From NCBI RefSeq assembly GCF_013626205.1, contig NZ_QHJE01000001.1, positions 1,736,001 through 1,800,000 on the forward strand: a DNA stretch of 64,000 nt, written 5' to 3'. Shown piece after piece: positions 1-64,000 of this stretch. A model generated the notes under the pieces. The model worked only from the letters and a program-made list of their open reading frames with translations. It had not been told where the DNA came from and did not search any database. Within the stretch, counting starts at the first letter, position 1, and every line of letters starts with the position of its first letter. The DNA comes from Hyphomicrobium methylovorum (GTDB taxonomy: Bacteria > Pseudomonadota > Alphaproteobacteria > Rhizobiales > Hyphomicrobiaceae). A program made the translations under genes and the position numbers.

Positions 1-192
1 TTTCGACGGGATCGTGCCGTAGTTCAAGCTCTCGCCGCCCATCTTGTGCTTTTCGACCACGACAACGCGCTGGCCGAAGGCGGCGAGCATCAGAGCGAGC
101 GTTAAGCCACCCGCTCCCGCGCCGATGATGCAGAAGTCGGTATCGATGGTCTCAGCACCGTTTGCGTCCTTGATTGGCGTGTCCTTCGGCAT
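1..192 (-). CDS. FAD-dependent pyridine nucleotide-disulfide oxidoreductase family protein, N-terminal fragment
   Basis: The gene starts at an ATG at 192 and runs leftwards off the window, so only 64 residues are visible. A Rossmann FAD-binding motif GAGAGG lies at about residues 24-29, followed by VVVVEKHKMGGES and the segment LNYGTIPSK at the window edge. In dihydrolipoamide dehydrogenase and mercuric reductase the equivalent segment is GGxCLNxGCxPSK and holds the two redox-active cysteines. Here both are replaced, by Ser and Thr. The family assignment is firm, but the enzyme probably does not use the classic disulfide. A GGAAAG stretch precedes the ATG at a usable distance. Substrate and partner cannot be named from this fragment. 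Confidence 0.8.
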   Translation of the reverse strand, partial: MPKDTPIKDANGAETIDTDFCIIGAGAGGLTLALMLAAFGQRVVVVEKHKMGGESLNYGTIPSK

Positions 193-611
193 ATCCGTCT
201 TTCCATCGCGCGCTTGCCGGGGGTCGTCCGGCTTCGGGCTTGCGGCACTCTCGGCGCACGCTAAAGGTGAACGCCGAGCGAGACTAGAACGGGCGTATGC
301 GTTGCGTGGGGAAAAGCATCAGCAACTCTACCGGTCGCCAGATGCTTGGCGCTTCGGCTTCGGAAAGCCTCGTGACCGGCGGGAGAAGGTGCCGAGGCTG
401 AAATTTGTGCTACAAGAGCCGTTCGACCGCAGGTGCAGCGCGTTGACTTGGCCTCGCGTGCAACCTATAAGAACCGCGAATTCCGGAGCACTTGCGTTTC
501 GGCCCGGGCCCCAAGCTCGCCGCGCAGTGCTTATCTAAGCATCGGAAAAGCAACAGTTTTTTGCTTCGCCCAAACAGGCGAATGCGAAGCCTATTTTGGA
601 CGGAGAGTTCC
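193..611. other. Intergenic region between the flavoprotein gene and rpmH
   Basis: The two flanking genes diverge, so this region should hold promoters for both. Short open frames on both strands show no family resemblance and no convincing ribosome binding site. No tRNA or terminator was recognised. Confidence 0.5.
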
Positions 612-746
612 GTGAAGCGCACGTATCAACCGAGCCGGCTCGTTCGCAAGCGCCGCCATGGTTTCCGCAAGCGGATGTTGACCGCTGGTGGTCAGAGAGT
701 TCTGGCTCGCCGTCGCGCCAAGGGCCGTAAGCGCCTTTCGGCCTAG
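612..746 (+). CDS. rpmH: 50S ribosomal protein bL34
   Basis: This 44-residue, strongly basic protein begins [18 protein letters not shown] and ends KGRKRLSA, the hallmark sequence and length of bL34, a structural protein of the large ribosomal subunit. The start is GTG at 612, preceded by a GGAGAG ribosome binding site at about 602-607. It opens the rpmH-rnpA-yidC-engB run, an order common in alphaproteobacteria. Confidence 0.97.
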
Positions 747-956
747 TCACTTATACCGCATACCAGACATCCAAACGCGCGGTCGCGATGAGTGGCCGCG
801 CGAAATGCGTTTGATTGTGTGTCGGCTGAACGGCGCCAGCGCGCTGCTAGCGCCGGACGATGGTTTCCGAGCAGAGTATCAGGGCAATTGACCCATTTGC
901 CGGTGTGGTCGAGCCGGTTCTGAGGTATCTGAAACCGGTTGTTGGCTCGGCGGCAC

Positions 957-961
957 GGAGG
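957..961 (+). promoter_or_regulatory. Shine-Dalgarno GGAGG deciding a non-canonical rnpA start
   Basis: GGAGG lies five bases (cgcgc) before an ATT codon at 967. The rnpA frame has no ATG, GTG or TTG between the stop at 889-891 and position 1057. Starting at 1057 would lose about 30 N-terminal residues of the RNase P protein fold. The ideal spacing therefore supports initiation at ATT. Confidence 0.65.
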
Positions 962-966
962 CGCGC

Positions 967-1380
967 ATTCCCGTTCTGGAGACGCTCAAAGTCAGAAGCG
1001 AATTTCTGGCGGTTCGCGGCGGCAAGCGCTTTTCGACTCCGGCGTTTCTCATCGAGATGCGGTCGCGCGGTGCCAGCGGCGATGCGGGCGGCCCCAGGTT
1101 CGGTTTTACGATCACCAAGAAGATCGGGAACGCGGTCGTTCGGAACCGCATTCGACGGCGTCTGAAGGCGGCTTTTGCCTCGACGGCCGCTCAGGAGGCG
1201 CGACAGGGCTGCGATTATGTGATCGTGGCGCGTCTCGCGGCTCTTGAGAGGCCCTATCCGCAATTACTGGATGACGTGGCCCGGGCTTTGAAATCGCTTC
1301 ACGACCCTGTCACCGACCGGCGGAATCCCGCCTCCAAGGCCCGGCCGACCGTAGATAAGGTCAAAAAAAGCCGAACGTGA
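967..1380 (+). CDS. rnpA: Ribonuclease P protein component
   Basis: The product is the protein subunit of RNase P, which helps the catalytic RNA remove 5' leaders from pre-tRNAs. The family signature KKIGNAVVRNRIRRRLK, the basic RNR-type RNA-binding helix, is visible. The N-terminal part (LKVRSEFLAVRGGKRF) matches the start of the RnpA fold and lies upstream of the first ATG at 1057. I therefore place the start at ATT 967, behind a GGAGG at 957-961, giving 137 residues, a normal length. The alternatives are CTG at 976 or a truncated product from 1057. The C-terminal tail is lysine-rich. It sits between rpmH and yidC. The small yidD gene often found between rnpA and yidC in other bacteria is not visible. 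Confidence 0.88.
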   Translation: MPVLETLKVRSEFLAVRGGKRFSTPAFLIEMRSRGASGDAGGPRFGFTITKKIGNAVVRNRIRRRLKAAFASTAAQEARQGCDYVIVARLAALERPYPQLLDDVARALKSLHDPVTDRRNPASKARPTVDKVKKSRT

Positions 1381-1471
1381 CGGGGTGACCCCTTCCTTTT
1401 ATGAGCAGTTTCGGCCATCGCTTCCGGGGCCTGAAGACAGGCGCAGACGGCGACGCTGACCCGAGGACTTG

Positions 1472-3349
1472 ATGAGCGCTCCTAACGATCCAAAAGACCA
1501 CAACAATCTGATGTTTGCGGTCGCCCTGTCGATTCTCTTCCTCATGGGCTGGCAGTACTTTTTCGCGCGTCCTCAGATCGAGCAGGAGCAGGCGCGCCAG
1601 GAATACAGCCGAAAACTCGATGCGCAGAACAAGGGCACGGAGTCTTCCGGTAATCCGCCGAACGTCGCCAATACGCCCGTCGCGCCGCCGACCACGGATA
1701 TGCCCCAGGTTAATCAGAGCGCCGCACCGGCCGCTCCTGTTTCGCGTGACGAAGCTCTAAAGGCATCGCCGCGGATCGCGATCGCGACGCCGTCTCTCGA
1801 AGGCTCGATCGCTCTCAAGGGCGGTCGCATCGACGACCTCATCCTCGCCAAGTATCGCGAGACGGTCGATCCCAATAGTCCGAAGGTTACGCTCCTTTCG
1901 CCGGCCGGATCTCCCGACCCTTACTTCGTCGAGTACGGTTGGGTGCCGCAATCGGGCACCGGCGTGAAGACGCCAGATCGGGAGTCACTTTGGACCGTTG
2001 AGAACGGCTCGACGTTGACCGCCGAAACGCCCGTTCAGTTGAAGTGGGACAACGGCAGCGACCTCGTTTTCCATCGCACGATCTCTGTCGACAAAGACTA
2101 CATGTTCAAGGTCGTCGATGAGATCGAGAACAAGACCGGCGCCGACGTTACACTGATGCCGTATGCACGCGTGCATCGCACCGGCCATCCGCCGTCTCAG
2201 TTTTATTCGGTTCTCCATGAAGGCCTCGTCGGTGTGTCGGGCGATCACGGCTTGCAGGAATTCCGGTTCGCTGATGCGCTGAAGAGCGGCGTGCCGACGA
2301 CCTTCGAAAACGTTGTCGGCGGCTGGCTCGGCATTACGGACAAGTATTGGGGAACGTCGCTCGTTCCCGATCAGAAGCAGCCATACCGGGCGATGTATTC
2401 CGCTCTCGCGGCGCGCGATCCGGCGGGCAAGGATGCGTTCCAGACGGACTATCTGCGCGGCGCTGTGACGGTTGCTCCGGGTGCGCGTAAGGGCGTGGAA
2501 GGCCATCTCTATGCGGGCGCCAAGCAGGCGACCCTGATCGATGGTTATGAGCGGTCGCTCAATATTCTCAAGTTCAACAAGATGATCGACTGGGGATGGT
2601 TCCACTTCATCACCCGGCCGCTGTTTCAGTTGATGGAATTCATCAACGGTATCGTTCACAATTTCGGAATCACGATTCTCATCCTGACGCTGATCGTGAA
2701 GGCTGCCTTCTATCCGCTTGCCAACAAGCAATACGAGAGCATGGCGCGGATGAAGAAGCTGCAGCCGGAAATGCAGCGGATCAAAGAGACGTATAAGGAC
2801 GACCCACAACGACAGCAGAAAGAGGTGTTCGACCTCTATAAGACGCAGAAGATCAATCCGCTTGCCGGGTGTTGGCCGGTCCTGCTGCAGATTCCGGTCT
2901 TCTTCGCGCTCTACAAGGTGCTGTTCGTTACCATCGACATGCGGCATGCGCCGTTCTTCGGATGGATCCACGATCTTTCTGCGCCGGACCCGACGTCGCT
3001 GTTCAATCTCTTCGGATTGCTTCCCTTCGACTCGCCCGCGTTTTTGCATATCGGCGCTTGGCCGCTGATCATGGGCGCGACGATGTGGGTTCAAATGCAA
3101 CTCAACCCGCCGCAGCCGGATCCCATCCAGCAGCAGATCTTCCAGTGGATGCCCGTGATGTTCACGTTCCTGCTGGCGAGCTTCCCCGCTGGTCTCGTGA
3201 TCTACTGGGCCTGGAGCAACACGCTTTCGATCGCGCAGCAGATTCACATCAACAAGCGCAACGGCGCTGAAGTGCATCTGCTCGATAATCTCAAACGGAC
3301 ATTCTTGCCGCTCTTGAGATTGTTCGGGGCCAGTGGTTCCGGAAAATGA
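1472..3349 (+). CDS. yidC: Membrane protein insertase YidC
   Basis: YidC inserts proteins into the inner membrane, alone or with SecYEG. The 625-residue protein has an N-terminal membrane segment (about 13-33), a proline/alanine-rich stretch, a large periplasmic beta-domain (about 95-360) and the five-segment 60KD_IMP core in the C-terminal 260 residues, including NPLAGCWPVLLQIPVFFALY. Length is typical for proteobacteria. The ATG at 1472 is chosen because GAGG lies five bases before it. A TTG two residue... one codon earlier at 1469 is less likely. It follows rnpA by 91 bases and precedes engB by 57, consistent with co-transcription. Confidence 0.97.
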   Translation: MSAPNDPKDHNNLMFAVALSILFLMGWQYFFARPQIEQEQARQEYSRKLDAQNKGTESSGNPPNVANTPVAPPTTDMPQVNQSAAPAAPVSRDEALKASPRIAIATPSLEGSIALKGGRIDDLILAKYRETVDPNSPKVTLLSPAGSPDPYFVEYGWVPQSGTGVKTPDRESLWTVENGSTLTAETPVQLKWDNGSDLVFHRTISVDKDYMFKVVDEIENKTGADVTLMPYARVHRTGHPPSQFYSVLHEGLVGVSGDHGLQEFRFADALKSGVPTTFENVVGGWLGITDKYWGTSLVPDQKQPYRAMYSALAARDPAGKDAFQTDYLRGAVTVAPGARKGVEGHLYAGAKQATLIDGYERSLNILKFNKMIDWGWFHFITRPLFQLMEFINGIVHNFGITILILTLIVKAAFYPLANKQYESMARMKKLQPEMQRIKETYKDDPQRQQKEVFDLYKTQKINPLAGCWPVLLQIPVFFALYKVLFVTIDMRHAPFFGWIHDLSAPDPTSLFNLFGLLPFDSPAFLHIGAWPLIMGATMWVQMQLNPPQPDPIQQQIFQWMPVMFTFLLASFPAGLVIYWAWSNTLSIAQQIHINKRNGAEVHLLDNLKRTFLPLLRLFGASGSGK

Positions 3350-3406
3350 GGACGATGCAAAATCGTAGTCGTCAGGCGGCAACGCGGCAGCGTATCCGGT
3401 TTCGCC

Positions 3407-4066
3407 ATGCCGCTGCCTGACGAAGGACCGTCGCCGGAAGACATCGAGGCAGGGCGGTTACTGTTCGCGCGCGCCTGGACGTTTTCCCGGGGTTCGCCGG
3501 ATCTCGATCACCTTGCGCCGGACGATCGGCCGGAGATTGCATTCGCGGGGCGTTCGAATGTCGGCAAGTCCACGCTGATCAACGCGCTTGTCGGTCAGCA
3601 TGGGTTGGCGCGAGCTTCGAACACGCCGGGGCGGACGCAAGAGCTGAACTTCTTCGTCGAGCCCGAGCGCGCTCTTTATCTCGTCGATATGCCCGGTTAC
3701 GGCTTCGCCGAAGCGCCTAAGGACAAAGTGGCGGCGTGGAACCGTACGCTTCGCGGCTATCTGGCTGGGCGTCGGTCGCTGCTCAGAGTGTTTCTTCTGG
3801 TCGATGCGCGCCATGGCCTGAAGGCCGTCGACAACGAGATCATGGCCCTCCTGGATGGCGCAGCCGTCTCGTATCAGGTTGTGCTGACGAAGGCCGACAA
3901 GATCAAAGAGACAGAACTCGCTCGCGTCATCGAGAAATCGAAGCTCAGCCTTGCGAAGCATCCGGCCGCGTATCCTGATGTCATTGCGACGTCAGCGGAC
4001 AAGGGAACCGGATTTGAAGTTCTGCGCGCCACGATCGCGAAACTTCTCGAAGCGCATGGCGGCTGA
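3407..4066 (+). CDS. engB: Ribosome biogenesis GTPase EngB (YihA/YsxC)
   Basis: This is a TrmE-Era-EngA-EngB superfamily GTPase that assists late assembly of the 50S subunit. In the 219 residues the P-loop GRSNVGKS lies at 48-55, a switch I segment NTPGRTQ follows, the G3 motif is DMPGYGF, G4 is TKAD and G5 is TSA. The N-terminus is somewhat extended and the C-terminus short, within the family range. It follows yidC closely, as in other Hyphomicrobiales. Confidence 0.95.
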
Positions 4067-4087
4067 ATTTGTCTAAGCGCTGCGGCC

Positions 4088-6025
4088 TTAGTTGACCAAT
4101 CGCTGAAGAAGCGCCTTCACGGCCGTCATCCCACCTTCGCCAAACGTCGATAGCGCGCCGCCGAGTATGGCCGCGACGCTCCAACCGAAGATGCGCGCAA
4201 ACATGCGCTTCAGATTGCGCCGGACCTTCACTTCGACGACCTGATCGGGAAGCGCCGTTTCGGCCGCAACTCCCTCGGCGCCGATCGTGCGTGCGGACAC
4301 GACGATCTGCAGCGTTGCCCAGCCACGCTCCTGGGGCGTGATCAGAAAGCGCCAACTCGCGAAATCGTCGCCCTGAAGTTCGAGGCCGTTTTCGATCCAT
4401 TGCGTTTCGGGCGATGCGGTCTCGATGAAGAAGCCGCCGTCGGGCGCGCGGATGCGCACCGACATCGCCTTGGTGATGGCGATCTGATGCTGGCGCGCTT
4501 GTCCGCCGCCATCAAGGCCCTCGGTCAGCGCAGGAACGGTCGCTTTGGCGATGCGGATCTCGACGCGCTCCGTGCGTCCGACGCGCATCGTGCGCGGGAT
4601 GTTCTCGGCAAGCTGGCCAGCTTCGACCTTCGCTCGCTTGCCGCGTTTGCGGGCGGGAGCACGATTTGCGGGCGCGGGCGCTGGTGGACGCGGCAGCGGA
4701 CGGCCCGATGCCGGTGCTCCCGGCGGGCCAAGCGGCGGTTCGAACGGCGCATCGGCCTGCAGGCCTGTCGGCGTGTTCTGCGATCCTGACCGGTCCTGCG
4801 ATCCGAACGACGGCTCGACCGGCTGGCCAGGGAATTGGCCATGAGCCGGACCTCCTGGAGGACCGAAATCAGCCGCACGGCCTCGCATTCCGGGAGGCGG
4901 AGCCATCGGCGCGGGGGGAGGAATTGGCGGCGGGTGCGCGCCCTGTGGGACGGGGCGCGGCAGGTCTAACGGCATGCCGCGCGGAGGCTGTGCTTGCCCG
5001 GGATGCGGCGGCGTTCCCGGCGGCGGCGCGAAACCACGCGGATCGCTCGGGCGATCTCCGGCTTGTTTTGGCGGAGCGCTGGGAAACGAAAGCGAAGGTT
5101 CGGCTCGTGGCGCGGCCGGGCGCGCGCTTTCGTGCGCGTCGGGAATTGCGGGCGTGCCGAGTGTCGTCTCGCTGTCATCGAATTCGTAGAGCGAGGGCGA
5201 CGCCGGTTGCGGCACAGGGGGCTGCGGCTCGTGCCGTGGTGCGTGCGTCGGCGGGGGCGGTGCGGGCACGGGTCGCGCATAGCTATCGGAGGCGTCGTTC
5301 GGTTGCGCGGCCGGTTGGGTCGTGTGTGCTGCTGAGGGTGCGCTGTATCCGGATGGCGGCGGAGCCGTTTCCGCATCGGAATCGTCGCCGGCTGCATCGG
5401 GGTGAGCTGCGTGTTCTTGCGAGAGCTGAGGCGGTGTCGCCGGACGCGGCATGTCCTTCATTAGGTCGCGGAGCGATGGTGCGGATCGCGACTGAACGCG
5501 TTCGCGGGCGCGGGCCAGAACGTCCTCAGGAATTTGCTGCTGCGGCGGAGCCGCCGGTGCGCGCGCCGGGGCTGCGAGAGCCGTTTGCAGCGCGCGAATT
5601 GCACTGTCGAATGTCAGGCCGTGGCCTTGGAGAATTTCGGCCGCCATGCTGCGCGCGTCGCCCACGATGGCGGCGAGCACAATCGCGCCATTGATATCGC
5701 GGCGGCGGCTGCCACGGGCGGCGGCTGCAGCGGCTTCGAGGATGCGGCGTACGCCCTGTGACACGCCGAAATCGTCCGGCGGCTGGTGCGGACCGGGCTC
5801 CAGCGCGAATCGGCTGATCACGTCGGCTTTCAGGGCGGCGATGTCGACCTGGCTCGCATCGAGCACGGCGATTGCGTCCGGATCGTCGCAGAGGCCGGCG
5901 AGCAGGTGCTCCAGGGTGACTTCCGGTGCGCCGGCACCCGCGGAGAACTCCGCGCCGCGCGCCAGCGTTGCGCCCAAATCGGGCGACATCGGAATTTGAC
6001 CCAGATCTGCCGCTGTTACGCCCAT
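4088..6025 (-). CDS. Double Clp-N domain protein with long proline-rich linker
   Basis: The 645-residue protein has two Clp amino-terminal repeats at about residues 14-72 (TLEHLLAGLCDDPDAIAVL is diagnostic) and 84-145. A proline/alanine/glutamine-rich linker of more than 300 residues follows. The last 165 residues form a predicted beta-rich domain ending in a hydrophobic stretch (FGWSVAAILGGAL). No AAA+ ATPase module, Walker motif or peptidase is present, so this is not a Clp unfoldase subunit. Clp-N domains normally bind adaptors or substrates, so a scaffold or adaptor role is a guess. The start at ATG 6025 is preceded by GGAG. An upstream in-frame GTG at 6082 is possible. It lies on the opposite strand between engB and argB, which are usually adjacent. 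Confidence 0.8.
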   Translation of the reverse strand: MGVTAADLGQIPMSPDLGATLARGAEFSAGAGAPEVTLEHLLAGLCDDPDAIAVLDASQVDIAALKADVISRFALEPGPHQPPDDFGVSQGVRRILEAAAAAARGSRRRDINGAIVLAAIVGDARSMAAEILQGHGLTFDSAIRALQTALAAPARAPAAPPQQQIPEDVLARARERVQSRSAPSLRDLMKDMPRPATPPQLSQEHAAHPDAAGDDSDAETAPPPSGYSAPSAAHTTQPAAQPNDASDSYARPVPAPPPPTHAPRHEPQPPVPQPASPSLYEFDDSETTLGTPAIPDAHESARPAAPRAEPSLSFPSAPPKQAGDRPSDPRGFAPPPGTPPHPGQAQPPRGMPLDLPRPVPQGAHPPPIPPPAPMAPPPGMRGRAADFGPPGGPAHGQFPGQPVEPSFGSQDRSGSQNTPTGLQADAPFEPPLGPPGAPASGRPLPRPPAPAPANRAPARKRGKRAKVEAGQLAENIPRTMRVGRTERVEIRIAKATVPALTEGLDGGGQARQHQIAITKAMSVRIRAPDGGFFIETASPETQWIENGLELQGDDFASWRFLITPQERGWATLQIVVSARTIGAEGVAAETALPDQVVEVKVRRNLKRMFARIFGWSVAAILGGALSTFGEGGMTAVKALLQRLVN

Positions 6026-6252
6026 TGCGTCTCCAAGGATGTCAACACCGTTCGGGCCGCGCAAGGGGACACGTCGAAACACGTCGGCGAACCAAGGTTA
6101 TAGCACTCGATTCGGTCTTTGCAGACCGGAACGCCGAGAGTCCCCAGAAGGTGTCCGGATGTGTGGCTTTGAACCCTGCGTCGGAACGCCCCGTAAACGG
6201 CAAGCCATGAAATTCGTTGAGGCATTTCACCGGCGAGCTATAAGACCGCAAC

Positions 6253-7248
6253 GTGAGTGCGGCCCAGGGCACAGGTCTGACGATATTGGATAAGCGCGTG
6301 ACGGTAGCGAAAGGCTCTTCTCAAAAGACTGGTCCTGACGAGGGACGGCCGTCTGCGCATCAGCAGGCGCAAATCCTCGCGGAGGCTATTCCGCATTTGA
6401 TCCGCTACGACGAGGAAACCGTCGTCGTGAAGTTCGGCGGCAATGCGATGGGCGATGAAGCGCTCTCGAACGCGTTCGCGCAGGATATCGTCTACCTGAA
6501 GCAATCTGGCATCAATCCGATCGTCGTGCATGGCGGCGGACCGCAGATCGCGAGCATGCTCAACAAGCTGCAAATCAAATCCGATTTTGTGCATGGGCTC
6601 CGCGTCACGGACAAGCCGACCGTCGAGGTCGTCGAGATGGTTCTGGCGGGCAAGATCAACAAGGAAATCGTTTCGGCGATCAACCGTCAGGGCGGCAAGG
6701 CGGTCGGCATTTCCGGCAAAGACGCCAATCTGATGATTGCGCGGAAGATCACCGAAATGCCCGACCCGCAGTCGAACCTGATGCAGGCCGTGGACATCGG
6801 CTACGTTGGCGATCCGGTTGAAGTCAATCCGCACATCGTGGAAGTGATTTCGAAGTCGGATCTCATTCCGGTTATCGCGCCCGTCGGCATCAGCCGAGAG
6901 GGTGAGACGCTGAACATCAATGCCGACACGTTTGCGTCAGCGCTCGCCGCGCGCATGCAGGCTAAGCGGCTTTTGTTGCTGACGGATGTTGCCGGTGTTC
7001 TCGATGCGGAGAAGCAGGTTATTCGCGAGCTTTCGACCGACGACGCGCGCAGCATGATTCAGAGCGGCGCGATTTCGGGCGGCATGATTCCGAAGATCGA
7101 AGGCTGCATCGAGGTTGTTGAAGCCGGAGTCGAAGGTGTCGTCATTATCGACGGGCGCGTGCAGCATTGCGTTCTGCTCGAACTCTTCACCGAGCACGGT
7201 GTCGGTACGCTGGTGCGGCGTGCCGAACGTAAAAAGAGCAAAGTCTGA
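6253..7248 (+). CDS. argB: Acetylglutamate kinase
   Basis: ArgB phosphorylates N-acetylglutamate with ATP, the second step of arginine synthesis in the cytoplasm. Amino acid kinase motifs are clear: VVVKFGGNAM near residue 53, VVHGGGPQI, the NAG-binding segment GLRVTD, and the C-terminal GGMIPK. At up to 331 residues it is slightly longer than usual because of the N-terminal lead. The start is uncertain: GTG at 6253 has no good ribosome binding site, and GTG at 6298 is an alternative that would still keep the whole catalytic domain. The stop overlaps the start of the next gene by one base (TGATG), indicating translational coupling. Confidence 0.95.
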   Translation: MSAAQGTGLTILDKRVTVAKGSSQKTGPDEGRPSAHQQAQILAEAIPHLIRYDEETVVVKFGGNAMGDEALSNAFAQDIVYLKQSGINPIVVHGGGPQIASMLNKLQIKSDFVHGLRVTDKPTVEVVEMVLAGKINKEIVSAINRQGGKAVGISGKDANLMIARKITEMPDPQSNLMQAVDIGYVGDPVEVNPHIVEVISKSDLIPVIAPVGISREGETLNINADTFASALAARMQAKRLLLLTDVAGVLDAEKQVIRELSTDDARSMIQSGAISGGMIPKIEGCIEVVEAGVEGVVIIDGRVQHCVLLELFTEHGVGTLVRRAERKKSKV

Positions 7249-7991
7249 TGGCGAGGGATCTTCCATCCGCGGATCTTGTGGCCGCGGTGGAAAATGCGCG
7301 GCGTGGATTCCGTCACGTCGATACGTGGATCTTCGATCTCGATAACACGCTGTATCCTGCGTCGTGCAACTTGTTCGCCGAAGTCGACCGGCGAATGAGC
7401 GAGTACATCGCGCGGACAATCGGCGTGCCGAAGGAGCACGCGCGTCATCTGCAGAAGGCTTACTATCGCCAGTTCGGGACGACGTTGTCCGGCTTAATGA
7501 AGGTACACAAGCTGCCGCCGGGGCCGTTTCTGGACTATGTGCATGATATCGATCTGTCGGTTTTGCCGGAGCTGCCTGAACTGCGCGCGGCGATCGCCAA
7601 GCTACCCGGACGGCGGCTGATCTTTACGAACGGTTCGCGGCGTCATGCGGAGAACGTGGCGCAGCGTGTCGGCTTGCTCGATCTATTCGAAGACATTTGC
7701 GATATCACGGCGCTCGGTTACGTGCCGAAGCCGCAGCGCGACGCGTTCGACAGCATGATCAAGCAGCACGGAGTTGCCGCGGAGCGCTCAGCGATGTTTG
7801 AAGACATGCCGCAAAATCTCGTGGCGGCGTCGGACCTCGGCATGACGACGGTTCTCGTACATTCCGATTACATCGACCACCCTGCGCAGCTCAAAATTCG
7901 CGACTGGCGGGCGCTGCCCGCGCACATTCACTATCTGACGCGGGATCTGACCGGGTTTCTGGAAGCAGAAATTGTTTCCGTTCCGGCTTAG
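7248..7991 (+). CDS. HAD-family pyrimidine 5'-nucleotidase
   Basis: This 247-residue haloacid dehalogenase-type phosphatase resembles yeast Sdt1 and YjjG-type pyrimidine 5'-nucleotidases. Motif I is FDLDNTLY at about 29-36, motif II is FTNGS, motif III includes the lysine in VPKPQ, and motif IV is FEDMPQN. The Sdt1 family dephosphorylates UMP, CMP or damaged nucleotides. The actual substrate is not deducible here. The ATG overlaps the argB stop codon, and this pairing with argB is common in Hyphomicrobiales. Confidence 0.88.
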   Translation: MARDLPSADLVAAVENARRGFRHVDTWIFDLDNTLYPASCNLFAEVDRRMSEYIARTIGVPKEHARHLQKAYYRQFGTTLSGLMKVHKLPPGPFLDYVHDIDLSVLPELPELRAAIAKLPGRRLIFTNGSRRHAENVAQRVGLLDLFEDICDITALGYVPKPQRDAFDSMIKQHGVAAERSAMFEDMPQNLVAASDLGMTTVLVHSDYIDHPAQLKIRDWRALPAHIHYLTRDLTGFLEAEIVSVPA

Positions 7992-8000
7992 GCGCGCCGC

Positions 8001-8759
8001 TTACCCGCGACCGATGTATGGCATCGCGGTGGCCATGACCGTCATGAACTGGACGTTGGCATCGAGCGGCAAGTTCGCCATGTAAAGCACCGCGTCGGCG
8101 ACGTGGGCGACGTCCATTCGCGGTTCGGCGAGAATGCTGCCGTTGGCCTGCAACACGCCGGTCGCCATTTTTTCCGTGAAGTCGGTCGCGGCATTGCCGA
8201 TGTCAATCTGGGAGCAGGCGATGTTGTGTGCCCGCCCATCCAGCGAGAGCGATTTCGTCAATCCGGTTATCGCGTGCTTCGTCGAAGTGTACGGCGCTGA
8301 GAATGGCCGTGGCACCTGTGCGGAAATCGAGCCGTTGTTGATGATGCGGCCGCCTTTCGGCTTCTGAGCTTTCATCACGCGGAGAGCTTCGCGGGAACAG
8401 AGAAACGCGCCCGTCAAATTGACGTTCACAACGCGCTGCCATTCGTCGAGCGAGAGTTCGTCAAGCGGCACGCCGCGCGCGAACTTTCCGGCGTTGTTGA
8501 AGAGGAGATCAAGCCGCCCGAATGCGTCGATGGTGCTTGCGAATGCGGATTTGACGGCAGCTTCGTCGGCGACGTCTGCCGGTGTGACCAGAAAGCGGCC
8601 GCCGTTTGCGGATGCCGCCGCAGCGGTTTCGTCCAGTGTTTCTTTTCGGCGGCCAAGCAGGGTGACGTTGTAGCCGTTGGCCTGCAACTTGAGAGCGGCA
8701 GCACGTCCAATCCCGGAACCTGCACCTGTGACGAGCGCGACGCGCGATGCTTCCGGCAT
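8001..8759 (-). CDS. Short-chain dehydrogenase/reductase (classical SDR)
   Basis: The 252-residue NAD(P)-dependent oxidoreductase has TGAGSGIG at about 11-18, NNAG at about 89-92, the catalytic Ser in NNGSISAQ and the YxxxK pair in PYTSTK. This is the complete classical SDR set. The NRxx-type segment LLGRRKE after beta-2 suggests NADP(H) preference. Substrate is unknown. It converges with the nucleotidase gene, with nine bases between their stops. Confidence 0.88.
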
Positions 8760-8876
8760 CGGTCAATCCTTTCGTTGGGCTGAGAAATTCTGAATAACGC
8801 GGACACATGCCTTACGCCAGTTTCTGCCGTCGTGGCGGCATGATATTTTGCGCTAGATGGTGCCAGTGGGGGCGAC

Positions 8877-9677
8877 ATGACCGGGTCGAGCGAAGCCAGA
8901 TTTTGTACGTCTTGCGGCACGGCGTTAGCCGGGCGGTTCTGCGCGAGTTGCGGGACGGCGGCTGGGACGGTTTCCGCGCCCGCGCCTCGCGACGGTTGGT
9001 CTGGTTTGACGGGCGAGCTTTTGAGCCAGGAACGGCGGCTTGGCATCCTCGGCACGGTGCTGTCGTTTCTGCATCGTCCGGTGGACACCATCATTCGGCT
9101 TACGGACAATCCTGCTTATCGCGGGCATTGGAAGTTTCTGACCGCAATGGTCGGCACGCAGCTGACCCTCGTGCATGTTTTGCTGCCGCATCTCTACGCG
9201 AGACTTTTCAATCTTCCCGATACGGCGAATGCGGGCGCGGTCGTCACGAATGAGATCGTTCAGTACGTCGGGATGGTGATCCTGACGCCGATCCAGTTTT
9301 ATCTTTGCCGAGCTTTGGGCAGCGTTCGGCGGGCGCCAATGGAATATGTGAAGCTCTGCGTGTTGAGCGTCAGTTTCTGCGCGCTGTTATCGACGCTTGT
9401 TGCACTCCTATTCACAGGCATTGCGATGGCGGTTTTCAAATTTGGAATTGCGCTCGATCTCGCGAACGTGTGGCAAGGGTTAGCGATACTCGTGTCCCTG
9501 GCGATTTTGGCGTTTGTCGCGGCGAGCCACCGGCGCTTCTGGGGCATGTCTTGGCCCATCGCGGTTGGCGTGACGCTGGCGGCTGCGGCACTGTCTTGGT
9601 TGGTCGTTTATCCTGGTCTTACGCACATCGTAGAGCAGGGGAATGTCGCGGGCGTTTTAGGTTCGCTTTTAGGCTGA
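8877..9677 (+). CDS. Zinc-ribbon, multi-pass membrane protein
   Basis: The 266-residue protein begins with two closely spaced CxxC pairs (FCTSCG and FCASCG, residues 9-25), a zinc-ribbon signature. A short linker leads to a membrane domain with about five hydrophobic segments between residues 80 and 265. The layout resembles Yip1/DUF3667-type membrane proteins with an N-terminal zinc ribbon, but I cannot assign a family firmly and the function is unknown. A GGGGGCG stretch precedes the ATG. It stands alone between two reverse-strand genes. Confidence 0.75.
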   Translation: MTGSSEARFCTSCGTALAGRFCASCGTAAGTVSAPAPRDGWSGLTGELLSQERRLGILGTVLSFLHRPVDTIIRLTDNPAYRGHWKFLTAMVGTQLTLVHVLLPHLYARLFNLPDTANAGAVVTNEIVQYVGMVILTPIQFYLCRALGSVRRAPMEYVKLCVLSVSFCALLSTLVALLFTGIAMAVFKFGIALDLANVWQGLAILVSLAILAFVAASHRRFWGMSWPIAVGVTLAAAALSWLVVYPGLTHIVEQGNVAGVLGSLLG

Positions 9678-9725
9678 AGGCCTGTTTCGCGAGTTTCTGG
9701 AGATGTCGCGCTTCGCACGCTTTTG

Positions 9726-10661
9726 TTAGCGGGTCGGGACCGGAACCTCGCCCCGATAGTCGTAGAAGCCGCGTTGCGTCTTGCGGCCCAGCCAACCTGC
9801 TTCAACGTATTTTACCAGCAGCGGACAGGGGCGATATTTCGAATCCGATAGGCCTTCGTAAAGGACTTGCATCACGCTCAAACAGGTATCGAGACCGATG
9901 AAGTCCGCGAGTTCCAGCGGTCCCATCGGGTGGTGCGCGCCGAGCTTCATGGCTTTGTCGATCGCTTCGACCGTGCCCACGCCTTCGTACAGCGTGTAAA
10001 CGGCTTCGTTGATCATCGGCAGCAGGATGCGATTGACGATGAAGGCCGGGAAGTCTTCAGAAACGGCGGTCGTTTTGCCGAGGCTTTCGACGAATGTTCT
10101 TGCGGTCGAGAACGTTTCGTCTTCCGTGGCGATGCCGCGGATCAGTTCCACCAGTTCCATCAGCGGCACCGGATTCATGAAGTGCATGCCGATGAAGTCT
10201 TCCGGCCGATCCGTTGTGGCGGCCAGACGCGTGATGGAAATCGACGACGTGTTGGATGCAAGCATCGCCGTCGGCTTCAGATGCGGACAGAGCGCGGCGA
10301 AAATCTTGTGTTTGAGCGCCTCGTCCTCGGTCGCGGCTTCGATTACGAGATCGCAGTCGCCGAAGGCCTCGAGATTTGGAGCGTAGACGATCCGTCCAAG
10401 GGCTTGGCTGCGGTCTTCTTCGCTGATCGTGCCTTTGGCGATCTGGCGTGCGAGATTTTTGTCGACAAGGTCGATGCCGTGGTCGAACGCTTCTCGCTTG
10501 AGGTCGTTCAGGGCGACCGAGTATCCCGCGAGGGCCGCTACGTGGGCGATGCCGCTGCCCATCTGGCCGGCGCCGATAACGCCGACCTTACTAATTGTGC
10601 GTGCGGGCCGAATGGCGCCTTTGCTCTTGTCGATAGGCTTCTGAGCTTGCGGCATGACCAT
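9726..10661 (-). CDS. 3-hydroxybutyryl-CoA dehydrogenase
   Basis: The enzyme interconverts acetoacetyl-CoA and 3-hydroxybutyryl-CoA with NAD(P). The N-terminal Rossmann motif VGVIGAGQMGSGIAH lies at about residues 25-40. The catalytic region holds NTSSISIT and HFMNPVPLM with the active histidine, and the C-terminal helical domain contains HPMGPLELADFIGLDT. At about 311 residues it is slightly longer than the typical 285 because of an N-terminal lead. ATG at 10661 is chosen. ATG at 10655 and GTG at 10670 are alternatives. It lies downstream of etfA with a 23-base gap, as in many alphaproteobacteria. Confidence 0.94.
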   Translation of the reverse strand: MVMPQAQKPIDKSKGAIRPARTISKVGVIGAGQMGSGIAHVAALAGYSVALNDLKREAFDHGIDLVDKNLARQIAKGTISEEDRSQALGRIVYAPNLEAFGDCDLVIEAATEDEALKHKIFAALCPHLKPTAMLASNTSSISITRLAATTDRPEDFIGMHFMNPVPLMELVELIRGIATEDETFSTARTFVESLGKTTAVSEDFPAFIVNRILLPMINEAVYTLYEGVGTVEAIDKAMKLGAHHPMGPLELADFIGLDTCLSVMQVLYEGLSDSKYRPCPLLVKYVEAGWLGRKTQRGFYDYRGEVPVPTR

Positions 10662-10684
10662 GCGTCCCACTTAATCCCAGACAG

Positions 10685-11629
10685 CTAGCGTCCGGCTTTT
10701 TGCAGCTCTGCGTCGAGTTCTGGCAGGGCCTGGAAGAGATCTGCCACGAGGCCATAGTCCGCGACCTGGAAGATGGGCGCTTCGCCATCTTTGTTGATCG
10801 CGACGATGATCTTCGAATCTTTCATGCCTGCGAGATGTTGAATGGCGCCCGAGATGCCGACAGCGATGTAGAGATCGGGGGCGACGACTTTACCCGTCTG
10901 CCCGACCTGCCAATCGTTCGGGACGAACCCTGAATCGACGGCGGCTCGTGACGCACCCATTGCGGCGCCAAGGCGATCCGCGACGGGCTCAATGTACTTC
11001 GTGAAGTTCTCGCCGTTCGCCATGCCGCGACCACCGGAAATGATGATGCGCGCCGAGGTCAGTTCCGGACGATCGGACTTCGTCAGCTCGGCATTCTCGA
11101 AGGTCGAAACTCCGTTCGCAGCTGGTGCTGAGAGCGATTCAATCGCGGCCGAGCCGCCTTCGCTGACGGCTGGGAAAGCCGCGGTGCGAACGGTGATGAC
11201 TTTCGTCTTGTCGCCCGACTGCACCGTTTGAATTGCGTTGCCCGCGTAAATCGGACGCTCGAATGTGTCGGCAGAGATGACCTTGGTGATGTCGGAAATC
11301 TGCATGACGTCGAGCTTAGCGGCGACGCGGGGCAGCACGTTCTTGCCGAATGCGGTGGCTGGCGCAACGATTGCCGTATAGTTCGGCGCGATCGAAAGGA
11401 TCAGCGCGCTCAGGTCTTCAGCGAGACCATGGGCGAGATGAGGCGCATCGGCATGCAGAACCTTCGCCACGCCCTCGAGCTTGGCTGCGGATTCCGCCGC
11501 GCCTTTGGCGTCTGCACCGGCGACGAGAATGTGGATGTCGCCGCCGAGCTGCTTCGCAGCGGTCAGGGCCTTGGCGGTGGCGGGTGCCAGCGCGCCGGAG
11601 GACAGTTCAGCGAGAAGGAGTGTTGACAT
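10685..11629 (-). CDS. etfA: Electron transfer flavoprotein alpha subunit
   Basis: EtfA holds the FAD of the soluble heterodimer that takes electrons from acyl-CoA dehydrogenases and related flavoenzymes and passes them to ETF-ubiquinone oxidoreductase. The 314-residue length is typical. The C-terminal FAD-binding domain shows GRGMANGENF, GASRAAVDSGF, the conserved VGQTGKVVAPDLYIAVGISG and INKDGEAPIFQVADYG. Its start codon overlaps the etfB stop by one base (TAATG), so the subunits are translationally coupled. Confidence 0.97.
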   Translation of the reverse strand: MSTLLLAELSSGALAPATAKALTAAKQLGGDIHILVAGADAKGAAESAAKLEGVAKVLHADAPHLAHGLAEDLSALILSIAPNYTAIVAPATAFGKNVLPRVAAKLDVMQISDITKVISADTFERPIYAGNAIQTVQSGDKTKVITVRTAAFPAVSEGGSAAIESLSAPAANGVSTFENAELTKSDRPELTSARIIISGGRGMANGENFTKYIEPVADRLGAAMGASRAAVDSGFVPNDWQVGQTGKVVAPDLYIAVGISGAIQHLAGMKDSKIIVAINKDGEAPIFQVADYGLVADLFQALPELDAELQKAGR

Positions 11630-12384
11630 TAGAGGACTCCCGCTTCGCTTTTGAGCTTCTCAACCAGTTCGGCAACGCTGCCGACTTTGACGCCGGCCTT
11701 GCGCGTTGCCGGTTCCGTCGTCTTCAAAACTTTGAGCCGCGGGCTGACATCGACGCCGAAGTCGTCCGGCTTTTTGACGTCGAGCGGCTTTTTCTTCGCC
11801 TTCATGATGTTCGGCAGCGAAGGATAACGCGGCTCATTGAGGCGGAGGTCTGTGGTGATGACTGCAGGAAGCTTCAGCTTCACAGTTTCGAGTCCGCCGT
11901 CGACTTCGCGCGTAACCGAAACGGTGCCAGCGTCGGGAACGACTTTGGATGCGAACGTGCCTTGCGGCCAGTCGAGAAGGCTCGCCAGCATTTGTCCGGT
12001 TTGATTGCTGTCGTCATCGATCGCTTGCTTGCCGAGAATGACGAGATCCGGCTTCTCTGCGTCGACAACAGCTTTCAGCAGCTTTGCGACTGCGAGCGGT
12101 TCAACGGTCGTGCCGTCCGGAACTTCAATGAGAATGGCTCTGTCGGCGCCAATTGCGAGAGCGGTGCGGAGTGTTTCCTGGGCTTTCGGAGGGCCGATCG
12201 AAACGACGATCACTTCTTGTGCGCCGCTTTTTTCTTTGAGACGGACTGCTTCTTCGATTGCAATCTCGTCGAAGGGATTCATCGACATCTTGACGTTTGC
12301 GAGGTCGATTCCGGTGCCATCCGGCTTAACGCGGATTTTGACGTTGTAGTCGACGACGCGCTTTACCGGCACAACGATCTTCAT
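11629..12384 (-). CDS. etfB: Electron transfer flavoprotein beta subunit
   Basis: EtfB is the AMP-binding partner of EtfA. The 251-residue product starts [17 protein letters not shown], the standard EtfB opening, and shows [42 protein letters not shown] and the recognition-loop region around [21 protein letters not shown] start at ATG 12384. An open frame continues upstream but lacks family similarity. It is the first gene of the etfB-etfA-dehydrogenase run. Confidence 0.97.
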
Positions 12385-12754
12385 GTCCTTCACCAGCGTA
12401 CTGGCGCTCCTATTGGTTGTTGTTCCTGCGCTTGGACGGGCGCAAGTTTTGCGGCGCGACACCGCCGCGATATAGCTGATCGACCCCGAACTCGCTCGGA
12501 AAGCGATGCAATGCCGTATCTGCCAAGGAGGCGGGTTCTCGCATTTGCGAAGGCCGAAAACTAGGGGTGGGGCGAGAGCAAGTCAATGGCGCTTCCGTCG
12601 CGGTCAGCGGCTTTCAAACAGCAGCTTTTTGGCGGGTTAGGCGCGTTTCAGGGTGCGGGGGTTGCTCCGCCCGGCGTCGGGATTTTGGTTGGTTGGTAAA
12701 AGTGGCTTCGGCGGTGCCACCCATGGGCGGCGTGGCGTTGCGGCAGGAGCGCGT
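12385..12754. other. Intergenic region upstream of etfB
   Basis: This 370-base region separates etfB from the cobalamin adenosyltransferase gene, both on the minus strand. It probably contains the etf promoter. I see no convincing gene, hairpin terminator or RNA. It contains a G-rich stretch at about 12650-12720. Confidence 0.4.
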
Positions 12755-13336
12755 CTAGCGGTTCTTGCCGGGCACCCACAGAACGTCGGCCTTGCCGTGG
12801 TCGTTGACGTAGCGAGCCGCGACAAACAGAAAATCCGAGAGCCGGTTGATGTACTTCAGAGCGGGCGCGCTGACGGGTTCATCGGGGATCGCGGCCAGCT
12901 CAACCATAAGGCGCTCGGCGCGGCGCGATACCGTACGGGCAACGTGGAGCGCTGCGGCGCAGGAGCTGCCGCCCGGCAGAATGAACGAGCGCAACGGCTG
13001 CAGCGCGCCGTTCATCAGGTCGATTTCGTCTTCGAGGCGCTTCACCTGACCATCTGCAACTCGGAGCGGTTCGTAGGGCAGTTCCTTGCCGCGGTCAGGC
13101 ACACAGAGGTCAGCGCCGAGGTCGAAGAGATCGTTCTGGACCCGGTGCAGCATGGCATCGACGTCCGCGTCGGCCTCGGTCACATGGGTTCTCGCGACAC
13201 CAATCAGCGCGTTGGTTTCATCTACGGTGCCGTAGGCGGCGATGCGCGGCGACGTTTTTGGCACGCGTTCGCCAGAGCCGAGGGCCGTCGTTCCGGCGTC
13301 GCCGGTTTTTGTGTAGATGCGATTGAGTACGACCAT
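12755..13336 (-). CDS. Corrinoid adenosyltransferase, PduO type
   Basis: The enzyme transfers the adenosyl group of ATP to cob(I)alamin, making coenzyme B12. In the 193 residues the N-terminal ATP-binding signature RIYTKTGDAGTTALGSG lies at about 6-22, VDETNALIG follows, and the C-terminal part has the SCAAALHVARTVSRRAER and YINRLSDFLFVAARY motifs of the PduO-type trimer. Adenosylcobalamin would serve enzymes such as methylmalonyl-CoA or ethylmalonyl-CoA mutase, which fits the neighbouring acyl-CoA genes by inference. Confidence 0.95.
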   Translation of the reverse strand: MVVLNRIYTKTGDAGTTALGSGERVPKTSPRIAAYGTVDETNALIGVARTHVTEADADVDAMLHRVQNDLFDLGADLCVPDRGKELPYEPLRVADGQVKRLEDEIDLMNGALQPLRSFILPGGSSCAAALHVARTVSRRAERLMVELAAIPDEPVSAPALKYINRLSDFLFVAARYVNDHGKADVLWVPGKNR

Positions 13337-13379
13337 CGGTGATCATCCTGGTAGAGCGGCGAACGCTGCTGCGCGGCCT

Positions 13380-13568
13380 TTAGTGGGCCACAATGACGTA
13401 GGCAATGATAATCAGGATGGCGAGGAATTGCAGCCCTACACGCCAGCGCATCAGCTTTTGGCTGAGGTTGGGGTTTTCGCCCTTGATCATCGTGTACAAT
13501 CCGAAGAGTAGCACGATGAAGACGGCCAGCACGGCAACGGTGGTAGCGTGGTAGAGCACAGTATCCAT
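13380..13568 (-). CDS. HIG1-domain small twin-transmembrane protein
   Basis: The 62-residue protein consists of two hydrophobic segments (about 7-27 and 42-61) joined by a loop with the HIG1 (hypoxia-induced) signature SQKLMRWRVGLQ. In mitochondria, relatives associate with respiratory supercomplexes. In alphaproteobacteria small HIG1 proteins are widespread, with a suspected role near cytochrome oxidases. Start ATG at 13568 is preferred over an upstream TTG. It lies 43 bases downstream of the adenosyltransferase gene. Confidence 0.85.
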   Translation of the reverse strand: MDTVLYHATTVAVLAVFIVLLFGLYTMIKGENPNLSQKLMRWRVGLQFLAILIIIAYVIVAH

Positions 13569-13811
13569 TGGAAGTTTCCGCAATCTGAGGTCGCAGCCTG
13601 CTTAGGCCTTTGCCGGTGGCCGAGCAATGTTCACGAGCGCGCATCGGGGCCAGCGCCCCAGTTCCTGGGGCTAACGCGCCGCATTACGCATTTGAAATTT
13701 GCCCTCCGGCGCAAATGGCTTAATCCTTCCCGTGCATCGTATCAGCATGACATTTCGAGGCGGAACGGTCCGTCGTTATCCGCCCTTTCGCGCGTTTTGA
13801 CCTGAGGCCCA

Positions 13812-15383
13812 GTGGCAAATCAGCTTCCGGCAAATCGAGATGGACGGGGCCGCTTTGCCCGCGAGGCAGGGCGCGCGTCGATGGTTCTCGGGGCGGCGGT
13901 GGCTTTATCCCTATCCGCAATAACCCAACTGCGCGCGCAAGACGAAGTTCCGGCCGATCCGGCGGCCGCGCGACAGGCGCTCGATTCGAAGAAGCAAGAG
14001 CTTGATTCCAACGCTGCCAAGGAACTGACGATCCGTTCGGAAGTGGTGTCGTTGAGTAGCGAGCGCGAGCGGCTGAATGCGCGCCTCATCGAAACCGCCA
14101 ATCTCATTCAGCGCGGTGAAGCGCAGATGACGGCGATCGAGGGCCGGCTGTCGGAACTCGAGGCCCAGGAACGGACGGTTCGCGGCACGCTTGGTGAGCG
14201 GCACGGGGAAATCGCGGCGCTCCTGGCGGCGCTACAGCGTATGGGCCGAAATCCCCCGCCCGTTCTCGTCACCCGTCGCGAGGATGCGCTCCAGATGGTC
14301 CGCAGCGCGATGCTGCTTGCTTCAGCGTTTCCGGACCTTCGCGATCAGGCGGTGACGCTGTCCGGCAAGCTCGAGAAGCTGCAGACGGTGATGGCCAGCA
14401 TCCGCACCGAGGGGGCACGGCTCAAGGCTGAAACGGACCGGTTGAACGAAACGCGTTCGCGTCTTGCGAGCCTGATGGAAGTTAAAAAATTGACGCTCGC
14501 CGAGCGGCAAACGGAGCTTGCGTCCGTGCGTGTCGCGACTGCCGAGATTTCAAAGAGCGTCAACAACCTTTCCGAGCTTATCGGACGATTGAATACCGCC
14601 GTGACCGAGCAGACCGGGCTCGGCACTTACAATAAAGAACTCAAAGCTGAACGGGCCGCTTCAGAGCTAAACGTCCAGACCGCAAGTGCTGCTCCTGCTC
14701 CCGCTCCCGCTCCTGAAAATCCTGTTCCTGAGGCGCTCAAGCCCGGGCCGCAGGTTATTCGGCCACCGCCTCTGGAGCCGGTGCCGCAAGCGACGGTCGA
14801 GCCCAAGCCCGTGGCTGAAGCGAAGCCCGCCGAAGCCAAGGTCGCCATTCTGGCGCGATCCGATGCGCCGAAGCGATCCGTTATCGAACTTGCCCCTGAG
14901 GGCACGTCGGTTATTCCCGGAAATCCGGGCCGAATCAAACCGGCTATCCCTTTCGGAAGTGCGAAAGGGAAGCTGCCGTTGCCCGCTCAGGGCGCGCGCG
15001 CGCTTGCATTCGGCGATCGCACGCAATACGGCGGACAGTCGAAAGGTATTGTGATTGAAACGCGTTATGGCGGTCAGATCACATCACCGTGCGATGGCTG
15101 GGTTCTGTACGCAGGCGAGTTTCGGAGTTACGGGCAACTCTTGATCATAGACGGCGGCGACGGCTATCTTATGCTGCTCGCGGGTCTGTCGCAGATCGAC
15201 GTTCAGCCGGGACAGTTCGTGCTCGCCGCAGAGCCAGTCGGTACAATGAGTGTGGGACAAAAGAATTCGCCGTCCTCGGCGCGGGTGAGTGGACCCGTTT
15301 TGTATGTCGAGCTTCGCAAGGATGGGCGTCCGATCGACCCCGATCCCTGGTGGGCATCAGGTCAGCAGAAGGTACAAGGCTAA
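13812..15383 (+). CDS. EnvC-like murein hydrolase activator with degenerate LytM domain
   Basis: The 523-residue exported protein has an N-terminal hydrophobic segment (about 22-42, signal or anchor). A long coiled coil (about 48-285) is followed by an Ala/Pro-rich linker and a C-terminal M23/LytM domain (about 385-515). The LytM zinc ligands look lost: the usual histidines are replaced in IIDGGDGYLMLLAGL and the final HxH position reads YVELR. This is the pattern of EnvC-type factors, which activate amidases rather than cleave peptidoglycan. It likely acts in the periplasm in cell separation. The start is GTG at 13812. The stop overlaps the ctpA start by one base (TAATG). Confidence 0.88.
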   Translation: MANQLPANRDGRGRFAREAGRASMVLGAAVALSLSAITQLRAQDEVPADPAAARQALDSKKQELDSNAAKELTIRSEVVSLSSERERLNARLIETANLIQRGEAQMTAIEGRLSELEAQERTVRGTLGERHGEIAALLAALQRMGRNPPPVLVTRREDALQMVRSAMLLASAFPDLRDQAVTLSGKLEKLQTVMASIRTEGARLKAETDRLNETRSRLASLMEVKKLTLAERQTELASVRVATAEISKSVNNLSELIGRLNTAVTEQTGLGTYNKELKAERAASELNVQTASAAPAPAPAPENPVPEALKPGPQVIRPPPLEPVPQATVEPKPVAEAKPAEAKVAILARSDAPKRSVIELAPEGTSVIPGNPGRIKPAIPFGSAKGKLPLPAQGARALAFGDRTQYGGQSKGIVIETRYGGQITSPCDGWVLYAGEFRSYGQLLIIDGGDGYLMLLAGLSQIDVQPGQFVLAAEPVGTMSVGQKNSPSSARVSGPVLYVELRKDGRPIDPDPWWASGQQKVQG

Positions 15384-16807
15384 TGCGCAAGACAGACTAT
15401 GCGTTCTGGACATTCCTGCTGATGACGGGGTTGGCCGGTGCAACGACGTTGTTGAACGTCACACAGACCTATTCGGCCACGTCTTCTCAGAACTCCGAAC
15501 TTTATAAGCAGCTGGATCTGTTCGGCGACGTGCTCGAACGGGTTCGGTCCGACTATGTCGAGAAGCCGGATGATACGCAGCTCATTGAATCGGCGATCAA
15601 CGGCATGCTGTCGTCGCTCGATCCGCACTCGTCTTACATGAGCCCGAAGAACTTCCGCGACATGCAGGTGCAGACGCGCGGCGAGTTCGGCGGTCTTGGT
15701 ATCGAAGTGACGATGGAGAACGGCGTCATCAAGGTCGTTTCTCCGATCGACGATACGCCCGCCGCCAAGGCAGGCCTGATGGCGAACGACCTCATTACGC
15801 AGCTCGACAACGAGCAGATCTCCGGTTTGACGCTCGAACAGGCGGTCGAAAAGATGCGCGGTCCGGTCAATACGCCGATCACGCTGACCGTTGTGCGCAA
15901 GGGTCGGGACGATCCGTTCGATGTCAAAGTCGTACGTGACGTGATCCGCATCAATGCTGTTAAGTCGCGCGCTGAGGGTGACGTCGGGTACGTGAAGGTC
16001 TCGACCTTCAACGAGCAGACGCATGCCAACGTCGTGAAGGCGGTGGAAGCGCTCGACAAGCAACTTGGGCCGAAGCTCAAGGGTTACATCATCGATCTTC
16101 GGAACAACCCGGGTGGTCTTCTGGATCAGGCGATTGCTGTTTCGGATGACTTCCTGGAGCAGGGCGCAATCGTTCTGACGAAGGGCCGCAACAACGAAGA
16201 AACGCAGCGTGCGAATGCGCGGCCGGGCGATATCACGGACGGTAAGAAGATCGTCGTGCTCATCAACGGCGGTTCGGCTTCGGCGTCTGAAATCGTGGCG
16301 GGCGCACTACAGGACCACAAGCGTGCGACCGTTATCGGTACGCGTTCGTTCGGTAAGGGCTCGGTGCAGACGATCATTCCGCTCGGCGCCAATGGCGCGA
16401 TCCGGCTGACGACCGCGCGGTACTACACGCCGTCGAACCGCTCGATCCAGGCTAAGGGTATCGATCCGGATATCGTCGTTGCCGAGGCTATCCCAGACGA
16501 TCTCAAGGATAAGCTTGGTGCGGAGAAGCCGCGCGGCGAAGCCGGTTTGCGGGGCCATCTGAAGAACCCTGACGGCAGTGACAAGGACGCCAAGGCCGAA
16601 GAATCCGGTTCGTCGTCTTACGTCGCCAAGGACGCTGACAAGGATACGCAGTTGCAGTATGCGCTGAGCTTCCTGAACGGCACGGCGAAGGAGCCGGACG
16701 CAGCCAACAACGCGCCTGCGTCGTCTCCCGCAGCTACGCCCGAAACGTCGAAAGACGATAAAAAGGCGGCGCCTTCCGACGACGACAAAAAGCCGACGCC
16801 CAACTGA
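15383..16807 (+). CDS. ctpA: Carboxyl-terminal processing protease (S41 family)
   Basis: This periplasmic serine protease has 474 residues: an N-terminal hydrophobic export segment (about 8-28), a PDZ domain around FGGLGIEVTMENGVIKV (about 95-180) and the S41 catalytic domain. The catalytic serine lies in NGGSASASEIVAG and the lysine in SFGKGSVQTI. CtpA-type proteases trim or degrade periplasmic proteins and peptidoglycan hydrolases. The C-terminal 90 residues are low-complexity and rich in Lys, Asp and Pro. The ATG overlaps the stop of the EnvC-like gene, a conserved pairing. Confidence 0.96.
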   Translation: MRKTDYAFWTFLLMTGLAGATTLLNVTQTYSATSSQNSELYKQLDLFGDVLERVRSDYVEKPDDTQLIESAINGMLSSLDPHSSYMSPKNFRDMQVQTRGEFGGLGIEVTMENGVIKVVSPIDDTPAAKAGLMANDLITQLDNEQISGLTLEQAVEKMRGPVNTPITLTVVRKGRDDPFDVKVVRDVIRINAVKSRAEGDVGYVKVSTFNEQTHANVVKAVEALDKQLGPKLKGYIIDLRNNPGGLLDQAIAVSDDFLEQGAIVLTKGRNNEETQRANARPGDITDGKKIVVLINGGSASASEIVAGALQDHKRATVIGTRSFGKGSVQTIIPLGANGAIRLTTARYYTPSNRSIQAKGIDPDIVVAEAIPDDLKDKLGAEKPRGEAGLRGHLKNPDGSDKDAKAEESGSSSYVAKDADKDTQLQYALSFLNGTAKEPDAANNAPASSPAATPETSKDDKKAAPSDDDKKPTPN

Positions 16808-16830
16808 GGGCGCGCACTTCCGATAAATTT

Positions 16831-16862
16831 GAAGGGCGCCCTCGTGGCGCCCTTCGTTTTTT
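16831..16862 (+). terminator. Rho-independent terminator after ctpA
   Basis: A perfect ten-base stem (gaagggcgcc pairing with ggcgcccttc) with a five-base loop is followed by a run of six T. It lies 23 bases after the ctpA stop and ends the EnvC-ctpA transcript before the first NUDIX gene. Confidence 0.9.
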
Positions 16863-16905
16863 CTGGCCCGTGGCGTACAACGCGAATTCTTAGCGGGGGA
16901 ACGAA

Positions 16906-17436
16906 ATGTCCGACAAATTACGGAAGATCGATGCAACGTCGCTGCCCTATCGCGCGTGCGCAGGGCAGATGGTGATCAATGCGGATGGCCTGGTCTGGGT
17001 CGGCCGGCGGGCCGATTCCAAGCAAGACGCCGAGGGCCGCGGAACTTGGTGGCAGATGCCGCAAGGCGGCATCGACAAGGGCGAAGATCCGGCTGATGCG
17101 GCGCGTCGGGAACTTTTCGAGGAGACAGCGATCCGCTCTGTCGAGCAGATCGGTGAGATGCCGCGCTGGGTGGTCTACGATCTTCCGCCCAATTTGCTAG
17201 GCGTTGCCTGGGGCGGGCGGTATCGTGGCCAGAAGCAGCGATGGTTCGCCTACCGCTTCTTGGGGAGCGACAGCGAAATCAATATCGTCCCGCCGCCTGG
17301 ACTGGAGGCGGAATTCGTTGAATGGCGCTGGGCCCCCGTCAATGAGCTGCTGGATTTGATCGTGCCGTTCAAGCGCGAGGTTTACCGCGAGGTGATCGCG
17401 GAATTTGCGCCTTTGGCGCGGCCGCTCGGAACATAA
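16906..17436 (+). CDS. rppH: RNA pyrophosphohydrolase RppH-type NUDIX hydrolase, first copy
   Basis: RppH removes pyrophosphate from the 5' end of mRNAs and starts their decay. In NUDIX-type diadenosine polyphosphate hydrolases the same fold cleaves Ap4A or Ap5A. The 176-residue protein has MPQGGIDKGEDP and the NUDIX box ending RELFEETAI, in which the usual final Gly is Ala. The typical RYRGQKQRWFAYRF segment follows. The N-terminus YRACAGQMVINADGLVWVGRR is also family-like. It follows the ctpA terminator and precedes a second, similar gene. Confidence 0.92.
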   Translation: MSDKLRKIDATSLPYRACAGQMVINADGLVWVGRRADSKQDAEGRGTWWQMPQGGIDKGEDPADAARRELFEETAIRSVEQIGEMPRWVVYDLPPNLLGVAWGGRYRGQKQRWFAYRFLGSDSEINIVPPPGLEAEFVEWRWAPVNELLDLIVPFKREVYREVIAEFAPLARPLGT

Positions 17437-17464
17437 AGCGGTGCCAATTCTTCCGTAGAGTGAT

Positions 17465-17515
17465 GACCATTGGGATGGTCCACAAACATGTCTCGCGCGT
17501 GACAGCCAATGTCAC
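17465..17515. promoter_or_regulatory. Two dyads upstream of the second NUDIX gene
   Basis: The 114-base gap contains a perfect six-base inverted repeat (gaccat, four-base spacer, atggtc) at 17465-17480. A second one (gtgac, seven-base spacer, gtcac) lies at 17499-17515. They could be operator half-sites or small hairpins. No known regulator motif is matched with confidence. Confidence 0.25.
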
Positions 17516-17550
17516 ACCGTTGCTATGTTTTTCTTTAAGATACGAGAATC

Positions 17551-18132
17551 ATGGCGCACAATCAGTCCCAGACTATGTACAGGCCCGAAACACCGATGAC
17601 GTTGCTTTCCAAAGCATCAGATATGCAGGCTCCAACGCTTCCCGTGCGGATGTGCGTTGGCATTCTGCTGTTCAATCGCGACGGACTTGTCTGGGTCGGG
17701 CGTCGCCGTCCCAAGTGGGTTGCCGATCATTCGTCGTTTATCTGGCAGATGCCTCAGGGTGGGATTGAGCCCTACGAGTCGCCGCGAGACGCTGCTCTGC
17801 GTGAATTGCGCGAGGAGACCGGGATCATCAGCGTCGAGGTCGTCGCTGAGATGCCTGAGTGGCTGACATATGAATTGCCTGAAAGCCTCGTCGGGATCGC
17901 GCTCAAGGGGCGCTATCGCGGGCAGCGCCAGAAGTGGTTCGCCATGCGCTTTACCGGTGACGATAGCGAGGTCAACATCGGTCCCAAGGCTGGCCTTAAG
18001 GCCGAGTTTGAGACGTGGCGGTGGGCACCGTTGGCTCTCGTGCCGAAGCTCATTATCCCGTTCAAGCGCGATCTTTACGACCGCGTGACGAGCGAGTTTG
18101 CGCCCCACGTCGTTCCTGTCGACGCGGTATAG
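17551..18132 (+). CDS. RppH-type NUDIX hydrolase, second copy
   Basis: The 193-residue product aligns along its length with the preceding protein, sharing LVWVGRR, MPQGGIEPYESP, RYRGQRQKWFAMRF and FETWRWAPL. It has a complete NUDIX box including the final Gly (ELREETGI), which the first copy lacks. It carries an N-terminal extension of about 25 residues before VRMCVGILLF. It probably hydrolyses 5' ends of RNA or dinucleoside polyphosphates. The start at 17551 is not certain: ATG codons at 17575 and 17596 are alternatives. Confidence 0.9.
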   Translation: MAHNQSQTMYRPETPMTLLSKASDMQAPTLPVRMCVGILLFNRDGLVWVGRRRPKWVADHSSFIWQMPQGGIEPYESPRDAALRELREETGIISVEVVAEMPEWLTYELPESLVGIALKGRYRGQRQKWFAMRFTGDDSEVNIGPKAGLKAEFETWRWAPLALVPKLIIPFKRDLYDRVTSEFAPHVVPVDAV

Positions 18133-18162
18133 CGCGGTCGCGAACCGGTTTGGGTTCAGCGG

Positions 18163-19242
18163 TTACTTCTTGGATTTCGTCGGCACGTCGCGGTTCGTGA
18201 AGCTGGCGTTGCCGAGGCCGGTGCCGATGGTCAAGACACCCCACTTTTGCCGATCTTTGACGTAGGGCAGTTCGCTCAGCCCTTGGACGATGGCGTCGTT
18301 GTGCATCACGACCATCGTTTCGGCGCCGCCGATTTCCGGGATCATTTCGCGGATGACGCGAGGAAGGTTGAAGCGGGCGCTCTCCCAATTTCCGGGAAGG
18401 TTCTGTCCGCCGCGGTCGATCGAGCCGTCTTCTTTGATGATGCCAGGGCAGCCGATGCCGATGATCGGCGCCAGCTCGATTTTGTTTTTCTTGCTCCAGT
18501 CGATGAGGTCCTGAAGCATTTTAGCCAGCCTTTCGGTTGCGCTATCGCGATCCGTTTCCTCGTCGGCGTGTCGCCAAAGCTCTGATTTCACGACCGCTGC
18601 TTTCGCCAGGTCGCTCGATTTTTTGAGGTTCAACTCGACGACGCCGGCGCGGATGTTTGTGCCGCCGATATCAACGGCGAGGATGCCGTCGTGCCCTTTG
18701 AGCATCCAGGCCGGCAGCAGATGCGCGGCACCGATCAGACCGGCTTCGTCGGGGTCATTATGGATGAGTTCAAGGTCGACATCGATGCCTTCGGCGCGCA
18801 GCAACAGGTGCGCGCGCGCGATTGCGAGTTCGCCGATGCGGCTTCCGCGAAATCCGCCGCCGACGACGAGGCATTCAACGTCGCGCCAATCCTTGAGACG
18901 GAGAAAGCGTCGAATGACGAACGCCAATTGCTGGGCGAAATCTTCGATTGCACCGAGGACGAGACTGGCCGCCGCCGGGTCGCCGGTCGCTAGGATTTCG
19001 GCGAGCTTGCTTTTGCTGAGGTCTTCACTGGCCTTGTCTTCGAACGGGTCTTCGCCGAGATCCTGGAGAGGCTTGCGCCACTTATCGACCAGTTCCCAGA
19101 ATGCCCCTTTGCTCGCCTTGTCGCCGATGAAGCCATCATCGTCTTCGATTTCGACGTTGAAGCTGTCAATCGTTACGCTCGGCAGAACGCTTGCGCCGTG
19201 TCCAGGCAGTTCCGCCTGGATTGTCGTCTCTTGCTTTGCCAT
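18163..19242 (-). CDS. ROK/glucokinase-like protein with permuted motif order
   Basis: The 359-residue protein has sugar-kinase/actin fold motifs in an unusual order. The ROK phosphate-1 motif VDIGGTNIRAGVV lies near residue 200, followed by IGIGCPGII, the catalytic-Asp segment VMHNDAI and the phosphate-2 segment IGTGLGNASF close to the C-terminus. The first 190 residues hold what is normally the end of a ROK protein: VVGGGFRGS and NDPDEAGLIGAAHLLP. The ROK cysteine-rich zinc site is not visible. It is probably an ATP-dependent kinase or a sensor derived from one. The sugar substrate, if any, is unknown. It converges with the second NUDIX gene. Confidence 0.75.
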   Translation of the reverse strand: MAKQETTIQAELPGHGASVLPSVTIDSFNVEIEDDDGFIGDKASKGAFWELVDKWRKPLQDLGEDPFEDKASEDLSKSKLAEILATGDPAAASLVLGAIEDFAQQLAFVIRRFLRLKDWRDVECLVVGGGFRGSRIGELAIARAHLLLRAEGIDVDLELIHNDPDEAGLIGAAHLLPAWMLKGHDGILAVDIGGTNIRAGVVELNLKKSSDLAKAAVVKSELWRHADEETDRDSATERLAKMLQDLIDWSKKNKIELAPIIGIGCPGIIKEDGSIDRGGQNLPGNWESARFNLPRVIREMIPEIGGAETMVVMHNDAIVQGLSELPYVKDRQKWGVLTIGTGLGNASFTNRDVPTKSKK

Positions 19243-19337
19243 GGATTCCTTCCCGGGGGCTTGTCACAAAACCCCTGAAGGCGCCCGTTGTTCCGCTTGG
19301 CGACGGCGCTTCGCCCGCGCGCAAGGTGCGAAGAGAG

Positions 19338-20366
19338 CTACAACGGGAATTGCAAGACGACCCGAGTGCCTTTCGGCGTCTTCGGGCGGCTGATCTCGCC
19401 CTGCAGCCGGGCGGTCATCGAGGCGATCACCTTGGAGCCAAGTCCGGTGCCGCCCGAAGCGGCGTTCGGCTGTAGACCGACGCCGTCGTCATCGACCGTT
19501 AAGACGACGTCTCCGTTCGTCTGTCTGACGCTGACGCGAATGGAGCCCTGGTCGGTTCCGGGATAGGCGTATTTGTGGGCGTTGGTTACGAGTTCGGTTG
19601 CGATGATGCCGACGGATACCGCCTTGTCCGTCGGTAGGGCGACGGGCACGCAATCGATGTTGATCGGATGCGTTCGGCCTTCATCGACCATCGCCGCCTT
19701 CAGGTCATTGACGAGGCTGCCAAGGTATTCCTTGAGATCGACGGTTGAGATGTCGTCCGACGTGTAAAGACGCCGATGCACGCCAGCGATAGCGAGTATC
19801 CGTGCGCGCATCTGTTCGAGCAGGTGATGGGCAGAAGGATCCTGTACGGTCGATTTCTGCAGTCCGACAAGGCCAGCGACGATTGCCAGTGAATTGGCAA
19901 CGCGGTGGTTGACCTCTTTCAAGAGCAGCTCGGCGCGGTCGCGCGCCAGGCGGATTTCGAGGTCCGCGGCTTCCTTCTCGCGCCGCATGCGTTCCTGATG
20001 GAGTGCAGCCTTCACGGCTTTCACCAGAAGGTCGCGGTAATGGCCTTGGACGTCTTTCCAGACGTATTCCAGTGCGCCCAATTTCAACGCGGCAACGGCA
20101 ACGTGGCTGTCGTCCGAGCCCGTCACGTAAACGATGGGCGGCGGCATGGGGAGGGCGCGAATATCCGGTATAAGTTCGAGGCCGGTTTGTCCGGGCATGT
20201 GATGATCAAGCGCCACAACGTCAAAAGGCTCGGCACGAAGGAGCGCGAGACCTTGCGCACCGGATTCTGCCAGCACGACATCGAAGCCCCTCGATTCCAA
20301 TGTTTTTTGAACTAGGCGGCCAATCCCCAAATCGTCTTCGATATAAAGGATTTTCGGTCGAGACAT
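19338..20366 (-). CDS. Receiver domain fused to HisKA_2 histidine kinase
   Basis: The 342-residue cytoplasmic protein has an N-terminal receiver domain (about 4-118, phosphoacceptor Asp54 in VALDHHMPG). A short coiled coil leads to a HisKA_2 domain with His154 in KEVNHRVANSL. The HATPase domain follows, with ELVTNAHKYAYPG as N box and VDDDGVGL as G1 box. There is no membrane segment. It lies directly downstream of a single-domain response regulator and a CHASE3 kinase, so it is probably a later step of the same relay. Confidence 0.92.
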   Translation of the reverse strand: MSRPKILYIEDDLGIGRLVQKTLESRGFDVVLAESGAQGLALLRAEPFDVVALDHHMPGQTGLELIPDIRALPMPPPIVYVTGSDDSHVAVAALKLGALEYVWKDVQGHYRDLLVKAVKAALHQERMRREKEAADLEIRLARDRAELLLKEVNHRVANSLAIVAGLVGLQKSTVQDPSAHHLLEQMRARILAIAGVHRRLYTSDDISTVDLKEYLGSLVNDLKAAMVDEGRTHPINIDCVPVALPTDKAVSVGIIATELVTNAHKYAYPGTDQGSIRVSVRQTNGDVVLTVDDDGVGLQPNAASGGTGLGSKVIASMTARLQGEISRPKTPKGTRVVLQFPL

Positions 20367-20368
20367 GT

Positions 20369-20818
20369 TTACTGCGTTTCCGGAATCTGAATGACCGAGA
20401 AGAATAGACCGAGTTGTCGAATGGCGTTGGAGAAATTGTCGTAGTCGACCGGCTTCGTGATGTACACATTCGCGCCGAGGTCATAGCAGCGCTTGATCTC
20501 GCGCTCATCGTCCGTCGTCGTTAGCACAACAACGGGTGTGCGCTTCGTGTGCGGATTGCTTTTGACTTTTTCGAGAATGCTAACGCCCGTCATATCCGGA
20601 AGATTGAGATCCAGTAGCACGAGGAGATGCCGTTTGGCGCTCACTTCGCCGCTGCCGTCCTGTCCAAATAGATAGTTGAGCGCATCCGTACCGTTGGTGA
20701 AGGGTATAATCTCATTGTTAACGCCCGCCCGACGAATGTTCCTCTCGATGAGGCGAGCATGCCCGGCGTCGTCTTCGATCATCACGATTTTTACGGGTTT
20801 TCCCACACCATCATCCAC
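20369..20818 (-). CDS. Single-domain response regulator, Rcp1-like
   Basis: The 149-residue protein is one CheY-like receiver with IEDD at 15-18, phosphoacceptor Asp70 in LLDLNLPDMTG, TTTDDE and the conserved lysine in ITKPVDYDNF. The extended loop between alpha-2 and beta-3 (FGQDGSGEVSAKRH) is typical of Rcp1-type regulators that pair with phytochrome-like or CHASE3 kinases. There is no output domain. It overlaps the upstream kinase gene by eight bases and ends two bases before the next gene. Confidence 0.92.
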   Translation of the reverse strand: MDDGVGKPVKIVMIEDDAGHARLIERNIRRAGVNNEIIPFTNGTDALNYLFGQDGSGEVSAKRHLLVLLDLNLPDMTGVSILEKVKSNPHTKRTPVVVLTTTDDEREIKRCYDLGANVYITKPVDYDNFSNAIRQLGLFFSVIQIPETQ

Positions 20819-22298
20819 TCTGCTGCTCCGTCAGGTTCGGCAACTTATTTGGTAATGTAACGCTGAACGTCGTGCCATGACCGAGTTGCGATGTCATTGT
20901 AATTTCACCACCCAGACGTCGTATTAAAGCTCGTACGTGCGCGAGGCCGATGCCCTCCCCCGGCTGGTCCTGGGGGCCCGCGCGCCGGAATAGGTCAAAT
21001 ACCCGATCGCTATCGCTTTCGGCTATTCCCCGGCCATTATCCTCAATATCAATAGTTGTCATTCCCCAGCGGGCAGAGGATTGGCGGACGTTAATCACCG
21101 GGGGGCGGTCGGGCACCGAGTATTTCAGGGCGTTGTCGACAAGATTCCCGAATATCTGCTCTAGCGTCAGCCGGTCGCCCTCGATGGAGGGTAACGACTT
21201 CGCGACGTGGAATTCTCCACCCTTCTCGGAAAGCCGATGCTGAACGCCAGCTTCGATCGATTCAAAGAACTCGTTCAGGTCTATTGTCTCAGGGGTGAGG
21301 ACGCGCTGGCCTTCGCGAGAGAGCTTGAGGATGGCCTTGATGAGGCCGTCCATTTTGGTCGTTGATGTTCGGATGAAGCCGATCGATTCCGGCATATCGG
21401 TGACGATTGCCGTCTTCGCGTCCGCGCCGCCGGGAAGGTGATCGATGGCCGGGTCTTCCGCGAACGTCGACAACGTTTCAAGGCTGGTTTGGAGTTCACT
21501 GGTGTAGCCCATGACGTTCACCAGCGGCGCGCGAAGATCGTGGCTTACGATATAGGCGAAACGCTGAATTTCGTCGTTGGCTCGCTTGAGTTCAGACGTG
21601 CGTTCCTGGACGCGTTCCTCAAGCCTAATATTTACAGTTTCCAGTTCGGACCGGGCAAATACCAATTCGCGTGTGTATTTGATGATCGTCGCGATCGCGC
21701 CGAGTGCGGTGAGGATGATCGCGAGGCCAGCAGCCAAAGAAAACCATCGTGCCAGTGAGGCATTCGCGCTTTGAATTACGATGTAGTTGCGGAGCTTTTC
21801 TTCCAGGCGATTTCGGTCGTGCTCGATGGTTTCGCGGATTTTGTCCATGACATCGCGGCCGCGATCGAGCCTGACGATCGACAGCGCCTCCGCAAGCTTG
21901 TCACTCTTTCTAAGCTCGATCGTCTTGGTGAGTTCGGCGAGCTTTTCGTCGAACAGAACGCGGAGATTGTCGGCATTAAATTCGGGGTCGGCCTTTAGTC
22001 TTTCCGATGCGATGGCCAATCGCTCCTTGACTGCGGTAATCGCCGTTTCATATGGCGCGAGATATTCCGGATCGCCTGTCAGCAGATAGCCGCGTTGACC
22101 GGTTTCAGCATCCAAGACCGTCAAAAGCAGACGGTTGAGCGAACTGATCTGTTCGCGAGAGCTTAGAATGCTGTTGTTTGCGCTCTGCGTTCTATTGAGA
22201 AACCAAAATGAGGCTGCGGTTAGAACGATGAGCGTCACTAGGCCAGCGACGCCGAATGCATAGGTGATTTTCAGGAGCCGTCGCGGGTCTTGGGCCAT
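20811..22298 (-). CDS. CHASE3-domain sensor histidine kinase
   Basis: The 495-residue membrane kinase has membrane segments at about 12-34 and 186-207, with a periplasmic CHASE3 sensor between them (ETGQRGYLLTGDPEYLAPY is diagnostic). A coiled coil follows, then HisKA with His253 in YIVSHDLRAPL and a HATPase domain (NLVDNALKYS, DNGRGI, GIGLAHVRALI). The CHASE3 ligand is not known. It heads a three-gene operon with a response regulator and a receiver-kinase protein. Confidence 0.94.
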   Translation of the reverse strand: MAQDPRRLLKITYAFGVAGLVTLIVLTAASFWFLNRTQSANNSILSSREQISSLNRLLLTVLDAETGQRGYLLTGDPEYLAPYETAITAVKERLAIASERLKADPEFNADNLRVLFDEKLAELTKTIELRKSDKLAEALSIVRLDRGRDVMDKIRETIEHDRNRLEEKLRNYIVIQSANASLARWFSLAAGLAIILTALGAIATIIKYTRELVFARSELETVNIRLEERVQERTSELKRANDEIQRFAYIVSHDLRAPLVNVMGYTSELQTSLETLSTFAEDPAIDHLPGGADAKTAIVTDMPESIGFIRTSTTKMDGLIKAILKLSREGQRVLTPETIDLNEFFESIEAGVQHRLSEKGGEFHVAKSLPSIEGDRLTLEQIFGNLVDNALKYSVPDRPPVINVRQSSARWGMTTIDIEDNGRGIAESDSDRVFDLFRRAGPQDQPGEGIGLAHVRALIRRLGGEITMTSQLGHGTTFSVTLPNKLPNLTEQQSG

Positions 22299-22531
22299 GC
22301 CATCCTTTTTGTCTTCAAGGCGATTGCGGGGCTTCTTAGCAAGTCTATTAAAAGTTCACCAGTGTGAAGCGCGAAAGCATTTGCAGTTGGCGCGACGCAT
22401 GACGGCGGGAACTTTTCGGGGGGCAGAATGTTGTGCCCAAATTGCGGGCAAATTTATCCGATGTTGTTCGCGCCGTTGAAGTCCCCGCATTAAGCGGGGT
22501 CAATTTTGTAAATGAGGCGGGACCCCCAAAG

Positions 22532-23119
22532 ATGATCCTCTATTATTCCCCCGGAGCCTGCAGCCTTGCGGACCACATCGCGCTCAGTGAAGCCGGTTTG
22601 AAGTTTGAACTGGAGAAGGTCGATCTCAAAACTCACACGACGAAGGATGGCCGCGATTTTCGCAACGTCAATCCGAAGGGTTATGTTCCCGCGCTGCAGT
22701 TCGACGACGGTTCTATTCTGACTGAGAATGTTGCGATCTTGACAATGATCGCTGACAATTATTCGCCGTTGGCGGTTCCTGGAAATCTCGGCCGATATCG
22801 GCTCATCGAAATGTTGTCGTACATTTCGAGCGAGCTTCACGGTGGCTTCAAGCCACTATTCGGCTCGAACACATCGAGCGAGGACAAAGCGCAAGCTATC
22901 AAGGCGCTTGAAAAGAAATTCGAGTACGTCGCGTCGCAATTCAAAGGCGATTATCTCTTCGGTGAAAATGCGAGCGCCGCCGACGCCTATCTCTTCGTAA
23001 TGTTGTTGTGGGCTGGTAAATTCGGGATCAAGGTGCCGGATGTCCTCAATGCCTTCCGGGACAAGATGCGAAGCCGGCCAACCGTTAGTGCGGTTTTGAA
23101 AGCCGAAGGTCTCGGCTAA
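22532..23119 (+). CDS. Beta-class glutathione S-transferase
   Basis: The 195-residue protein opens MILYYSPGACSLADHIAL, the signature of bacterial beta-class GSTs, with the glutathione-contacting Cys10. The thioredoxin-like half ends with VPALQFDDGSILTENVAI, and the helical half contains NASAADAYLFVMLLW. It conjugates glutathione to electrophiles or reduces mixed disulfides in the cytoplasm. I start at ATG 22532 because the family begins there. The frame is open further upstream without similarity. Confidence 0.93.
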   Translation: MILYYSPGACSLADHIALSEAGLKFELEKVDLKTHTTKDGRDFRNVNPKGYVPALQFDDGSILTENVAILTMIADNYSPLAVPGNLGRYRLIEMLSYISSELHGGFKPLFGSNTSSEDKAQAIKALEKKFEYVASQFKGDYLFGENASAADAYLFVMLLWAGKFGIKVPDVLNAFRDKMRSRPTVSAVLKAEGLG

Positions 23120-23140
23120 TCCGCAGTCCGTGCCCCGAAA

Positions 23141-23172
23141 AAGGGGCCCGCATGGGGGGATACGGGCCCCTT
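23141..23172. terminator. GC-rich hairpin after the GST gene
   Basis: A perfect ten-base stem, aaggggcccg pairing with cgggcccctt, has a twelve-base loop and lies 22 bases after the GST stop. No T-run follows, so it may terminate weakly or act as a transcript-end hairpin for one or both converging genes. Confidence 0.6.
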
Positions 23173-23219
23173 GGTGCGCGCTCGACCGGACGTGCCGCGG
23201 AGCGCATGTTTAAGCCGGA

Positions 23220-23549
23220 TTACGCCTTATTGCGTGCGAGCGCGTAAAGGCGTCCGCTGTCCAATATTTCGATTTTGTAAGCATCGCGAAGCTTGATGAC
23301 GCCTTGGCTTACGAGGTCGGCGAAGGCATGTTCAAGCGCGACCAGTGAGACGTCGAGGTGCTGGGCGATTTCCGCGTCAGATCGCCGGATCTCTGCCACA
23401 TCGTTTGCTCCAGGTACGTTGCGCTGGCCGCTTTGGTGAGAATGATATTCGATGTAGGTGGCAAGCTTGGCGATTGCCGTGGCGAATTTGGAATGGATCG
23501 TAGCGGTGTCGCTCGTTGGCGTGCTGGCTAGGTTTTCCGTACTCAACAT
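23220..23549 (-). CDS. Free-standing Crp-type helix-turn-helix protein
   Basis: The 109-residue protein has a C-terminal winged-helix region of the Crp/Fnr type: RSDAEIAQHLDVSLVALEHAFADL followed by QGVIKLRDAYKIEILD and a final RL. The cyclic-nucleotide-binding sensor domain of normal Crp/Fnr proteins is absent. The N-terminal 60 residues look helical. Start ATG at 23549 is supported by GGGAG seven bases upstream. An upstream ATG at 23612 is less likely. It diverges from the hybrid kinase gene, so it may regulate that operon. Function is inferred. Confidence 0.72.
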   Translation of the reverse strand: MLSTENLASTPTSDTATIHSKFATAIAKLATYIEYHSHQSGQRNVPGANDVAEIRRSDAEIAQHLDVSLVALEHAFADLVSQGVIKLRDAYKIEILDSGRLYALARNKA

Positions 23550-23702
23550 CGGCAATCTCCCGAATCTGAGTTTTGCATGACTAGTAACGATGTCGAAGTC
23601 ATGCGCTGACACGGAGCTTCAGGCCATTCGGACCGGCGGCCTAATGCGATCGCCGTTCGTTAGACCAGATGGCCTATTGCAGTTCAGTGCGTAGCGGGCC
23701 CC

Positions 23703-26165
23703 ATGCTTTGGCCGCGGGCGCGAGGGTTTAGATTGTTCAAGCCTGCTTCACGGTTGCCGTTTTTGGACTACAGGTTCCGACTCGTCAGAGTTATGCGGGC
23801 AGGCGCAATGCGACGCGTATCGTTGAGAGTTCTGATTGCAGCGGCCATTTCGATGGTCTCGCTGCTGCTTACGATCGCGGTCTCTTATGTGATCGGGCGC
23901 GATGCTGTTCGCAGTCTGGAACAGCAGATCGGGCAATCGCTCGCGCTGCTTGCTGATGAAATGCAGGACAAGCTCGACCGTGCGATGTTCGAACGGCTTC
24001 AGTCTCTCGATGACATGACTGAGTTGGCGAAGATTCCGTCGAAGATCGAAGCGCCAGCGTCGCTTCGCTTGTCACTTGAACGTTTTCAAGCTGCGTACAG
24101 TGATTATTCATGGGTGGGATTTGCCGATCCGTCCGGAAAGATCGTGAGTGCAACAGGCGGTCTGCTCGAAGGGCAAAGTGCGAAGGATCAGCCTTGGTTC
24201 AAGGAGGGCGCGGCGGGTCCATTCGTCGGCGAAGTCAAGGTTTACGATCCTCATTCTCCTCAAGCGCCGGGTAAAGGCCACGAAGCCACGAACTTCATCG
24301 ATCTGGCCGTGCCGGTGGTGGACGACGAAAAGACGATTGGCGTTCTTGGCGCAACGCTCAGCGCGGACTGGGCGGAAGAAGTGAAGGACACGCTGCTTGG
24401 CAGCATGAAGGATATGATTCCAGCGGATGTGATCGTGCTCACGTCCGCGCGGCAAGTTCTGTTTGGTCCCGATGAACTGACTGGCAAGACACTCGATCTG
24501 CCGAGCATCCGCTCGGCGCGTGCAGGCAGCGCGGATTTTGGCGTTGAAACGTGGCCAGACGGGCGTCCTTACGTTACCGGATTTTCAAAGAGCGATGGGT
24601 ATCGCTCGTATCCCGGTCTGCATTGGATCATGCTGGTGCGAGAAGATCGCGATCTTGCGTATGCGCCGGTCCGAAGCCTGCAAACGAACATTCTGATCTC
24701 GGGTGCCGTGTTTGCCATCATCGCGGCAATCCTCGCGTGGGAACTTGCGAACCGCTTAGCGCTTCCTCTGCTGCAACTTGCCGAGGCTGCCGAGGGACTG
24801 CGACGCGGCAAAAGAAGCGATTTTCCGCAGGTCGACGGTTACGACGAAGCACGAATTCTATCTCAGTCTCTCAGGTCGATGGTGAAGGAGCTGGATGCGC
24901 AACGTGCGTCGCTTGCGGCTGCGAACCAGTCACTTGAAAGTCAGGTGCGGGAACGTACGCAGCGACTCGCGGAGCAGAATATCGGCCTCGAGCGTGCCAA
25001 GGCCGATGCAGAACGCGCGACGGAAGCCAAGTCGCGGTTTCTCGCTGCTGCAAGTCATGATCTGCGTCAGCCGCTGCATGCGCTCACGTTGTTTGCGCGC
25101 GCACTTTCGCGACGCGTAAGCGGGGAGGAAGCAACAACGCTGGTGGCGCAGATGGAAGAAGGATTGCGGGGGCTGAAGGGAATGTTTGACGCGCTCCTCA
25201 ACGTGTCGCGTCTCGATGCGCGTTTGATTGAGCCGACACTTGTGCCGGTATCGATAGGGCAGATCATCGAACGTATCTCAGCCGGATCGCGCGTTGAAGC
25301 CGAGCAGAATGGCTTGCGGTTCTTGAGTGTCGGAAAAGATTGGGTGATCGAGACCGATCCGGCGCTGCTCGAGACGATTATCCGCAACCTGGTGTCCAAC
25401 GCTTTGAAGTTCACGAAGCAAGGCGGGGTCATTCTGGCGGCCCGGTGGCGCGGCGGGCAACGGATGGTCGACGTGTATGACACGGGGCCGGGACTTTCGC
25501 CGGAGCGCTACGACAAGATCTTCGAAGAGTTCGCGCGGACGGATCAGCGGGCTCATGGCGCAAACGATGGTCTTGGTCTCGGGTTATCGATCGCGCGGCG
25601 TTACGCAGATCTTCTGGGCATGCGGATTGTCGTCAACTCGCGCCAGCATCGCGGCTCTCGCTTTTCCATCGTGCTGCCGTCGGCGGGCGTTGTTGAACAC
25701 TTGCCGACGGGGCCGGTGCGCGCGACCAATGGAGCCGACGTGCAGGATCTTTCGATCATGGTTCTCGATGATGATCCATTGATCGTTTCCGCGCTATGCC
25801 GCGATTTGCGGGACCGGGGAAATGTGGCGCACGGCTTTGAGCGGGCGGCGGACGCCGAATTGGCCTTGAACGACGGCCTGAAGGTCGACGCCGCCATTCT
25901 TGATTTCGATCTCAGGGATCGCGAAACCGGGCTTGAGTTCATTCATCGGATGTCAGAAAAACAGGGTGGGCCGATCCCTGCCGTTATCCTCTCGGGAGGG
26001 ACGGATTTTGGCACGTTGGCGGCTCTCGCGAAATCGGGGACGGCGTGGCTTACCAAGCCAGCCGACCCGGAACTCATAGTTGCAACGCTCACCTCGGCCA
26101 TGCGTGGCGGGCATCTACCTCCACGGCCTAGCATCGCGGACAAGCACGCGGAGATCCGCACATGA
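23703..26165 (+). CDS. Hybrid sensor histidine kinase with periplasmic Cache-like sensor
   Basis: The protein has up to 820 residues. The first membrane segment is at about 41-63, a periplasmic Cache-like region runs to about 328, and the second membrane segment is at about 329-350. A HAMP-like linker and coiled coil follow, then HisKA with His452 in AAASHDLRQPLHAL. The HATPase domain has NLVSNALKF and GLGLGLSIARRYADLL. The C-terminal receiver starts near 682 with a phosphoacceptor Asp in AILDFDLRD. The ASHDLRQPLHAL box is typical of hybrids paired with NarL-type regulators, and such a gene overlaps its stop by four bases. ATG codons at 23793 and 23808 are alternative starts. Confidence 0.93.
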   Translation: MLWPRARGFRLFKPASRLPFLDYRFRLVRVMRAGAMRRVSLRVLIAAAISMVSLLLTIAVSYVIGRDAVRSLEQQIGQSLALLADEMQDKLDRAMFERLQSLDDMTELAKIPSKIEAPASLRLSLERFQAAYSDYSWVGFADPSGKIVSATGGLLEGQSAKDQPWFKEGAAGPFVGEVKVYDPHSPQAPGKGHEATNFIDLAVPVVDDEKTIGVLGATLSADWAEEVKDTLLGSMKDMIPADVIVLTSARQVLFGPDELTGKTLDLPSIRSARAGSADFGVETWPDGRPYVTGFSKSDGYRSYPGLHWIMLVREDRDLAYAPVRSLQTNILISGAVFAIIAAILAWELANRLALPLLQLAEAAEGLRRGKRSDFPQVDGYDEARILSQSLRSMVKELDAQRASLAAANQSLESQVRERTQRLAEQNIGLERAKADAERATEAKSRFLAAASHDLRQPLHALTLFARALSRRVSGEEATTLVAQMEEGLRGLKGMFDALLNVSRLDARLIEPTLVPVSIGQIIERISAGSRVEAEQNGLRFLSVGKDWVIETDPALLETIIRNLVSNALKFTKQGGVILAARWRGGQRMVDVYDTGPGLSPERYDKIFEEFARTDQRAHGANDGLGLGLSIARRYADLLGMRIVVNSRQHRGSRFSIVLPSAGVVEHLPTGPVRATNGADVQDLSIMVLDDDPLIVSALCRDLRDRGNVAHGFERAADAELALNDGLKVDAAILDFDLRDRETGLEFIHRMSEKQGGPIPAVILSGGTDFGTLAALAKSGTAWLTKPADPELIVATLTSAMRGGHLPPRPSIADKHAEIRT

Positions 26166-26839
26166 TGAAAGCCCAACCCATTGCAGACGTTCGTCGCGCA
26201 ACCGTTCTTGTCGCCGATGATCACAGCCTCTACCGGACTGGCCTTGGCTTTCTGCTGAAGGATCGGCTGGGCTTCAGCACGGTTATCGAGGCGGCAACGT
26301 TCGATGCTGCTCTCGACCGGCTGTCGGATACGAGTGGTATCGAGCTGGCGTTGTTCGACCTTTCGATGCCAGGCGTCTCTGGGCCGGAAAGTCTCAACGT
26401 CGTGAGAGAGACCTATGCGGGATTGCGTGTTGCGATTGTTTCCGGATCGGAGGAACGCAACGACGTGCTGAGGACCGTTGCGACTGGTCTTAGCGGATAC
26501 ATCCCAAAGTCGTTGCCGGACGAGGAGATCGTCGGCGCGCTTGAAGACATTATGGACGGGCGGATCTATGTGCCGCGCTTCATGACCGTTTCTGCAGGGC
26601 CGCTCGGCGGACCGTCAGCTCCTAATCTCGATCGCCCCGAGGCGAAAGGGTTGAACGGAAACGTCAAACCAATCTCGCCAAGGCAGCGTGATGTACTGGA
26701 GTGTGTGCGACGCGGGCTCTCAAACAAGGAGATCGCGCGCGAACTCGATATCGCGGAAGGAACCGTCAAGATTCACTTGGCGGCGCTCTTTTCCTACTTC
26801 GGTGCGCGAAATCGCACCGAGCTTGCGACGAAGTGCTGA
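26162..26839 (+). CDS. NarL/FixJ-type response regulator
   Basis: The 225-residue transcription factor has a receiver (VADDHSLYRTGL, Asp66 in LFDLSMPG) and a C-terminal LuxR helix-turn-helix with ISPRQRDVLECVRRG and SNKEIARELDIAEGTVKIH. The start overlaps the stop of the hybrid kinase (ATGATGA), so the two form a coupled kinase-regulator pair. Its DNA targets are unknown. Confidence 0.95.
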   Translation: MMKAQPIADVRRATVLVADDHSLYRTGLGFLLKDRLGFSTVIEAATFDAALDRLSDTSGIELALFDLSMPGVSGPESLNVVRETYAGLRVAIVSGSEERNDVLRTVATGLSGYIPKSLPDEEIVGALEDIMDGRIYVPRFMTVSAGPLGGPSAPNLDRPEAKGLNGNVKPISPRQRDVLECVRRGLSNKEIARELDIAEGTVKIHLAALFSYFGARNRTELATKC

Positions 26840-26874
26840 ACGCGGTTTTCTTTTGGCTTGAACGTCGGGGCCGA

Positions 26875-27315
26875 TCAGACGCTCGACGAGCCGAGCTTGT
26901 AGACAAGCCAATCGTGCAAAATGTCTGGATCGAATGGTTTGCGGATCACGGGAAAGGGCCCCGCGACAGACGCGAAATCTCCATGTCCGGTGGTAACGAT
27001 CGTCGGCACGGGGCGGCCGACCGCGGCGGCAATCGCCAGCGCATCCTTGATGCCACGCATCTCGCCTTCGATCTCAACGTCGGTGACGATGGCCGCGATG
27101 TGTTCCAGGCGCTGACCGAGCGTTTGCACGGCCTCCCGGGACGTGCGGGCCGAAATACAGGCGTATCCCCAATCGTCTATGAGCATCGTGAGCGCGAGTG
27201 ACGAACGGTAATCATCCTCGATTACAACAACCAAGGGCTTCACGGCAGTTGCCTCCATGCTTGGCAATGGCCGCTCCGGCTCCTTGAGGGTCGCGAGCGT
27301 GACGGCTGTCATCAT
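26875..27315 (-). CDS. Single-domain response regulator
   Basis: The 146-residue protein is a receiver domain with VIEDDYRSS at about 31-39, phosphoacceptor Asp79 in IVTDVEIEGEMRG and a conserved lysine in VIRKPFDPD. No output domain is present. The same three features are also found in the receivers of HWE kinase pathways, and it diverges from an HWE hybrid kinase gene, so the two may work together. ATG at 27258 is an alternative start that keeps the whole domain. Confidence 0.88.
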   Translation of the reverse strand: MMTAVTLATLKEPERPLPSMEATAVKPLVVVIEDDYRSSLALTMLIDDWGYACISARTSREAVQTLGQRLEHIAAIVTDVEIEGEMRGIKDALAIAAAVGRPVPTIVTTGHGDFASVAGPFPVIRKPFDPDILHDWLVYKLGSSSV

Positions 27316-27593
27316 CGGGCCTCCGAATCTTCACCTCGTTCTTGAGCCAAGGGTGCCCCGGTTGTGCGGGCCATATCCACTCAGCGGGAGGGTCTAGGCC
27401 TTTCGGTATAAAGCCGGGCCGGACCGTGGATCTGGTGCGCTGCACCAGTTGGAAAATTGTGGGATCAGGCTGATATAGGGCTTGGACGCAACGCGAAGGG
27501 CGAGCATCTGGAGTGCCAGGGAACTTACGGCCGATGCCGGCGTTCCTCACGGTCAAGTTAGGGGATCTCTGTTGCGCAGAGCGAAAGGTAGAC

Positions 27594-29855
27594 GTGCCTC
27601 AGCCCGTCGATAAGAATAAAACCACGGCCTTACTTCAACTGGGTAGCGGGCAAGGGTTGGGCGAGGCGCTCCCGTTTGCGCTTTTTACCTGCGATCTGGC
27701 CGGCGTTGTTGCCGCCGAGAACCGGCAAAGCGTGGCGTTGTTTGGCCCGCTTCTGGATCGGCCGGTCAGCGAATTGAACACGTGGCTTTCCGACAACGGA
27801 GCTTTAATCGATCCGTCTCGGGCGCTGATGATCGATGTTCTGCGGACGGGCTGCGCGTCCCCCCGTCGCGAACTCACTCTGCAAAGGCCAGGCGGACAGC
27901 GAATTCTCCTTGAAGTTCATACCCGTCCAATTCTGGATCCGGACGGCGCGATGATTGGCGGGCTCTGTACGGCGCAGGATATTTCGGATCGGATAGCCGC
28001 TGGACCTGATCGCGGCTCCGCCCCGAGTGGGTCAGCCGCCTCCGAAAGCGAACATAATTATCGCCAGATCCTCAGTGGTCTCCCGGTCGCCGTTTTCATC
28101 ACGGACGCAGCCGGCAAGATCACGTTTTTCAATCAGGCGGCAGTGGCACTGGCTGGGCGCGAACCTGCTCCGGGTACGGCTTGCGGCGATGCGTTTCGTC
28201 TGTTCGATCTTGATGGCGTCGAATTCCTGAGCGGCCAATGCCCCACGGTGGTCGCGCTTCGAGAGCGGCGGCCGGTAACTGGGGCTGACGCAATTGTCGA
28301 ACGGCCGGACGGGTCGCGCGCGCGTTTCGTTGCGCATTCGACGCCGCTGTTCGATAGCCACGGCGAGCTTTACGGTGCCATGACCCTCATGACCGAGGTC
28401 GTAAAGCGTCACGAAGACCAGATTCAAGCGGCGCGCCTGGCGGCCATCGTCGCCTCGTCGGACGACGCTATCGTCAGTAAGACGCTGGATGGTTACATCA
28501 CGTCCTGGAACATGGGCGCGACGCGAATTTTTGGGTACACCGAAGACGAAATGATCGGCCAGCACATCACGCGCATCGTCCCTCCGGAATTGCATTCGGA
28601 GGAGGACGCGCTGTTGGCGCGTCTGCGTGCGGGCGAACATATCGATCATTTCGAAACTGTTCGCGTCGGCAAGGATGGTCGGCGGATCGACGTCTCGGTC
28701 ACCATCTCGCCAATGCGTGACATGACGACCGGCCACGTGATCGGTGCTTCAAAAGTCGGACGTGATATTTCGGATCGAATTCGGTTCGACAAGCTGCAGC
28801 AGCTTTTGATCAGCGAACTCAATCATCGCGTTAAAAATACGCTTGCGACGGTTCAGTCGATTGCGAACCAGACCGCGCATAGTGCGAAGTCCATGACGGA
28901 CTTTGCGGTGAGTTTTGGTGGTCGACTGCAAGCGCTGGCTCGCATGCATAGTCTTTTGACGGACTCGACGTGGCAGGGCGCGGAGCTTTCATCGATCATC
29001 CGGGATCAGCTTCAATTCAGCGGCGCGGGTGAGGACAGGATATCCTATTCGGGTCCGGCTTTGGTGCTGAATTCTCAAGTGGCGCTGCATCTTGCTTTGG
29101 TGCTGCATGAGCTGGTTACAAACGCGCTTAAGCATGGTGCGCTTTCGAACAACGACGGCAAGATCGAAATTCACTGGGTCATACGTTCTGACGATGGACG
29201 TCGCCTGCAGTTGCAATGGCAGGAGTTAGGCGGTCCGCCCGTAACGGCTCCCGCCGAGCGGGGCTTTGGAACGACGCTGATCAAGTGCAGCCTGGATCCG
29301 CATGATGGAAATGCCGTCGTGCACTATAAAAGAGACGGTGTCGTCTGCGAGATCACCTTGCCATTGCCAGAGGAAGAGTCTACGGGCGGCTCGTATGCCA
29401 AGCACGGTGCGAAGGTTGCGGAGAGTTCGAGGATGACGGTGCCGAAGCCTTCAGGAGCTGGACCCCTGACCGGGAAACGAATCCTGGTCGTGGATGATGA
29501 GCCGCTGATTGCGATGGATATCATCGGCAATCTCATGGATGAAGGCTGTGACGTCATTGGTCCGGCGGCGACGGTGGAGAAGGCGCTCGATCTTATCTCG
29601 GGAACCACCATTGATGCGGCATTGCTCGATGCAAATCTCGCTGGTGATCCCGTCGATTCCCTGGCAGACGCGCTGAGACAGCGCGGGGTGCCGTTTGCTT
29701 TCGTTAGCGGATACGGCCGTGAGAATTTGCCGGAGAAGTTCCGGGACTCGGAACTGGTGCGCAAGCCGTTTCAACCGCGCGTGCTGTTGGATGCGGTTCG
29801 CAAGCTGCTTCACAAAGACGAAGACAACGTCATCCCGTTGCGGCTGAACATTTGA
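27594..29855 (+). CDS. Multi-PAS HWE histidine kinase with C-terminal receiver
   Basis: The 753-residue soluble protein has a PAS-like N-terminal region, two further PAS domains (TDAAGKITFFNQAAVALAG and KTLDGYITSWNMGATRIFGY), an HWE kinase core and a receiver. The phosphoacceptor His411 lies in ISELNHRVKNTLATVQSI. The HWE signature QWQELGGPPV sits in the ATPase domain. The receiver begins RILVVDDEPLIAMD and has an Asp in ALLDANLAGD. The start at GTG 27594 is preferred because AAAGG lies five bases before it. An open frame extends upstream. PAS ligands are unknown. Confidence 0.9.
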   Translation: MPQPVDKNKTTALLQLGSGQGLGEALPFALFTCDLAGVVAAENRQSVALFGPLLDRPVSELNTWLSDNGALIDPSRALMIDVLRTGCASPRRELTLQRPGGQRILLEVHTRPILDPDGAMIGGLCTAQDISDRIAAGPDRGSAPSGSAASESEHNYRQILSGLPVAVFITDAAGKITFFNQAAVALAGREPAPGTACGDAFRLFDLDGVEFLSGQCPTVVALRERRPVTGADAIVERPDGSRARFVAHSTPLFDSHGELYGAMTLMTEVVKRHEDQIQAARLAAIVASSDDAIVSKTLDGYITSWNMGATRIFGYTEDEMIGQHITRIVPPELHSEEDALLARLRAGEHIDHFETVRVGKDGRRIDVSVTISPMRDMTTGHVIGASKVGRDISDRIRFDKLQQLLISELNHRVKNTLATVQSIANQTAHSAKSMTDFAVSFGGRLQALARMHSLLTDSTWQGAELSSIIRDQLQFSGAGEDRISYSGPALVLNSQVALHLALVLHELVTNALKHGALSNNDGKIEIHWVIRSDDGRRLQLQWQELGGPPVTAPAERGFGTTLIKCSLDPHDGNAVVHYKRDGVVCEITLPLPEEESTGGSYAKHGAKVAESSRMTVPKPSGAGPLTGKRILVVDDEPLIAMDIIGNLMDEGCDVIGPAATVEKALDLISGTTIDAALLDANLAGDPVDSLADALRQRGVPFAFVSGYGRENLPEKFRDSELVRKPFQPRVLLDAVRKLLHKDEDNVIPLRLNI

Positions 29856-29876
29856 TGAGATTTGGTGGGTGGCGCG

Positions 29877-30998
29877 TCAGCGTTTCTGAACGAAGACGGT
29901 GCCTGCGGAGTAGCCTGCGCCGAAGCTGCAGATAAGTCCGACGTCACCGGCCGTCAGGTCCGCGTTCGCCTTGTGAAAGGCGATGATCGAACCTGCTGAA
30001 CTCGTATTTGCAAACTCATCGAGAATGATGACGTTTTCTTCCGGTTTTGGCTCGCGGCCGAGCACTTTTCGTCCAATCATTTCGTTCATGTTTATATTGG
30101 CTTGATGAAGCCAGAGGCGCTTCAGCGTTGCGGGTTCGATGCCAATGTCGCGTGCGTGGTCGATAATAAGATCGCTCACCATCGGTACGACTTCGCGAAA
30201 AACCTTGCGACCTTCCTGCACAAATAATTTATCGCGCGCGCCGATTCCTTCGGGGGCAGCGCGATTGAGGAAGCCGAAGTTGTTTCGAATGTTGTTGGAG
30301 AATTGCGTCTTCAGGCGCGTGCCGAGAATGGTCCAGCCGGATGCGTCTTCGGTGGCCGCGCTGACGATCACAGCGGTGGCGACGTCGCCGAAAATGAAGT
30401 GGCTGTCTCGATCGGTAAAGTTCAGATGGCCTGAGCAGATTTCAGGATTGACGACGAGCACGGCCTTAGCGCCTGCGGATACGAAATCGGCGGCTGTTTT
30501 GATGCCGAATGTTGCGGACGAACAGGCGACGTTCATGTCGAAAGCAAAGCCGCCGATGCCGAGCGCGTTTTGGATCTCGACGGCCATCGCGGGGTAAGGC
30601 CGCTGCATGTTGGAGGCAGCGCAGATCACTGCGTCTATTTCAGCTGGCTGGCCGTTCCATCTGGAGAACGCATCGTTGGCGGCTGCGACGGCGATTTCCG
30701 CGAGGATGGAAATTTCCTCGTTCGGTCGTTCCGGCAGGTTTGGCCGCATGAGTTCGGGATCGAGAATGCCCGTCTTGTCGATCACATGCCGCGAGCGGAT
30801 GCCGGATGCTTTCGTGATGAACTCAGCGGATGATGGTTGCAGGGCTGCGACGGAGCCTGAGGCGATCGCGTCGGCGTTCTTGGCGTTGAACGTTTCGACA
30901 TATGTGTTGAATGACGAAACGAGTTCTTCGTTGCTGATGCTGAGAGGCGGAACATAAAGGCCGGTCGCGGCAATCACGGGCTGTGTCACGGCGGGCAA
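29877..30998 (-). CDS. 3-oxoacyl-ACP synthase III family protein
   Basis: KAS III enzymes condense acyl-CoA primers with malonyl-ACP. The 373-residue protein has the complete triad: Cys159 in NVACSSATFG, His in WLHQANINM and Asn in EFANTSSAGS. It is about 50 residues longer than E. coli FabH, mainly in the N-terminal half, so it may belong to a divergent KAS III subgroup with another primer. It is separate from other fatty acid genes. The start is TTG at 30998 or GTG at 30989. It converges with the HWE kinase gene. Confidence 0.88.
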   Translation of the reverse strand: MPAVTQPVIAATGLYVPPLSISNEELVSSFNTYVETFNAKNADAIASGSVAALQPSSAEFITKASGIRSRHVIDKTGILDPELMRPNLPERPNEEISILAEIAVAAANDAFSRWNGQPAEIDAVICAASNMQRPYPAMAVEIQNALGIGGFAFDMNVACSSATFGIKTAADFVSAGAKAVLVVNPEICSGHLNFTDRDSHFIFGDVATAVIVSAATEDASGWTILGTRLKTQFSNNIRNNFGFLNRAAPEGIGARDKLFVQEGRKVFREVVPMVSDLIIDHARDIGIEPATLKRLWLHQANINMNEMIGRKVLGREPKPEENVIILDEFANTSSAGSIIAFHKANADLTAGDVGLICSFGAGYSAGTVFVQKR

Positions 30999-31360
30999 TT
31001 CCGTCTCAATGTGCGGGGGATGAGGTCTCGATCTTCGTTAAAGCCTGCATACCAATGAGGGTGGGGAAAGTCCACGAAGGCGGGCGGCCACCCCGTATCT
31101 TGGTGCGCGGCTTTCGGACCGCCGGATGCGGTCGGTCTCCAGCGGTCTCAGGGGGCTGCTAGGGCCGGAAAACTGGGTTTTGGGTAGAGCTAGGTGGGCT
31201 GAAAAACAGCGCGGCCACGCATCGCAATATCGAGCCCCAGAGAGCCCGTTCGAGCGTGGCCGCGAGTTAGGCCTCCAGATACGCGAAACCTCAATCCGGA
31301 GTTCTTCTCCAGTTAAGGGTAAATTGGTTGCGATAATGCAAACGAGAAGTCGAAGGATGC
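30999..31360. other. Intergenic region with a long inverted repeat
   Basis: No protein gene is supported in this 362-base gap between two minus-strand genes. It contains the eleven-base inverted repeat listed separately at 31210-31264, and presumably the promoter of the KAS III gene. Confidence 0.4.
31210..31264. repeat. Eleven-base perfect inverted repeat with 33-base loop
   Basis: The arms cgcggccacgc (31210-31220) and gcgtggccgcg (31254-31264) are exact reverse complements. The loop is A/C-rich and no T-run follows. It could be a stem of a small RNA, a protein binding site or a degenerate repetitive element. Only one copy was noticed in the window. Confidence 0.5.
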
Positions 31361-32251
31361 TTAACGCGGAGGGAGGTTGCGCTTCAGAAGCGCGTAAACG
31401 ATCGGCACCGTTATGATGTGCGGCACGACTTTCAGGGCGATCAGGGCGACGATGTTGAAGAGGCCCGGCACGATAACGCGTTGGCCCCAGCGGAAGCCAC
31501 GATAGGCACTTCCGGCGACGCGGTCGGCGCTCATCGCTGGGATGATCATGCGGTAGAGAGATCGATCCGCGCCCATGTCGCGGTGGAAGCCGGTGTTCAC
31601 GGAGCCCGGTATCAGAACGCAGACGCGCACGCCGGTTCCCGCCACTTCGCTGGCGATCGCTTCCGTCAACGACAAGACATAGGACTTGCTGGCGTAGTAC
31701 GCCGCTTGGTTGGGCCCGGGTGTATACGCGCCGAGTGAAGCTACGCTGATGATGCCGCCGCTGCGGCGAGCGACCATTGCGGGAAGTGCCGATCGCGTCA
31801 GCCGCGTTACGCTTTCGATGTTCGTTGCGACGACGGCTGAGAGTTCGGTTTGGCTGCGTGAGAGAAACGGGCCTGCGAGGCCAACGCCTGCGTTGTTGAC
31901 GAGGACGTCGAGATACAACCCACGCTTTTCGAGCTCGGCCGTTATGAGATCATACGCTGTCGGCTCAGTCACGTCGCACAAGAGAATGTGCGGTTCGTTG
32001 CCGGTCTCGCGCTTGAGTTCGGCGGCTGCTTCGTCGAGCTGTGGTGCGCTTCTCGCTGCGATGACTGTTTCGTGCCCGGCCCGCAGGAACCGTTTGGCGA
32101 GCGCGAAGCCAATTCCGCGAGAGCCGCCAGTGATGACGACGGCGGGTTTTTGATGCGCAACAGCGGCACGCGCGGTCTTTACCGTTTCAGGATTGGCGCC
32201 GGAGAGCCAGAGACGAAGGCGGGATATCCAGCCCGTTCTCTCGTTCTTCAT
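31361..32251 (-). CDS. Short-chain dehydrogenase/reductase with N-terminal extension
   Basis: The 296-residue classical SDR has an N-terminal lead of about 35 residues. The cofactor motif TGGSRGIG lies near residue 40, NNAGVG follows, the catalytic Ser is in GIISVASLG and the Tyr/Lys pair in AAYYASKSY. The C-terminal 50 residues are hydrophobic and may contact the membrane. It lies 23 bases after the efflux adaptor gene and may be part of that operon, though no direct link in function is known. Confidence 0.87.
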   Translation of the reverse strand: MKNERTGWISRLRLWLSGANPETVKTARAAVAHQKPAVVITGGSRGIGFALAKRFLRAGHETVIAARSAPQLDEAAAELKRETGNEPHILLCDVTEPTAYDLITAELEKRGLYLDVLVNNAGVGLAGPFLSRSQTELSAVVATNIESVTRLTRSALPAMVARRSGGIISVASLGAYTPGPNQAAYYASKSYVLSLTEAIASEVAGTGVRVCVLIPGSVNTGFHRDMGADRSLYRMIIPAMSADRVAGSAYRGFRWGQRVIVPGLFNIVALIALKVVPHIITVPIVYALLKRNLPPR

Positions 32252-32274
32252 GCATTTCCATTTCTGAGGCGGCG

Positions 32275-33495
32275 TTAGCCTTTGCCGCCGCTATGCGGTT
32301 GAATTGCTGACGAGGGCGCGTTCGCCGGGTTGGGTTTCTCTTGCACGTTCACCGGGTCGCCGTCGAGCAAACCGTCGGGCGCGCCGTCAACGATCCGGTC
32401 TTCGGGGGCGAGGCCTGAGGCGATCTCGAGCGTGCTTCCGAGATCTCTGCCGATGACGATGGGCTTCAAGCGGATCAGGCGATCTGTGCCGACCGTCGCG
32501 ACGCGCAAACCTTCCTTGTCGAAGATCAAGGCACTTGCGGGAATGACGACGACGTCGCGCCGATTGCCGATGGTCAAGCGCACGTTGCCGTAAGCGCCGG
32601 GCATCAGCTCCTCGGCAGCGTTGTCGACCACGAGCTGCATGCGTGTCGTTCCCGAGGCTCTATCAACGGCGCCTGCGGACACTTCGACCTTGGCCTCATA
32701 TGTTTTTTCCGGATGCTCCGGGACGGTCAATACGGCCGTCGTTCCGGGTGTGACCATCGGCACATAGTTCTGCGGAACATTGACGTAGAGCCGGAGCTTG
32801 TGCGTGTCGGACACGACGAACATTTCCGTGCCGGTGGAGCTGCCCGTGTTGATGAGGTTGCCGACGTCGGTGTTGCGCACCGTCACGATGCCATCGAACG
32901 GGGCGACGATGCGTTTGTATTCGCTGAGGGCCTTCAATCGATCGACGTTGGCTTCTGCCGATTTCACCAGTGCGTTTTTCGCATCGAGATCGGCGGATTT
33001 TTCGTCAGCGGCTTGCCGCGAGACGTAGCTGTTTGGAAGCAAAGCCTGATAGCGCTTGTTGGTGACGTTCGCGAGCGCGGCTGCGGCCTTTGCGTTGTTC
33101 AACTCTGACTGCGCCTGGAAGAGCTGCTGGTCCAGATCTGGCGCGTCGATCTCGGCAAGCACGTCTCCGGCTTTGACGCGGCTCCCGATATCCACCTTCC
33201 GGCTGGCGACGTATCCGCTGACGCGCGCAAACAGCGCCGCTTGGGAATACGCATCAAGACGTCCGGGCAGGTCGAGGTGTCCGACGCTCGGGCGGACGAC
33301 GGGAAGAGAGACCGATACCGTCGGGACAGCGCGCTCCGCCGCTTTGGTTTTCAATTGCGCGACGGATTGCTGACGGCTTTCAATACCCGTCATTGCGATG
33401 AACGCCGCGACGCCGATGAACAGAATCGTCGCGACTGGCAATGTCCAGCGTGAGCGTGTCCGCGGTTCCTGTTCTGCAGGTACCTCAGGCGGCAT
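32275..33495 (-). CDS. RND efflux periplasmic adaptor (membrane fusion protein)
   Basis: The adaptor bridges an RND pump to an outer membrane channel. About 406 residues: an N-terminal membrane segment (about 14-34), a barrel-sandwich hybrid split by an alpha-hairpin (RVKAGDVLAEIDAPDLDQQL and KRIVAPFDGIVTVRNTDVGNLI), and a beta-barrel and membrane-proximal part (VPEHPEKTYEAKV, VVIPASALIF). ATG at 33495 is favoured by GGGAG six bases upstream. ATG at 33516 is the alternative. It overlaps the end of the RND gene. No outer membrane factor gene is adjacent. Confidence 0.93.
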   Translation of the reverse strand: MPPEVPAEQEPRTRSRWTLPVATILFIGVAAFIAMTGIESRQQSVAQLKTKAAERAVPTVSVSLPVVRPSVGHLDLPGRLDAYSQAALFARVSGYVASRKVDIGSRVKAGDVLAEIDAPDLDQQLFQAQSELNNAKAAAALANVTNKRYQALLPNSYVSRQAADEKSADLDAKNALVKSAEANVDRLKALSEYKRIVAPFDGIVTVRNTDVGNLINTGSSTGTEMFVVSDTHKLRLYVNVPQNYVPMVTPGTTAVLTVPEHPEKTYEAKVEVSAGAVDRASGTTRMQLVVDNAAEELMPGAYGNVRLTIGNRRDVVVIPASALIFDKEGLRVATVGTDRLIRLKPIVIGRDLGSTLEIASGLAPEDRIVDGAPDGLLDGDPVNVQEKPNPANAPSSAIQPHSGGKG

Positions 33496-36400
33496 GGAAA
33501 TCTCCCGGTACAGCATCGTTACGAGCGGCGGCTGGTGCCTTCGCGCGATGCATCAGGCTGAAAATAACAGGCACAATGAAGAGCGTTGCAGCGGTTGCGA
33601 AGATTAGGCCGCCGATGACTGCGCGACCGAGCGGAGCGTTCTGCTCTCCACCTTCGCCAAGGCCAAGCGCCATCGGTGTCATGCCGATGATCATGGCGAG
33701 CGCCGTCATTAGAACGGGGCGGATGCGGACGTATCCTGCTTCAAGAGCTGCGGTGATCGGTTGACCGTGTTCGTTCAACCGTTCGCGCGCAAAGCTGACG
33801 ACGAGCACGCTGTTGGCCGTCGCGACGCCCATACACATGATCGCGCCAGTGAGCGCCGGAACGGACAGCGTCGTTCCGGTTACGAACAGCAGCCAGATGA
33901 TACCGGCGAGCGCCGCAGGAAGCGCCATGATGATGACCAGAGGGTCCGTCCACGATTGGAAGTTTACGACAATCAGAAGGTATATAAGCACGATTGCGCC
34001 GAGGAGACCGTAGCCCATTCCGGAATAGGCGCTATTCATCGTGCTGACCTGGCCGAGCAGAACAGCGGTCGCGCCCTTCGGCAAGTCGGGTTTTGCCTCA
34101 TCGACGATCTTTTGGATGTCGGCCGCTACGGAGCCAAGGTCGCGGCCTTCGAATGTCGTCAGGATCTGCACCATCGGCTGGATGTCATAGTGAGAAATCG
34201 ACGCGTTGGTCGCGGCGCGCTCAAAGCCAGCGACGCCGCCGAGAAGCTGAGGTGCTGGCGACGTCGAGCCGTTGACCGGTAAGTTCTGCAAGGCATTGAG
34301 CGTATCGAGCCGGTATTCGGGTGTCTGGACGACGATCGGGTAAGAGACACCGTTCTTCGGGTTGAGCCAGAAGGCAGGCGACACTTGTCCGGTGCCGGAG
34401 AGACTTGTGCCGATGCTTTCGGTCACGTCCCGCTCGGTCACGCCGACGTATTGCGCGCGTGAGCGATCGACGTTCACTTTTATCACCGGCGCGGCGCGTG
34501 ATTGCTGGATGCGGGTGTCGGCCACGCCCGGCACGAGGCGAATCTTGCGCAAGAGCTGTTGAGCGTAGTCGTAGTTGGCTGTGAGATTGTTGCCGCGAAT
34601 TTGCAGATCGATTGGGGTCGGAGCGCCGAAGTTCAGAATCTGGCTGGTGATGTCGGCGGGCAAGAACGAGAACGCCGTTCCGGGAAACCGCTTCGGCAAT
34701 TCGTCCCGCAACTGCTTGACGTAATCTTGCGTCGGTTGGTGACCCGGATTCAGTGCGATCTGGATGTCGCCGTCCTGCGGCCCGATCGTGCCGGTGTTGT
34801 TGTACGACATATTGATGCCGCTGTTCGGAATGCCGATGTTGTCGACGACCGTGTGCAGTTCGTCCGGCGGAATGATCTCGCGGATGGCTTTTTCGACTTG
34901 GGCGAAGTGGCGGGCCGTTTCCTCAACGCGTGTGCCGATTTCAGCTCGTACGTGCATCAGGATTTGGCCGGAATCGACTTGCGGGAAGAAGTTTCGGCCC
35001 AGGTGCGGCAGCAGCAGATATGACGCGCCGATGAAAGATAGCGAAACCGCGAGAAATACTGCGCGGTGAGTGAGGGCACGTTCCAGAAGTGAACGATAGC
35101 CCGATCGCATCGCCTCAAAGTTATGCTCGAAGCGGCGCTGAAATAGAACGAACGGATTGCGTGTCGCTTTCCCGTGGGCGCTTGGATCGTGCGGCTTCAG
35201 CAGGAATTTCGCCATCGTCGGCACGAGTGTACGCGACAGGATGAAGGACGCGACCATTGCGAACATGACGGCCAATGCCATCGGCACAAAGAGAAAGCGC
35301 GCGACGCCTTCCAGGAAGAACATTGGAACGAAGACGATACAGATGCAGAGCATCGAAACGAACGCGGGCGTTGCGATCTGATCGGCGCCGTCGAGAATTG
35401 CGGTCTCGACGTCTTTCCCCTGATCCAAGTGATAGTTGATGTTCTCAATCGTGACGGTTGCTTCGTCGACGAGGATGCCGACTGCGAGCGCGAGGCCGCC
35501 AAGTGTCATGATGTTCAACGTCTCGCCCATAGCCGAAAGCGCGGCGATGGACGCGAGGACCGAGAGCGGTATCGAGACGGCGATGATGAGCGTGGACCGG
35601 ACGCTGCCGAGAAACAGGAGGATCATCACGCTTGTCAGCGCGGCCGCGAGGACGCCTTCGTGTACGACATTCGAGACGGCGTTCGAGACGAACCGGGATT
35701 GGTCGCCGAGAATATTGATCTTGAGCGCGTCCGGTAGCCCGGGTTTGATTTCCTCGATTTTTTTCTTGATGCCCGAAATAATATCGAGCGTGGAAATTGC
35801 GCCGCCTTTCAGAACGGGCTGAAGAACCGAGCGTGTTCCATCGACGTGGACGATATTGGTTTGCGGCGGAAAGCCGTCTCGCACATGGGCGACGTCGCGG
35901 ATGTAGACCATGCCGCCGTCTACGGCCTTGATGGGCAGATCGCCCAGATGGCTCAAGTCTGACGGTGCGCTGTTGAGCTGGATCGTATATTCGGTCGCGC
36001 CGATTTTTTGCGTTCCGGCGGGATTGATCAGGTTCTGATCGCCCAAGGCTTCGGAGACGTCTCGCGCGGTCAGCCCGCGAGCATGGAGCGCTGCGGTATC
36101 GAGATCGATCTGAACTTGTCGCGTCCGTCCACCGTATGGGTATGGCAGCGCGGCGCCTGGAACCGTGACAAGCCGCGTCCGGATCATGTTGAGGCCGAGG
36201 TCGGACAGATTTTGTTCGGTCAATCCTTCGCCGCCGAGCGCGAGCTGCATGACGGGCACGGTCGAGGCGTTGTAGTTGAGGATGAGCGGCGGGGTCGTGC
36301 CCGGCGGCATTTGCCGGATGAGCGTTTGCGCGATCGCGGTCACCTGCGCATTCGCCGTGCGGATATCGGCCGTTGGCTGGAAGAAGATCTTCACGATGCC

Positions 36401-36670
36401 GACGCCGCCATACGACACGGATTCGATGTGTTCGATGTCGTTGACGGTTGTTGTCAGCGACCGTTCGTAGGGCGTGATCATACGACCTGCGAACTCATCT
36501 GCGGGGAGGCCGCTGTACTTCCAGATCGTGCTGATGATCGGGATGCGGATCTCAGGGAAGATGTCGACGGGTGTTCGGACTATCGCAAGGCCGCCGGCGA
36601 TCAGGATCAGCAGAGCCAGCACGATAAACGTGTAAGGCAACCGCAGTGCGATTCTGACGAGTGCAGCCAT
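33485..36670 (-). CDS. RND-family efflux transporter permease
   Basis: The 1061-residue inner membrane pump has the usual twelve membrane segments in two repeats with two large periplasmic loops. It begins IALRLPYTFIVLALLILIAGG and has the family's TPVDIFPEI. The proton-relay segment of TM4 reads GILVDEATVTIENI, so the second of the two usual aspartates is Glu. It likely exports hydrophobic compounds with its adaptor. Substrates cannot be predicted. It is the first gene of a run with the adaptor and an SDR. Confidence 0.95.
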   Translation of the reverse strand: MAALVRIALRLPYTFIVLALLILIAGGLAIVRTPVDIFPEIRIPIISTIWKYSGLPADEFAGRMITPYERSLTTTVNDIEHIESVSYGGVGIVKIFFQPTADIRTANAQVTAIAQTLIRQMPPGTTPPLILNYNASTVPVMQLALGGEGLTEQNLSDLGLNMIRTRLVTVPGAALPYPYGGRTRQVQIDLDTAALHARGLTARDVSEALGDQNLINPAGTQKIGATEYTIQLNSAPSDLSHLGDLPIKAVDGGMVYIRDVAHVRDGFPPQTNIVHVDGTRSVLQPVLKGGAISTLDIISGIKKKIEEIKPGLPDALKINILGDQSRFVSNAVSNVVHEGVLAAALTSVMILLFLGSVRSTLIIAVSIPLSVLASIAALSAMGETLNIMTLGGLALAVGILVDEATVTIENINYHLDQGKDVETAILDGADQIATPAFVSMLCICIVFVPMFFLEGVARFLFVPMALAVMFAMVASFILSRTLVPTMAKFLLKPHDPSAHGKATRNPFVLFQRRFEHNFEAMRSGYRSLLERALTHRAVFLAVSLSFIGASYLLLPHLGRNFFPQVDSGQILMHVRAEIGTRVEETARHFAQVEKAIREIIPPDELHTVVDNIGIPNSGINMSYNNTGTIGPQDGDIQIALNPGHQPTQDYVKQLRDELPKRFPGTAFSFLPADITSQILNFGAPTPIDLQIRGNNLTANYDYAQQLLRKIRLVPGVADTRIQQSRAAPVIKVNVDRSRAQYVGVTERDVTESIGTSLSGTGQVSPAFWLNPKNGVSYPIVVQTPEYRLDTLNALQNLPVNGSTSPAPQLLGGVAGFERAATNASISHYDIQPMVQILTTFEGRDLGSVAADIQKIVDEAKPDLPKGATAVLLGQVSTMNSAYSGMGYGLLGAIVLIYLLIVVNFQSWTDPLVIIMALPAALAGIIWLLFVTGTTLSVPALTGAIMCMGVATANSVLVVSFARERLNEHGQPITAALEAGYVRIRPVLMTALAMIIGMTPMALGLGEGGEQNAPLGRAVIGGLIFATAATLFIVPVIFSLMHRAKAPAAARNDAVPGDFHAA

Positions 36671-36965
36671 TAAACAGAAGTCTCCACACCGCGGTCAGGG
36701 AGAATGGGTTGCGGTGCCCCCATCTAGAACGGCGGAACCTCACTATTCCGTTGCTCTCCGTTGCCGCGCGGGTTGCGGCGAAACGGCTCAAGGCAGCGCT
36801 GGCGTTCCGTATGATCGGCATCCGGCGCCAGCTCGGCATGACCCGCACTTACTTCGGAATTAAGCATTGCCGTTTCCACGGCAACGCTATCGCACAATGA
36901 GCGCGCTTTATAGGGAAAGCATTGTCACTCGCCACCAGCGGGAAAACGTCCCTGCTTGCAGGCGG

Positions 36966-39257
36966 TTAGCCCAGACTCGCCTCATAGACGATATAGGCCG
37001 TGAGCGCCGCCATCGCGGGTACCCCTACTATGTGCAAAACACCCAAGCTGCGCCGCAGCCAGCCGATCGGTTCTATGAGGCGGTTCGATCGTGCGATGGT
37101 GATGACGATGATGAAGCTCAGGACCAGGTAACTGAACAGGAATAGTCTGTCGGATAGAGTCTCGGTGTTCGCGTCCAGCTTCGGTAACGCGAGATAGAGG
37201 GCAACAGCGGACAGCAACGCTGTGACCTGGATTGTGACAATCGCTTCAAAATGATCTTTCGAAATGAAGATCGACAGATAAGCGATGATGACGATGAAGC
37301 CGAGCGGTACGACGACGCGCAGGAAATAGTCGGTCGTTTCGCGCTTCATGAGCCATACAAAGCTCGCTTTGTAAAACGGTACGACGCTCGGTTCTAATGT
37401 CTGCGCGTCGACCGTGCGGATGAAGTCATCGTCGTAGCCGACATAGAAATCCGTCGGCTCCCAGCCATCGACGGAGACGACGCGGTCGCGCAGGTGTTGC
37501 GGCGGCGGTTGAACGATGAACGATCCCTTGCCGTGCTTTGGCTGAATGTCGATCGAGAAGCGCTGCGTGTCGAATGGGTATTCTGCGAGCTGCGGATCGA
37601 ACAGAAATTTTCCAGTCACCTGATAGATCTTCATGTGATCAGGGAAAGCGTCGCTCTTGCCTCCATCGTGAATGGTGCGGACGGTGATCTGTCGATCGTT
37701 GGAGCCGGGTTCGAGGTAGGCGTTTGAAAATTCGATCTGATCGATCGAAGCGCCGTTGCTGTCGTTCATCGAGAGATAGAAGTCGGCCAGGAATGTCTTC
37801 TCGTTGTCGTCAATGTGCTCGGCGCGAATGAGGTCGATATCGGCATAAAGGGTATCGATCTTGCGCATCGTGTTGTTGCGGAGGTGAAGAAACTGCACCG
37901 GCGCGAGTTGAGCGCGTGCCAAGCCGCGCGGGATCATCACGATGAGCGGCGTGCGCGATGCGGCGCGCGAGGCAGGCTGAAACGACCAATTGCTGTAACG
38001 GCCTTGGAATGTGCCGCGTCCGGCCGCGTACGTGGATTGCAGTTCGCGCACGATCATTGCGCGCAAATCTGGAATGCTTGTCGTCAGGTCTGCGCTGCGG
38101 GTGGCTTCGGCGATCAGGCGCACCATGTCCGCGTAGCGCGTGCCCGCTTCCAGCGCGCGCATGTTGTCGGCATCAGTGGCTTGCAGTGGGATATCAGGGT
38201 CTCTCGGCTTGCAGGATCCGTCTTGCCAGCCTGGGGCCGCGTCGTTCTTCTGGCCTTCGAATATCCAAGCTTTCGGTTTGGTCGAATTGGCGATGATCTT
38301 ACGAAGTCGGCCGTTGTAGACGTCGGGCAGGCCATCCCACGCGAGTTGATAAATGTCGTTCGGATAGGCATCTGCACCATCCGAGACGAGATTATCGATG
38401 CGTCCGTTTACGAGGATCGGCGGCGTAAAGCCCGCGTTTTTGAACTGTTTGAGAACGTCCTTGGTGCGGTTGTTGCCGATGGTAAGAAAGAGCAGTCCGA
38501 TGTCCTTGGTCTTTAGCCATTCGATCGTCGCTGCGACCTCTGCTGGATCGAGCTTATCGTCCGTCAGCTTCAGGAAATTCTCGCTGACGACGGCGTCGGG
38601 GCCGACGAATTTCTTCAATGCGTCGCCGAGATTGGTGCCGACAATCGAGTCTTTCAGGCCAACGATCCCCAATCTCTGGAAGTGCATCTCCTTCACCAGC
38701 TCCGCAATCACCGGCATGCGCTCTTCGTCTTCGGATGCGCGTGTCGTGAATACGTTCGGATAGTCGGCAATCAATCCCGCCACGGAGATGTGGGATAGGA
38801 AGGGGATGTTGCTCTCTTTGAGTGCCTTGCCGACGGCGTCGAACCCGGCTTTCGCGCGGGTGGAATTTGCCATGCCGATCATGGCGACTGTCTGCATGTC
38901 GGTGACGGAGTTCGAGAGGTCGGCGACGAGCTTGGCGTTGTCGCGACGATCGTCGAGGAACATGAGGCGCACGCGGCGTCCGGCAATGCCGCCTTCGCGA
39001 TTGATGCGCCGCTGCTCCCGGCGCGCGAGGCGCGTGATCGCTGCTGCTTGTCCGCTGTCGTAACAGTCGTCATTTCGCGAGGTGAAGAAGATCGGGATGC
39101 TGAGCGGAGGGCGCTGTGCCGCTTCGGCCTCGTCTGCGGCTTCAACAGACCGCTGTGCGCCCGACCCAATCGCGAGCGTTGCCACGACACAGAAAAGCGC
39201 CGCGAGGCGCTTCAGCATCGGCATCTGGCCGACGCGCTTGCTCAAAGCAAATCCCAC
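36966..39257 (-). CDS. Periplasmic binding protein fused to a pentameric ligand-gated ion channel
   Basis: The 763-residue protein joins two modules. After a signal peptide (about 14-40), residues 45-400 form a type I LivJ-like binding domain (RRINREGGIAGRRVRL, DDRRDNAKLVADL). From about 440 it is a Cys-loop-type channel: a beta-rich extracellular domain with the Pro-loop YPFDTQ near 560, then M1 (about 645-666, with the conserved Pro in VVVPLGF), M2 (670-692), the M2-M3 link ALPK, M3 (705-724) and M4 (739-760). ALPK and YPFDTQ match GLIC-type bacterial channels. I infer a ligand-gated cation or anion channel in the inner membrane, gated by an amino acid-like ligand. Start GTG at 39257 is uncertain; ATG at 39224 is possible. 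It stands alone. Confidence 0.88.
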   Translation of the reverse strand: MGFALSKRVGQMPMLKRLAALFCVVATLAIGSGAQRSVEAADEAEAAQRPPLSIPIFFTSRNDDCYDSGQAAAITRLARREQRRINREGGIAGRRVRLMFLDDRRDNAKLVADLSNSVTDMQTVAMIGMANSTRAKAGFDAVGKALKESNIPFLSHISVAGLIADYPNVFTTRASEDEERMPVIAELVKEMHFQRLGIVGLKDSIVGTNLGDALKKFVGPDAVVSENFLKLTDDKLDPAEVAATIEWLKTKDIGLLFLTIGNNRTKDVLKQFKNAGFTPPILVNGRIDNLVSDGADAYPNDIYQLAWDGLPDVYNGRLRKIIANSTKPKAWIFEGQKNDAAPGWQDGSCKPRDPDIPLQATDADNMRALEAGTRYADMVRLIAEATRSADLTTSIPDLRAMIVRELQSTYAAGRGTFQGRYSNWSFQPASRAASRTPLIVMIPRGLARAQLAPVQFLHLRNNTMRKIDTLYADIDLIRAEHIDDNEKTFLADFYLSMNDSNGASIDQIEFSNAYLEPGSNDRQITVRTIHDGGKSDAFPDHMKIYQVTGKFLFDPQLAEYPFDTQRFSIDIQPKHGKGSFIVQPPPQHLRDRVVSVDGWEPTDFYVGYDDDFIRTVDAQTLEPSVVPFYKASFVWLMKRETTDYFLRVVVPLGFIVIIAYLSIFISKDHFEAIVTIQVTALLSAVALYLALPKLDANTETLSDRLFLFSYLVLSFIIVITIARSNRLIEPIGWLRRSLGVLHIVGVPAMAALTAYIVYEASLG

Positions 39258-39479
39258 CTGACGCCACCCCGATCGTTAGCTGTGCCCACTGGATCGATGG
39301 GCGTTCCGCCTCTGGTTCCCCCAGGCGCTTTTAACAAAGGCGCAGGGCGAATGAACGGACAATTCAGGCATCAGTGGGGAGCGAACCTGGAATTCCGCAC
39401 AGAATTAGATTGCGGGCTAAATCAAGGAACGGGCTAGCGGCGGGACACGTTGCCTTATCAGGCAGTTACAGGAGGCAGC

Positions 39480-39770
39480 ATGGCCAAGTTCAGAACGGCG
39501 GGTGCGCTTGCCGTGCTCTGCATCGCATTCGGACCAGCGATCGCAGAGCCAGCAGCTGATAAAGCTCCGGAAAACCCACCACAATCTGGCGTGAAGGGTG
39601 CCCATGAAGTGGAACCGGGGAAGACCGGGCCCGGCAGCGAAAAGAATTCCCAGGTCTCGCCAACGTCGCCCGACATTCCGACAAAGGCGCAGCCGCCTCC
39701 GGAAATCAATTTGTCTCCGGGAGATGCAAGCGGGTCAGCGACGCCCGGTTCGCCGTCAAAGCCGGAGTAA
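39480..39770 (+). CDS. Small exported proline-rich protein
   Basis: The 96-residue protein has an N-terminal signal peptide (MAKFRTAGALAVLCIAF, cleavage near IAEPA) and a low-complexity mature part rich in Pro, Ser, Gly and Lys. No domain is recognised. The ATG has an excellent ribosome binding site (GGAGG at 39471-39475). It is followed by a strong terminator. Confidence 0.7.
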   Translation: MAKFRTAGALAVLCIAFGPAIAEPAADKAPENPPQSGVKGAHEVEPGKTGPGSEKNSQVSPTSPDIPTKAQPPPEINLSPGDASGSATPGSPSKPE

Positions 39771-39795
39771 CTGGGAGGCATCGAGCCAAATATTT

Positions 39796-39826
39796 AAAAG
39801 GCCTTCGGAATGTCGAAGGCCTTTTT
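39796..39826. terminator. Bidirectional hairpin terminator
   Basis: A perfect twelve-base stem, aaaaggccttcg pairing with cgaaggcctttt, has a six-base loop and T-runs on both strands. It lies between two converging genes and probably ends both transcripts. Confidence 0.9.
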
Positions 39827-39844
39827 CACGTTGCTGCATCTGGA

Positions 39845-40192
39845 TCAATCCCAGGTGCAATACCGACGTCCGTGACGCCAATAACAATCACTGTATGCGT
39901 AGTAGTCATCATCGCCGTACCAATAGTCATCGTAATACGGCACTGCGGCGAAGGCGTAGTACGGGAAGTATCCGCCGCCGTGATGATGGTGATGACCGTA
40001 TCGACCGTAATCGCCGCGGTAAGCCATGTGGCCCATTCCATGAGGTCCGTGCCCCATGCCATGTCCCATGCCGTGGCCCATGCTCATTCCATGGCCCATT
40101 CCACCGAACCTTGCCGCTTCCGTCGAACCAGCAAAACTCGCGATGGAAAGTGCCGCCAAGCCGGCTATCGCAATGTGTTTGAAGTTTGCCAT
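39845..40192 (-). CDS. Exported His/Gly/Met/Tyr-rich small protein
   Basis: The 115-residue protein has a signal peptide (MANFKHIAIAGLAALSIASF, cleavage near TEAA). A run of Met-Gly-His repeats (GMGHGMSMGHGMGHGMGHG) follows, then a five-His stretch and a tyrosine/aspartate-rich tail ending in a Cys-containing CYWRHGRRYCTWD motif. The composition suggests binding of copper, nickel or another metal in the periplasm, which is inference. ATG at 40192 is chosen: GAGG lies eight bases upstream. Confidence 0.7.
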   Translation of the reverse strand: MANFKHIAIAGLAALSIASFAGSTEAARFGGMGHGMSMGHGMGHGMGHGPHGMGHMAYRGDYGRYGHHHHHGGGYFPYYAFAAVPYYDDYWYGDDDYYAYSDCYWRHGRRYCTWD

Positions 40193-40252
40193 TTTCAACA
40201 TCCTCGTTGAGAGCTGAGAAACATCGGCCGAACGCTTTCGTTCCTGCACAAA

Positions 40253-40289
40253 AAAGCCCCAGCTCCCTGGATATGGGAGCTGGGGCTTT
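40253..40289 (-). terminator. Long hairpin terminator, minus strand
   Basis: A fifteen-base perfect stem (aaagccccagctccc with its complement) has a seven-base loop. On the minus strand it is followed by six T. It would end transcription coming from the reverse-strand gene at 40548-40796 before the next gene. Confidence 0.85.
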
Positions 40290-40547
40290 CCACGGCCTTT
40301 CGGAAGCCATGTCGCTAGCGGAAACCTGCCTTGCAGCTTTGCTGGGTGGGTCCGACAAGCACCGGGAGATCAATCGTTTGCGAAGAGCAGTGCTTTCCGG
40401 CCGACCTGGCTGATTGCCGCCGCCTAGGATCTACTTGGGTTGGAAGGTATCGTTCCGCGGAGAAAGCCCGCGAAGCGATCAAACCAAATCACACCGTTAA
40501 TTTCGCGGCGACCTACGCGCGGTGAAGGTTGGAATTTTAATAGACAA

Positions 40548-40796
40548 TCAAGCTGACGCTGCGCGCTCCGCCGTCACCCCGATGGCGCTATCCTCGGGGC
40601 CGATAACTTCGGTAAAGTGGCTGATCTTGTTCGCATCGCAGACATAAAGCCATTTTGAATCGAACAGCTCGCCATCCCGGACGTACCCCAGCGTCGCGCC
40701 TTTCTTCGGGCGCCAGAACAAGATAGGAGGCAGGTCGGTCCCGACCGATTGCCAGTCAGGTTCGACATAGTCCGTTACGGGCTTCCAAGGGATCAT
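40548..40796 (-). CDS. Hypothetical 82-residue protein
   Basis: The product begins MIPWKPVTDYVEPDWQ and contains PPILFWRPKKG and SKWLYVCDANKISHF. The spacing of Trp/Pro residues and the short beta-strand pattern are like small DUF551-type proteins, but this is a weak resemblance. A terminator lies downstream. Function is unknown. Confidence 0.55.
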   Translation of the reverse strand: MIPWKPVTDYVEPDWQSVGTDLPPILFWRPKKGATLGYVRDGELFDSKWLYVCDANKISHFTEVIGPEDSAIGVTAERAASA

Positions 40797-41101
40797 ATCT
40801 ATTTCTCGCCGGTTTCCAGATGGGTCTTAGCATCCCCTCCGCCGGGCGGCGACGGTAATCGACGGCGACAGCAAGATGTCCGCGCGAGCGCCGTAACTTC
40901 GTCAAGCATGTGCCAGCCAAACCTGCTCCGACGAGCCGCAATCCTTTTCGGCAGCCGTAAATCACTGTTGCGGGAGGTTTCATGTGGGCAGATGTCTATC
41001 TAAGGCGTTGTCACTAAATACCGAACATTTCCGTTCGTCGGCTCTTTCATAAATCCCATATGAATATATGCTCCTCCCATCATTATTCCGATGAGAGTGC
41101 C
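40797..41101. other. Intergenic region between divergent genes
   Basis: This region separates the reverse hypothetical gene and the forward exported protein. It has lower GC near 41040-41100. Promoters for both genes are expected here. I see no further gene or structured RNA. Confidence 0.4.
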
Positions 41102-41698
41102 ATGAAACCGACCCGGCAATTCGCGGATTTTGCAATTTCTATATTGGCTGTGTGCGGACTAATTGCGCCCAATGTTGCGCAAGCGGCGACCGTGACTCTC
41201 AAATGTGGGCGCGCAGATGTATTCAATTCAAAATGGGATGCTCCGCTCACATTCGCATATTCGGGCGAGGCGCAGGGTACGCTCGCGGTAACCGGCGTTC
41301 TCGGCAATTTTACAATCCCTGCCACAAAGAAGCCTCTCGCGATCGAGCCCGATATTCACGGGGAGGCGATTGATGGTATTGCCGACGCTCGTGTCCTACT
41401 TCCTGCTCTTGCCGATCTCGAGTCATGCATCGACAAGAAGGCTGGTCCGGACGCGAAGCCTCCCTCTGACGAATATCTCGATGCGCATGCGGCGTGTCTG
41501 CAAGAACTTGCGCCATCGCCTGAGGGCGTCGGTGCAGTGGCTGAAATCAGGCTCGGCATTTCGCTCGATCCGGGGGATACGAGCGGCGAGGACGCTTTCG
41601 TCGTCTTCAAAGTGCGGTATGCCGACAAAAGCAGCAAAGCGCCGGACGCTACGATGTCCGCAGAACTCTTTCCCGCAAAGTGCGTGCTTCAGAAGTGA
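41102..41698 (+). CDS. Exported protein of unknown function
   Basis: The 198-residue protein has a signal peptide (FAISILAVCGLIAPNVAQAA, cleavage after AQA) and a mature part with four cysteines that look able to form disulfides (CGRADV, ESCIDKK, HAACLQE, AKCVLQK). No known domain is recognised. I use ATG 41102, directly before the signal. An upstream ATG at 41060 would add a non-hydrophobic lead. It converges with the repeat protein gene. Confidence 0.7.
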   Translation: MKPTRQFADFAISILAVCGLIAPNVAQAATVTLKCGRADVFNSKWDAPLTFAYSGEAQGTLAVTGVLGNFTIPATKKPLAIEPDIHGEAIDGIADARVLLPALADLESCIDKKAGPDAKPPSDEYLDAHAACLQELAPSPEGVGAVAEIRLGISLDPGDTSGEDAFVVFKVRYADKSSKAPDATMSAELFPAKCVLQK

Positions 41699-41707
41699 GG
41701 CGAAGGT

Positions 41708-42988
41708 TCAATTCGCCATGTTCTGCGCATTGCGAGCGTTTTGCGCTTTCGCTTCCGAGCGTTCGGTTGGCGTCACACAAACACCGTCACCATCCCACGC
41801 ATCACGCCAGACGTAACCCGGGCGGCATCCACCTGACGGGGTCGCATTGTTCGGTCCGTTTTCATTCTGCCGCCACGCGATCTTTCGTTCCCCGCGCGTC
41901 ACACAGATGACATCTGATTTTCCGGCGTTCCTGGGAACAAATCCCGGTTTGCATCTGGAGCGCGCATGAGACTGGTCTCCGTCGCCGTCACCGCCTTTGC
42001 TGCGCAGCGCCTGCAATGCGTTCTGCGCCAGCGCGAGCGTTCGTTCATTCCTCGTGACGCATGTCACGTCGCCATCCCAAGATTCGCGCCAGACAAAGCC
42101 GGGGCGGCATCCGCCGGATTCTGTCGTATGTTGAGCGGCTTCCGCGTTCTGTTTGCTCGTCAGCGCGCGCTCCGTTCGCGTCACGCAAATGAAGTCATTG
42201 TTTTGCGGGTCCCGCCAAACAAAACTGCCTTTGCAATTGGATTTATTCCCATCGCCGCCACCATCGGCATCCGTTTGTTTGGAAGGTTGAGGTGGGGGTT
42301 CGGCGACCGGAGGCGGTGGTGGTTCAGCGCCCGCGATGCCGTTGCTCCGGCCGGCGCTCATGGCATTCTGCTGTTTCGCGGCCGAACGCTCCGCTGGCGT
42401 CACGCAAGTGCCATCGCCGTCCCAAGCGTCGCGCCATACGAAGCCTGATTTACATCCGCCTGACGGCGTGCTCCGGCCTGCGGAGATAGCATTTTGCTGC
42501 TTGGCGGCTGAGCGTTCCTCAGGCGTCACGCAGATGCCGTCGCCGTCCTTCGCGTCGCGCCAAACGAAGCCGCTTTTGCAGAGGTAAACAGCATTGGCCG
42601 GCCGAGGTTTTGCGGGCGGGGGAGCCGGTTGAACGGGAACGGCGACGCCCGCGTATTGGCTGCGCATCGCATCCTTTTTGTTCTGCTCCCAGGCTGTCGC
42701 GCGCTCTGCCGGGGTGACGCAAACGCCGTCGCCGTTCCAGGCATCTCGCCAGACAAACCCCGATTTACAGCCGCCCGACGGTGTCGTGTGGCTTTTGGCG
42801 CGGGCGTTTTGTGTTTTGGCGGCGGCTCTCTCTTCAGGCGTGACGCAGACGCCATCACCGTTCTTGGCGTCGCGGTATACGAAGCCGCTCAAGCATCCGA
42901 TTTTCGGGGGTGATGCTGCTTGAACTTCCCCGACGAGCGAGGTGATGAGCAGAGCCGGCGCTGCGGCGAGGAACAAGGCTCGGAGCAT
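41708..42988 (-). CDS. Exported protein with eight paired-cysteine repeats
   Basis: The 426-residue protein has a signal peptide (ALFLAAAPALLITSLVGEVQA) and then eight copies of a module of about 30 residues. Each module has a leading Cys, GFVWRDA, an Asp/Gly-rich turn, a second Cys in CVT, and ER near the end followed by QNA. Modules come in four pairs: the first of each pair ends in T-P/E-SGG directly before the second, and variable, often proline-rich linkers separate the pairs. Similar CVTP-type repeats occur in other rhizobial exported proteins. Function is unknown; each module probably holds one disulfide. Confidence 0.8.
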   Translation of the reverse strand: MLRALFLAAAPALLITSLVGEVQAASPPKIGCLSGFVYRDAKNGDGVCVTPEERAAAKTQNARAKSHTTPSGGCKSGFVWRDAWNGDGVCVTPAERATAWEQNKKDAMRSQYAGVAVPVQPAPPPAKPRPANAVYLCKSGFVWRDAKDGDGICVTPEERSAAKQQNAISAGRSTPSGGCKSGFVWRDAWDGDGTCVTPAERSAAKQQNAMSAGRSNGIAGAEPPPPPVAEPPPQPSKQTDADGGGDGNKSNCKGSFVWRDPQNNDFICVTRTERALTSKQNAEAAQHTTESGGCRPGFVWRESWDGDVTCVTRNERTLALAQNALQALRSKGGDGDGDQSHARSRCKPGFVPRNAGKSDVICVTRGERKIAWRQNENGPNNATPSGGCRPGYVWRDAWDGDGVCVTPTERSEAKAQNARNAQNMAN

Positions 42989-43069
42989 ACGTCATCCCAA
43001 AATTATTGCTTCGCAAAAGTGGGTAACGACTTGCCAGTTAGCAGCGCCAATGATCCCGTATTAAGGATC

Positions 43070-43098
43070 TTGACAATATAGGTGTTTATCTCATTCGA
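43070..43098 (+). promoter_or_regulatory. Possible promoter upstream of the giant VWA gene
   Basis: A perfect TTGACA at 43070-43075 lies in an AT-rich stretch 147 bases before the ATG at 43223. The expected -10 box at the right spacing is poor (attcga). The call is tentative. Confidence 0.25.
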
Positions 43099-43222
43099 AT
43101 GGGCAGGAATTGTCCGCCATCATAGCAATTCAAAAAAATGAGGACAATACCTTCTCTGTATTGATATGAAATGCAGACGCGGAATGTGTTGGCTTTAGTC
43201 AATTGAAGCGCCGGCGGAGCAT

Positions 43223-46200
43223 ATGAAGCAAGCGTCGCATCCGAGTGTTTTTTTAGCTTGGAGGCGTTTGTTCAGTTTGCGTTGTGGCAAGATCGGACGA
43301 CGATCTATTACCGTCCCCATTGTTGCTTTTGCGTCTATCTTATTCTCGTTCAGCGCGCTCGCCGCCGATGCGTGCGTCGAAGAGCAGGAACCAAACGAAA
43401 CCCCGGAAACTGCGCAGGCTGTCAGCGGTAGCTTTTGCGTTCAGGGCACGATCTCCGACTCCGACCAGTCTATTTTCGCCTGGACCGTCGATGCAGAGGC
43501 CGCGAAACGCCCTTGGACGGTGGACCTTTCCGGGCCTCACGGCCAGCAGACCAAGGTTCAGATTCATCGCCTCGAAGAGCCGGGCGACGCAGATAATCCA
43601 GCGGTTGTTGGGCCGGAGCTGAGCAGTCTGGCGACACCGGCTGGTGCCGATACGGTTCAACGTGCAAATTTTTTCATCACACCGGGCGTTTGGCTTGTGG
43701 GCGTTTCGACGAGCGCCGGTGACGGTGGTGCGTTCCAACTCTCGATCCGCAGTTCAGATGACGGGTCGGCGGAGCAGGCCGCCGCGTCCGGTGCGACTGC
43801 CGATCAGGCTACTCAGGTTGCGGGCCAGTTCGCGCTTAAAGGCGTGGTCGGCAGCGAAAGCTGGGCATCGTGGCAACTCTCTCCGATCGAGGCGCGCAAA
43901 CGTTGGGTTTTGACCGCGACGGCGCCCATCGGCGCGAACGTTGCGCTCGAACTGCAAAGCCAGGATGGTAAGCCGATCCTGACGTCAACGCAGATCGCCG
44001 AGGGACGTCTCGAATTGGCCGATATCGGGCTTCCGGCCGGAACCTACCGTATCCACCTGACGAGCACTGACTCCAAATCCTATCCCTATTCGCTGGAATC
44101 TGCCTCGCAAGGTCCGCGCAGTCCGGGTCGGGAAGAGGAGCCGAACGACAGCGTGCTTTCTGCCCGGCCGTTGCAGCCCGGTCAGACGATGACCGGCCGC
44201 ATCGGGCACACGGGTGATGTTGATACGTACGTGCTGCCGACGACTGCCGTGGGCCAGTTGCTCAGCGTGCGGCTCGGTGGGCAGAGCCGTGCGATAACCC
44301 GGCTGTGCATTGGAGGCGCCGACGGCGCAGTTCTTCAATGTCGCGAAGGCGCGATGCCGAGCCTCGACGACATCGTCATCACCGATACGCGTCGCTTCGT
44401 CATCATCTCCGGCGGTCCGAGCCCCGACGCCACATACGATCTCACCGCGCATGTCACTGGCCAGCAATCGGCCGACGCCGAGAGCGAGCCAAACGACACG
44501 AGCGATTTGGCGAATACGCTCGCCGTTCCGCTCATGCGCGGCCGCTTCGTCAAAGGCGATACCGACGTTTTCCATTTCAAGGCATCGGATTCGAAACCCG
44601 TCACCCTGAAGTTGACGGGCGAGGCGGCGACGTCGCTGGAAGTCACCGACATGCAGGCTCAATCGTCAGCGCGGGTTGAGCGCGCGACGGGTGCGGACGG
44701 GGCCGCTGTTGCGGGCCCCTTGCAGCTTTCAAATTTGACGCTCGCGCCGGGCGACTATCTCGTCGTCGTAAAAGGCACGGACGGCGCATACACGCTCGAA
44801 ACGACCATCTCTGCGGACGCAGCAGCAGAGTCTGCCACGCCGACGGAGCGCGAACCGAACGACGCGGTTGAACAGGCGCAGGCTCTCCAGGAAGGAGAGC
44901 GCATCGCTGGCGTGATTTCGCCGGACGGAGATATCGACCAATATCGCGTGTCGATCGTGACGCCGGAGGACATCACGATCCATTTCGAGCAGGATCCAGT
45001 CTGTCCCGTCGTGTTCGTGTTGAATTGGGATAGCTGGTCGGGCTCGACGCCGAAGGCTGTAATCTCGGACAAGAGTTTCGCCTACGCCGCTCGTCTACGG
45101 CCGAACGACTACACGATTTCTTTGCAGCACGATACGCAGTGCGAGAAAGCGACCAGCTACACGATTGGATTCGACGCGACCAACCTCCCGGCATTCGGGG
45201 ATGTCGAACCCAATGACTCTCTTGCCGAAGCATCCGCGATGCCGCCAGACCTCAAAGTTGAAGGAACGGTCGGGCAGTTCACCGACGCCGATTGGTTCAA
45301 GCTGCCGACGGTCGAGAAGGACACAGGCGTTTCGATCGCTGTCACCGGAGAGATCGAAGTCGCATTGACCGACGGCAAGCCGACGTCGTCCGCGCAGCTC
45401 TCCCAGCCGACGATCATCGCGGGCGGTGACAAAGGAGAATCCGTCAAGGGCACAGTGCCCGCGGGTGCTACAGCGGCGATCCGCGTGATGGGTAAGGGTG
45501 CCTACACGCTTGCCGTTACGATGGATGGGCGCGAGCCGGTATCGACCGCAGACGCACCGGTATATCCTTCTTCCGCAGCGAAGAATACAAGCGAACCGTC
45601 AACGGCAGGAAAATCTGCGCCAGCAGGAAACGCGGCGCCGGGCGCGCTCAAGGCGGAGTTGAAGTTCGCGGCGCAGGAAATCGCGGCCTACTGGCATCGT
45701 GGACAGAGGGTGCCCGGAACATTGACGGTGACAAACAGTGAAAGTGCGCCGGTCGACGTGACGTTCGCGACGGCGGGGTTGCGGCCCGGCTGGCGTCTCG
45801 ATCTCCCGCCGACGGCCACGATCGCTGCCAATGCCTCGCTTGAGCTGCCGCTCGCTCTCGAAGTGGCTTCGGACCCCTATGCCGTGCGTCCGACGACGAT
45901 CACGGTATCGATGCGCAAGGGTTCGAACAATCTTGCGAGCGCCAGCGCAAACATCGCGGCGTCGATATCGGCGCAACCGATCGGCGATCACCTGTCTTTC
46001 GAATTACCGGATGAACTCCTCGGTGGCTTCAACGTCGCGTGGACCGCGCTCGGCGGAACGCTTGTGTCTCCGCCCGAAGGCGCCAACGATGAAAATGGTC
46101 TTGCGAACATCAATGATGGTTTGAGCTCGAATGCTGGGTACATCTTCGATGCGGCGTTGCTGCCCCAGACAGCAACGGTTCGCTTCGGCGGCGACAGGAC

Positions 46201-48712
46201 GTGGCCCGTAAGAGGGATCACGATCAATCCGCAGACGCCTGGCGTCTGGCCGCCGGAGTATATGGCGAATTTCGAACTGCTCGTTTCTGCCGATGGTACG
46301 ACCTTCGAACGGGTCTTGACGGGCGAAGTCAGCCAACAGCCAAGCGAGCAATCGTTCGTGCTGCCGAAGGCTATTGAAGCAAAGGCCGCGCAGCTTCGTA
46401 TTCTCTCCAACCACGATGGCAACCTCGGCCGCGTCGCGGTTAGTGAATGGAAGGTGATTGTCGATCCGCAGGTCGGTATCGGTGCGGAACTCGACATCGC
46501 GGACTCGCTTCGAGGCGGGCATGTCGTCTGGTCCGATCCGCTCATCTCGGCGGAAACGCCGGTCGTTAAGGGCGTGCTTGAAGAAGGTGGCGCGGGGCCG
46601 GTGGTTTCAGTGCCTTCTGGAGTTGCGCCGCAAGTTACGATCGCTTTTCACGAAGATCGCGCCGCACAGATCAGGGCGCTGGAATGGATCGACTCTGAGC
46701 CGGCCAACGGCGCGGTGACGTTTCCCGCGGTGATGATCGATGCCTCGATCGAGACGCCGCTTGGTCCCTGGACAAAGGTCGGCGAATGGAAGCTCGGCGA
46801 AGGCAAGTCTTCGACAAAGACGTTCGAACAACCGGTCTGGGCGCGCTTCCTGCGTTTCACATCTAGCAAGAAGGCAGGCGAAGGCGGAGAAACTTTCCAG
46901 TTCCCGACGAAGCTGCGCGTCTTGGAACGAGCAAGCGACGCAAACTACCGATCGATACTCGGAGAGTGGGGACAGTACTCGGCCGCGAGCTTCTATGAAA
47001 AGACGCTGCCTCCGCCGCCGGTGGCGAAGCCCGAAAGCGATGACAACGATACACGCGAGAAGGCGGAGCCGTTGCCGATGGATCAACTCGTCTCGGGGCG
47101 GGTCGAAATCGGCCGCGACGAGGACTGGTTCAAGATCGAACAGCCCGACGGGATGGATCGGCTCACGATCACACTCGGCGGCGAGCCGACCATCGGAGCC
47201 GATATTTCGCTCTTCGATGATGCGGAGAAGCCGGTCGTGCTCGTCGATACCGGCGGCACACCGCGTCAGGCGGATTTCGAAGCACGGGTCGTGCCGGGCA
47301 AGACGTACTATCTGAAGGTCGTACAACCCCCGCACTCGGTGATGATTGCCTACGACACGTCGGGCAGTCTGCTTGCCTTCATCCCAATCATCTACAACGC
47401 CCTTGAGGTGTTTGCGGCAGGTGTTCATCCGGGACAGGAGTCGGTGAACTTCATGTCGTTCGATCGTCCTGCGATGTTGGCGGATTTCAGCGATCAGCCC
47501 GGAATCCTGAAGCAGGCCCTCGCCAAGGATGCGCGTGAAAGCTCAACCAGCGGCTTAGAGGGAACCGCGATTACGGCCTTGCGAAATCTCTCGACACGGA
47601 GAGGCACGCGCGCGCTGTTGCTTGTGACTGACGCTGCGAGTTCGACGACAGAAGCAACCACCGATCTCTGGAAAATGATCGAACAGACGCGGCCCCGCAT
47701 CTTCGCGGCGCATGCCGGTTCGTTCGACGATCCGCTGCGAGAAAAACAGACGATGCAAGATCTCAGTCTTGCGAGCGGCGGCCATTACGCGTCGTCGCGG
47801 AGCCAACCTGAGCTTGATGTTTCTTTCGATCGCGTCGCCGCGTGGCTGCGCCGACCGGCAGGCTATACGCTGCTCGCAAAGGCTGGGAAGGCCGCGCCTC
47901 CGGAACCCGGCCGCCTGGTCGTCTCTTCTTCCGCAACGCCGACGAACAGTGAAGCAGCACCGTCCGAAACGCGGCAAGGCGGCTTGGAGATCGTTCTCGA
48001 TGCTTCAGGAAGTATGCTGAAGCATATGGACGGGCGTCGCCGGATCGAGATCGCGCGCGCATCTCTTGCCAAGCTGGTGAAGGACCATCTCAAGCCGGAC
48101 GATCACGTCGCGCTGCGCGTCTTCGGGCACGATAAGCCCGGCTCGTGCGAAACTACGCTCGTGCAGCCGCTTGCGCCTCTTGATGCGGAAGCGATGACGG
48201 CAACGGTGAACGGCATCGTTCCGCAAAATCTGGCCAGGACTCCGATTGCCGCCTCGCTGAGTCAAGTCGAAAGCGATCTCAAAGATGCGACGGGAGCGAA
48301 GACGGTCATTCTGCTGACGGACGGCGAAGAAACGTGCGGTGGCGACCCTCGCGCGGTCATTTCCACCCTCGCCGCGCACGACATTCAGGTTCGCGTCAAC
48401 ATCGTGGGATTCTCCGTCGACGATCCGATGCTCAAGGGCGAGTTCCGCGAATGGGCTCGAATTGGCCGCGGGCGATATTTCGATGCCGCGAAGGCGCAAG
48501 ACCTGGACAGCGCGATAGCGGCCGCCGCGGAGGTGCCGTTCTCCGCTTATGACAACACCGGCAATGTCGTTGGTCAGGGTACCGTCAATGGACCCGAAAT
48601 TACCGTGCCTGCCGGGCACTATCGCGTCGAGATCGGGTCGACGCCGCCGCAGATATTCACTGATGTGATGATCAAGGAAAGAGACGTAACCAGGCTCAGC
48701 GCCTCGAAGTAG
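43223..48712 (+). CDS. Giant exported protein with PPC-like repeats, discoidin-like and two VWA domains
   Basis: The 1829-residue protein has a signal peptide ending near ALAADAC. Five clear pre-peptidase C-terminal-like repeats carry the (D/E)-E-P-N-(D/E) signature (near 55, 305, 420, 545, 660). A degenerate one lies near 190, and a related sixth one near 1275 reads SDDNDT. Two galactose-binding/discoidin-like regions follow (about 923-1081 and 1090-1250). Two VWA domains have intact metal-site starts: D1378 in DTSGS and D1593 in DASGS. This is a secreted or surface adhesion-type architecture with no peptidase seen. GGAG precedes the ATG closely. The next giant gene begins 62 bases after the stop, suggesting one operon. 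Confidence 0.85.
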   Translation: MKQASHPSVFLAWRRLFSLRCGKIGRRSITVPIVAFASILFSFSALAADACVEEQEPNETPETAQAVSGSFCVQGTISDSDQSIFAWTVDAEAAKRPWTVDLSGPHGQQTKVQIHRLEEPGDADNPAVVGPELSSLATPAGADTVQRANFFITPGVWLVGVSTSAGDGGAFQLSIRSSDDGSAEQAAASGATADQATQVAGQFALKGVVGSESWASWQLSPIEARKRWVLTATAPIGANVALELQSQDGKPILTSTQIAEGRLELADIGLPAGTYRIHLTSTDSKSYPYSLESASQGPRSPGREEEPNDSVLSARPLQPGQTMTGRIGHTGDVDTYVLPTTAVGQLLSVRLGGQSRAITRLCIGGADGAVLQCREGAMPSLDDIVITDTRRFVIISGGPSPDATYDLTAHVTGQQSADAESEPNDTSDLANTLAVPLMRGRFVKGDTDVFHFKASDSKPVTLKLTGEAATSLEVTDMQAQSSARVERATGADGAAVAGPLQLSNLTLAPGDYLVVVKGTDGAYTLETTISADAAAESATPTEREPNDAVEQAQALQEGERIAGVISPDGDIDQYRVSIVTPEDITIHFEQDPVCPVVFVLNWDSWSGSTPKAVISDKSFAYAARLRPNDYTISLQHDTQCEKATSYTIGFDATNLPAFGDVEPNDSLAEASAMPPDLKVEGTVGQFTDADWFKLPTVEKDTGVSIAVTGEIEVALTDGKPTSSAQLSQPTIIAGGDKGESVKGTVPAGATAAIRVMGKGAYTLAVTMDGREPVSTADAPVYPSSAAKNTSEPSTAGKSAPAGNAAPGALKAELKFAAQEIAAYWHRGQRVPGTLTVTNSESAPVDVTFATAGLRPGWRLDLPPTATIAANASLELPLALEVASDPYAVRPTTITVSMRKGSNNLASASANIAASISAQPIGDHLSFELPDELLGGFNVAWTALGGTLVSPPEGANDENGLANINDGLSSNAGYIFDAALLPQTATVRFGGDRTWPVRGITINPQTPGVWPPEYMANFELLVSADGTTFERVLTGEVSQQPSEQSFVLPKAIEAKAAQLRILSNHDGNLGRVAVSEWKVIVDPQVGIGAELDIADSLRGGHVVWSDPLISAETPVVKGVLEEGGAGPVVSVPSGVAPQVTIAFHEDRAAQIRALEWIDSEPANGAVTFPAVMIDASIETPLGPWTKVGEWKLGEGKSSTKTFEQPVWARFLRFTSSKKAGEGGETFQFPTKLRVLERASDANYRSILGEWGQYSAASFYEKTLPPPPVAKPESDDNDTREKAEPLPMDQLVSGRVEIGRDEDWFKIEQPDGMDRLTITLGGEPTIGADISLFDDAEKPVVLVDTGGTPRQADFEARVVPGKTYYLKVVQPPHSVMIAYDTSGSLLAFIPIIYNALEVFAAGVHPGQESVNFMSFDRPAMLADFSDQPGILKQALAKDARESSTSGLEGTAITALRNLSTRRGTRALLLVTDAASSTTEATTDLWKMIEQTRPRIFAAHAGSFDDPLREKQTMQDLSLASGGHYASSRSQPELDVSFDRVAAWLRRPAGYTLLAKAGKAAPPEPGRLVVSSSATPTNSEAAPSETRQGGLEIVLDASGSMLKHMDGRRRIEIARASLAKLVKDHLKPDDHVALRVFGHDKPGSCETTLVQPLAPLDAEAMTATVNGIVPQNLARTPIAASLSQVESDLKDATGAKTVILLTDGEETCGGDPRAVISTLAAHDIQVRVNIVGFSVDDPMLKGEFREWARIGRGRYFDAAKAQDLDSAIAAAAEVPFSAYDNTGNVVGQGTVNGPEITVPAGHYRVEIGSTPPQIFTDVMIKERDVTRLSASK

Positions 48713-48774
48713 CATTGCCGTCCGTGTGTCGTGCAATCCACGCTTCCGTGCGTTTTGACCGATGAGGATCTGAA

Positions 48775-51700
48775 ATGCCATCCGTCCGGTCGAAGTTCAG
48801 AAAGGCGCTAACGCTGCTTCTCGCAGCCCAGTTCGCGCAAGCGTGGCCACTCGCGACGATAGCGGCGACGTCGGTCTCAAACGACGTAACGCGCGCGACG
48901 ACGTATAGCTCTCAGATTGAACGGAGCTTGAACGCCATCGAGGATGGCCGTCGGCAAACGCCGCGCGATCGCTGGGATCCGCAGTATGTCGTCGACACGT
49001 ACGGGATCGATCCCGCTGCGCTCTTCGCCTTCGTTCGCGATAACGTGACGTGGGTTCCCTATCGCGGATCGCTACGCGGACCTGTCGGCGTTCTGATGGA
49101 TCGTAATGCGAACTCTCTTGATATGGCGCTGCTGCTTGCTGATCTCGTGGCGCGGTCTGGACGTCAAGTCAGGCTGGCTCACGGAACGTTGTCGGGCGAT
49201 GCAATAGAAACCCTGTGGCGGCGGTTTGAGCAAAACGCAGCCGAGATGCGTGCGCGACCGCGCGACGTTGGTCAGGATGAGCCTCAATTCGAAGCGCCCG
49301 TCTCAGCCCCGGTTCCCGCGACGGTTCCGCCAGCGAACAAAGCCGCGTCAGTTCCGCCGCTAGCGCCGGCGCCTGTTCCACCTCCTGCGAAAAAACCTGC
49401 ACCCGCACCAGCTAACGACGCGGGCGGTTCGGCGTTTTCACCGATGGGTGGCGCCGGATCGATGTTCGAGCAGCTCACGAAGCCGGATGCTCCTCCCGCC
49501 ACCAACGCTGAGGCGGCGGAGCTTTACGAACTCGACAAAGCGGCCGCAGAACAGAAGCTCGCAGCCGCAGCCTCGTCACGCGCGACCGATGCCAACGAAC
49601 TCGACCGGCGCACGGTTGAGCAGGGCGACAGACTGCTGGCGATGTTGAAATCGGAAGCAAGCGAAGACCGCAAATCGAAGGAAAGCGAGCGCGGTAAAGC
49701 GGCGTTGCAAGATCATTGGTGGGTGCAGGTTGAAACGAAAGGTGCGTGGGTTGACTACGATCTGCTCAACCCCGACGGCGCACCGAACAAATCGATGACG
49801 GCTGCGCAGGAAACGCTGTCGCCAGAGTCATTGCCCCAAGACCAAAAGCATCGTGTTCGATTGCGGGTCGTGGCCGAGCAACTGCGCGATGGAAAGCTCA
49901 GCGAGAATTCCGTCTTCGAACATGCATTCGATCCCTCACAAGTCATAGGCAAGAGGATTGCGCTCCGGCATCTGCCGCTGTTGTGGCCATCGGACTGGGA
50001 CGCGATTACGCCGGACGACGTGCAAGAAAAGCTTTTTGCAGCGTTGCTCACGCAGAAAGAATGGATGCCGTCGCTGACTGTGGAGGGCGAGGGCTACCAG
50101 CAGGCGAGCATCCTTGACACGGGAACTGTCAATCCGGATCCGCAGCCGCGCAGCAATCCGTTTCTGTCTTTGGCATTCCCGGCTGCTGGAAAAGTTGGCC
50201 GCGTCGCCGATCTTTTCGATCAGATGCTGAGCGAGCAGGCGAGCCCGGAGGATATCGAGAGAGAGAAGGAAGCTGGCGAGAAAGCGCGCGCCGAGGGTGA
50301 GCTGACGGCCGAGTGGCTCGAGTACACAATCGACATTCCGGGTGAAGAGTCCAAAACAGTTCGCCGTGAAATCTTCGACATACTCGGCCCTGCGCTACGC
50401 CAGTCAGGCGATCTTGCCAGTTTCCGCCTCGACGAAAAGAAGCGGCTGGCGCGCGCCGGCGGCGAGATGACCGAAACCGATCTTGTCATTCTGCCGTGCT
50501 GGCCCGCTGCGACATATCTCGCCGACAAGACGGCTGAACTCGCTTTGGCGAACAAGGCCGTCCTGAAGGAATTGAGCCGCGATCCTTTCGGTAAGTCGCC
50601 GCCAAATTCGATCGAGATGTTTTCCAAGATGAGCGGGATGGCGGCGCCCGCCTACCTCTATTCGGCGCTTCGCTCGGAAGTGAGATCAACGATTGGCTCG
50701 GTTTTCATCGACCGCCCGCAGATCGTCGCTCAACATGGTGTCCTCACGCGTGTTGGCCCCGGCGAGTTGACCGCAAAGGCGGCGCTCGACGTGATCGAGA
50801 ATCGTGTGGGCGCCGATCCGTTCGGAGACGACGCGTTTAAACTGCGCATGCTGCAGGGTGTTGCCGACACGAACGCTGAGGCGCTCGCGTTGTCTGGCAA
50901 CGGCGAGAATGTTGGTGAAGCGTTCAAGCTCGCAGGCGCTGCGGGCACGTGGACGATCTTCCGGCAGGCAGATCGAGACAAACTCAAGACTCTGGGTCTG
51001 CCGCCGGATCTGACGGCGCGACTGCTGAGCGACCTTGAAGCTGGTCACGCCGTTGTCGCTCCTCCGCCTAACGCACCGGAGAAAGAACGCGTCGGATGGT
51101 GGCGCGTCGATCTCGCCAGCGGCACGACTCTTGGGATGGGCAATCGCGGCTGGGGCCAGGACCTCGTCGAATATGCGTTTCAATTGACGATCCAGGTGAT
51201 GATGGCCCAGATCGCCTGCATGGCCTACACCGCTGCGGGCGAGGCGCGCGACTGGGGCATCAAGAAGCTCGGGCTTGACGATGACGACGAGCAGTCGCCG
51301 CCGAAGAATTCCGATGATGATCGAACGGAACCAAAGCCGCCGCGACGGAATCCGGAAAACACTCCGAACGATCGCGAGACCAAGACGCAGCCGAACGATA
51401 CCCGGCCGCCGAATGATAACAATCAGCCATCGCACAACAAAACGCCGCCGCCTCCGTCGACGAACACACCACCGCCGCCAACTGCAGACTCCAATTCCGA
51501 TGGTGGCGACGGACCGCAGCCGACATCGAATCCCAAGCCCGCGCCGCCTCCTGAGCCGGATGACTCACTGAACACGGAGCCGCGAAAAGATCCGTTCGAA
51601 ACAGAATTCAAACAGCTGCCTGGGGGAGGACTGCCGCAAAAGAAGGAAGCGGGCCCTAAAGGACCGCAGAAGCCAGACGTAACGCACGTCGAGGTGCCCT

Positions 51701-54700
51701 CGTCGCAACCTACTTTACCGCCACCGGGTAAGCGTCCGCCGCCGCCAGCGCCGACACCAACGCCCGACGAAGCTGCGCCGCAGGAGTACGCTAAGCCAGC
51801 GGAGGATGCAGGACGGCTCGATGCCATCCGAAAAGAAACCGATAATCGCAAAGCTGCCGACAGCGCCTATCGCGACGCAATCGTGCGCAGTGAAACCGAA
51901 CCGAATGCTGAAAACCAGGCGGCAGCGAAAAAGGCGAAAGCCGAATTTGATCGCGCCCGTTCGCTCGAGATCGAGGCGTGGCGTCGCGCTGGTGGCGAGG
52001 GTTCGCCGCCTGAGAATACGGAACAACCTGCTGAGAGTCCCGCTGATGGCGATGCGGGAGGAATGACAACGCAGTCGATCAACACGCCCGCCTCGTTTGC
52101 GATGGGACGAAGCGCGCGCTTGGAACCGCTTCGCCTTCTCGCCGCCAACACGGGCGGTGGTGCAGCGAAAGATGCGCAAAAGACGCAAGAGCAGAAGACG
52201 GAAGAGGGCCGCCAGAAGATCAAGCAGTGGGCGCGCAACTGCGTTTCCCAGGCGTTGCTTGAATCGATCGCCGGACTGAGTACGTCTTGGATTCAGAGTC
52301 GCTTTATCGACGGCGCAAAAGTCCCGACGTGGAACGACCGCGCCAAGAGCAGCGGGACGCATACGCCGTCGACCCATCTGCCTCCGCTACCGCACGATAC
52401 GCACGCGTCGAATTCGCAGCCGCCTCATACCAATCCGCACAACGAGGATCACGGCCCGACGCCGTCGAAAAAAACGCAGCCTACGAACCACGACGACGCT
52501 CCGCCTCCGCATAATCCGAATACACCACCCACGAAACCGTCGACGAATCCGTCCAACGGCGACTCGCCGCATTCGACGAACGGGCCGGACCATGCGGGAG
52601 ACGCACCGCGGCCGAACGGGCCGCCCTCAAAAACGCAGCCCGGAAATACGGAATCCGCACACGGCGAAGGGCCGGAAGGACCGAAATCAACTGCCGGCAA
52701 AGATCTCGGTACCGCCGACACGGCCATGCAGCCGAATAAGACGCAGCCGATGGAGGGTGCTCCGAAGCCGCCGGAGCAGAATCCGTCGAAGCCGTATTCG
52801 GATGAAATGCGAGCCGCGCAGAAGCGCGAGTTCGACGCCTTCAAGGAACTTCAGAAGGATCCGAAGTCGCCCGAAAAGCTACAGGCGTTCCAGGAGGCGC
52901 AACGCGCGGCCGACGAGCATCGCATCGAGGTGACACACGCCGAGCGCAATGCCCGCGTCGAAGCCGAAAGGCGCTACGGTGACGCGGAATCAGAATTCGA
53001 CGCCGCGAAATCCGCTCGCGATCGGACGCCGGAGTCGGACACGGCGGCCCGTGCGGCTGCCGACAAGCGTTTTCAGGAGGCACACGACAAACTCAACACG
53101 GCGAACGACGACTACAATCGGGCGCACATGAAAGAGATCGATGCCTGGGCCAACGCTGGCGGCATGCGACTGCCACCGAAGGATGTTCCAGTGAAGTCGG
53201 CAGCAAATCCTCCCCCGGCAGAAGCGCCAATGGCGTCGCCGAAGGCTGGAACGATCGATAGGGTTGAGCAGAAGCCCATTTCGTCGGCCTCCAAGTCTGA
53301 TCTGGGGACGGCCGACACGGCGATGCGGTCGCCTAAGACCCAGCCGATGGATGGCGCGCCGAAACCGCCGCAACCGGGCAAAGATCTCGGTATGGCTGAC
53401 ACAGCTATGCAACCGGGCAAGACGCAACCCATGGACGGAGCGCCAAAGCGGGCGCAGCCGGGAAGAGATCTCGGCACGGCGGACACGGCGATGCAGTCGC
53501 CTAAGACCCAGCCAATGGATGGTGCGCCGAGGCCGCCCCCTCAGGCGAGCAAGTCGCAGCCGATGGACGGTACTCCAAAAGGACAGCCGCAAAACGACGT
53601 CAAGAATTTCTCCGACGAACACAAGGCGGCGATGAAACGCGAAATTGACGCGATGAAAGCCGCGCAACGCGACCCGAAATCGGCAGAGAAGCAGCAAGAC
53701 TATCAGGACGCAAAGCGCGCAGCTGAACCCTACAAGATCGACGCAACGCGCGCCGAGCGTGACGTGCGTGTCGAGGCGCAGAAGCATTACGACGACGCGG
53801 TGACGAACCTCAACGCAGCGAAAGCCGCGCGAGACAAACTTCCTGAGAACACTCCGGCCCGCGCGCAAGCCGACAAGAATTACAAGGACGCATACGATCG
53901 TGCTGCCGCAGCCGACAGCGCTTACAACGACGCGCACATGAAGGAGATTGACGCTTGGTCGAAGGCGGGAGGCACTGGCGGCATGCCGCCAAAGGACATC
54001 CCGGGTCGTTTGGCGGCGAACCCACCGCCGCCGGCATCACCACCATCACCCTCACCATCACCCATGCCGTCCTCTACGCAACCGATGAATCCCGTCGCTC
54101 CGCCGGGTCGGGATCTCGGTACGGCCGATACGATGATGCAGCAGTCGAAGACTCAACCAATGAATGGCGCGCCGAAGCCGCCAATTCGGGCTAGCAACAC
54201 GCAGCCGATGGACGGTGCTCCAAAGGTACAGCCGCCAAACGAGGTCAGGAATTTCTCGGACGAGCACAAGGCTGCGATGAAGCGGGAAGTCGACGCTTTG
54301 CATGCCGCCATGGGTGATCAGAATTCACTTGAGAAGCGACAGGCATATCGGGACGCGCAGCGCGAAGCGGAGCCCTACAAGATCGAGGCGACGCGCGCTG
54401 AACGCAATGCACGCGTCGAGGCGAAGAGGCAGTACGACGATGCCGTAACCGACTTCAACGCAGCGAAAGCCGCTCGTGACGGAACTCCGGCCGGTAATAC
54501 TGCGGCCCGCGCGCAAGCGGATCAGAAATACAAGGACGCATATGATCGTGTCGCCAAGGCCGACAACGCTTACAAAGATGCGAACATGACCGAGATCAAT
54601 GCTTGGGCGAAAGCCGGAGGCACGCCCGGGATGCCGCCGAGGGATCTACCGATTGCTCCGGCTAAGGGAAACGCGGCTGTGCAGCCAAGCGACGGAGCAA

Positions 54701-54798
54701 GCGGTGCCTCGGCAAACGCTGGCGGCACAGGGGGCGCCAACGCAACGCTGGCAATGGGCCTGAGCAATCTCGCAAGCACGATTCAAAAAGGACCGTAA
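48775..54798 (+). CDS. Giant exported protein, transglutaminase-like domain plus long repeat region
   Basis: The 2007-residue protein has a signal peptide (KALTLLLAAQFAQAWPLATIAA). A transglutaminase-like region follows: FVRDNVTWVPYRG, then NANSLDMALLLADLVARSG, where Ser114 sits at the catalytic Cys position. After an inserted Pro/Ala-rich stretch, H314 lies in DHWWVQV and D329 in VDYDLLNP. A globular middle runs to about residue 840. The rest is proline/Gln/Lys-rich with three helical repeats of about 140 residues, one degenerate copy and five copies of a 28-residue repeat around DLGTADTAM and KTQPMDGAPKPP. It follows the VWA giant closely, with GAGG seven bases before ATG. Function is unknown. 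Confidence 0.8.
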   Translation: MPSVRSKFRKALTLLLAAQFAQAWPLATIAATSVSNDVTRATTYSSQIERSLNAIEDGRRQTPRDRWDPQYVVDTYGIDPAALFAFVRDNVTWVPYRGSLRGPVGVLMDRNANSLDMALLLADLVARSGRQVRLAHGTLSGDAIETLWRRFEQNAAEMRARPRDVGQDEPQFEAPVSAPVPATVPPANKAASVPPLAPAPVPPPAKKPAPAPANDAGGSAFSPMGGAGSMFEQLTKPDAPPATNAEAAELYELDKAAAEQKLAAAASSRATDANELDRRTVEQGDRLLAMLKSEASEDRKSKESERGKAALQDHWWVQVETKGAWVDYDLLNPDGAPNKSMTAAQETLSPESLPQDQKHRVRLRVVAEQLRDGKLSENSVFEHAFDPSQVIGKRIALRHLPLLWPSDWDAITPDDVQEKLFAALLTQKEWMPSLTVEGEGYQQASILDTGTVNPDPQPRSNPFLSLAFPAAGKVGRVADLFDQMLSEQASPEDIEREKEAGEKARAEGELTAEWLEYTIDIPGEESKTVRREIFDILGPALRQSGDLASFRLDEKKRLARAGGEMTETDLVILPCWPAATYLADKTAELALANKAVLKELSRDPFGKSPPNSIEMFSKMSGMAAPAYLYSALRSEVRSTIGSVFIDRPQIVAQHGVLTRVGPGELTAKAALDVIENRVGADPFGDDAFKLRMLQGVADTNAEALALSGNGENVGEAFKLAGAAGTWTIFRQADRDKLKTLGLPPDLTARLLSDLEAGHAVVAPPPNAPEKERVGWWRVDLASGTTLGMGNRGWGQDLVEYAFQLTIQVMMAQIACMAYTAAGEARDWGIKKLGLDDDDEQSPPKNSDDDRTEPKPPRRNPENTPNDRETKTQPNDTRPPNDNNQPSHNKTPPPPSTNTPPPPTADSNSDGGDGPQPTSNPKPAPPPEPDDSLNTEPRKDPFETEFKQLPGGGLPQKKEAGPKGPQKPDVTHVEVPSSQPTLPPPGKRPPPPAPTPTPDEAAPQEYAKPAEDAGRLDAIRKETDNRKAADSAYRDAIVRSETEPNAENQAAAKKAKAEFDRARSLEIEAWRRAGGEGSPPENTEQPAESPADGDAGGMTTQSINTPASFAMGRSARLEPLRLLAANTGGGAAKDAQKTQEQKTEEGRQKIKQWARNCVSQALLESIAGLSTSWIQSRFIDGAKVPTWNDRAKSSGTHTPSTHLPPLPHDTHASNSQPPHTNPHNEDHGPTPSKKTQPTNHDDAPPPHNPNTPPTKPSTNPSNGDSPHSTNGPDHAGDAPRPNGPPSKTQPGNTESAHGEGPEGPKSTAGKDLGTADTAMQPNKTQPMEGAPKPPEQNPSKPYSDEMRAAQKREFDAFKELQKDPKSPEKLQAFQEAQRAADEHRIEVTHAERNARVEAERRYGDAESEFDAAKSARDRTPESDTAARAAADKRFQEAHDKLNTANDDYNRAHMKEIDAWANAGGMRLPPKDVPVKSAANPPPAEAPMASPKAGTIDRVEQKPISSASKSDLGTADTAMRSPKTQPMDGAPKPPQPGKDLGMADTAMQPGKTQPMDGAPKRAQPGRDLGTADTAMQSPKTQPMDGAPRPPPQASKSQPMDGTPKGQPQNDVKNFSDEHKAAMKREIDAMKAAQRDPKSAEKQQDYQDAKRAAEPYKIDATRAERDVRVEAQKHYDDAVTNLNAAKAARDKLPENTPARAQADKNYKDAYDRAAAADSAYNDAHMKEIDAWSKAGGTGGMPPKDIPGRLAANPPPPASPPSPSPSPMPSSTQPMNPVAPPGRDLGTADTMMQQSKTQPMNGAPKPPIRASNTQPMDGAPKVQPPNEVRNFSDEHKAAMKREVDALHAAMGDQNSLEKRQAYRDAQREAEPYKIEATRAERNARVEAKRQYDDAVTDFNAAKAARDGTPAGNTAARAQADQKYKDAYDRVAKADNAYKDANMTEINAWAKAGGTPGMPPRDLPIAPAKGNAAVQPSDGASGASANAGGTGGANATLAMGLSNLASTIQKGP
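52796..54650 (+). repeat. Three long in-frame repeats with helical modules
   Basis: Three copies, at about 52796-53180, 53608-53995 and 54250-54650, encode about 130-140 residues each. They share SDE(H/M), AxxREID/VDA, AERNARVEA, a run of Asp/Ala-rich helix and H/NMxEIxAWxxAGG followed by PPxD(V/I/L)P. A shorter degenerate copy lies near 51815-52010. The copies are imperfect but clearly related in both DNA and protein. Confidence 0.85.
53302..53553 (+). repeat. Three tandem 84-bp repeats
   Basis: The segment starting at the Leu codon of DLGTADTAM recurs at 53302, 53386 and 53470, an exact 84-base (28-codon) period. Further copies lie outside the tandem array near 52700 and 54110. The array is inside the giant gene and keeps frame. 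Confidence 0.85.
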
Positions 54799-54838
54799 TC
54801 GCCGCGACGACGAGAAACCTTTAGCCCGAGTTCAGCCG

Positions 54839-55006
54839 ATGCTGGTTCGCATTTTTTTCTGGAGCGTTTATCTGATCGTCGTGATCGGCGTGCTCAACGC
54901 CGTTTCATTTGTTGACCCGCCGGATCGCTGGAAAATGCTCGCGTTTTTCGGATCGATCCTCATCTTTGTCGCGTGGGCGGCTTTGCGCGGTAAGAGCCGA
55001 GAGTAG
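54839..55006 (+). CDS. Small two-segment membrane protein (55 residues)
   Basis: The product begins MLVRIFFWSVYLIVVIGVL, has a short polar turn (VDPPDRWKM), a second hydrophobic segment (FGSILIFVAWAAL) and a basic tail GKSRE. It looks like a real small inner membrane protein. It lies 41 bases after the giant gene stop on the same strand and may be co-transcribed. No strong ribosome binding site is visible. Function is unknown. Confidence 0.55.
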   Translation: MLVRIFFWSVYLIVVIGVLNAVSFVDPPDRWKMLAFFGSILIFVAWAALRGKSRE

Positions 55007-55076
55007 GCCAACCATTTGCTGGCAGTCCGCATGCAGGACACGAGGCGTTCGGCTTGTGACCACAAGCCGGGACAGT

Positions 55077-55481
55077 TCAACACTTGGGCTGGCGCCACGA
55101 CTGCTGGTGCCCATCCGGGCAGGTGATCTTGCCCTTGCGATCACAGAGCGCCCGGCAATTCCCGTAAACGCGACGCGCTTCAGCAACCGGCGTCACCGCT
55201 TTGAGCAACGGCGCACACTGCTTGTGACAGGGCGCAACCTTGTCGACGGTGGTTACGCTGCCCAGCGGTTCGCAGCAATAGCGTTGCGATCCTGTCGTGC
55301 AAGAGCGCCGCTTGCCGGTGTAATCCCAGCCCGCCGGACACTGACCATCGCAGAACGGTTTCGTACCGAACCACCTGCAATCTCGTTGCGCGACTGCATC
55401 CACGGAGGAAAAGGCGAAGCAGGCGCCAAGGACCGAAAGAGCAAGCATGACGGATGACAGCGGAATACGTCGGACACTCAT
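55077..55481 (-). CDS. Exported cysteine-rich protein, possible lipoprotein
   Basis: The 134-residue product starts at ATG 55481 with a signal-like segment that contains LGAC, which fits a lipobox. The mature part holds twelve cysteines, including a CC pair and CxxxC spacings, so it is probably disulfide-rich or metal-binding in the periplasm. No known domain is recognised. An upstream TTG frame exists but is unlikely. Confidence 0.65.
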   Translation of the reverse strand: MSVRRIPLSSVMLALSVLGACFAFSSVDAVAQRDCRWFGTKPFCDGQCPAGWDYTGKRRSCTTGSQRYCCEPLGSVTTVDKVAPCHKQCAPLLKAVTPVAEARRVYGNCRALCDRKGKITCPDGHQQSWRQPKC

Positions 55482-55511
55482 TGCTCGCGTTCCATTCAAA
55501 AGCCTAGGTGG

Positions 55512-55652
55512 CTAGTCCGGAAATAAAGGAGTTGCGGTCGCGTGTGGGTCGTCGCTATACGGAATGATCATATGATCCGCCCGCGCCTTGTCAACGAAGC
55601 GTATGAGGTAGTCGCGAGCGTTCAACGGTGCTTGGTTAAGGTTGCGCCACAT
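55512..55652 (-). CDS. Possible small protein of 46 residues overlapping the M48 gene end
   Basis: An ATG at 55652 opens a frame that overlaps the last 17 bases of the M48 peptidase gene. The product contains ARDYLIRFVDKARADHM and IPYSDDPHATATPLF. GGAG lies only two bases before the ATG. Composition is protein-like, but nothing else supports it, so it may be chance. Confidence 0.3.
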   Translation of the reverse strand: MWRNLNQAPLNARDYLIRFVDKARADHMIIPYSDDPHATATPLFPD

Positions 55653-56697
55653 CACTCCGCTCGTGCTGCGACGGCTCTGGCGGGGGTGGCTCGGGCGGCG
55701 AGATTGGGCCAGGATCGATGCCGCCGGCAAACGTAATCAGCGCCTTGATACGCGCGTCGACCGAGGGATGCGTTGCGAACAGATCGGCGAAGCCGGAGTG
55801 CGGATTGTCGACGCACAATTCCATGACTGCCGACGTTGCGCCCGGAAGCTCGCCGCGGTTTTCAATCTTACGCAGCGCAGAAATCATAGCGTCAGGATTT
55901 TTCGTCAGTTCGACCGAACCTGCGTCGGCGAGGTACTCGCGGCTTCGCGACAGGGCATATCGGATGACGATCGACAGCCCCCAGGCGAGCGCAATCACGA
56001 GGACGGCAAACATGATGGCAATGCCGCCACCACCGCTGCCCTTGCCACTGGTGTCCGACGTCGATCGTTGCGAACGGTTCGAGCCGTCCTGACCCCACCA
56101 GAGCCGACCGCGAAAGACGATCTCGGCGATGAAACTGATGACGCCGGCAATGACGACCGCGACGATCATCATCCTCACGTCACCGTTGCGGATATGGGTA
56201 AGTTCGTGAGCGAGCACCGCCTCAACTTCGGCGTCGTTCAGGTTTTCGAGAAGGCCCGTCGTTACGGTAATCGAGTATTGACGCTCGTTGAGACCCGTCG
56301 CGAACGCGTTGAGGGCCGGGGAGCTCATCACCTTCAAGCTCGGCATCGGCATGCCGCGCGAGATGCAAAGGTTTTCGAGGAGATTGTAGAGGCGAGGGTT
56401 CTCAGCTCGCGTAACCGGGTGGCCACCGGTTAAAGCGTCGATCATGCGCTGGTGATATTTGTACGCGATCGCGATCCACACGAGAGTCAGAACGGTCGCC
56501 ATTGGGAGCGCGCTGATCGTGCGATCCCAAGCGCGCGCGATAAGCCAGGAGACCGAAGCGTCGTCGAAAAGCGCGTCTCCCAGCAACGCACCGGCGAAGA
56601 CGAGCAGGTAGACAAGGAAGAACAGCGCGCCAATGAGAAAGATTGACCGCCGACGGTTCGCCTGGATGTGCGTGTATAGCCCGAAGGCCTGTTGCAC
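55636..56697 (-). CDS. M48 family zinc metallopeptidase, HtpX-like
   Basis: The 353-residue membrane protease has hydrophobic segments at about 19-42, 65-80, 175-195 and 225-245. The zinc motif HELTH lies at 164-168 and the third ligand is in SREYLADAGSVEL. HtpX-type proteases degrade misfolded inner membrane proteins. The start is GTG at 56697. It lies downstream of lemA on the same strand, a pairing common in bacteria. The C-terminus is proline-rich. Confidence 0.93.
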   Translation of the reverse strand: MQQAFGLYTHIQANRRRSIFLIGALFFLVYLLVFAGALLGDALFDDASVSWLIARAWDRTISALPMATVLTLVWIAIAYKYHQRMIDALTGGHPVTRAENPRLYNLLENLCISRGMPMPSLKVMSSPALNAFATGLNERQYSITVTTGLLENLNDAEVEAVLAHELTHIRNGDVRMMIVAVVIAGVISFIAEIVFRGRLWWGQDGSNRSQRSTSDTSGKGSGGGGIAIMFAVLVIALAWGLSIVIRYALSRSREYLADAGSVELTKNPDAMISALRKIENRGELPGATSAVMELCVDNPHSGFADLFATHPSVDARIKALITFAGGIDPGPISPPEPPPPEPSQHERSDVAQP

Positions 56698-56766
56698 CGC
56701 TCGTACCTATTCGTGACGCTGAGCGGCCGTCGCTCGGGATCATCCGGCAGCTAACCGTGCCTGCAT

Positions 56767-57327
56767 CTAGAATTTTATATTGGGGGCCTGTTCCATCTCA
56801 GCCCGGTTGTCGCCAGCGCTGAAGAACGGCAGCGAATGAAAGCCGAGGGCGGAGGCAAACAAGACCGCTGGAAAGCGCTGGACAGCCGAATTGAATTCCT
56901 GCGTGGCGTTGTTGAAGAAGCGCCGCGCGGACGCGAGCTTGTTTTCGACATCGCCAAGCTCAGTCTGGAGTTGTTGAAACGAGGCGTTTGCCTTGAGATC
57001 CGGATACGCTTCACCGAGGGCAAATAATCTGCCGAGCGCACTGGTGAGGCCGTTCTCGGCGGCGACCTTCTGTTCGACGTTCGGTGCGGCGACAGCCGCC
57101 TGCCGGGCTCTGATGACCGCGTCGAGCGTCTCGCGCTCGTGCGCTGCCGATCCTTTGACGGTTTCAACGAGTGCCGGGATGAGATCGTGGCGTTGCTTCA
57201 GTTGAACGTCCACATCGGCAAATGACTGGTTCGTGCGCTGACGGAGCGTGACCAGCCCGTTGTAGATCGACATGATCCACAGCGCGAGCGCCACGATAAG
57301 CCCAACGATTATCAAGCCTGACGTCAT
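56767..57327 (-). CDS. LemA family protein
   Basis: The 186-residue protein has an N-terminal membrane anchor (about 4-23) followed by a helical domain with the LemA signature LRQRTNQSFADVDVQLKQRHDLIPALVETVKG and, near the C-terminus, FNSAVQRFPAVLFASALGFHSLPFF. Most of the protein lies in the periplasm. It precedes the M48 peptidase gene with a 69-base gap. LemA/M48 pairs are thought to act together in membrane quality control. Confidence 0.92.
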   Translation of the reverse strand: MTSGLIIVGLIVALALWIMSIYNGLVTLRQRTNQSFADVDVQLKQRHDLIPALVETVKGSAAHERETLDAVIRARQAAVAAPNVEQKVAAENGLTSALGRLFALGEAYPDLKANASFQQLQTELGDVENKLASARRFFNNATQEFNSAVQRFPAVLFASALGFHSLPFFSAGDNRAEMEQAPNIKF

Positions 57328-57706
57328 CGTGGCCTCACTTGTTGCGATTTATGCGGACATTCCGGATAGCCCCAGTGCGAATTGAAATTAGCGTGATGTC
57401 CGTTTGGCGGCAACGGCCATAATCGTATCCCGCCCAGGATTGGACGCGGGTGGACCGTTAATGAAGGCCGCTAAATCCGATCCGAAATGCTCGATGCCAA
57501 ACACTGTCCAATATCAGCATGGCGAGCAGGCCACGATTTCTATTGATCTCTTGTTCGGAGCCGAGTTGCTTCCGCTTGTCCACGAACGAGATCCGCAAAT
57601 CAAAGCGAGCCTGATCGTGCAGGCGGATGAACCGCCCACGAGTCCGCGGCGGCCGACATCACCATCGAGATGGGAACTAGCGCAACGATCAAAGCGAGTG
57701 GGGGCA
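57328..57706. other. Intergenic region upstream of lemA
   Basis: A long plus-strand frame starts at 57404 but shows no family features or ribosome binding site and continues as antisense to the next gene, so I do not call it. The lemA promoter is probably here. No terminator or RNA was recognised. Confidence 0.4.
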
Positions 57707-57988
57707 CTACTTTTTTGCGCGGGGCTTGGCCATTTTTACGCGAGAAGGCTTGGCCTTCGCTTGAGCCTCGGCTTCAGCCTCACGCGCCAACCGTGCTGCT
57801 CGCAAACTGGCCGTTTTTGCACGGATGGCGATCTTCTCGGCCTCGTGCTCTTTGATGGCTAGCTTGGCGTCAATCTCTCGACGGAGCTTGCTCTGAGCAG
57901 CCGATACCCTTGCTGCGGTCAAATCACGCTCCGACCTCGGTGCATCAATTGCCGCTTGATGCAATGTGCTCTTCGGAAAATTCAACAT
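57707..57988 (-). CDS. Hypothetical small Lys/Ala/Glu-rich protein
   Basis: The 93-residue product has a predicted long charged helix from about residue 30 to 80 (LRREIDAKLAIKEHEAEKIA) and a strongly basic end KMAKPRAKK. Such tails bind nucleic acids, but no domain is recognised. The start at ATG 57988 has no strong ribosome binding site. Confidence 0.5.
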   Translation of the reverse strand: MLNFPKSTLHQAAIDAPRSERDLTAARVSAAQSKLRREIDAKLAIKEHEAEKIAIRAKTASLRAARLAREAEAEAQAKAKPSRVKMAKPRAKK

Positions 57989-58215
57989 AATCTAAGGATG
58001 GCGGTTCCTGTTGACTTTCGCAATGTCGCATAACGCCCCACGCTATTATCCATGATCGGACGCAGTGAACGCGGTAAAGGCGAGGTTTAAAAGCGGAGTA
58101 CGCGCCTCTCCATGATGCCTTTGCGATTAGGTTACTACGCAGGCAATTACCCCAATTTATGCCGAAAAAGCAGGTATAGTTCTTCCGTCAAACTCAGAGA
58201 GCAGTGAGGTCCACT

Positions 58216-58740
58216 ATGGCGTTTTCAGCCAACGACACAAAAAGCCTTTTAAGCCACGACGAGTACGAGGTTGTGAAGGCGTCGAACCATCCGTTCATTT
58301 ACGACCTGGATAAAGACGCCCTGAGAAATCTCGCGCAACGCTTGGAAGGGTTGCACAACAAGGAAAAAACGTTCGCTCGCCAAAAGCAACGCGAGATAAA
58401 GGGCACTGCGGACAAGCGCGGTAAGAGCTTTCCTGGAACAGCGGATCATCCTGCCAGACGCAAACAAGTCTTTGCACAGGCTCTTAAGCGCGTAAAAAAG
58501 GAACGTTCCCGCCTGTACAAGTTGGAAGTGAAAAACGAAAACATCGAAGCTGCGCACAGGGCACTAGCGCTCCATCGTGCCAACAAGTTTTCTCATCACC
58601 CCTCCTCTGACGCGACCCCCAATGCCGGGCAAAAGGATACAGGCGTAACTCCAAAACGCCGTCGGATTCCCGGTGCAAAGATTGGTAGCATTTTGAAACA
58701 GAATGCCAGGGCACAGGCGAAACGAGACGCAAGAGCCTAG
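58216..58740 (+). CDS. Hypothetical basic protein
   Basis: The 174-residue protein is rich in Lys, Arg and Ala. It contains a helical LRNLAQRLEGLHNKEKTFARQ stretch, RRKQVFAQALKRVKKERSRL and a basic C-terminus. GAGG lies six bases before ATG 58216. No family is recognised; DNA or RNA binding is suggested by charge only. Confidence 0.65.
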   Translation: MAFSANDTKSLLSHDEYEVVKASNHPFIYDLDKDALRNLAQRLEGLHNKEKTFARQKQREIKGTADKRGKSFPGTADHPARRKQVFAQALKRVKKERSRLYKLEVKNENIEAAHRALALHRANKFSHHPSSDATPNAGQKDTGVTPKRRRIPGAKIGSILKQNARAQAKRDARA

Positions 58741-58798
58741 CCGGTTTTTGTCTCGCTAAAGGCTTTCAACCCATAGATTGCGGCGAACGGATTGCTGT

Positions 58799-59803
58799 TC
58801 ATTGTCCTTCAGACGATGGCCGTAAGTCGAGCATGATCTCTGCTCTCAACCCGTTCGGCCCATAGTCGAGTTCTGGTTGCCCGCCCAATTCAGCCGCAGC
58901 AACCCCTATAAGCCGCGTCCCAAATCCAGTGGACGTGGGTGGGGAGGCGGGCGGGCCACCAATTTCATTCCATTCCAGTCGCAGTCGTCCATCATCGACA
59001 GTGTCGGGCGCCCAGCGGACCCTGATCTGTCCTTGGGGCACAGATAACGCGCCGTACTTGACGGCATTGGTCGCGAGCTCGTGGAGGATCAAGCTCAGGG
59101 GTTGAAGTTGCTCACGCTGAAGAACTGCAGGTGAGCTTGATTCAATCAAAATTGCCGAAGACGCCGTTATATATGGCTCAAGTGTCTTATGAATTATCTC
59201 GTGAAGCGAAGTGTTCTTGTTTTCGTGAAATGTAAATTCGTGTGCACGTACGAGTGCGTCGAACCTGCCAAGGAACGCATCGCGATATTCGCGGGCCGAT
59301 CGTTCTTCTACGGAGGTTTGGCGCGCCATTGCGTGCACCAATGCGAGTAGGTTTTTTATTCGATGCTGGAGTTCGCTTAGGAGCAGGTCCTTTCCCGCCT
59401 CTTGGTGCCGTCGCTCGGTGGCGTCGACCATTGAGAGCAGAAGTGACCGGCTGGTGTTATCGGGATGGTGCAACTTGTGTGCAGTCAGAAGCATCGTCCG
59501 CATCCCAATGTGCGGGAAATCATGTGTAACTTCGTAGTCAATGATTGCCGTGCTTTTGGGAATAACGTCTTCTAATAGCCGACGCAGTTCCGGAATATCC
59601 CACTGCCCATTTCCAAGCTCGTAGAGATGCTTCCCAATCGTCTCGTCTTGGATGACGTTGAACGTTTCATGGAACGCGCGATTGGCCGCCTCCACCGTCA
59701 GATTCTTATCTAGGACAAGCAACGGATCGGGCACGGTGTCGACGATACCCTGCGCTCGAACATGGCCATTTCGAATAACGCGGTAAAAATCTTCCAAGTT
59801 CAT
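58799..59803 (-). CDS. PAS-domain HWE histidine kinase
   Basis: The 334-residue soluble kinase has a PAS domain (about 18-130, VDTVPDPLLVLDKNLTVEAANRAF), the phosphoacceptor His147 in SELQHRIKNLLALVHAM and an ATPase domain with LHELATNAVKYGAL and the HWE signature EWNEIGGPPA. ATG 59803 is supported by GGAG seven bases upstream. It diverges from the gene of a single-domain response regulator, its likely partner. Its PAS ligand is unknown. Confidence 0.93.
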   Translation of the reverse strand: MNLEDFYRVIRNGHVRAQGIVDTVPDPLLVLDKNLTVEAANRAFHETFNVIQDETIGKHLYELGNGQWDIPELRRLLEDVIPKSTAIIDYEVTHDFPHIGMRTMLLTAHKLHHPDNTSRSLLLSMVDATERRHQEAGKDLLLSELQHRIKNLLALVHAMARQTSVEERSAREYRDAFLGRFDALVRAHEFTFHENKNTSLHEIIHKTLEPYITASSAILIESSSPAVLQREQLQPLSLILHELATNAVKYGALSVPQGQIRVRWAPDTVDDGRLRLEWNEIGGPPASPPTSTGFGTRLIGVAAAELGGQPELDYGPNGLRAEIMLDLRPSSEGQ

Positions 59804-60125
59804 GTGCCAGCTCCGCGACCCCTCCACATTTCCCAAAACAACAATATGCCTTTGGTCCGCCGCAGGAAATGCATACGGGGACGTCGCGGGCGGACCACAG
59901 TCGAACGAACGCCCAAAATATTATACGCACAAGCTGCTCTAATCGATGCATGGCCGCGTCGGTGGGTCGTATCGCGGGGTATCCGGGAAGCGCGGTCGCG
60001 TTCGCCAAAGCTGCCTGTAAGCCTATGGTTACTACCGCGCTTCGACCGATCTATTTCGCTTGGAGCCCGCAACCAATTTCGGGCTTATCGGTTAGAGCTT
60101 TGGAGCTGAACAATAGAAAGTTCCG

Positions 60126-60503
60126 ATGGCCGTTTCGAAAGCGAAAGTTTTGGTCGTCGAGGATGAGTTTCTCATTCGCTGGGATTTGGTCGCTGCTCTG
60201 GAGGACGCGGGCTTTTCAACCGTGGAGGCAGGCTCCGCGGCAGAAGCAATTTCGGTTCTTGAACGCGACAGAGACATCCGCGTTGTTTTCACCGACATCC
60301 AGATGCCGGGCTCCATGGACGGGCTAGCGCTCGCGAATTACGTCCGCGGTCGTTGGCCGCCGACAATCATTGTCATCAGCTCGGCTATACCATTTTCAAA
60401 AATGCAGGGTGTTCCGAGCGGTGTAGGGATGTTACCCAAACCGTTGGATAGGAGCGCATTGAAGTCGCTGCTGTCACGCATCGAACACCAGCTTGGATCA
60501 TAG
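60126..60503 (+). CDS. Single-domain response regulator
   Basis: The 125-residue receiver has VVEDEFLIRWD, phosphoacceptor Asp57 in VFTDIQMPGSMDGL, ISS and the lysine in MLPKPLD. There is no output domain. The GSMDGLALA region is typical of receivers that pair with HWE kinases. It is divergent from such a kinase 320 bases away. Confidence 0.92.
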   Translation: MAVSKAKVLVVEDEFLIRWDLVAALEDAGFSTVEAGSAAEAISVLERDRDIRVVFTDIQMPGSMDGLALANYVRGRWPPTIIVISSAIPFSKMQGVPSGVGMLPKPLDRSALKSLLSRIEHQLGS

Positions 60504-60751
60504 GTGTCGATGCGCCTTGATCGCGTCGGATAGGGGAGCCTGCATTCGAAGCAGTGCGCGCGACATCTGCAACGCCCTTTCACTTCGGCCTCGTTTTCCT
60601 TGTCACGGTTAGGCCCGATTGATTTGCGAGTTTACGCAAGGGCCAACTGGAGCCGCGCACGTTCGTAGCCGACATGTTTTTGCGCGATTCAGCGGCTGTT
60701 CAGGAAATATCAGCGACACTGCTTGTTCGAACATGCTTCAGGGGTATCAGC

Positions 60752-61033
60752 ATGAACCGGATATTTTATGGGATGCTCACGGCGGGAATAATCGCTGCCA
60801 CGGCCGTCCCCGCCAACGCTGGCGGCGGAGATTTTGCGGCGGGTGTTTTCGGTGGTCTGGCTACCGGGGCGTTGATCGGTTCGGCCCGACCGTATTACGG
60901 GCCACCGCCACCCGCCTATTATTACGATGGTCCGCGCTATTACGATCGCTACTGCCATTGGGAGCGGGGACGTCCGTATTGGGACGACTATGAGGGCGTC
61001 TGGCGGCGGCCTCGTATTAGAGTTTGCGATTAG
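60752..61033 (+). CDS. Small exported Tyr/Pro-rich protein
   Basis: The 93-residue protein has a signal peptide (MNRIFYGMLTAGIIAATAVPANA) and a glycine-rich stretch (GDFAAGVFGGLATGALIGS). A Pro/Tyr-rich segment and a Trp-rich tail with two cysteines (DRYCHWERGRPYW, RIRVCD) follow. Similar short exported proteins of unknown function are common in rhizobia. AGGGG lies seven bases before ATG 60752. Confidence 0.75.
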   Translation: MNRIFYGMLTAGIIAATAVPANAGGGDFAAGVFGGLATGALIGSARPYYGPPPPAYYYDGPRYYDRYCHWERGRPYWDDYEGVWRRPRIRVCD

Positions 61034-61337
61034 CGCCGATATACGTTTCCTGGCGGCGTATTTGAGTCTCTTCATGGAAGAGAAGTGCGGGACTGCTTCG
61101 TTTCTGCAGTCCTGCGCCGATGATGTTGTGCCCAACACCTATCGCTTTTAATTTCAAGCATCGCTCGTTTGAGCAGCGGGAAAGCAGCGTCGTGAGCTAC
61201 GGGCGAGGGCGTCGCCTGTGAGACGCGCGGTGACGCGCACGACGTCTTTAGGTTCTGACATTGCGTGATCGACGGGATTTTGGATTTGCGCCGAACGCAC
61301 CCCGGCTAACTTGCCGGTTTCATCTTGTTTTATGGAA
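61034..61337. other. Intergenic region before the tRNA gene
   Basis: No supported gene here. A reverse frame overlapping the tRNA is dismissed. On the minus strand this is downstream of the tRNA, but no clear terminator was seen. Confidence 0.4.
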
Positions 61338-61413
61338 TGGTGCCGCTTGCGTGACTCGAACACGCGACCCCGTCATTACGAATGACGTGCTCTACCGGCT
61401 GAGCTAAAGCGGC
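61338..61413 (-). tRNA. tRNA-Thr (anticodon CGT)
   Basis: The 76-base minus-strand gene folds as a full cloverleaf. The acceptor stem is GCCGCTT with AAGCGGC, the D arm is GCTC with GAGC, and the anticodon stem is CGTCA with TGACG around the loop TTCGTAA. The T arm is GCGTG with CACGC around TTCGAGT. The discriminator is A and CCA is encoded. Anticodon CGT reads ACG threonine codons. Confidence 0.97.
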
Positions 61414-61565
61414 GATCTCTGGGCATCGCCCTGGGAGAGGCGCGAGGGATACCCTCCCGCGTCTGGAATTGCAAGCGCCTGCGACGACGTTTGTTCATTG
61501 TCGCCGCGTGGCGCGCAACACCGGGGTGAAAGCGCTCCTGATGAGCGGATACACCCCGGTACAAC

Positions 61566-63245
61566 TCAGTTCACAACGCGGTAGCTGCGGCGTGCAACCG
61601 GCTGTTCGAGCTCGACTTCCGGCTCGGTGCCAGGATCGTCCGGTGCGCGTCTCTGCGTCGCGGAGTCCTTATCGCCCTTCTGGATGCGAATGGGCGTGGC
61701 TTCCGGTGCTGCAGCGGCTGGCGCACTTGTCGGTTCCTTGGCGGGGGCTGCTGGAGCAGGCTCGTCCTTTGTATGAGGCTCGGCTGCTGCCGCAGGGGCT
61801 GGCCGCACCGTTACAGTGACCGTTTCCGCGTCGACGACGTCATCCTTATCGACGTGCTTCGGTCCGGTCGTGACGCTGGCCGCGGGGGCAGCCTGCGGTG
61901 GCGCTTCAAGTGCGATCAGTTCATCGAGACGGCGAGCGAGAATTTCATTCTGGCTGGCGTCGCGCGCCTCAATAGGAACGCGCCACAGAAATGCGTCGAG
62001 CTTGCCTGTGACCGGCGAGATCGGCTTCCAATGATCGGAGGTCACGCCATCGGCAATCCACGCTGGATCGCGTGCTGCGTTCATCGCCCGGGCCAGCCAT
62101 TCGCGAACGCGGCCATGCTCGCCGTTTTCGCCGGCTTCAATGCGCGCCATCAGAATGGCAACGCGTTGGGTAAGGCGTTCGGTCAGAAGGGGTTCGAGCG
62201 CGCGGCGGGCTTCTGCGAAGAGGCGCGCCTCCGTTGCGGTCGTTGCGACGGCGATCGGGCTTTCGATTGAGTGCGGGTTGAGCGCTGCGAGTTGCACGAC
62301 ACGGTCGAGGCGATCGCGCGTGCTGTCGCCGATGCGAGCGTAGGCGTATGTGGCTGCGAGGTCAGGATGGGGCGACTTCGTCCAGGTCTTCTGCAAGACC
62401 TTGGCGGCTTTTCCGGTGTTGCCGCGCGACGCGAGGATGCGTCCGGCGAGGACTGCCGGTGGCACGAGATCCGGCGCCAGGCCATGTGATTCGAGTGCCA
62501 GCGCCAGGGCCTTGTCCGCATTGTCGTCTTCAATATCGATTGCCTGGGCGGCAAGTAGAACGGCACGTTTGCGATCGGCATCCGCCTTTGTGATGTGCGC
62601 ATATTTGCGTGCGTGTTCGAGCGTCGAAAGCGCGCCCGCCCAGTCTTTCTGTTTGCACTGCTGTTCGAAGAGCGCCGTCGACGACCATCCGAGCTTGGGG
62701 TTGGCCTTCAAGGCGCGCGTGGCAAACTGCCGGGCGGCTTCGTTGGCGCCTTCGCGCTCCGCTTCAAGGAACAGTCCGCGCAGGCCGAGTTGTTCGGTCT
62801 CTGGCGAAGCTAGCATCGCCTCGTAGATTCGCCGCGCGGTTGCGCGATCGCCCGAGAGTTCGGCCGATTGCGCGCGCAGCAAATGAGTCAATGGCTGATG
62901 CGGCAGCGATTTGCGCGCTTGCACCGCGTAGCGCGACGCCAACGTGCTGTCGCCAGCGCCAATTGCGATCAGGCCGCCCGATACGGCGTCGAGACCGCGC
63001 GTCTGCCGTCGGCGGACAATGCGGTTGCCGATGATGGCGGGCGTTTTCCAGAGCGCTCGCGCCATCGACCAAAGAAACACGATGAACGCGATGGCGGCGG
63101 CCAGCAGAACGACGGCGCGGAACACCGACGTTTCGATGTCATAGCCCTGCCAGACGATGTGGAGTGATCCCGGGCGGTCTGCGATCCATGACAGGCCCGC
63201 GGCGATCAAAGCGATGGAGATGAAGTAGGCAAGGAGGCGTACCAT
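61566..63245 (-). CDS. hemY: HemY-like heme biosynthesis-associated TPR protein
   Basis: The 559-residue inner membrane protein has two N-terminal hydrophobic segments (about 5-22 and 42-62), the HemY_N domain (YDIETSVFRAVVLLAAAIAF, GGLIAIGAGDSTLASRYAVQARK) and TPR-type helices to about residue 440. An Ala/Pro-rich tail follows. The family is encoded near hemCD genes and is linked to heme synthesis, without known enzyme activity. It follows the mitofilin-like gene with a 21-base gap. Confidence 0.9.
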   Translation of the reverse strand: MVRLLAYFISIALIAAGLSWIADRPGSLHIVWQGYDIETSVFRAVVLLAAAIAFIVFLWSMARALWKTPAIIGNRIVRRRQTRGLDAVSGGLIAIGAGDSTLASRYAVQARKSLPHQPLTHLLRAQSAELSGDRATARRIYEAMLASPETEQLGLRGLFLEAEREGANEAARQFATRALKANPKLGWSSTALFEQQCKQKDWAGALSTLEHARKYAHITKADADRKRAVLLAAQAIDIEDDNADKALALALESHGLAPDLVPPAVLAGRILASRGNTGKAAKVLQKTWTKSPHPDLAATYAYARIGDSTRDRLDRVVQLAALNPHSIESPIAVATTATEARLFAEARRALEPLLTERLTQRVAILMARIEAGENGEHGRVREWLARAMNAARDPAWIADGVTSDHWKPISPVTGKLDAFLWRVPIEARDASQNEILARRLDELIALEAPPQAAPAASVTTGPKHVDKDDVVDAETVTVTVRPAPAAAAEPHTKDEPAPAAPAKEPTSAPAAAAPEATPIRIQKGDKDSATQRRAPDDPGTEPEVELEQPVARRSYRVVN

Positions 63246-63266
63246 GACGCAAACCCTTCGACTGGA

Positions 63267-64000
63267 CTAATGCTGCGAACGAACGGGGGCCGTTTCGGCG
63301 ACGGAGGCTTTCAGACGTGATTCAAGCTGGGCGATCGCGTCATCGATGCTGACGCGTGCGGCCACTTTTTCGAGGAAGGGAGCGGCAGCGTCCGCGGCCG
63401 AGGGCGGCAGATCCTTTGCGGCTTCGAGCACGTCCTGCAGGCGTCCCTCGTTGAGGGCAACCTGCATTCGTCCAACGGTTGCTTCGGTGCTCTTGTCGTC
63501 AGGGTTGTGATCGATGCGGCGAACGCGGACGACGGACTTTGCTTCCGACCAGAGACGACCGACGACAGTTGCGGCTTCAGGCGCGTTGTTTGCGTCGATG
63601 GCGTTTGCTGCGGCTGTGCGGAATTCTTTCGCGAGGTCGGACTGTGAGGGGACCCCCGTTGCTTCGAGCTTGGCGAGCGGAGCTAGATCGATGCCGGTGC
63701 CCGCAATTTTTTTCACGGCGTTTAGCTCGGCAGTGTAAGAGCCGCCGCGTTCGATGGCGCGTTTCAGATTTTGCAGTTCGAGCGAAAGGAGAACGTGTTC
63801 GGCAGACGCCTGCCGAGCGGTTTCCGATTGCTCGATTGCCTGCAGATTTTTCTCAATCGAGGCGATCCGGGTGGATAGTGGTGTGACGGCCGCGTTGATG
63901 TCGGCGGGCTTGGCGGACGATGCTTTCAAGCCCTCGATGGCGGCCTGCAACTGGGTGGTTTCCGATTGTGCAGCCTTGATGTCGCCCGCGATGCGATCGA
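63267..64000 (-). CDS. Mitofilin-like inner membrane protein, C-terminal part
   Basis: The gene enters from the right edge, so the N-terminus is missing. The visible 244 residues contain a coiled-coil start and a helical domain with ETARQASAEHVLLSLELQNLKRAI, GVPSQSDLAKEF and ESRLKASVAETAPV, resembling the C-terminal part of alphaproteobacterial mitofilin (COG4223) proteins encoded beside hemY. The protein is thought to be a membrane-shaping or porphyrin-pathway scaffold. Confidence 0.8.
   Translation of the reverse strand, partial: DRIAGDIKAAQSETTQLQAAIEGLKASSAKPADINAAVTPLSTRIASIEKNLQAIEQSETARQASAEHVLLSLELQNLKRAIERGGSYTAELNAVKKIAGTGIDLAPLAKLEATGVPSQSDLAKEFRTAAANAIDANNAPEAATVVGRLWSEAKSVVRVRRIDHNPDDKSTEATVGRMQVALNEGRLQDVLEAAKDLPPSAADAAAPFLEKVAARVSIDDAIAQLESRLKASVAETAPVRSQH

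Follow-up and report, generated by a model that had tools for sequence, protein, structure and literature searches.

A LivJ-type binding domain and a pentameric channel homologue in one polypeptide of Hyphomicrobium methylovorum

We analyzed a 64,000-nucleotide stretch of the main contig of Hyphomicrobium methylovorum (hereafter the window, positions 1736001-1800000), whose 3.45 Mb genome is rated 100% complete. One complete open reading frame on the reverse strand of the window (36966..39257; 763 residues, GTG start, no internal stop) was found to encode a fusion of a type I periplasmic binding protein (PBP-I) domain with a pentameric-type channel. The parts of this chain follow one another in the order signal peptide, LIVBP/LivJ-fold domain, Cys-loop-like beta domain and four membrane helices, and its closest named relatives come from records of Hyphomicrobium and other Hyphomicrobiaceae. 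We consider it rather probable that the protein forms a homopentameric channel under the control of a small ligand bound in the PBP crown, and we predict that this channel probably conducts cations.

All features of the protein lie on the reverse strand. The putative signal peptide region (residues 1-45, 39123..39257; cleavage site and start approximate) was assigned from a model helix at residues 13-31 and by inspection of the sequence. A scan for promoters and terminators gave signals no more frequent than in shuffled sequences. The original prediction had taken the frame for a single polypeptide rather than two genes joined by a frameshift, and had proposed a survey of relatives for the same fusion. 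A scan of named genomes revealed 71 loci, and at 62 of these both halves were found unbroken in one frame, including records not marked as MAGs from Hyphomicrobium facile (L036), Filomicrobium insigne (L042) and Rhodomicrobium (L046). This result refuted the idea that a sequencing or assembly artefact had joined two genes, the probability of which we regard as practically nil. The other nine loci either started at contig ends (L075, L083, L099, L100 and L101) or carried the two halves in two frames (L062, L067, L086 and L096).

The sensor half and the channel half

The sensor half (residues 50-440, 37938..39110) was assigned to the type I periplasmic binding domains from Pfam, profile and Foldseek comparisons. 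Pfam Peripla_BP_6 matched residues 84-283 with an E-value of 4.8e-13 and a score of 49.9 bits (cut-off 31.7), and the LIVBP-type domain that had been predicted was thus borne out, with the remainder up to approximately residue 440 delineated from the model and the relatives. The two-lobed PBP-I fold is indicated by this match above the cut-off, by the presence of Peripla_BP_6 in 62 of the 63 aligned members at an E-value of 0.01 and by Foldseek, which returned 4gnr and 4q6b as structures for the binding domain. A profile of the sensor half matched the solved proteins 4mpt, 4q6w, 3lop and 4gnr.

Two AlphaFold2 models were obtained, the first from 19 sequences (pLDDT 79.6, pTM 0.73) and the second from a 63-row alignment (pLDDT 87.9, pTM 0.86). 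The second model revealed alternating strands and helices, as in a PBP, up to approximately residue 440, followed by a beta domain at about residues 454-639 and by helices at residues 642-664 (M1, 37266..37334), 667-690 (the pore helix M2, 37188..37259), 701-724 (M3, 37086..37157) and 732-762 (M4, 36972..37064), in agreement with the predicted order of a beta domain and four membrane helices. M1 and M2 were defined by the model together with conservation, and M3 and M4 by the model. In Foldseek searches, the LivJ-type structure 4gnr was the top match of the second model (E 6e-17), with a TM by target of 0.70 in both models, and further binding proteins as well as domains of metabotropic glutamate, GABA-B and taste receptors were also retrieved. 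The GLIC entry 6f12 was matched by the first model (TM by target 0.72), and the GABA-A structure 7qnb by the second (TM by target 0.61, rank 49 among the best 50 matches listed). On the basis of these models, we are confident that a single chain contains both folds.

The Cys-loop-type extracellular beta domain (residues 454-639, 37341..37898) was delimited by the model strands and by a profile alignment to GLIC. The channel motifs named in the original prediction were all present, namely the Pro-loop YPFDTQ at residues 560-565 (37563..37580), the M1 proline P651 and the ALPK segment at residues 690-693. Profile searches for both halves had also been proposed, and their outcome was divided: Peripla_BP_6 matched as described above, whereas Neur_chan_LBD and Neur_chan_memb were found in none of the 63 members at an E-value of 0.01. 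Matches to these two models help to recognize members of the channel superfamily but do not define it. No Pfam channel model matched the whole protein at E-values up to 1 or the channel half alone at E-values up to 0.01, and from NCBIfam only TIGR00860 (LIC) was returned for the channel half, with an E-value of 1e-3 and a score of 17.9 bits (cut-off 280.2). PF02931 gave no match in the genome of the window, and the controls likewise gave none. Because Pfam recognizes the sensor half only, these genes would pass for plain substrate-binding proteins by Pfam alone.

The second half nevertheless proved to be a channel homologue, as had been claimed. phmmer reached the GLIC-type chain 4yeu with an E-value of 3.5e-4, and a profile built from 17 channel halves reached the same chain at 2.1e-7. 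The matches of this 17-row profile also included GLIC entries (E-values of about 3e-6 to 1e-5, profile positions 22-306 of 310) and 6v4a, which we take to be DeCLIC (5.3e-6). At the level of sequence, these matches support the homology of the channel half to pentameric channels. The protein contains only three cysteines, C23, C65 and C349, none of which is near the Pro-loop; the disulfide pair around the loop is absent, and the protein is therefore not a Cys-loop receptor in the strict sense. The features of the wider Pro-loop superfamily were found, comprising a beta domain with the proline P561 in 64 of 64 sequences and four helices including M2.

Conserved residues and the proposed mechanism

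Conservation was counted in 64 sequences, and the identity of M2 residues was additionally assessed in alignment A5, whose 63 rows include the Bacteroidota relative L095. P561, D563 and Q565 of the Pro-loop were invariant in 64/64, as were W599, R639, D643, P651, T679, L682 and A686, and I676, Q677, T679, A680, L681, L682, A686, L687 and Y688 of M2 showed no variation among the 63 rows of A5. When the protein was divided into nine segments, the mean frequency of the top residue was highest in M1 and M2 (0.82 each); M3 reached 0.68, the beta domain 0.61 and the PBP parts 0.49-0.56, and M4 had the lowest value of the four helices (0.42). Such conservation of M1 and M2 would be difficult to account for if the pore did not work, and we therefore regard it as quite improbable that the protein is a non-conducting receptor that uses its channel fold as an anchor in the membrane or as a scaffold for signalling, even though the residue at the -2' position varies in distant relatives and, to our knowledge, no current is on record.

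In the profile alignment, E671, T675 and T679 lie opposite the residues that we take to be E-2', T2' and S6' of GLIC, and from this correspondence we predict a pore that probably conducts cations. Position 671 is acidic in 58 of the 64 sequences (51 E, 7 D) and non-acidic in 6 (5 N, 1 G), and position 675 is a threonine in 42 and an alanine in 22. A684, which presumably corresponds to H11' of GLIC, was A in 56, S in 7 and T in 1 of the 64 sequences and was never His. GLIC-like proton gating through H11' was considered and rejected, as the residue is absent.

Upon alignment of the sensor half to 4gnr, S132 was found opposite the ligand serine of LivJ and V159 opposite the ligand threonine, both LivJ residues being, as we assume, contacts of the ligand. 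R134 is kept in 56 and S158 in 59 of the 64 sequences, and both would lie on the pocket side, as judged from the alignment and from these assumed residue roles. The kept R134 could suit an acid ligand. Since the LivJ ligand threonine is replaced by V159, the alignment gives no direct support to an amino-acid ligand; gating by an amino acid or small acid, as originally predicted, is plausible.

We also found a pair of cysteines past the signal region, C65 (39063..39065) and C349 (38211..38213). The two occurred together in 51 of the 64 sequences and were both missing in 12; the sole exception, L085, is N-terminally cut and has C349 alone. Among the 51 carriers, 45 had no further cysteine past the signal region, and the one additional cysteine in each of the other 6 was located in the membrane part (658-752 in the numbering of the window protein). 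The natural reading of this pattern is that C349 is the probable disulfide partner of C65. At the end of the PBP domain, G413, G419, W424 and F426 were identical in 64/64.

The pairwise identities of the sensor half and the channel half were strongly correlated (r = 0.92 over 2016 pairs), as expected if the two halves work as a unit; shared descent alone would give the same result. In 99.9% of these pairs the channel halves were more similar to each other than the PBP halves, a pattern likewise compatible with a sensor whose ligands change or with a domain of purely modulatory role. The latter alternative, in which the PBP domain only modulates or scaffolds the channel and the actual stimulus, whether an ion, pH or a different ligand, is received at the interface of the beta domains, appears unlikely to us but deserves serious weight: while the greater likeness of the channel halves speaks for it, the retention of S158 and R134 on the presumed pocket side and the Ala, Ser or Thr found in every sequence at the assumed H11' position speak against it. 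It has a precedent in DeCLIC, whose N-terminal domain appears to accelerate gating and which is activated by calcium depletion, according to the available portions of two reports (PMC12664993, PMC9897478).

We favor control of the pore by a ligand of the PBP crown, which may operate as follows. After export, five identical subunits would assemble in the inner membrane through their beta domains and four-helix bundles, with M2 lining the pore and the channel facing the periplasm. Each subunit would carry its LivJ-fold domain, clamped by the C65-C349 disulfide, on top of the beta domain. Binding of a small periplasmic solute, most likely an organic or amino acid, would close the two-lobed domain, and the movement would pass to the beta domain through the neighboring end of the PBP domain, where G413, G419, W424 and F426 are located. 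A shift of the beta domain, the Pro-loop and the M2-M3 link would then open or close the pore, and the resulting cation flow would turn the presence of the solute into a fast membrane-potential or ion signal.

Distribution and gene neighborhood

The channel-half profile matched 64 of the 103 genomes of the family to which the window belongs and 20 of the 22 genomes of its genus; the two genus genomes with no match have completeness values of 71% and 84%, and an N-terminal fragment was present in one (G004). A few of the 64 family matches were in shorter frames of 277-625 residues. Across the class, the same profile matched 2 of 385 genomes, namely that of the window itself and G339. A distant relative (L095) was found in Adhaeribacter terrigena of the Bacteroidota, where it is encoded by two adjacent genes. 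The Hyphomicrobiaceae-centered clade is new here, with its channel half invisible to Pfam, its co-inherited cysteine pair and its near-invariant pore. As a separate observation, the genome of the window also encodes a second, plain pentameric-type channel of 371 residues (L103) that has no PBP domain.

The gene adjacent to the fusion in the window (33485..36670, reverse strand) encodes an RND pump, AcrB-like by eye, which is probably not a functional partner. The order of channel, AcrB-like and HlyD-like genes was found in the window and at 8 of the 71 named loci, with pump genes 70-79% identical, and five more loci showed distant RND matches: a pair of 24-28% identity upstream of the channel gene, on the same strand in L043 and L065 and on the opposite strand in L090, and a downstream fragment on the opposite strand in L047 and L042. 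This recurrence is in favor of the channel being an accessory of the pump that senses a pump substrate. Even so, we judge such a role to be very improbable, because channel and pump are separated at each of the 8 close loci by an oppositely oriented gene that is LysR-like by eye, the other 58 loci had no RND match within the flanks available, many of which are short, and other subclades have other neighbors. A search with the L036 copy of the LysR-like gene revealed no counterpart at that place in the window. Neighbors differed by subclade, with clusters 6, 7 and 16-18 present in up to 7 loci and cluster 19 in 4, and no partner genes common to the whole family were found among the named loci. 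As the subclades keep different neighbors, the channel looks self-contained.

Relatives with an MscS-like pore and comparison with known systems

A broader profile retrieved four long open reading frames (L115, L116, L118 and L120) from three other families of the class, which it matched in the beta-domain part only (E 2e-5 to 8.5e-4). In each of the four, Peripla_BP_6 is followed by the beta-domain stretch and then by MS_channel_2nd (E 4.7e-15 to 6.7e-19), and L115 contains an additional cNMP-binding domain; no Neur_chan model was among the matches listed for them. We also found three PBP-channel fusions (L189-L191) in two other families of the order, in two of which, those scanned, Neur_chan_memb scored below the cut-off. 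L190 and L116 were 32% identical over 545 columns of the PBP and beta domains (E 1e-68). This match stopped at residue 562 of L190, approximately 75 residues before its Neur_chan_memb region (which starts at 638), and nothing convincing was found in L116 for these last approximately 75 beta-domain residues or for the membrane part. As judged by sequence comparison, the fusions L189-L191 thus appear to bridge the gap between the window clade and the MscS-type proteins, and a PBP domain with at least the first two thirds of a Cys-loop-type domain is, unexpectedly, mounted on an MscS-like pore elsewhere in the class.

Other comparisons differed in strength. The L104 fusion aligned with L116 over 473 columns (E 6e-22), while the window protein matched L116 only at an E-value of 0.017. 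In a single comparison, the MscS-type beta stretch matched the profile of the window family with a probability of 91.5% (E 8.5e-7). Used as a query against the class sample, this stretch retrieved the MscS type from 4 of 385 genomes and reached the L104 fusion at 5.2e-9; the window protein was not found among these 385 genomes. The A6 profile matched no PDB sequence at E-values up to 5, a plasmid search with the L104 channel half gave no match, and no description of proteins combining PBP, Cys-loop-type and MscS parts was found in searches of open-licence papers.

In a channel tree that included L189-L191, all fused forms fell to the same side of a branch (95/82), a result weakened by long branches, whereas in the PBP tree the window clade stood apart from the others, and a topology holding the fused forms together was not rejected (AU p 0.184). 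In an earlier channel tree, L104 had no firm place (AU p 0.49). With the sensor profile, a free binding protein reached 49 bits and the L104 fusion was not listed; with the channel profile, a free channel (35.5) ranked above L104 (27.0). These scores had suggested two separate fusion events, but the free proteins had been chosen for their likeness to the window protein, which biased the comparison. A single fusion origin with a later change of pore in one branch would be the simplest reading.

On the whole, we lean towards the view that the PBP-I and Cys-loop-type beta domains form a portable ligand-sensing cassette used on two unrelated pores, a pentameric four-helix pore and an MscS pore, and that the window clade represents a branch of channels gated by periplasmic solutes that is widespread in Hyphomicrobiaceae and lacks annotation. 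A related PBP and beta-domain stretch on a second pore type would fit a sensor that drives the gate. If this view is true, the gating role of Cys-loop-type domains extends to channels that differ in fold and oligomeric state, and how such a domain could drive unrelated pores becomes a testable question.

Upon comparison with known channels, GLIC and ELIC were similar to the window protein in the fold of the channel half and in the Pro-loop, and presumably also in having E at -2' and T at 2'. Neither is known to have an extra N-terminal domain, and GLIC has, as we assume, a His at 11', in contrast to the Ala of the window protein. The hWxP motif, named as an LBD feature in the available text of PMC549065, is absent from the window protein, which has no Trp between residues 424 and 599. 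Like the window protein, DeCLIC is a prokaryotic channel that has an additional N-terminal part in the periplasm; this part consists of two jelly-roll lobes, as described in the available text of PMC9897478, in contrast to the PBP fold found here. Fan et al. 2025 describe DeCLIC, in the portion available, as the only pLGIC with a partly characterized N-terminal domain (PMC12664993). Jaiteh et al. 2016 discarded terminal parts and state, in the text available, that a biological role is known for no unicellular channel (PMC4795631).

The PBP-I/pentameric channel architecture itself is already known. The available text of Tasneem et al. 2004 describes PBP-I fusions to prokaryotic ART-LGICs in Magnetospirillum magnetotacticum and Bradyrhizobium japonicum and proposes a role in chemotaxis, and that text was not found to report a function for either fusion (PMC549065). 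By this description, these fusions are similar to the window protein, which likewise contains an N-terminal PBP-I domain, a Cys-loop-type ligand domain and four helices in one chain. Neither genus name occurred among the 71 loci, which hints that these fusions lie outside the window clade, although the scan patterns could miss them. The claim that two receptor lineages are joined here held for the LIVBP fold and the complete pentameric-type channel, and the protein is not the first of its kind. No function or structure of a channel of this architecture was found in the literature searched, some of it available in part, and no paper was found that mentions both 'Hyphomicrobium' and 'ligand-gated ion channel'. 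With 64 of 103 family genomes and records from cultured strains, the family offers material for asking what bacterial pentameric channels sense in vivo.

The comparison with animal receptors made in the original prediction was slightly off, as NMDA-type receptors, according to the available text of PMC549065, have an N-terminal PBP-I domain, with the pore inserted in a PBP-II domain. LivJ/LIVBP and the N-terminal domains of class C GPCRs and NMDA receptors share the sensor fold of the window protein (4gnr, LivJ; 3lmk, mGluR5; 4mqe, GABA-B in Foldseek). These domains are free or are carried by seven-helix receptors or a different pore, whereas that of the window protein is carried by a pentameric Cys-loop-type channel. 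The proteins L115, L116, L118 and L120 are similar to the window protein in their related sensor and beta-domain stretch, and differ from it in their MscS-like pore.

Genes around the channel

A LysR-like gene was found between the channel and pump genes in all eight other loci with the channel-pump order, and the corresponding gap in the window (36670-36966) was without it. The window has two further ORFs of note. One (41708-42988, minus strand) encodes an exported-looking 426-aa protein built from short Cys-containing motif repeats (GFVWRDAWDGDGVCVTP...). The other, of 1829 aa and with a signal-like start (43223-48712, plus strand), resembles by eye a surface protein of the von Willebrand A type.

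Tandem genes and a paralogue group

Adhaeribacter terrigena carries a tandem pair of PBP-channel genes (locus L095, 5818-7956 and 8021-10156, plus strand) separated by 64 bases; a hetero-oligomer of the two products is possible. A paralogue group, 29-38% identical (L084, L088, L089, L091, L092, L094 and L100), kept its own genomic context: an ORF that was AAA-ATPase-like by eye lay downstream in all seven loci and an ORF of about 1000 aa lay upstream in four, with more ORFs in common across most of them. Separately, the record titles of L037, L053 and L093 (Devosia equisanguinis and Akkermansia muciniphila MAGs) are hard to square with the relatives that these loci have, and the labels may be wrong.

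Sensors and pores in other combinations

The window's own genome contained a second pentameric-type channel of 371 aa without the PBP domain (L103, 1261-2376, plus strand; G000:C1, about 2916.9-2917.9 kb). An ORF joining the type I periplasmic binding domain and a Cys-loop-type beta stretch to an MscS-like pore was present in 4 of the 385 genomes of the class sample (L116, 97-3327, plus strand; L115, 1-3309, L118, 1-3030, and L120, 1-3156, all minus strand), with an additional cNMP-binding domain in L115. PBP-channel fusions of a second and distant type were found in hosts of the same order as the window (L189, 529-2829, plus strand; L190, 957-3236, minus strand; L191, 653-2980, plus strand), and their sensor grouped with that of the MscS type (support 89/96).
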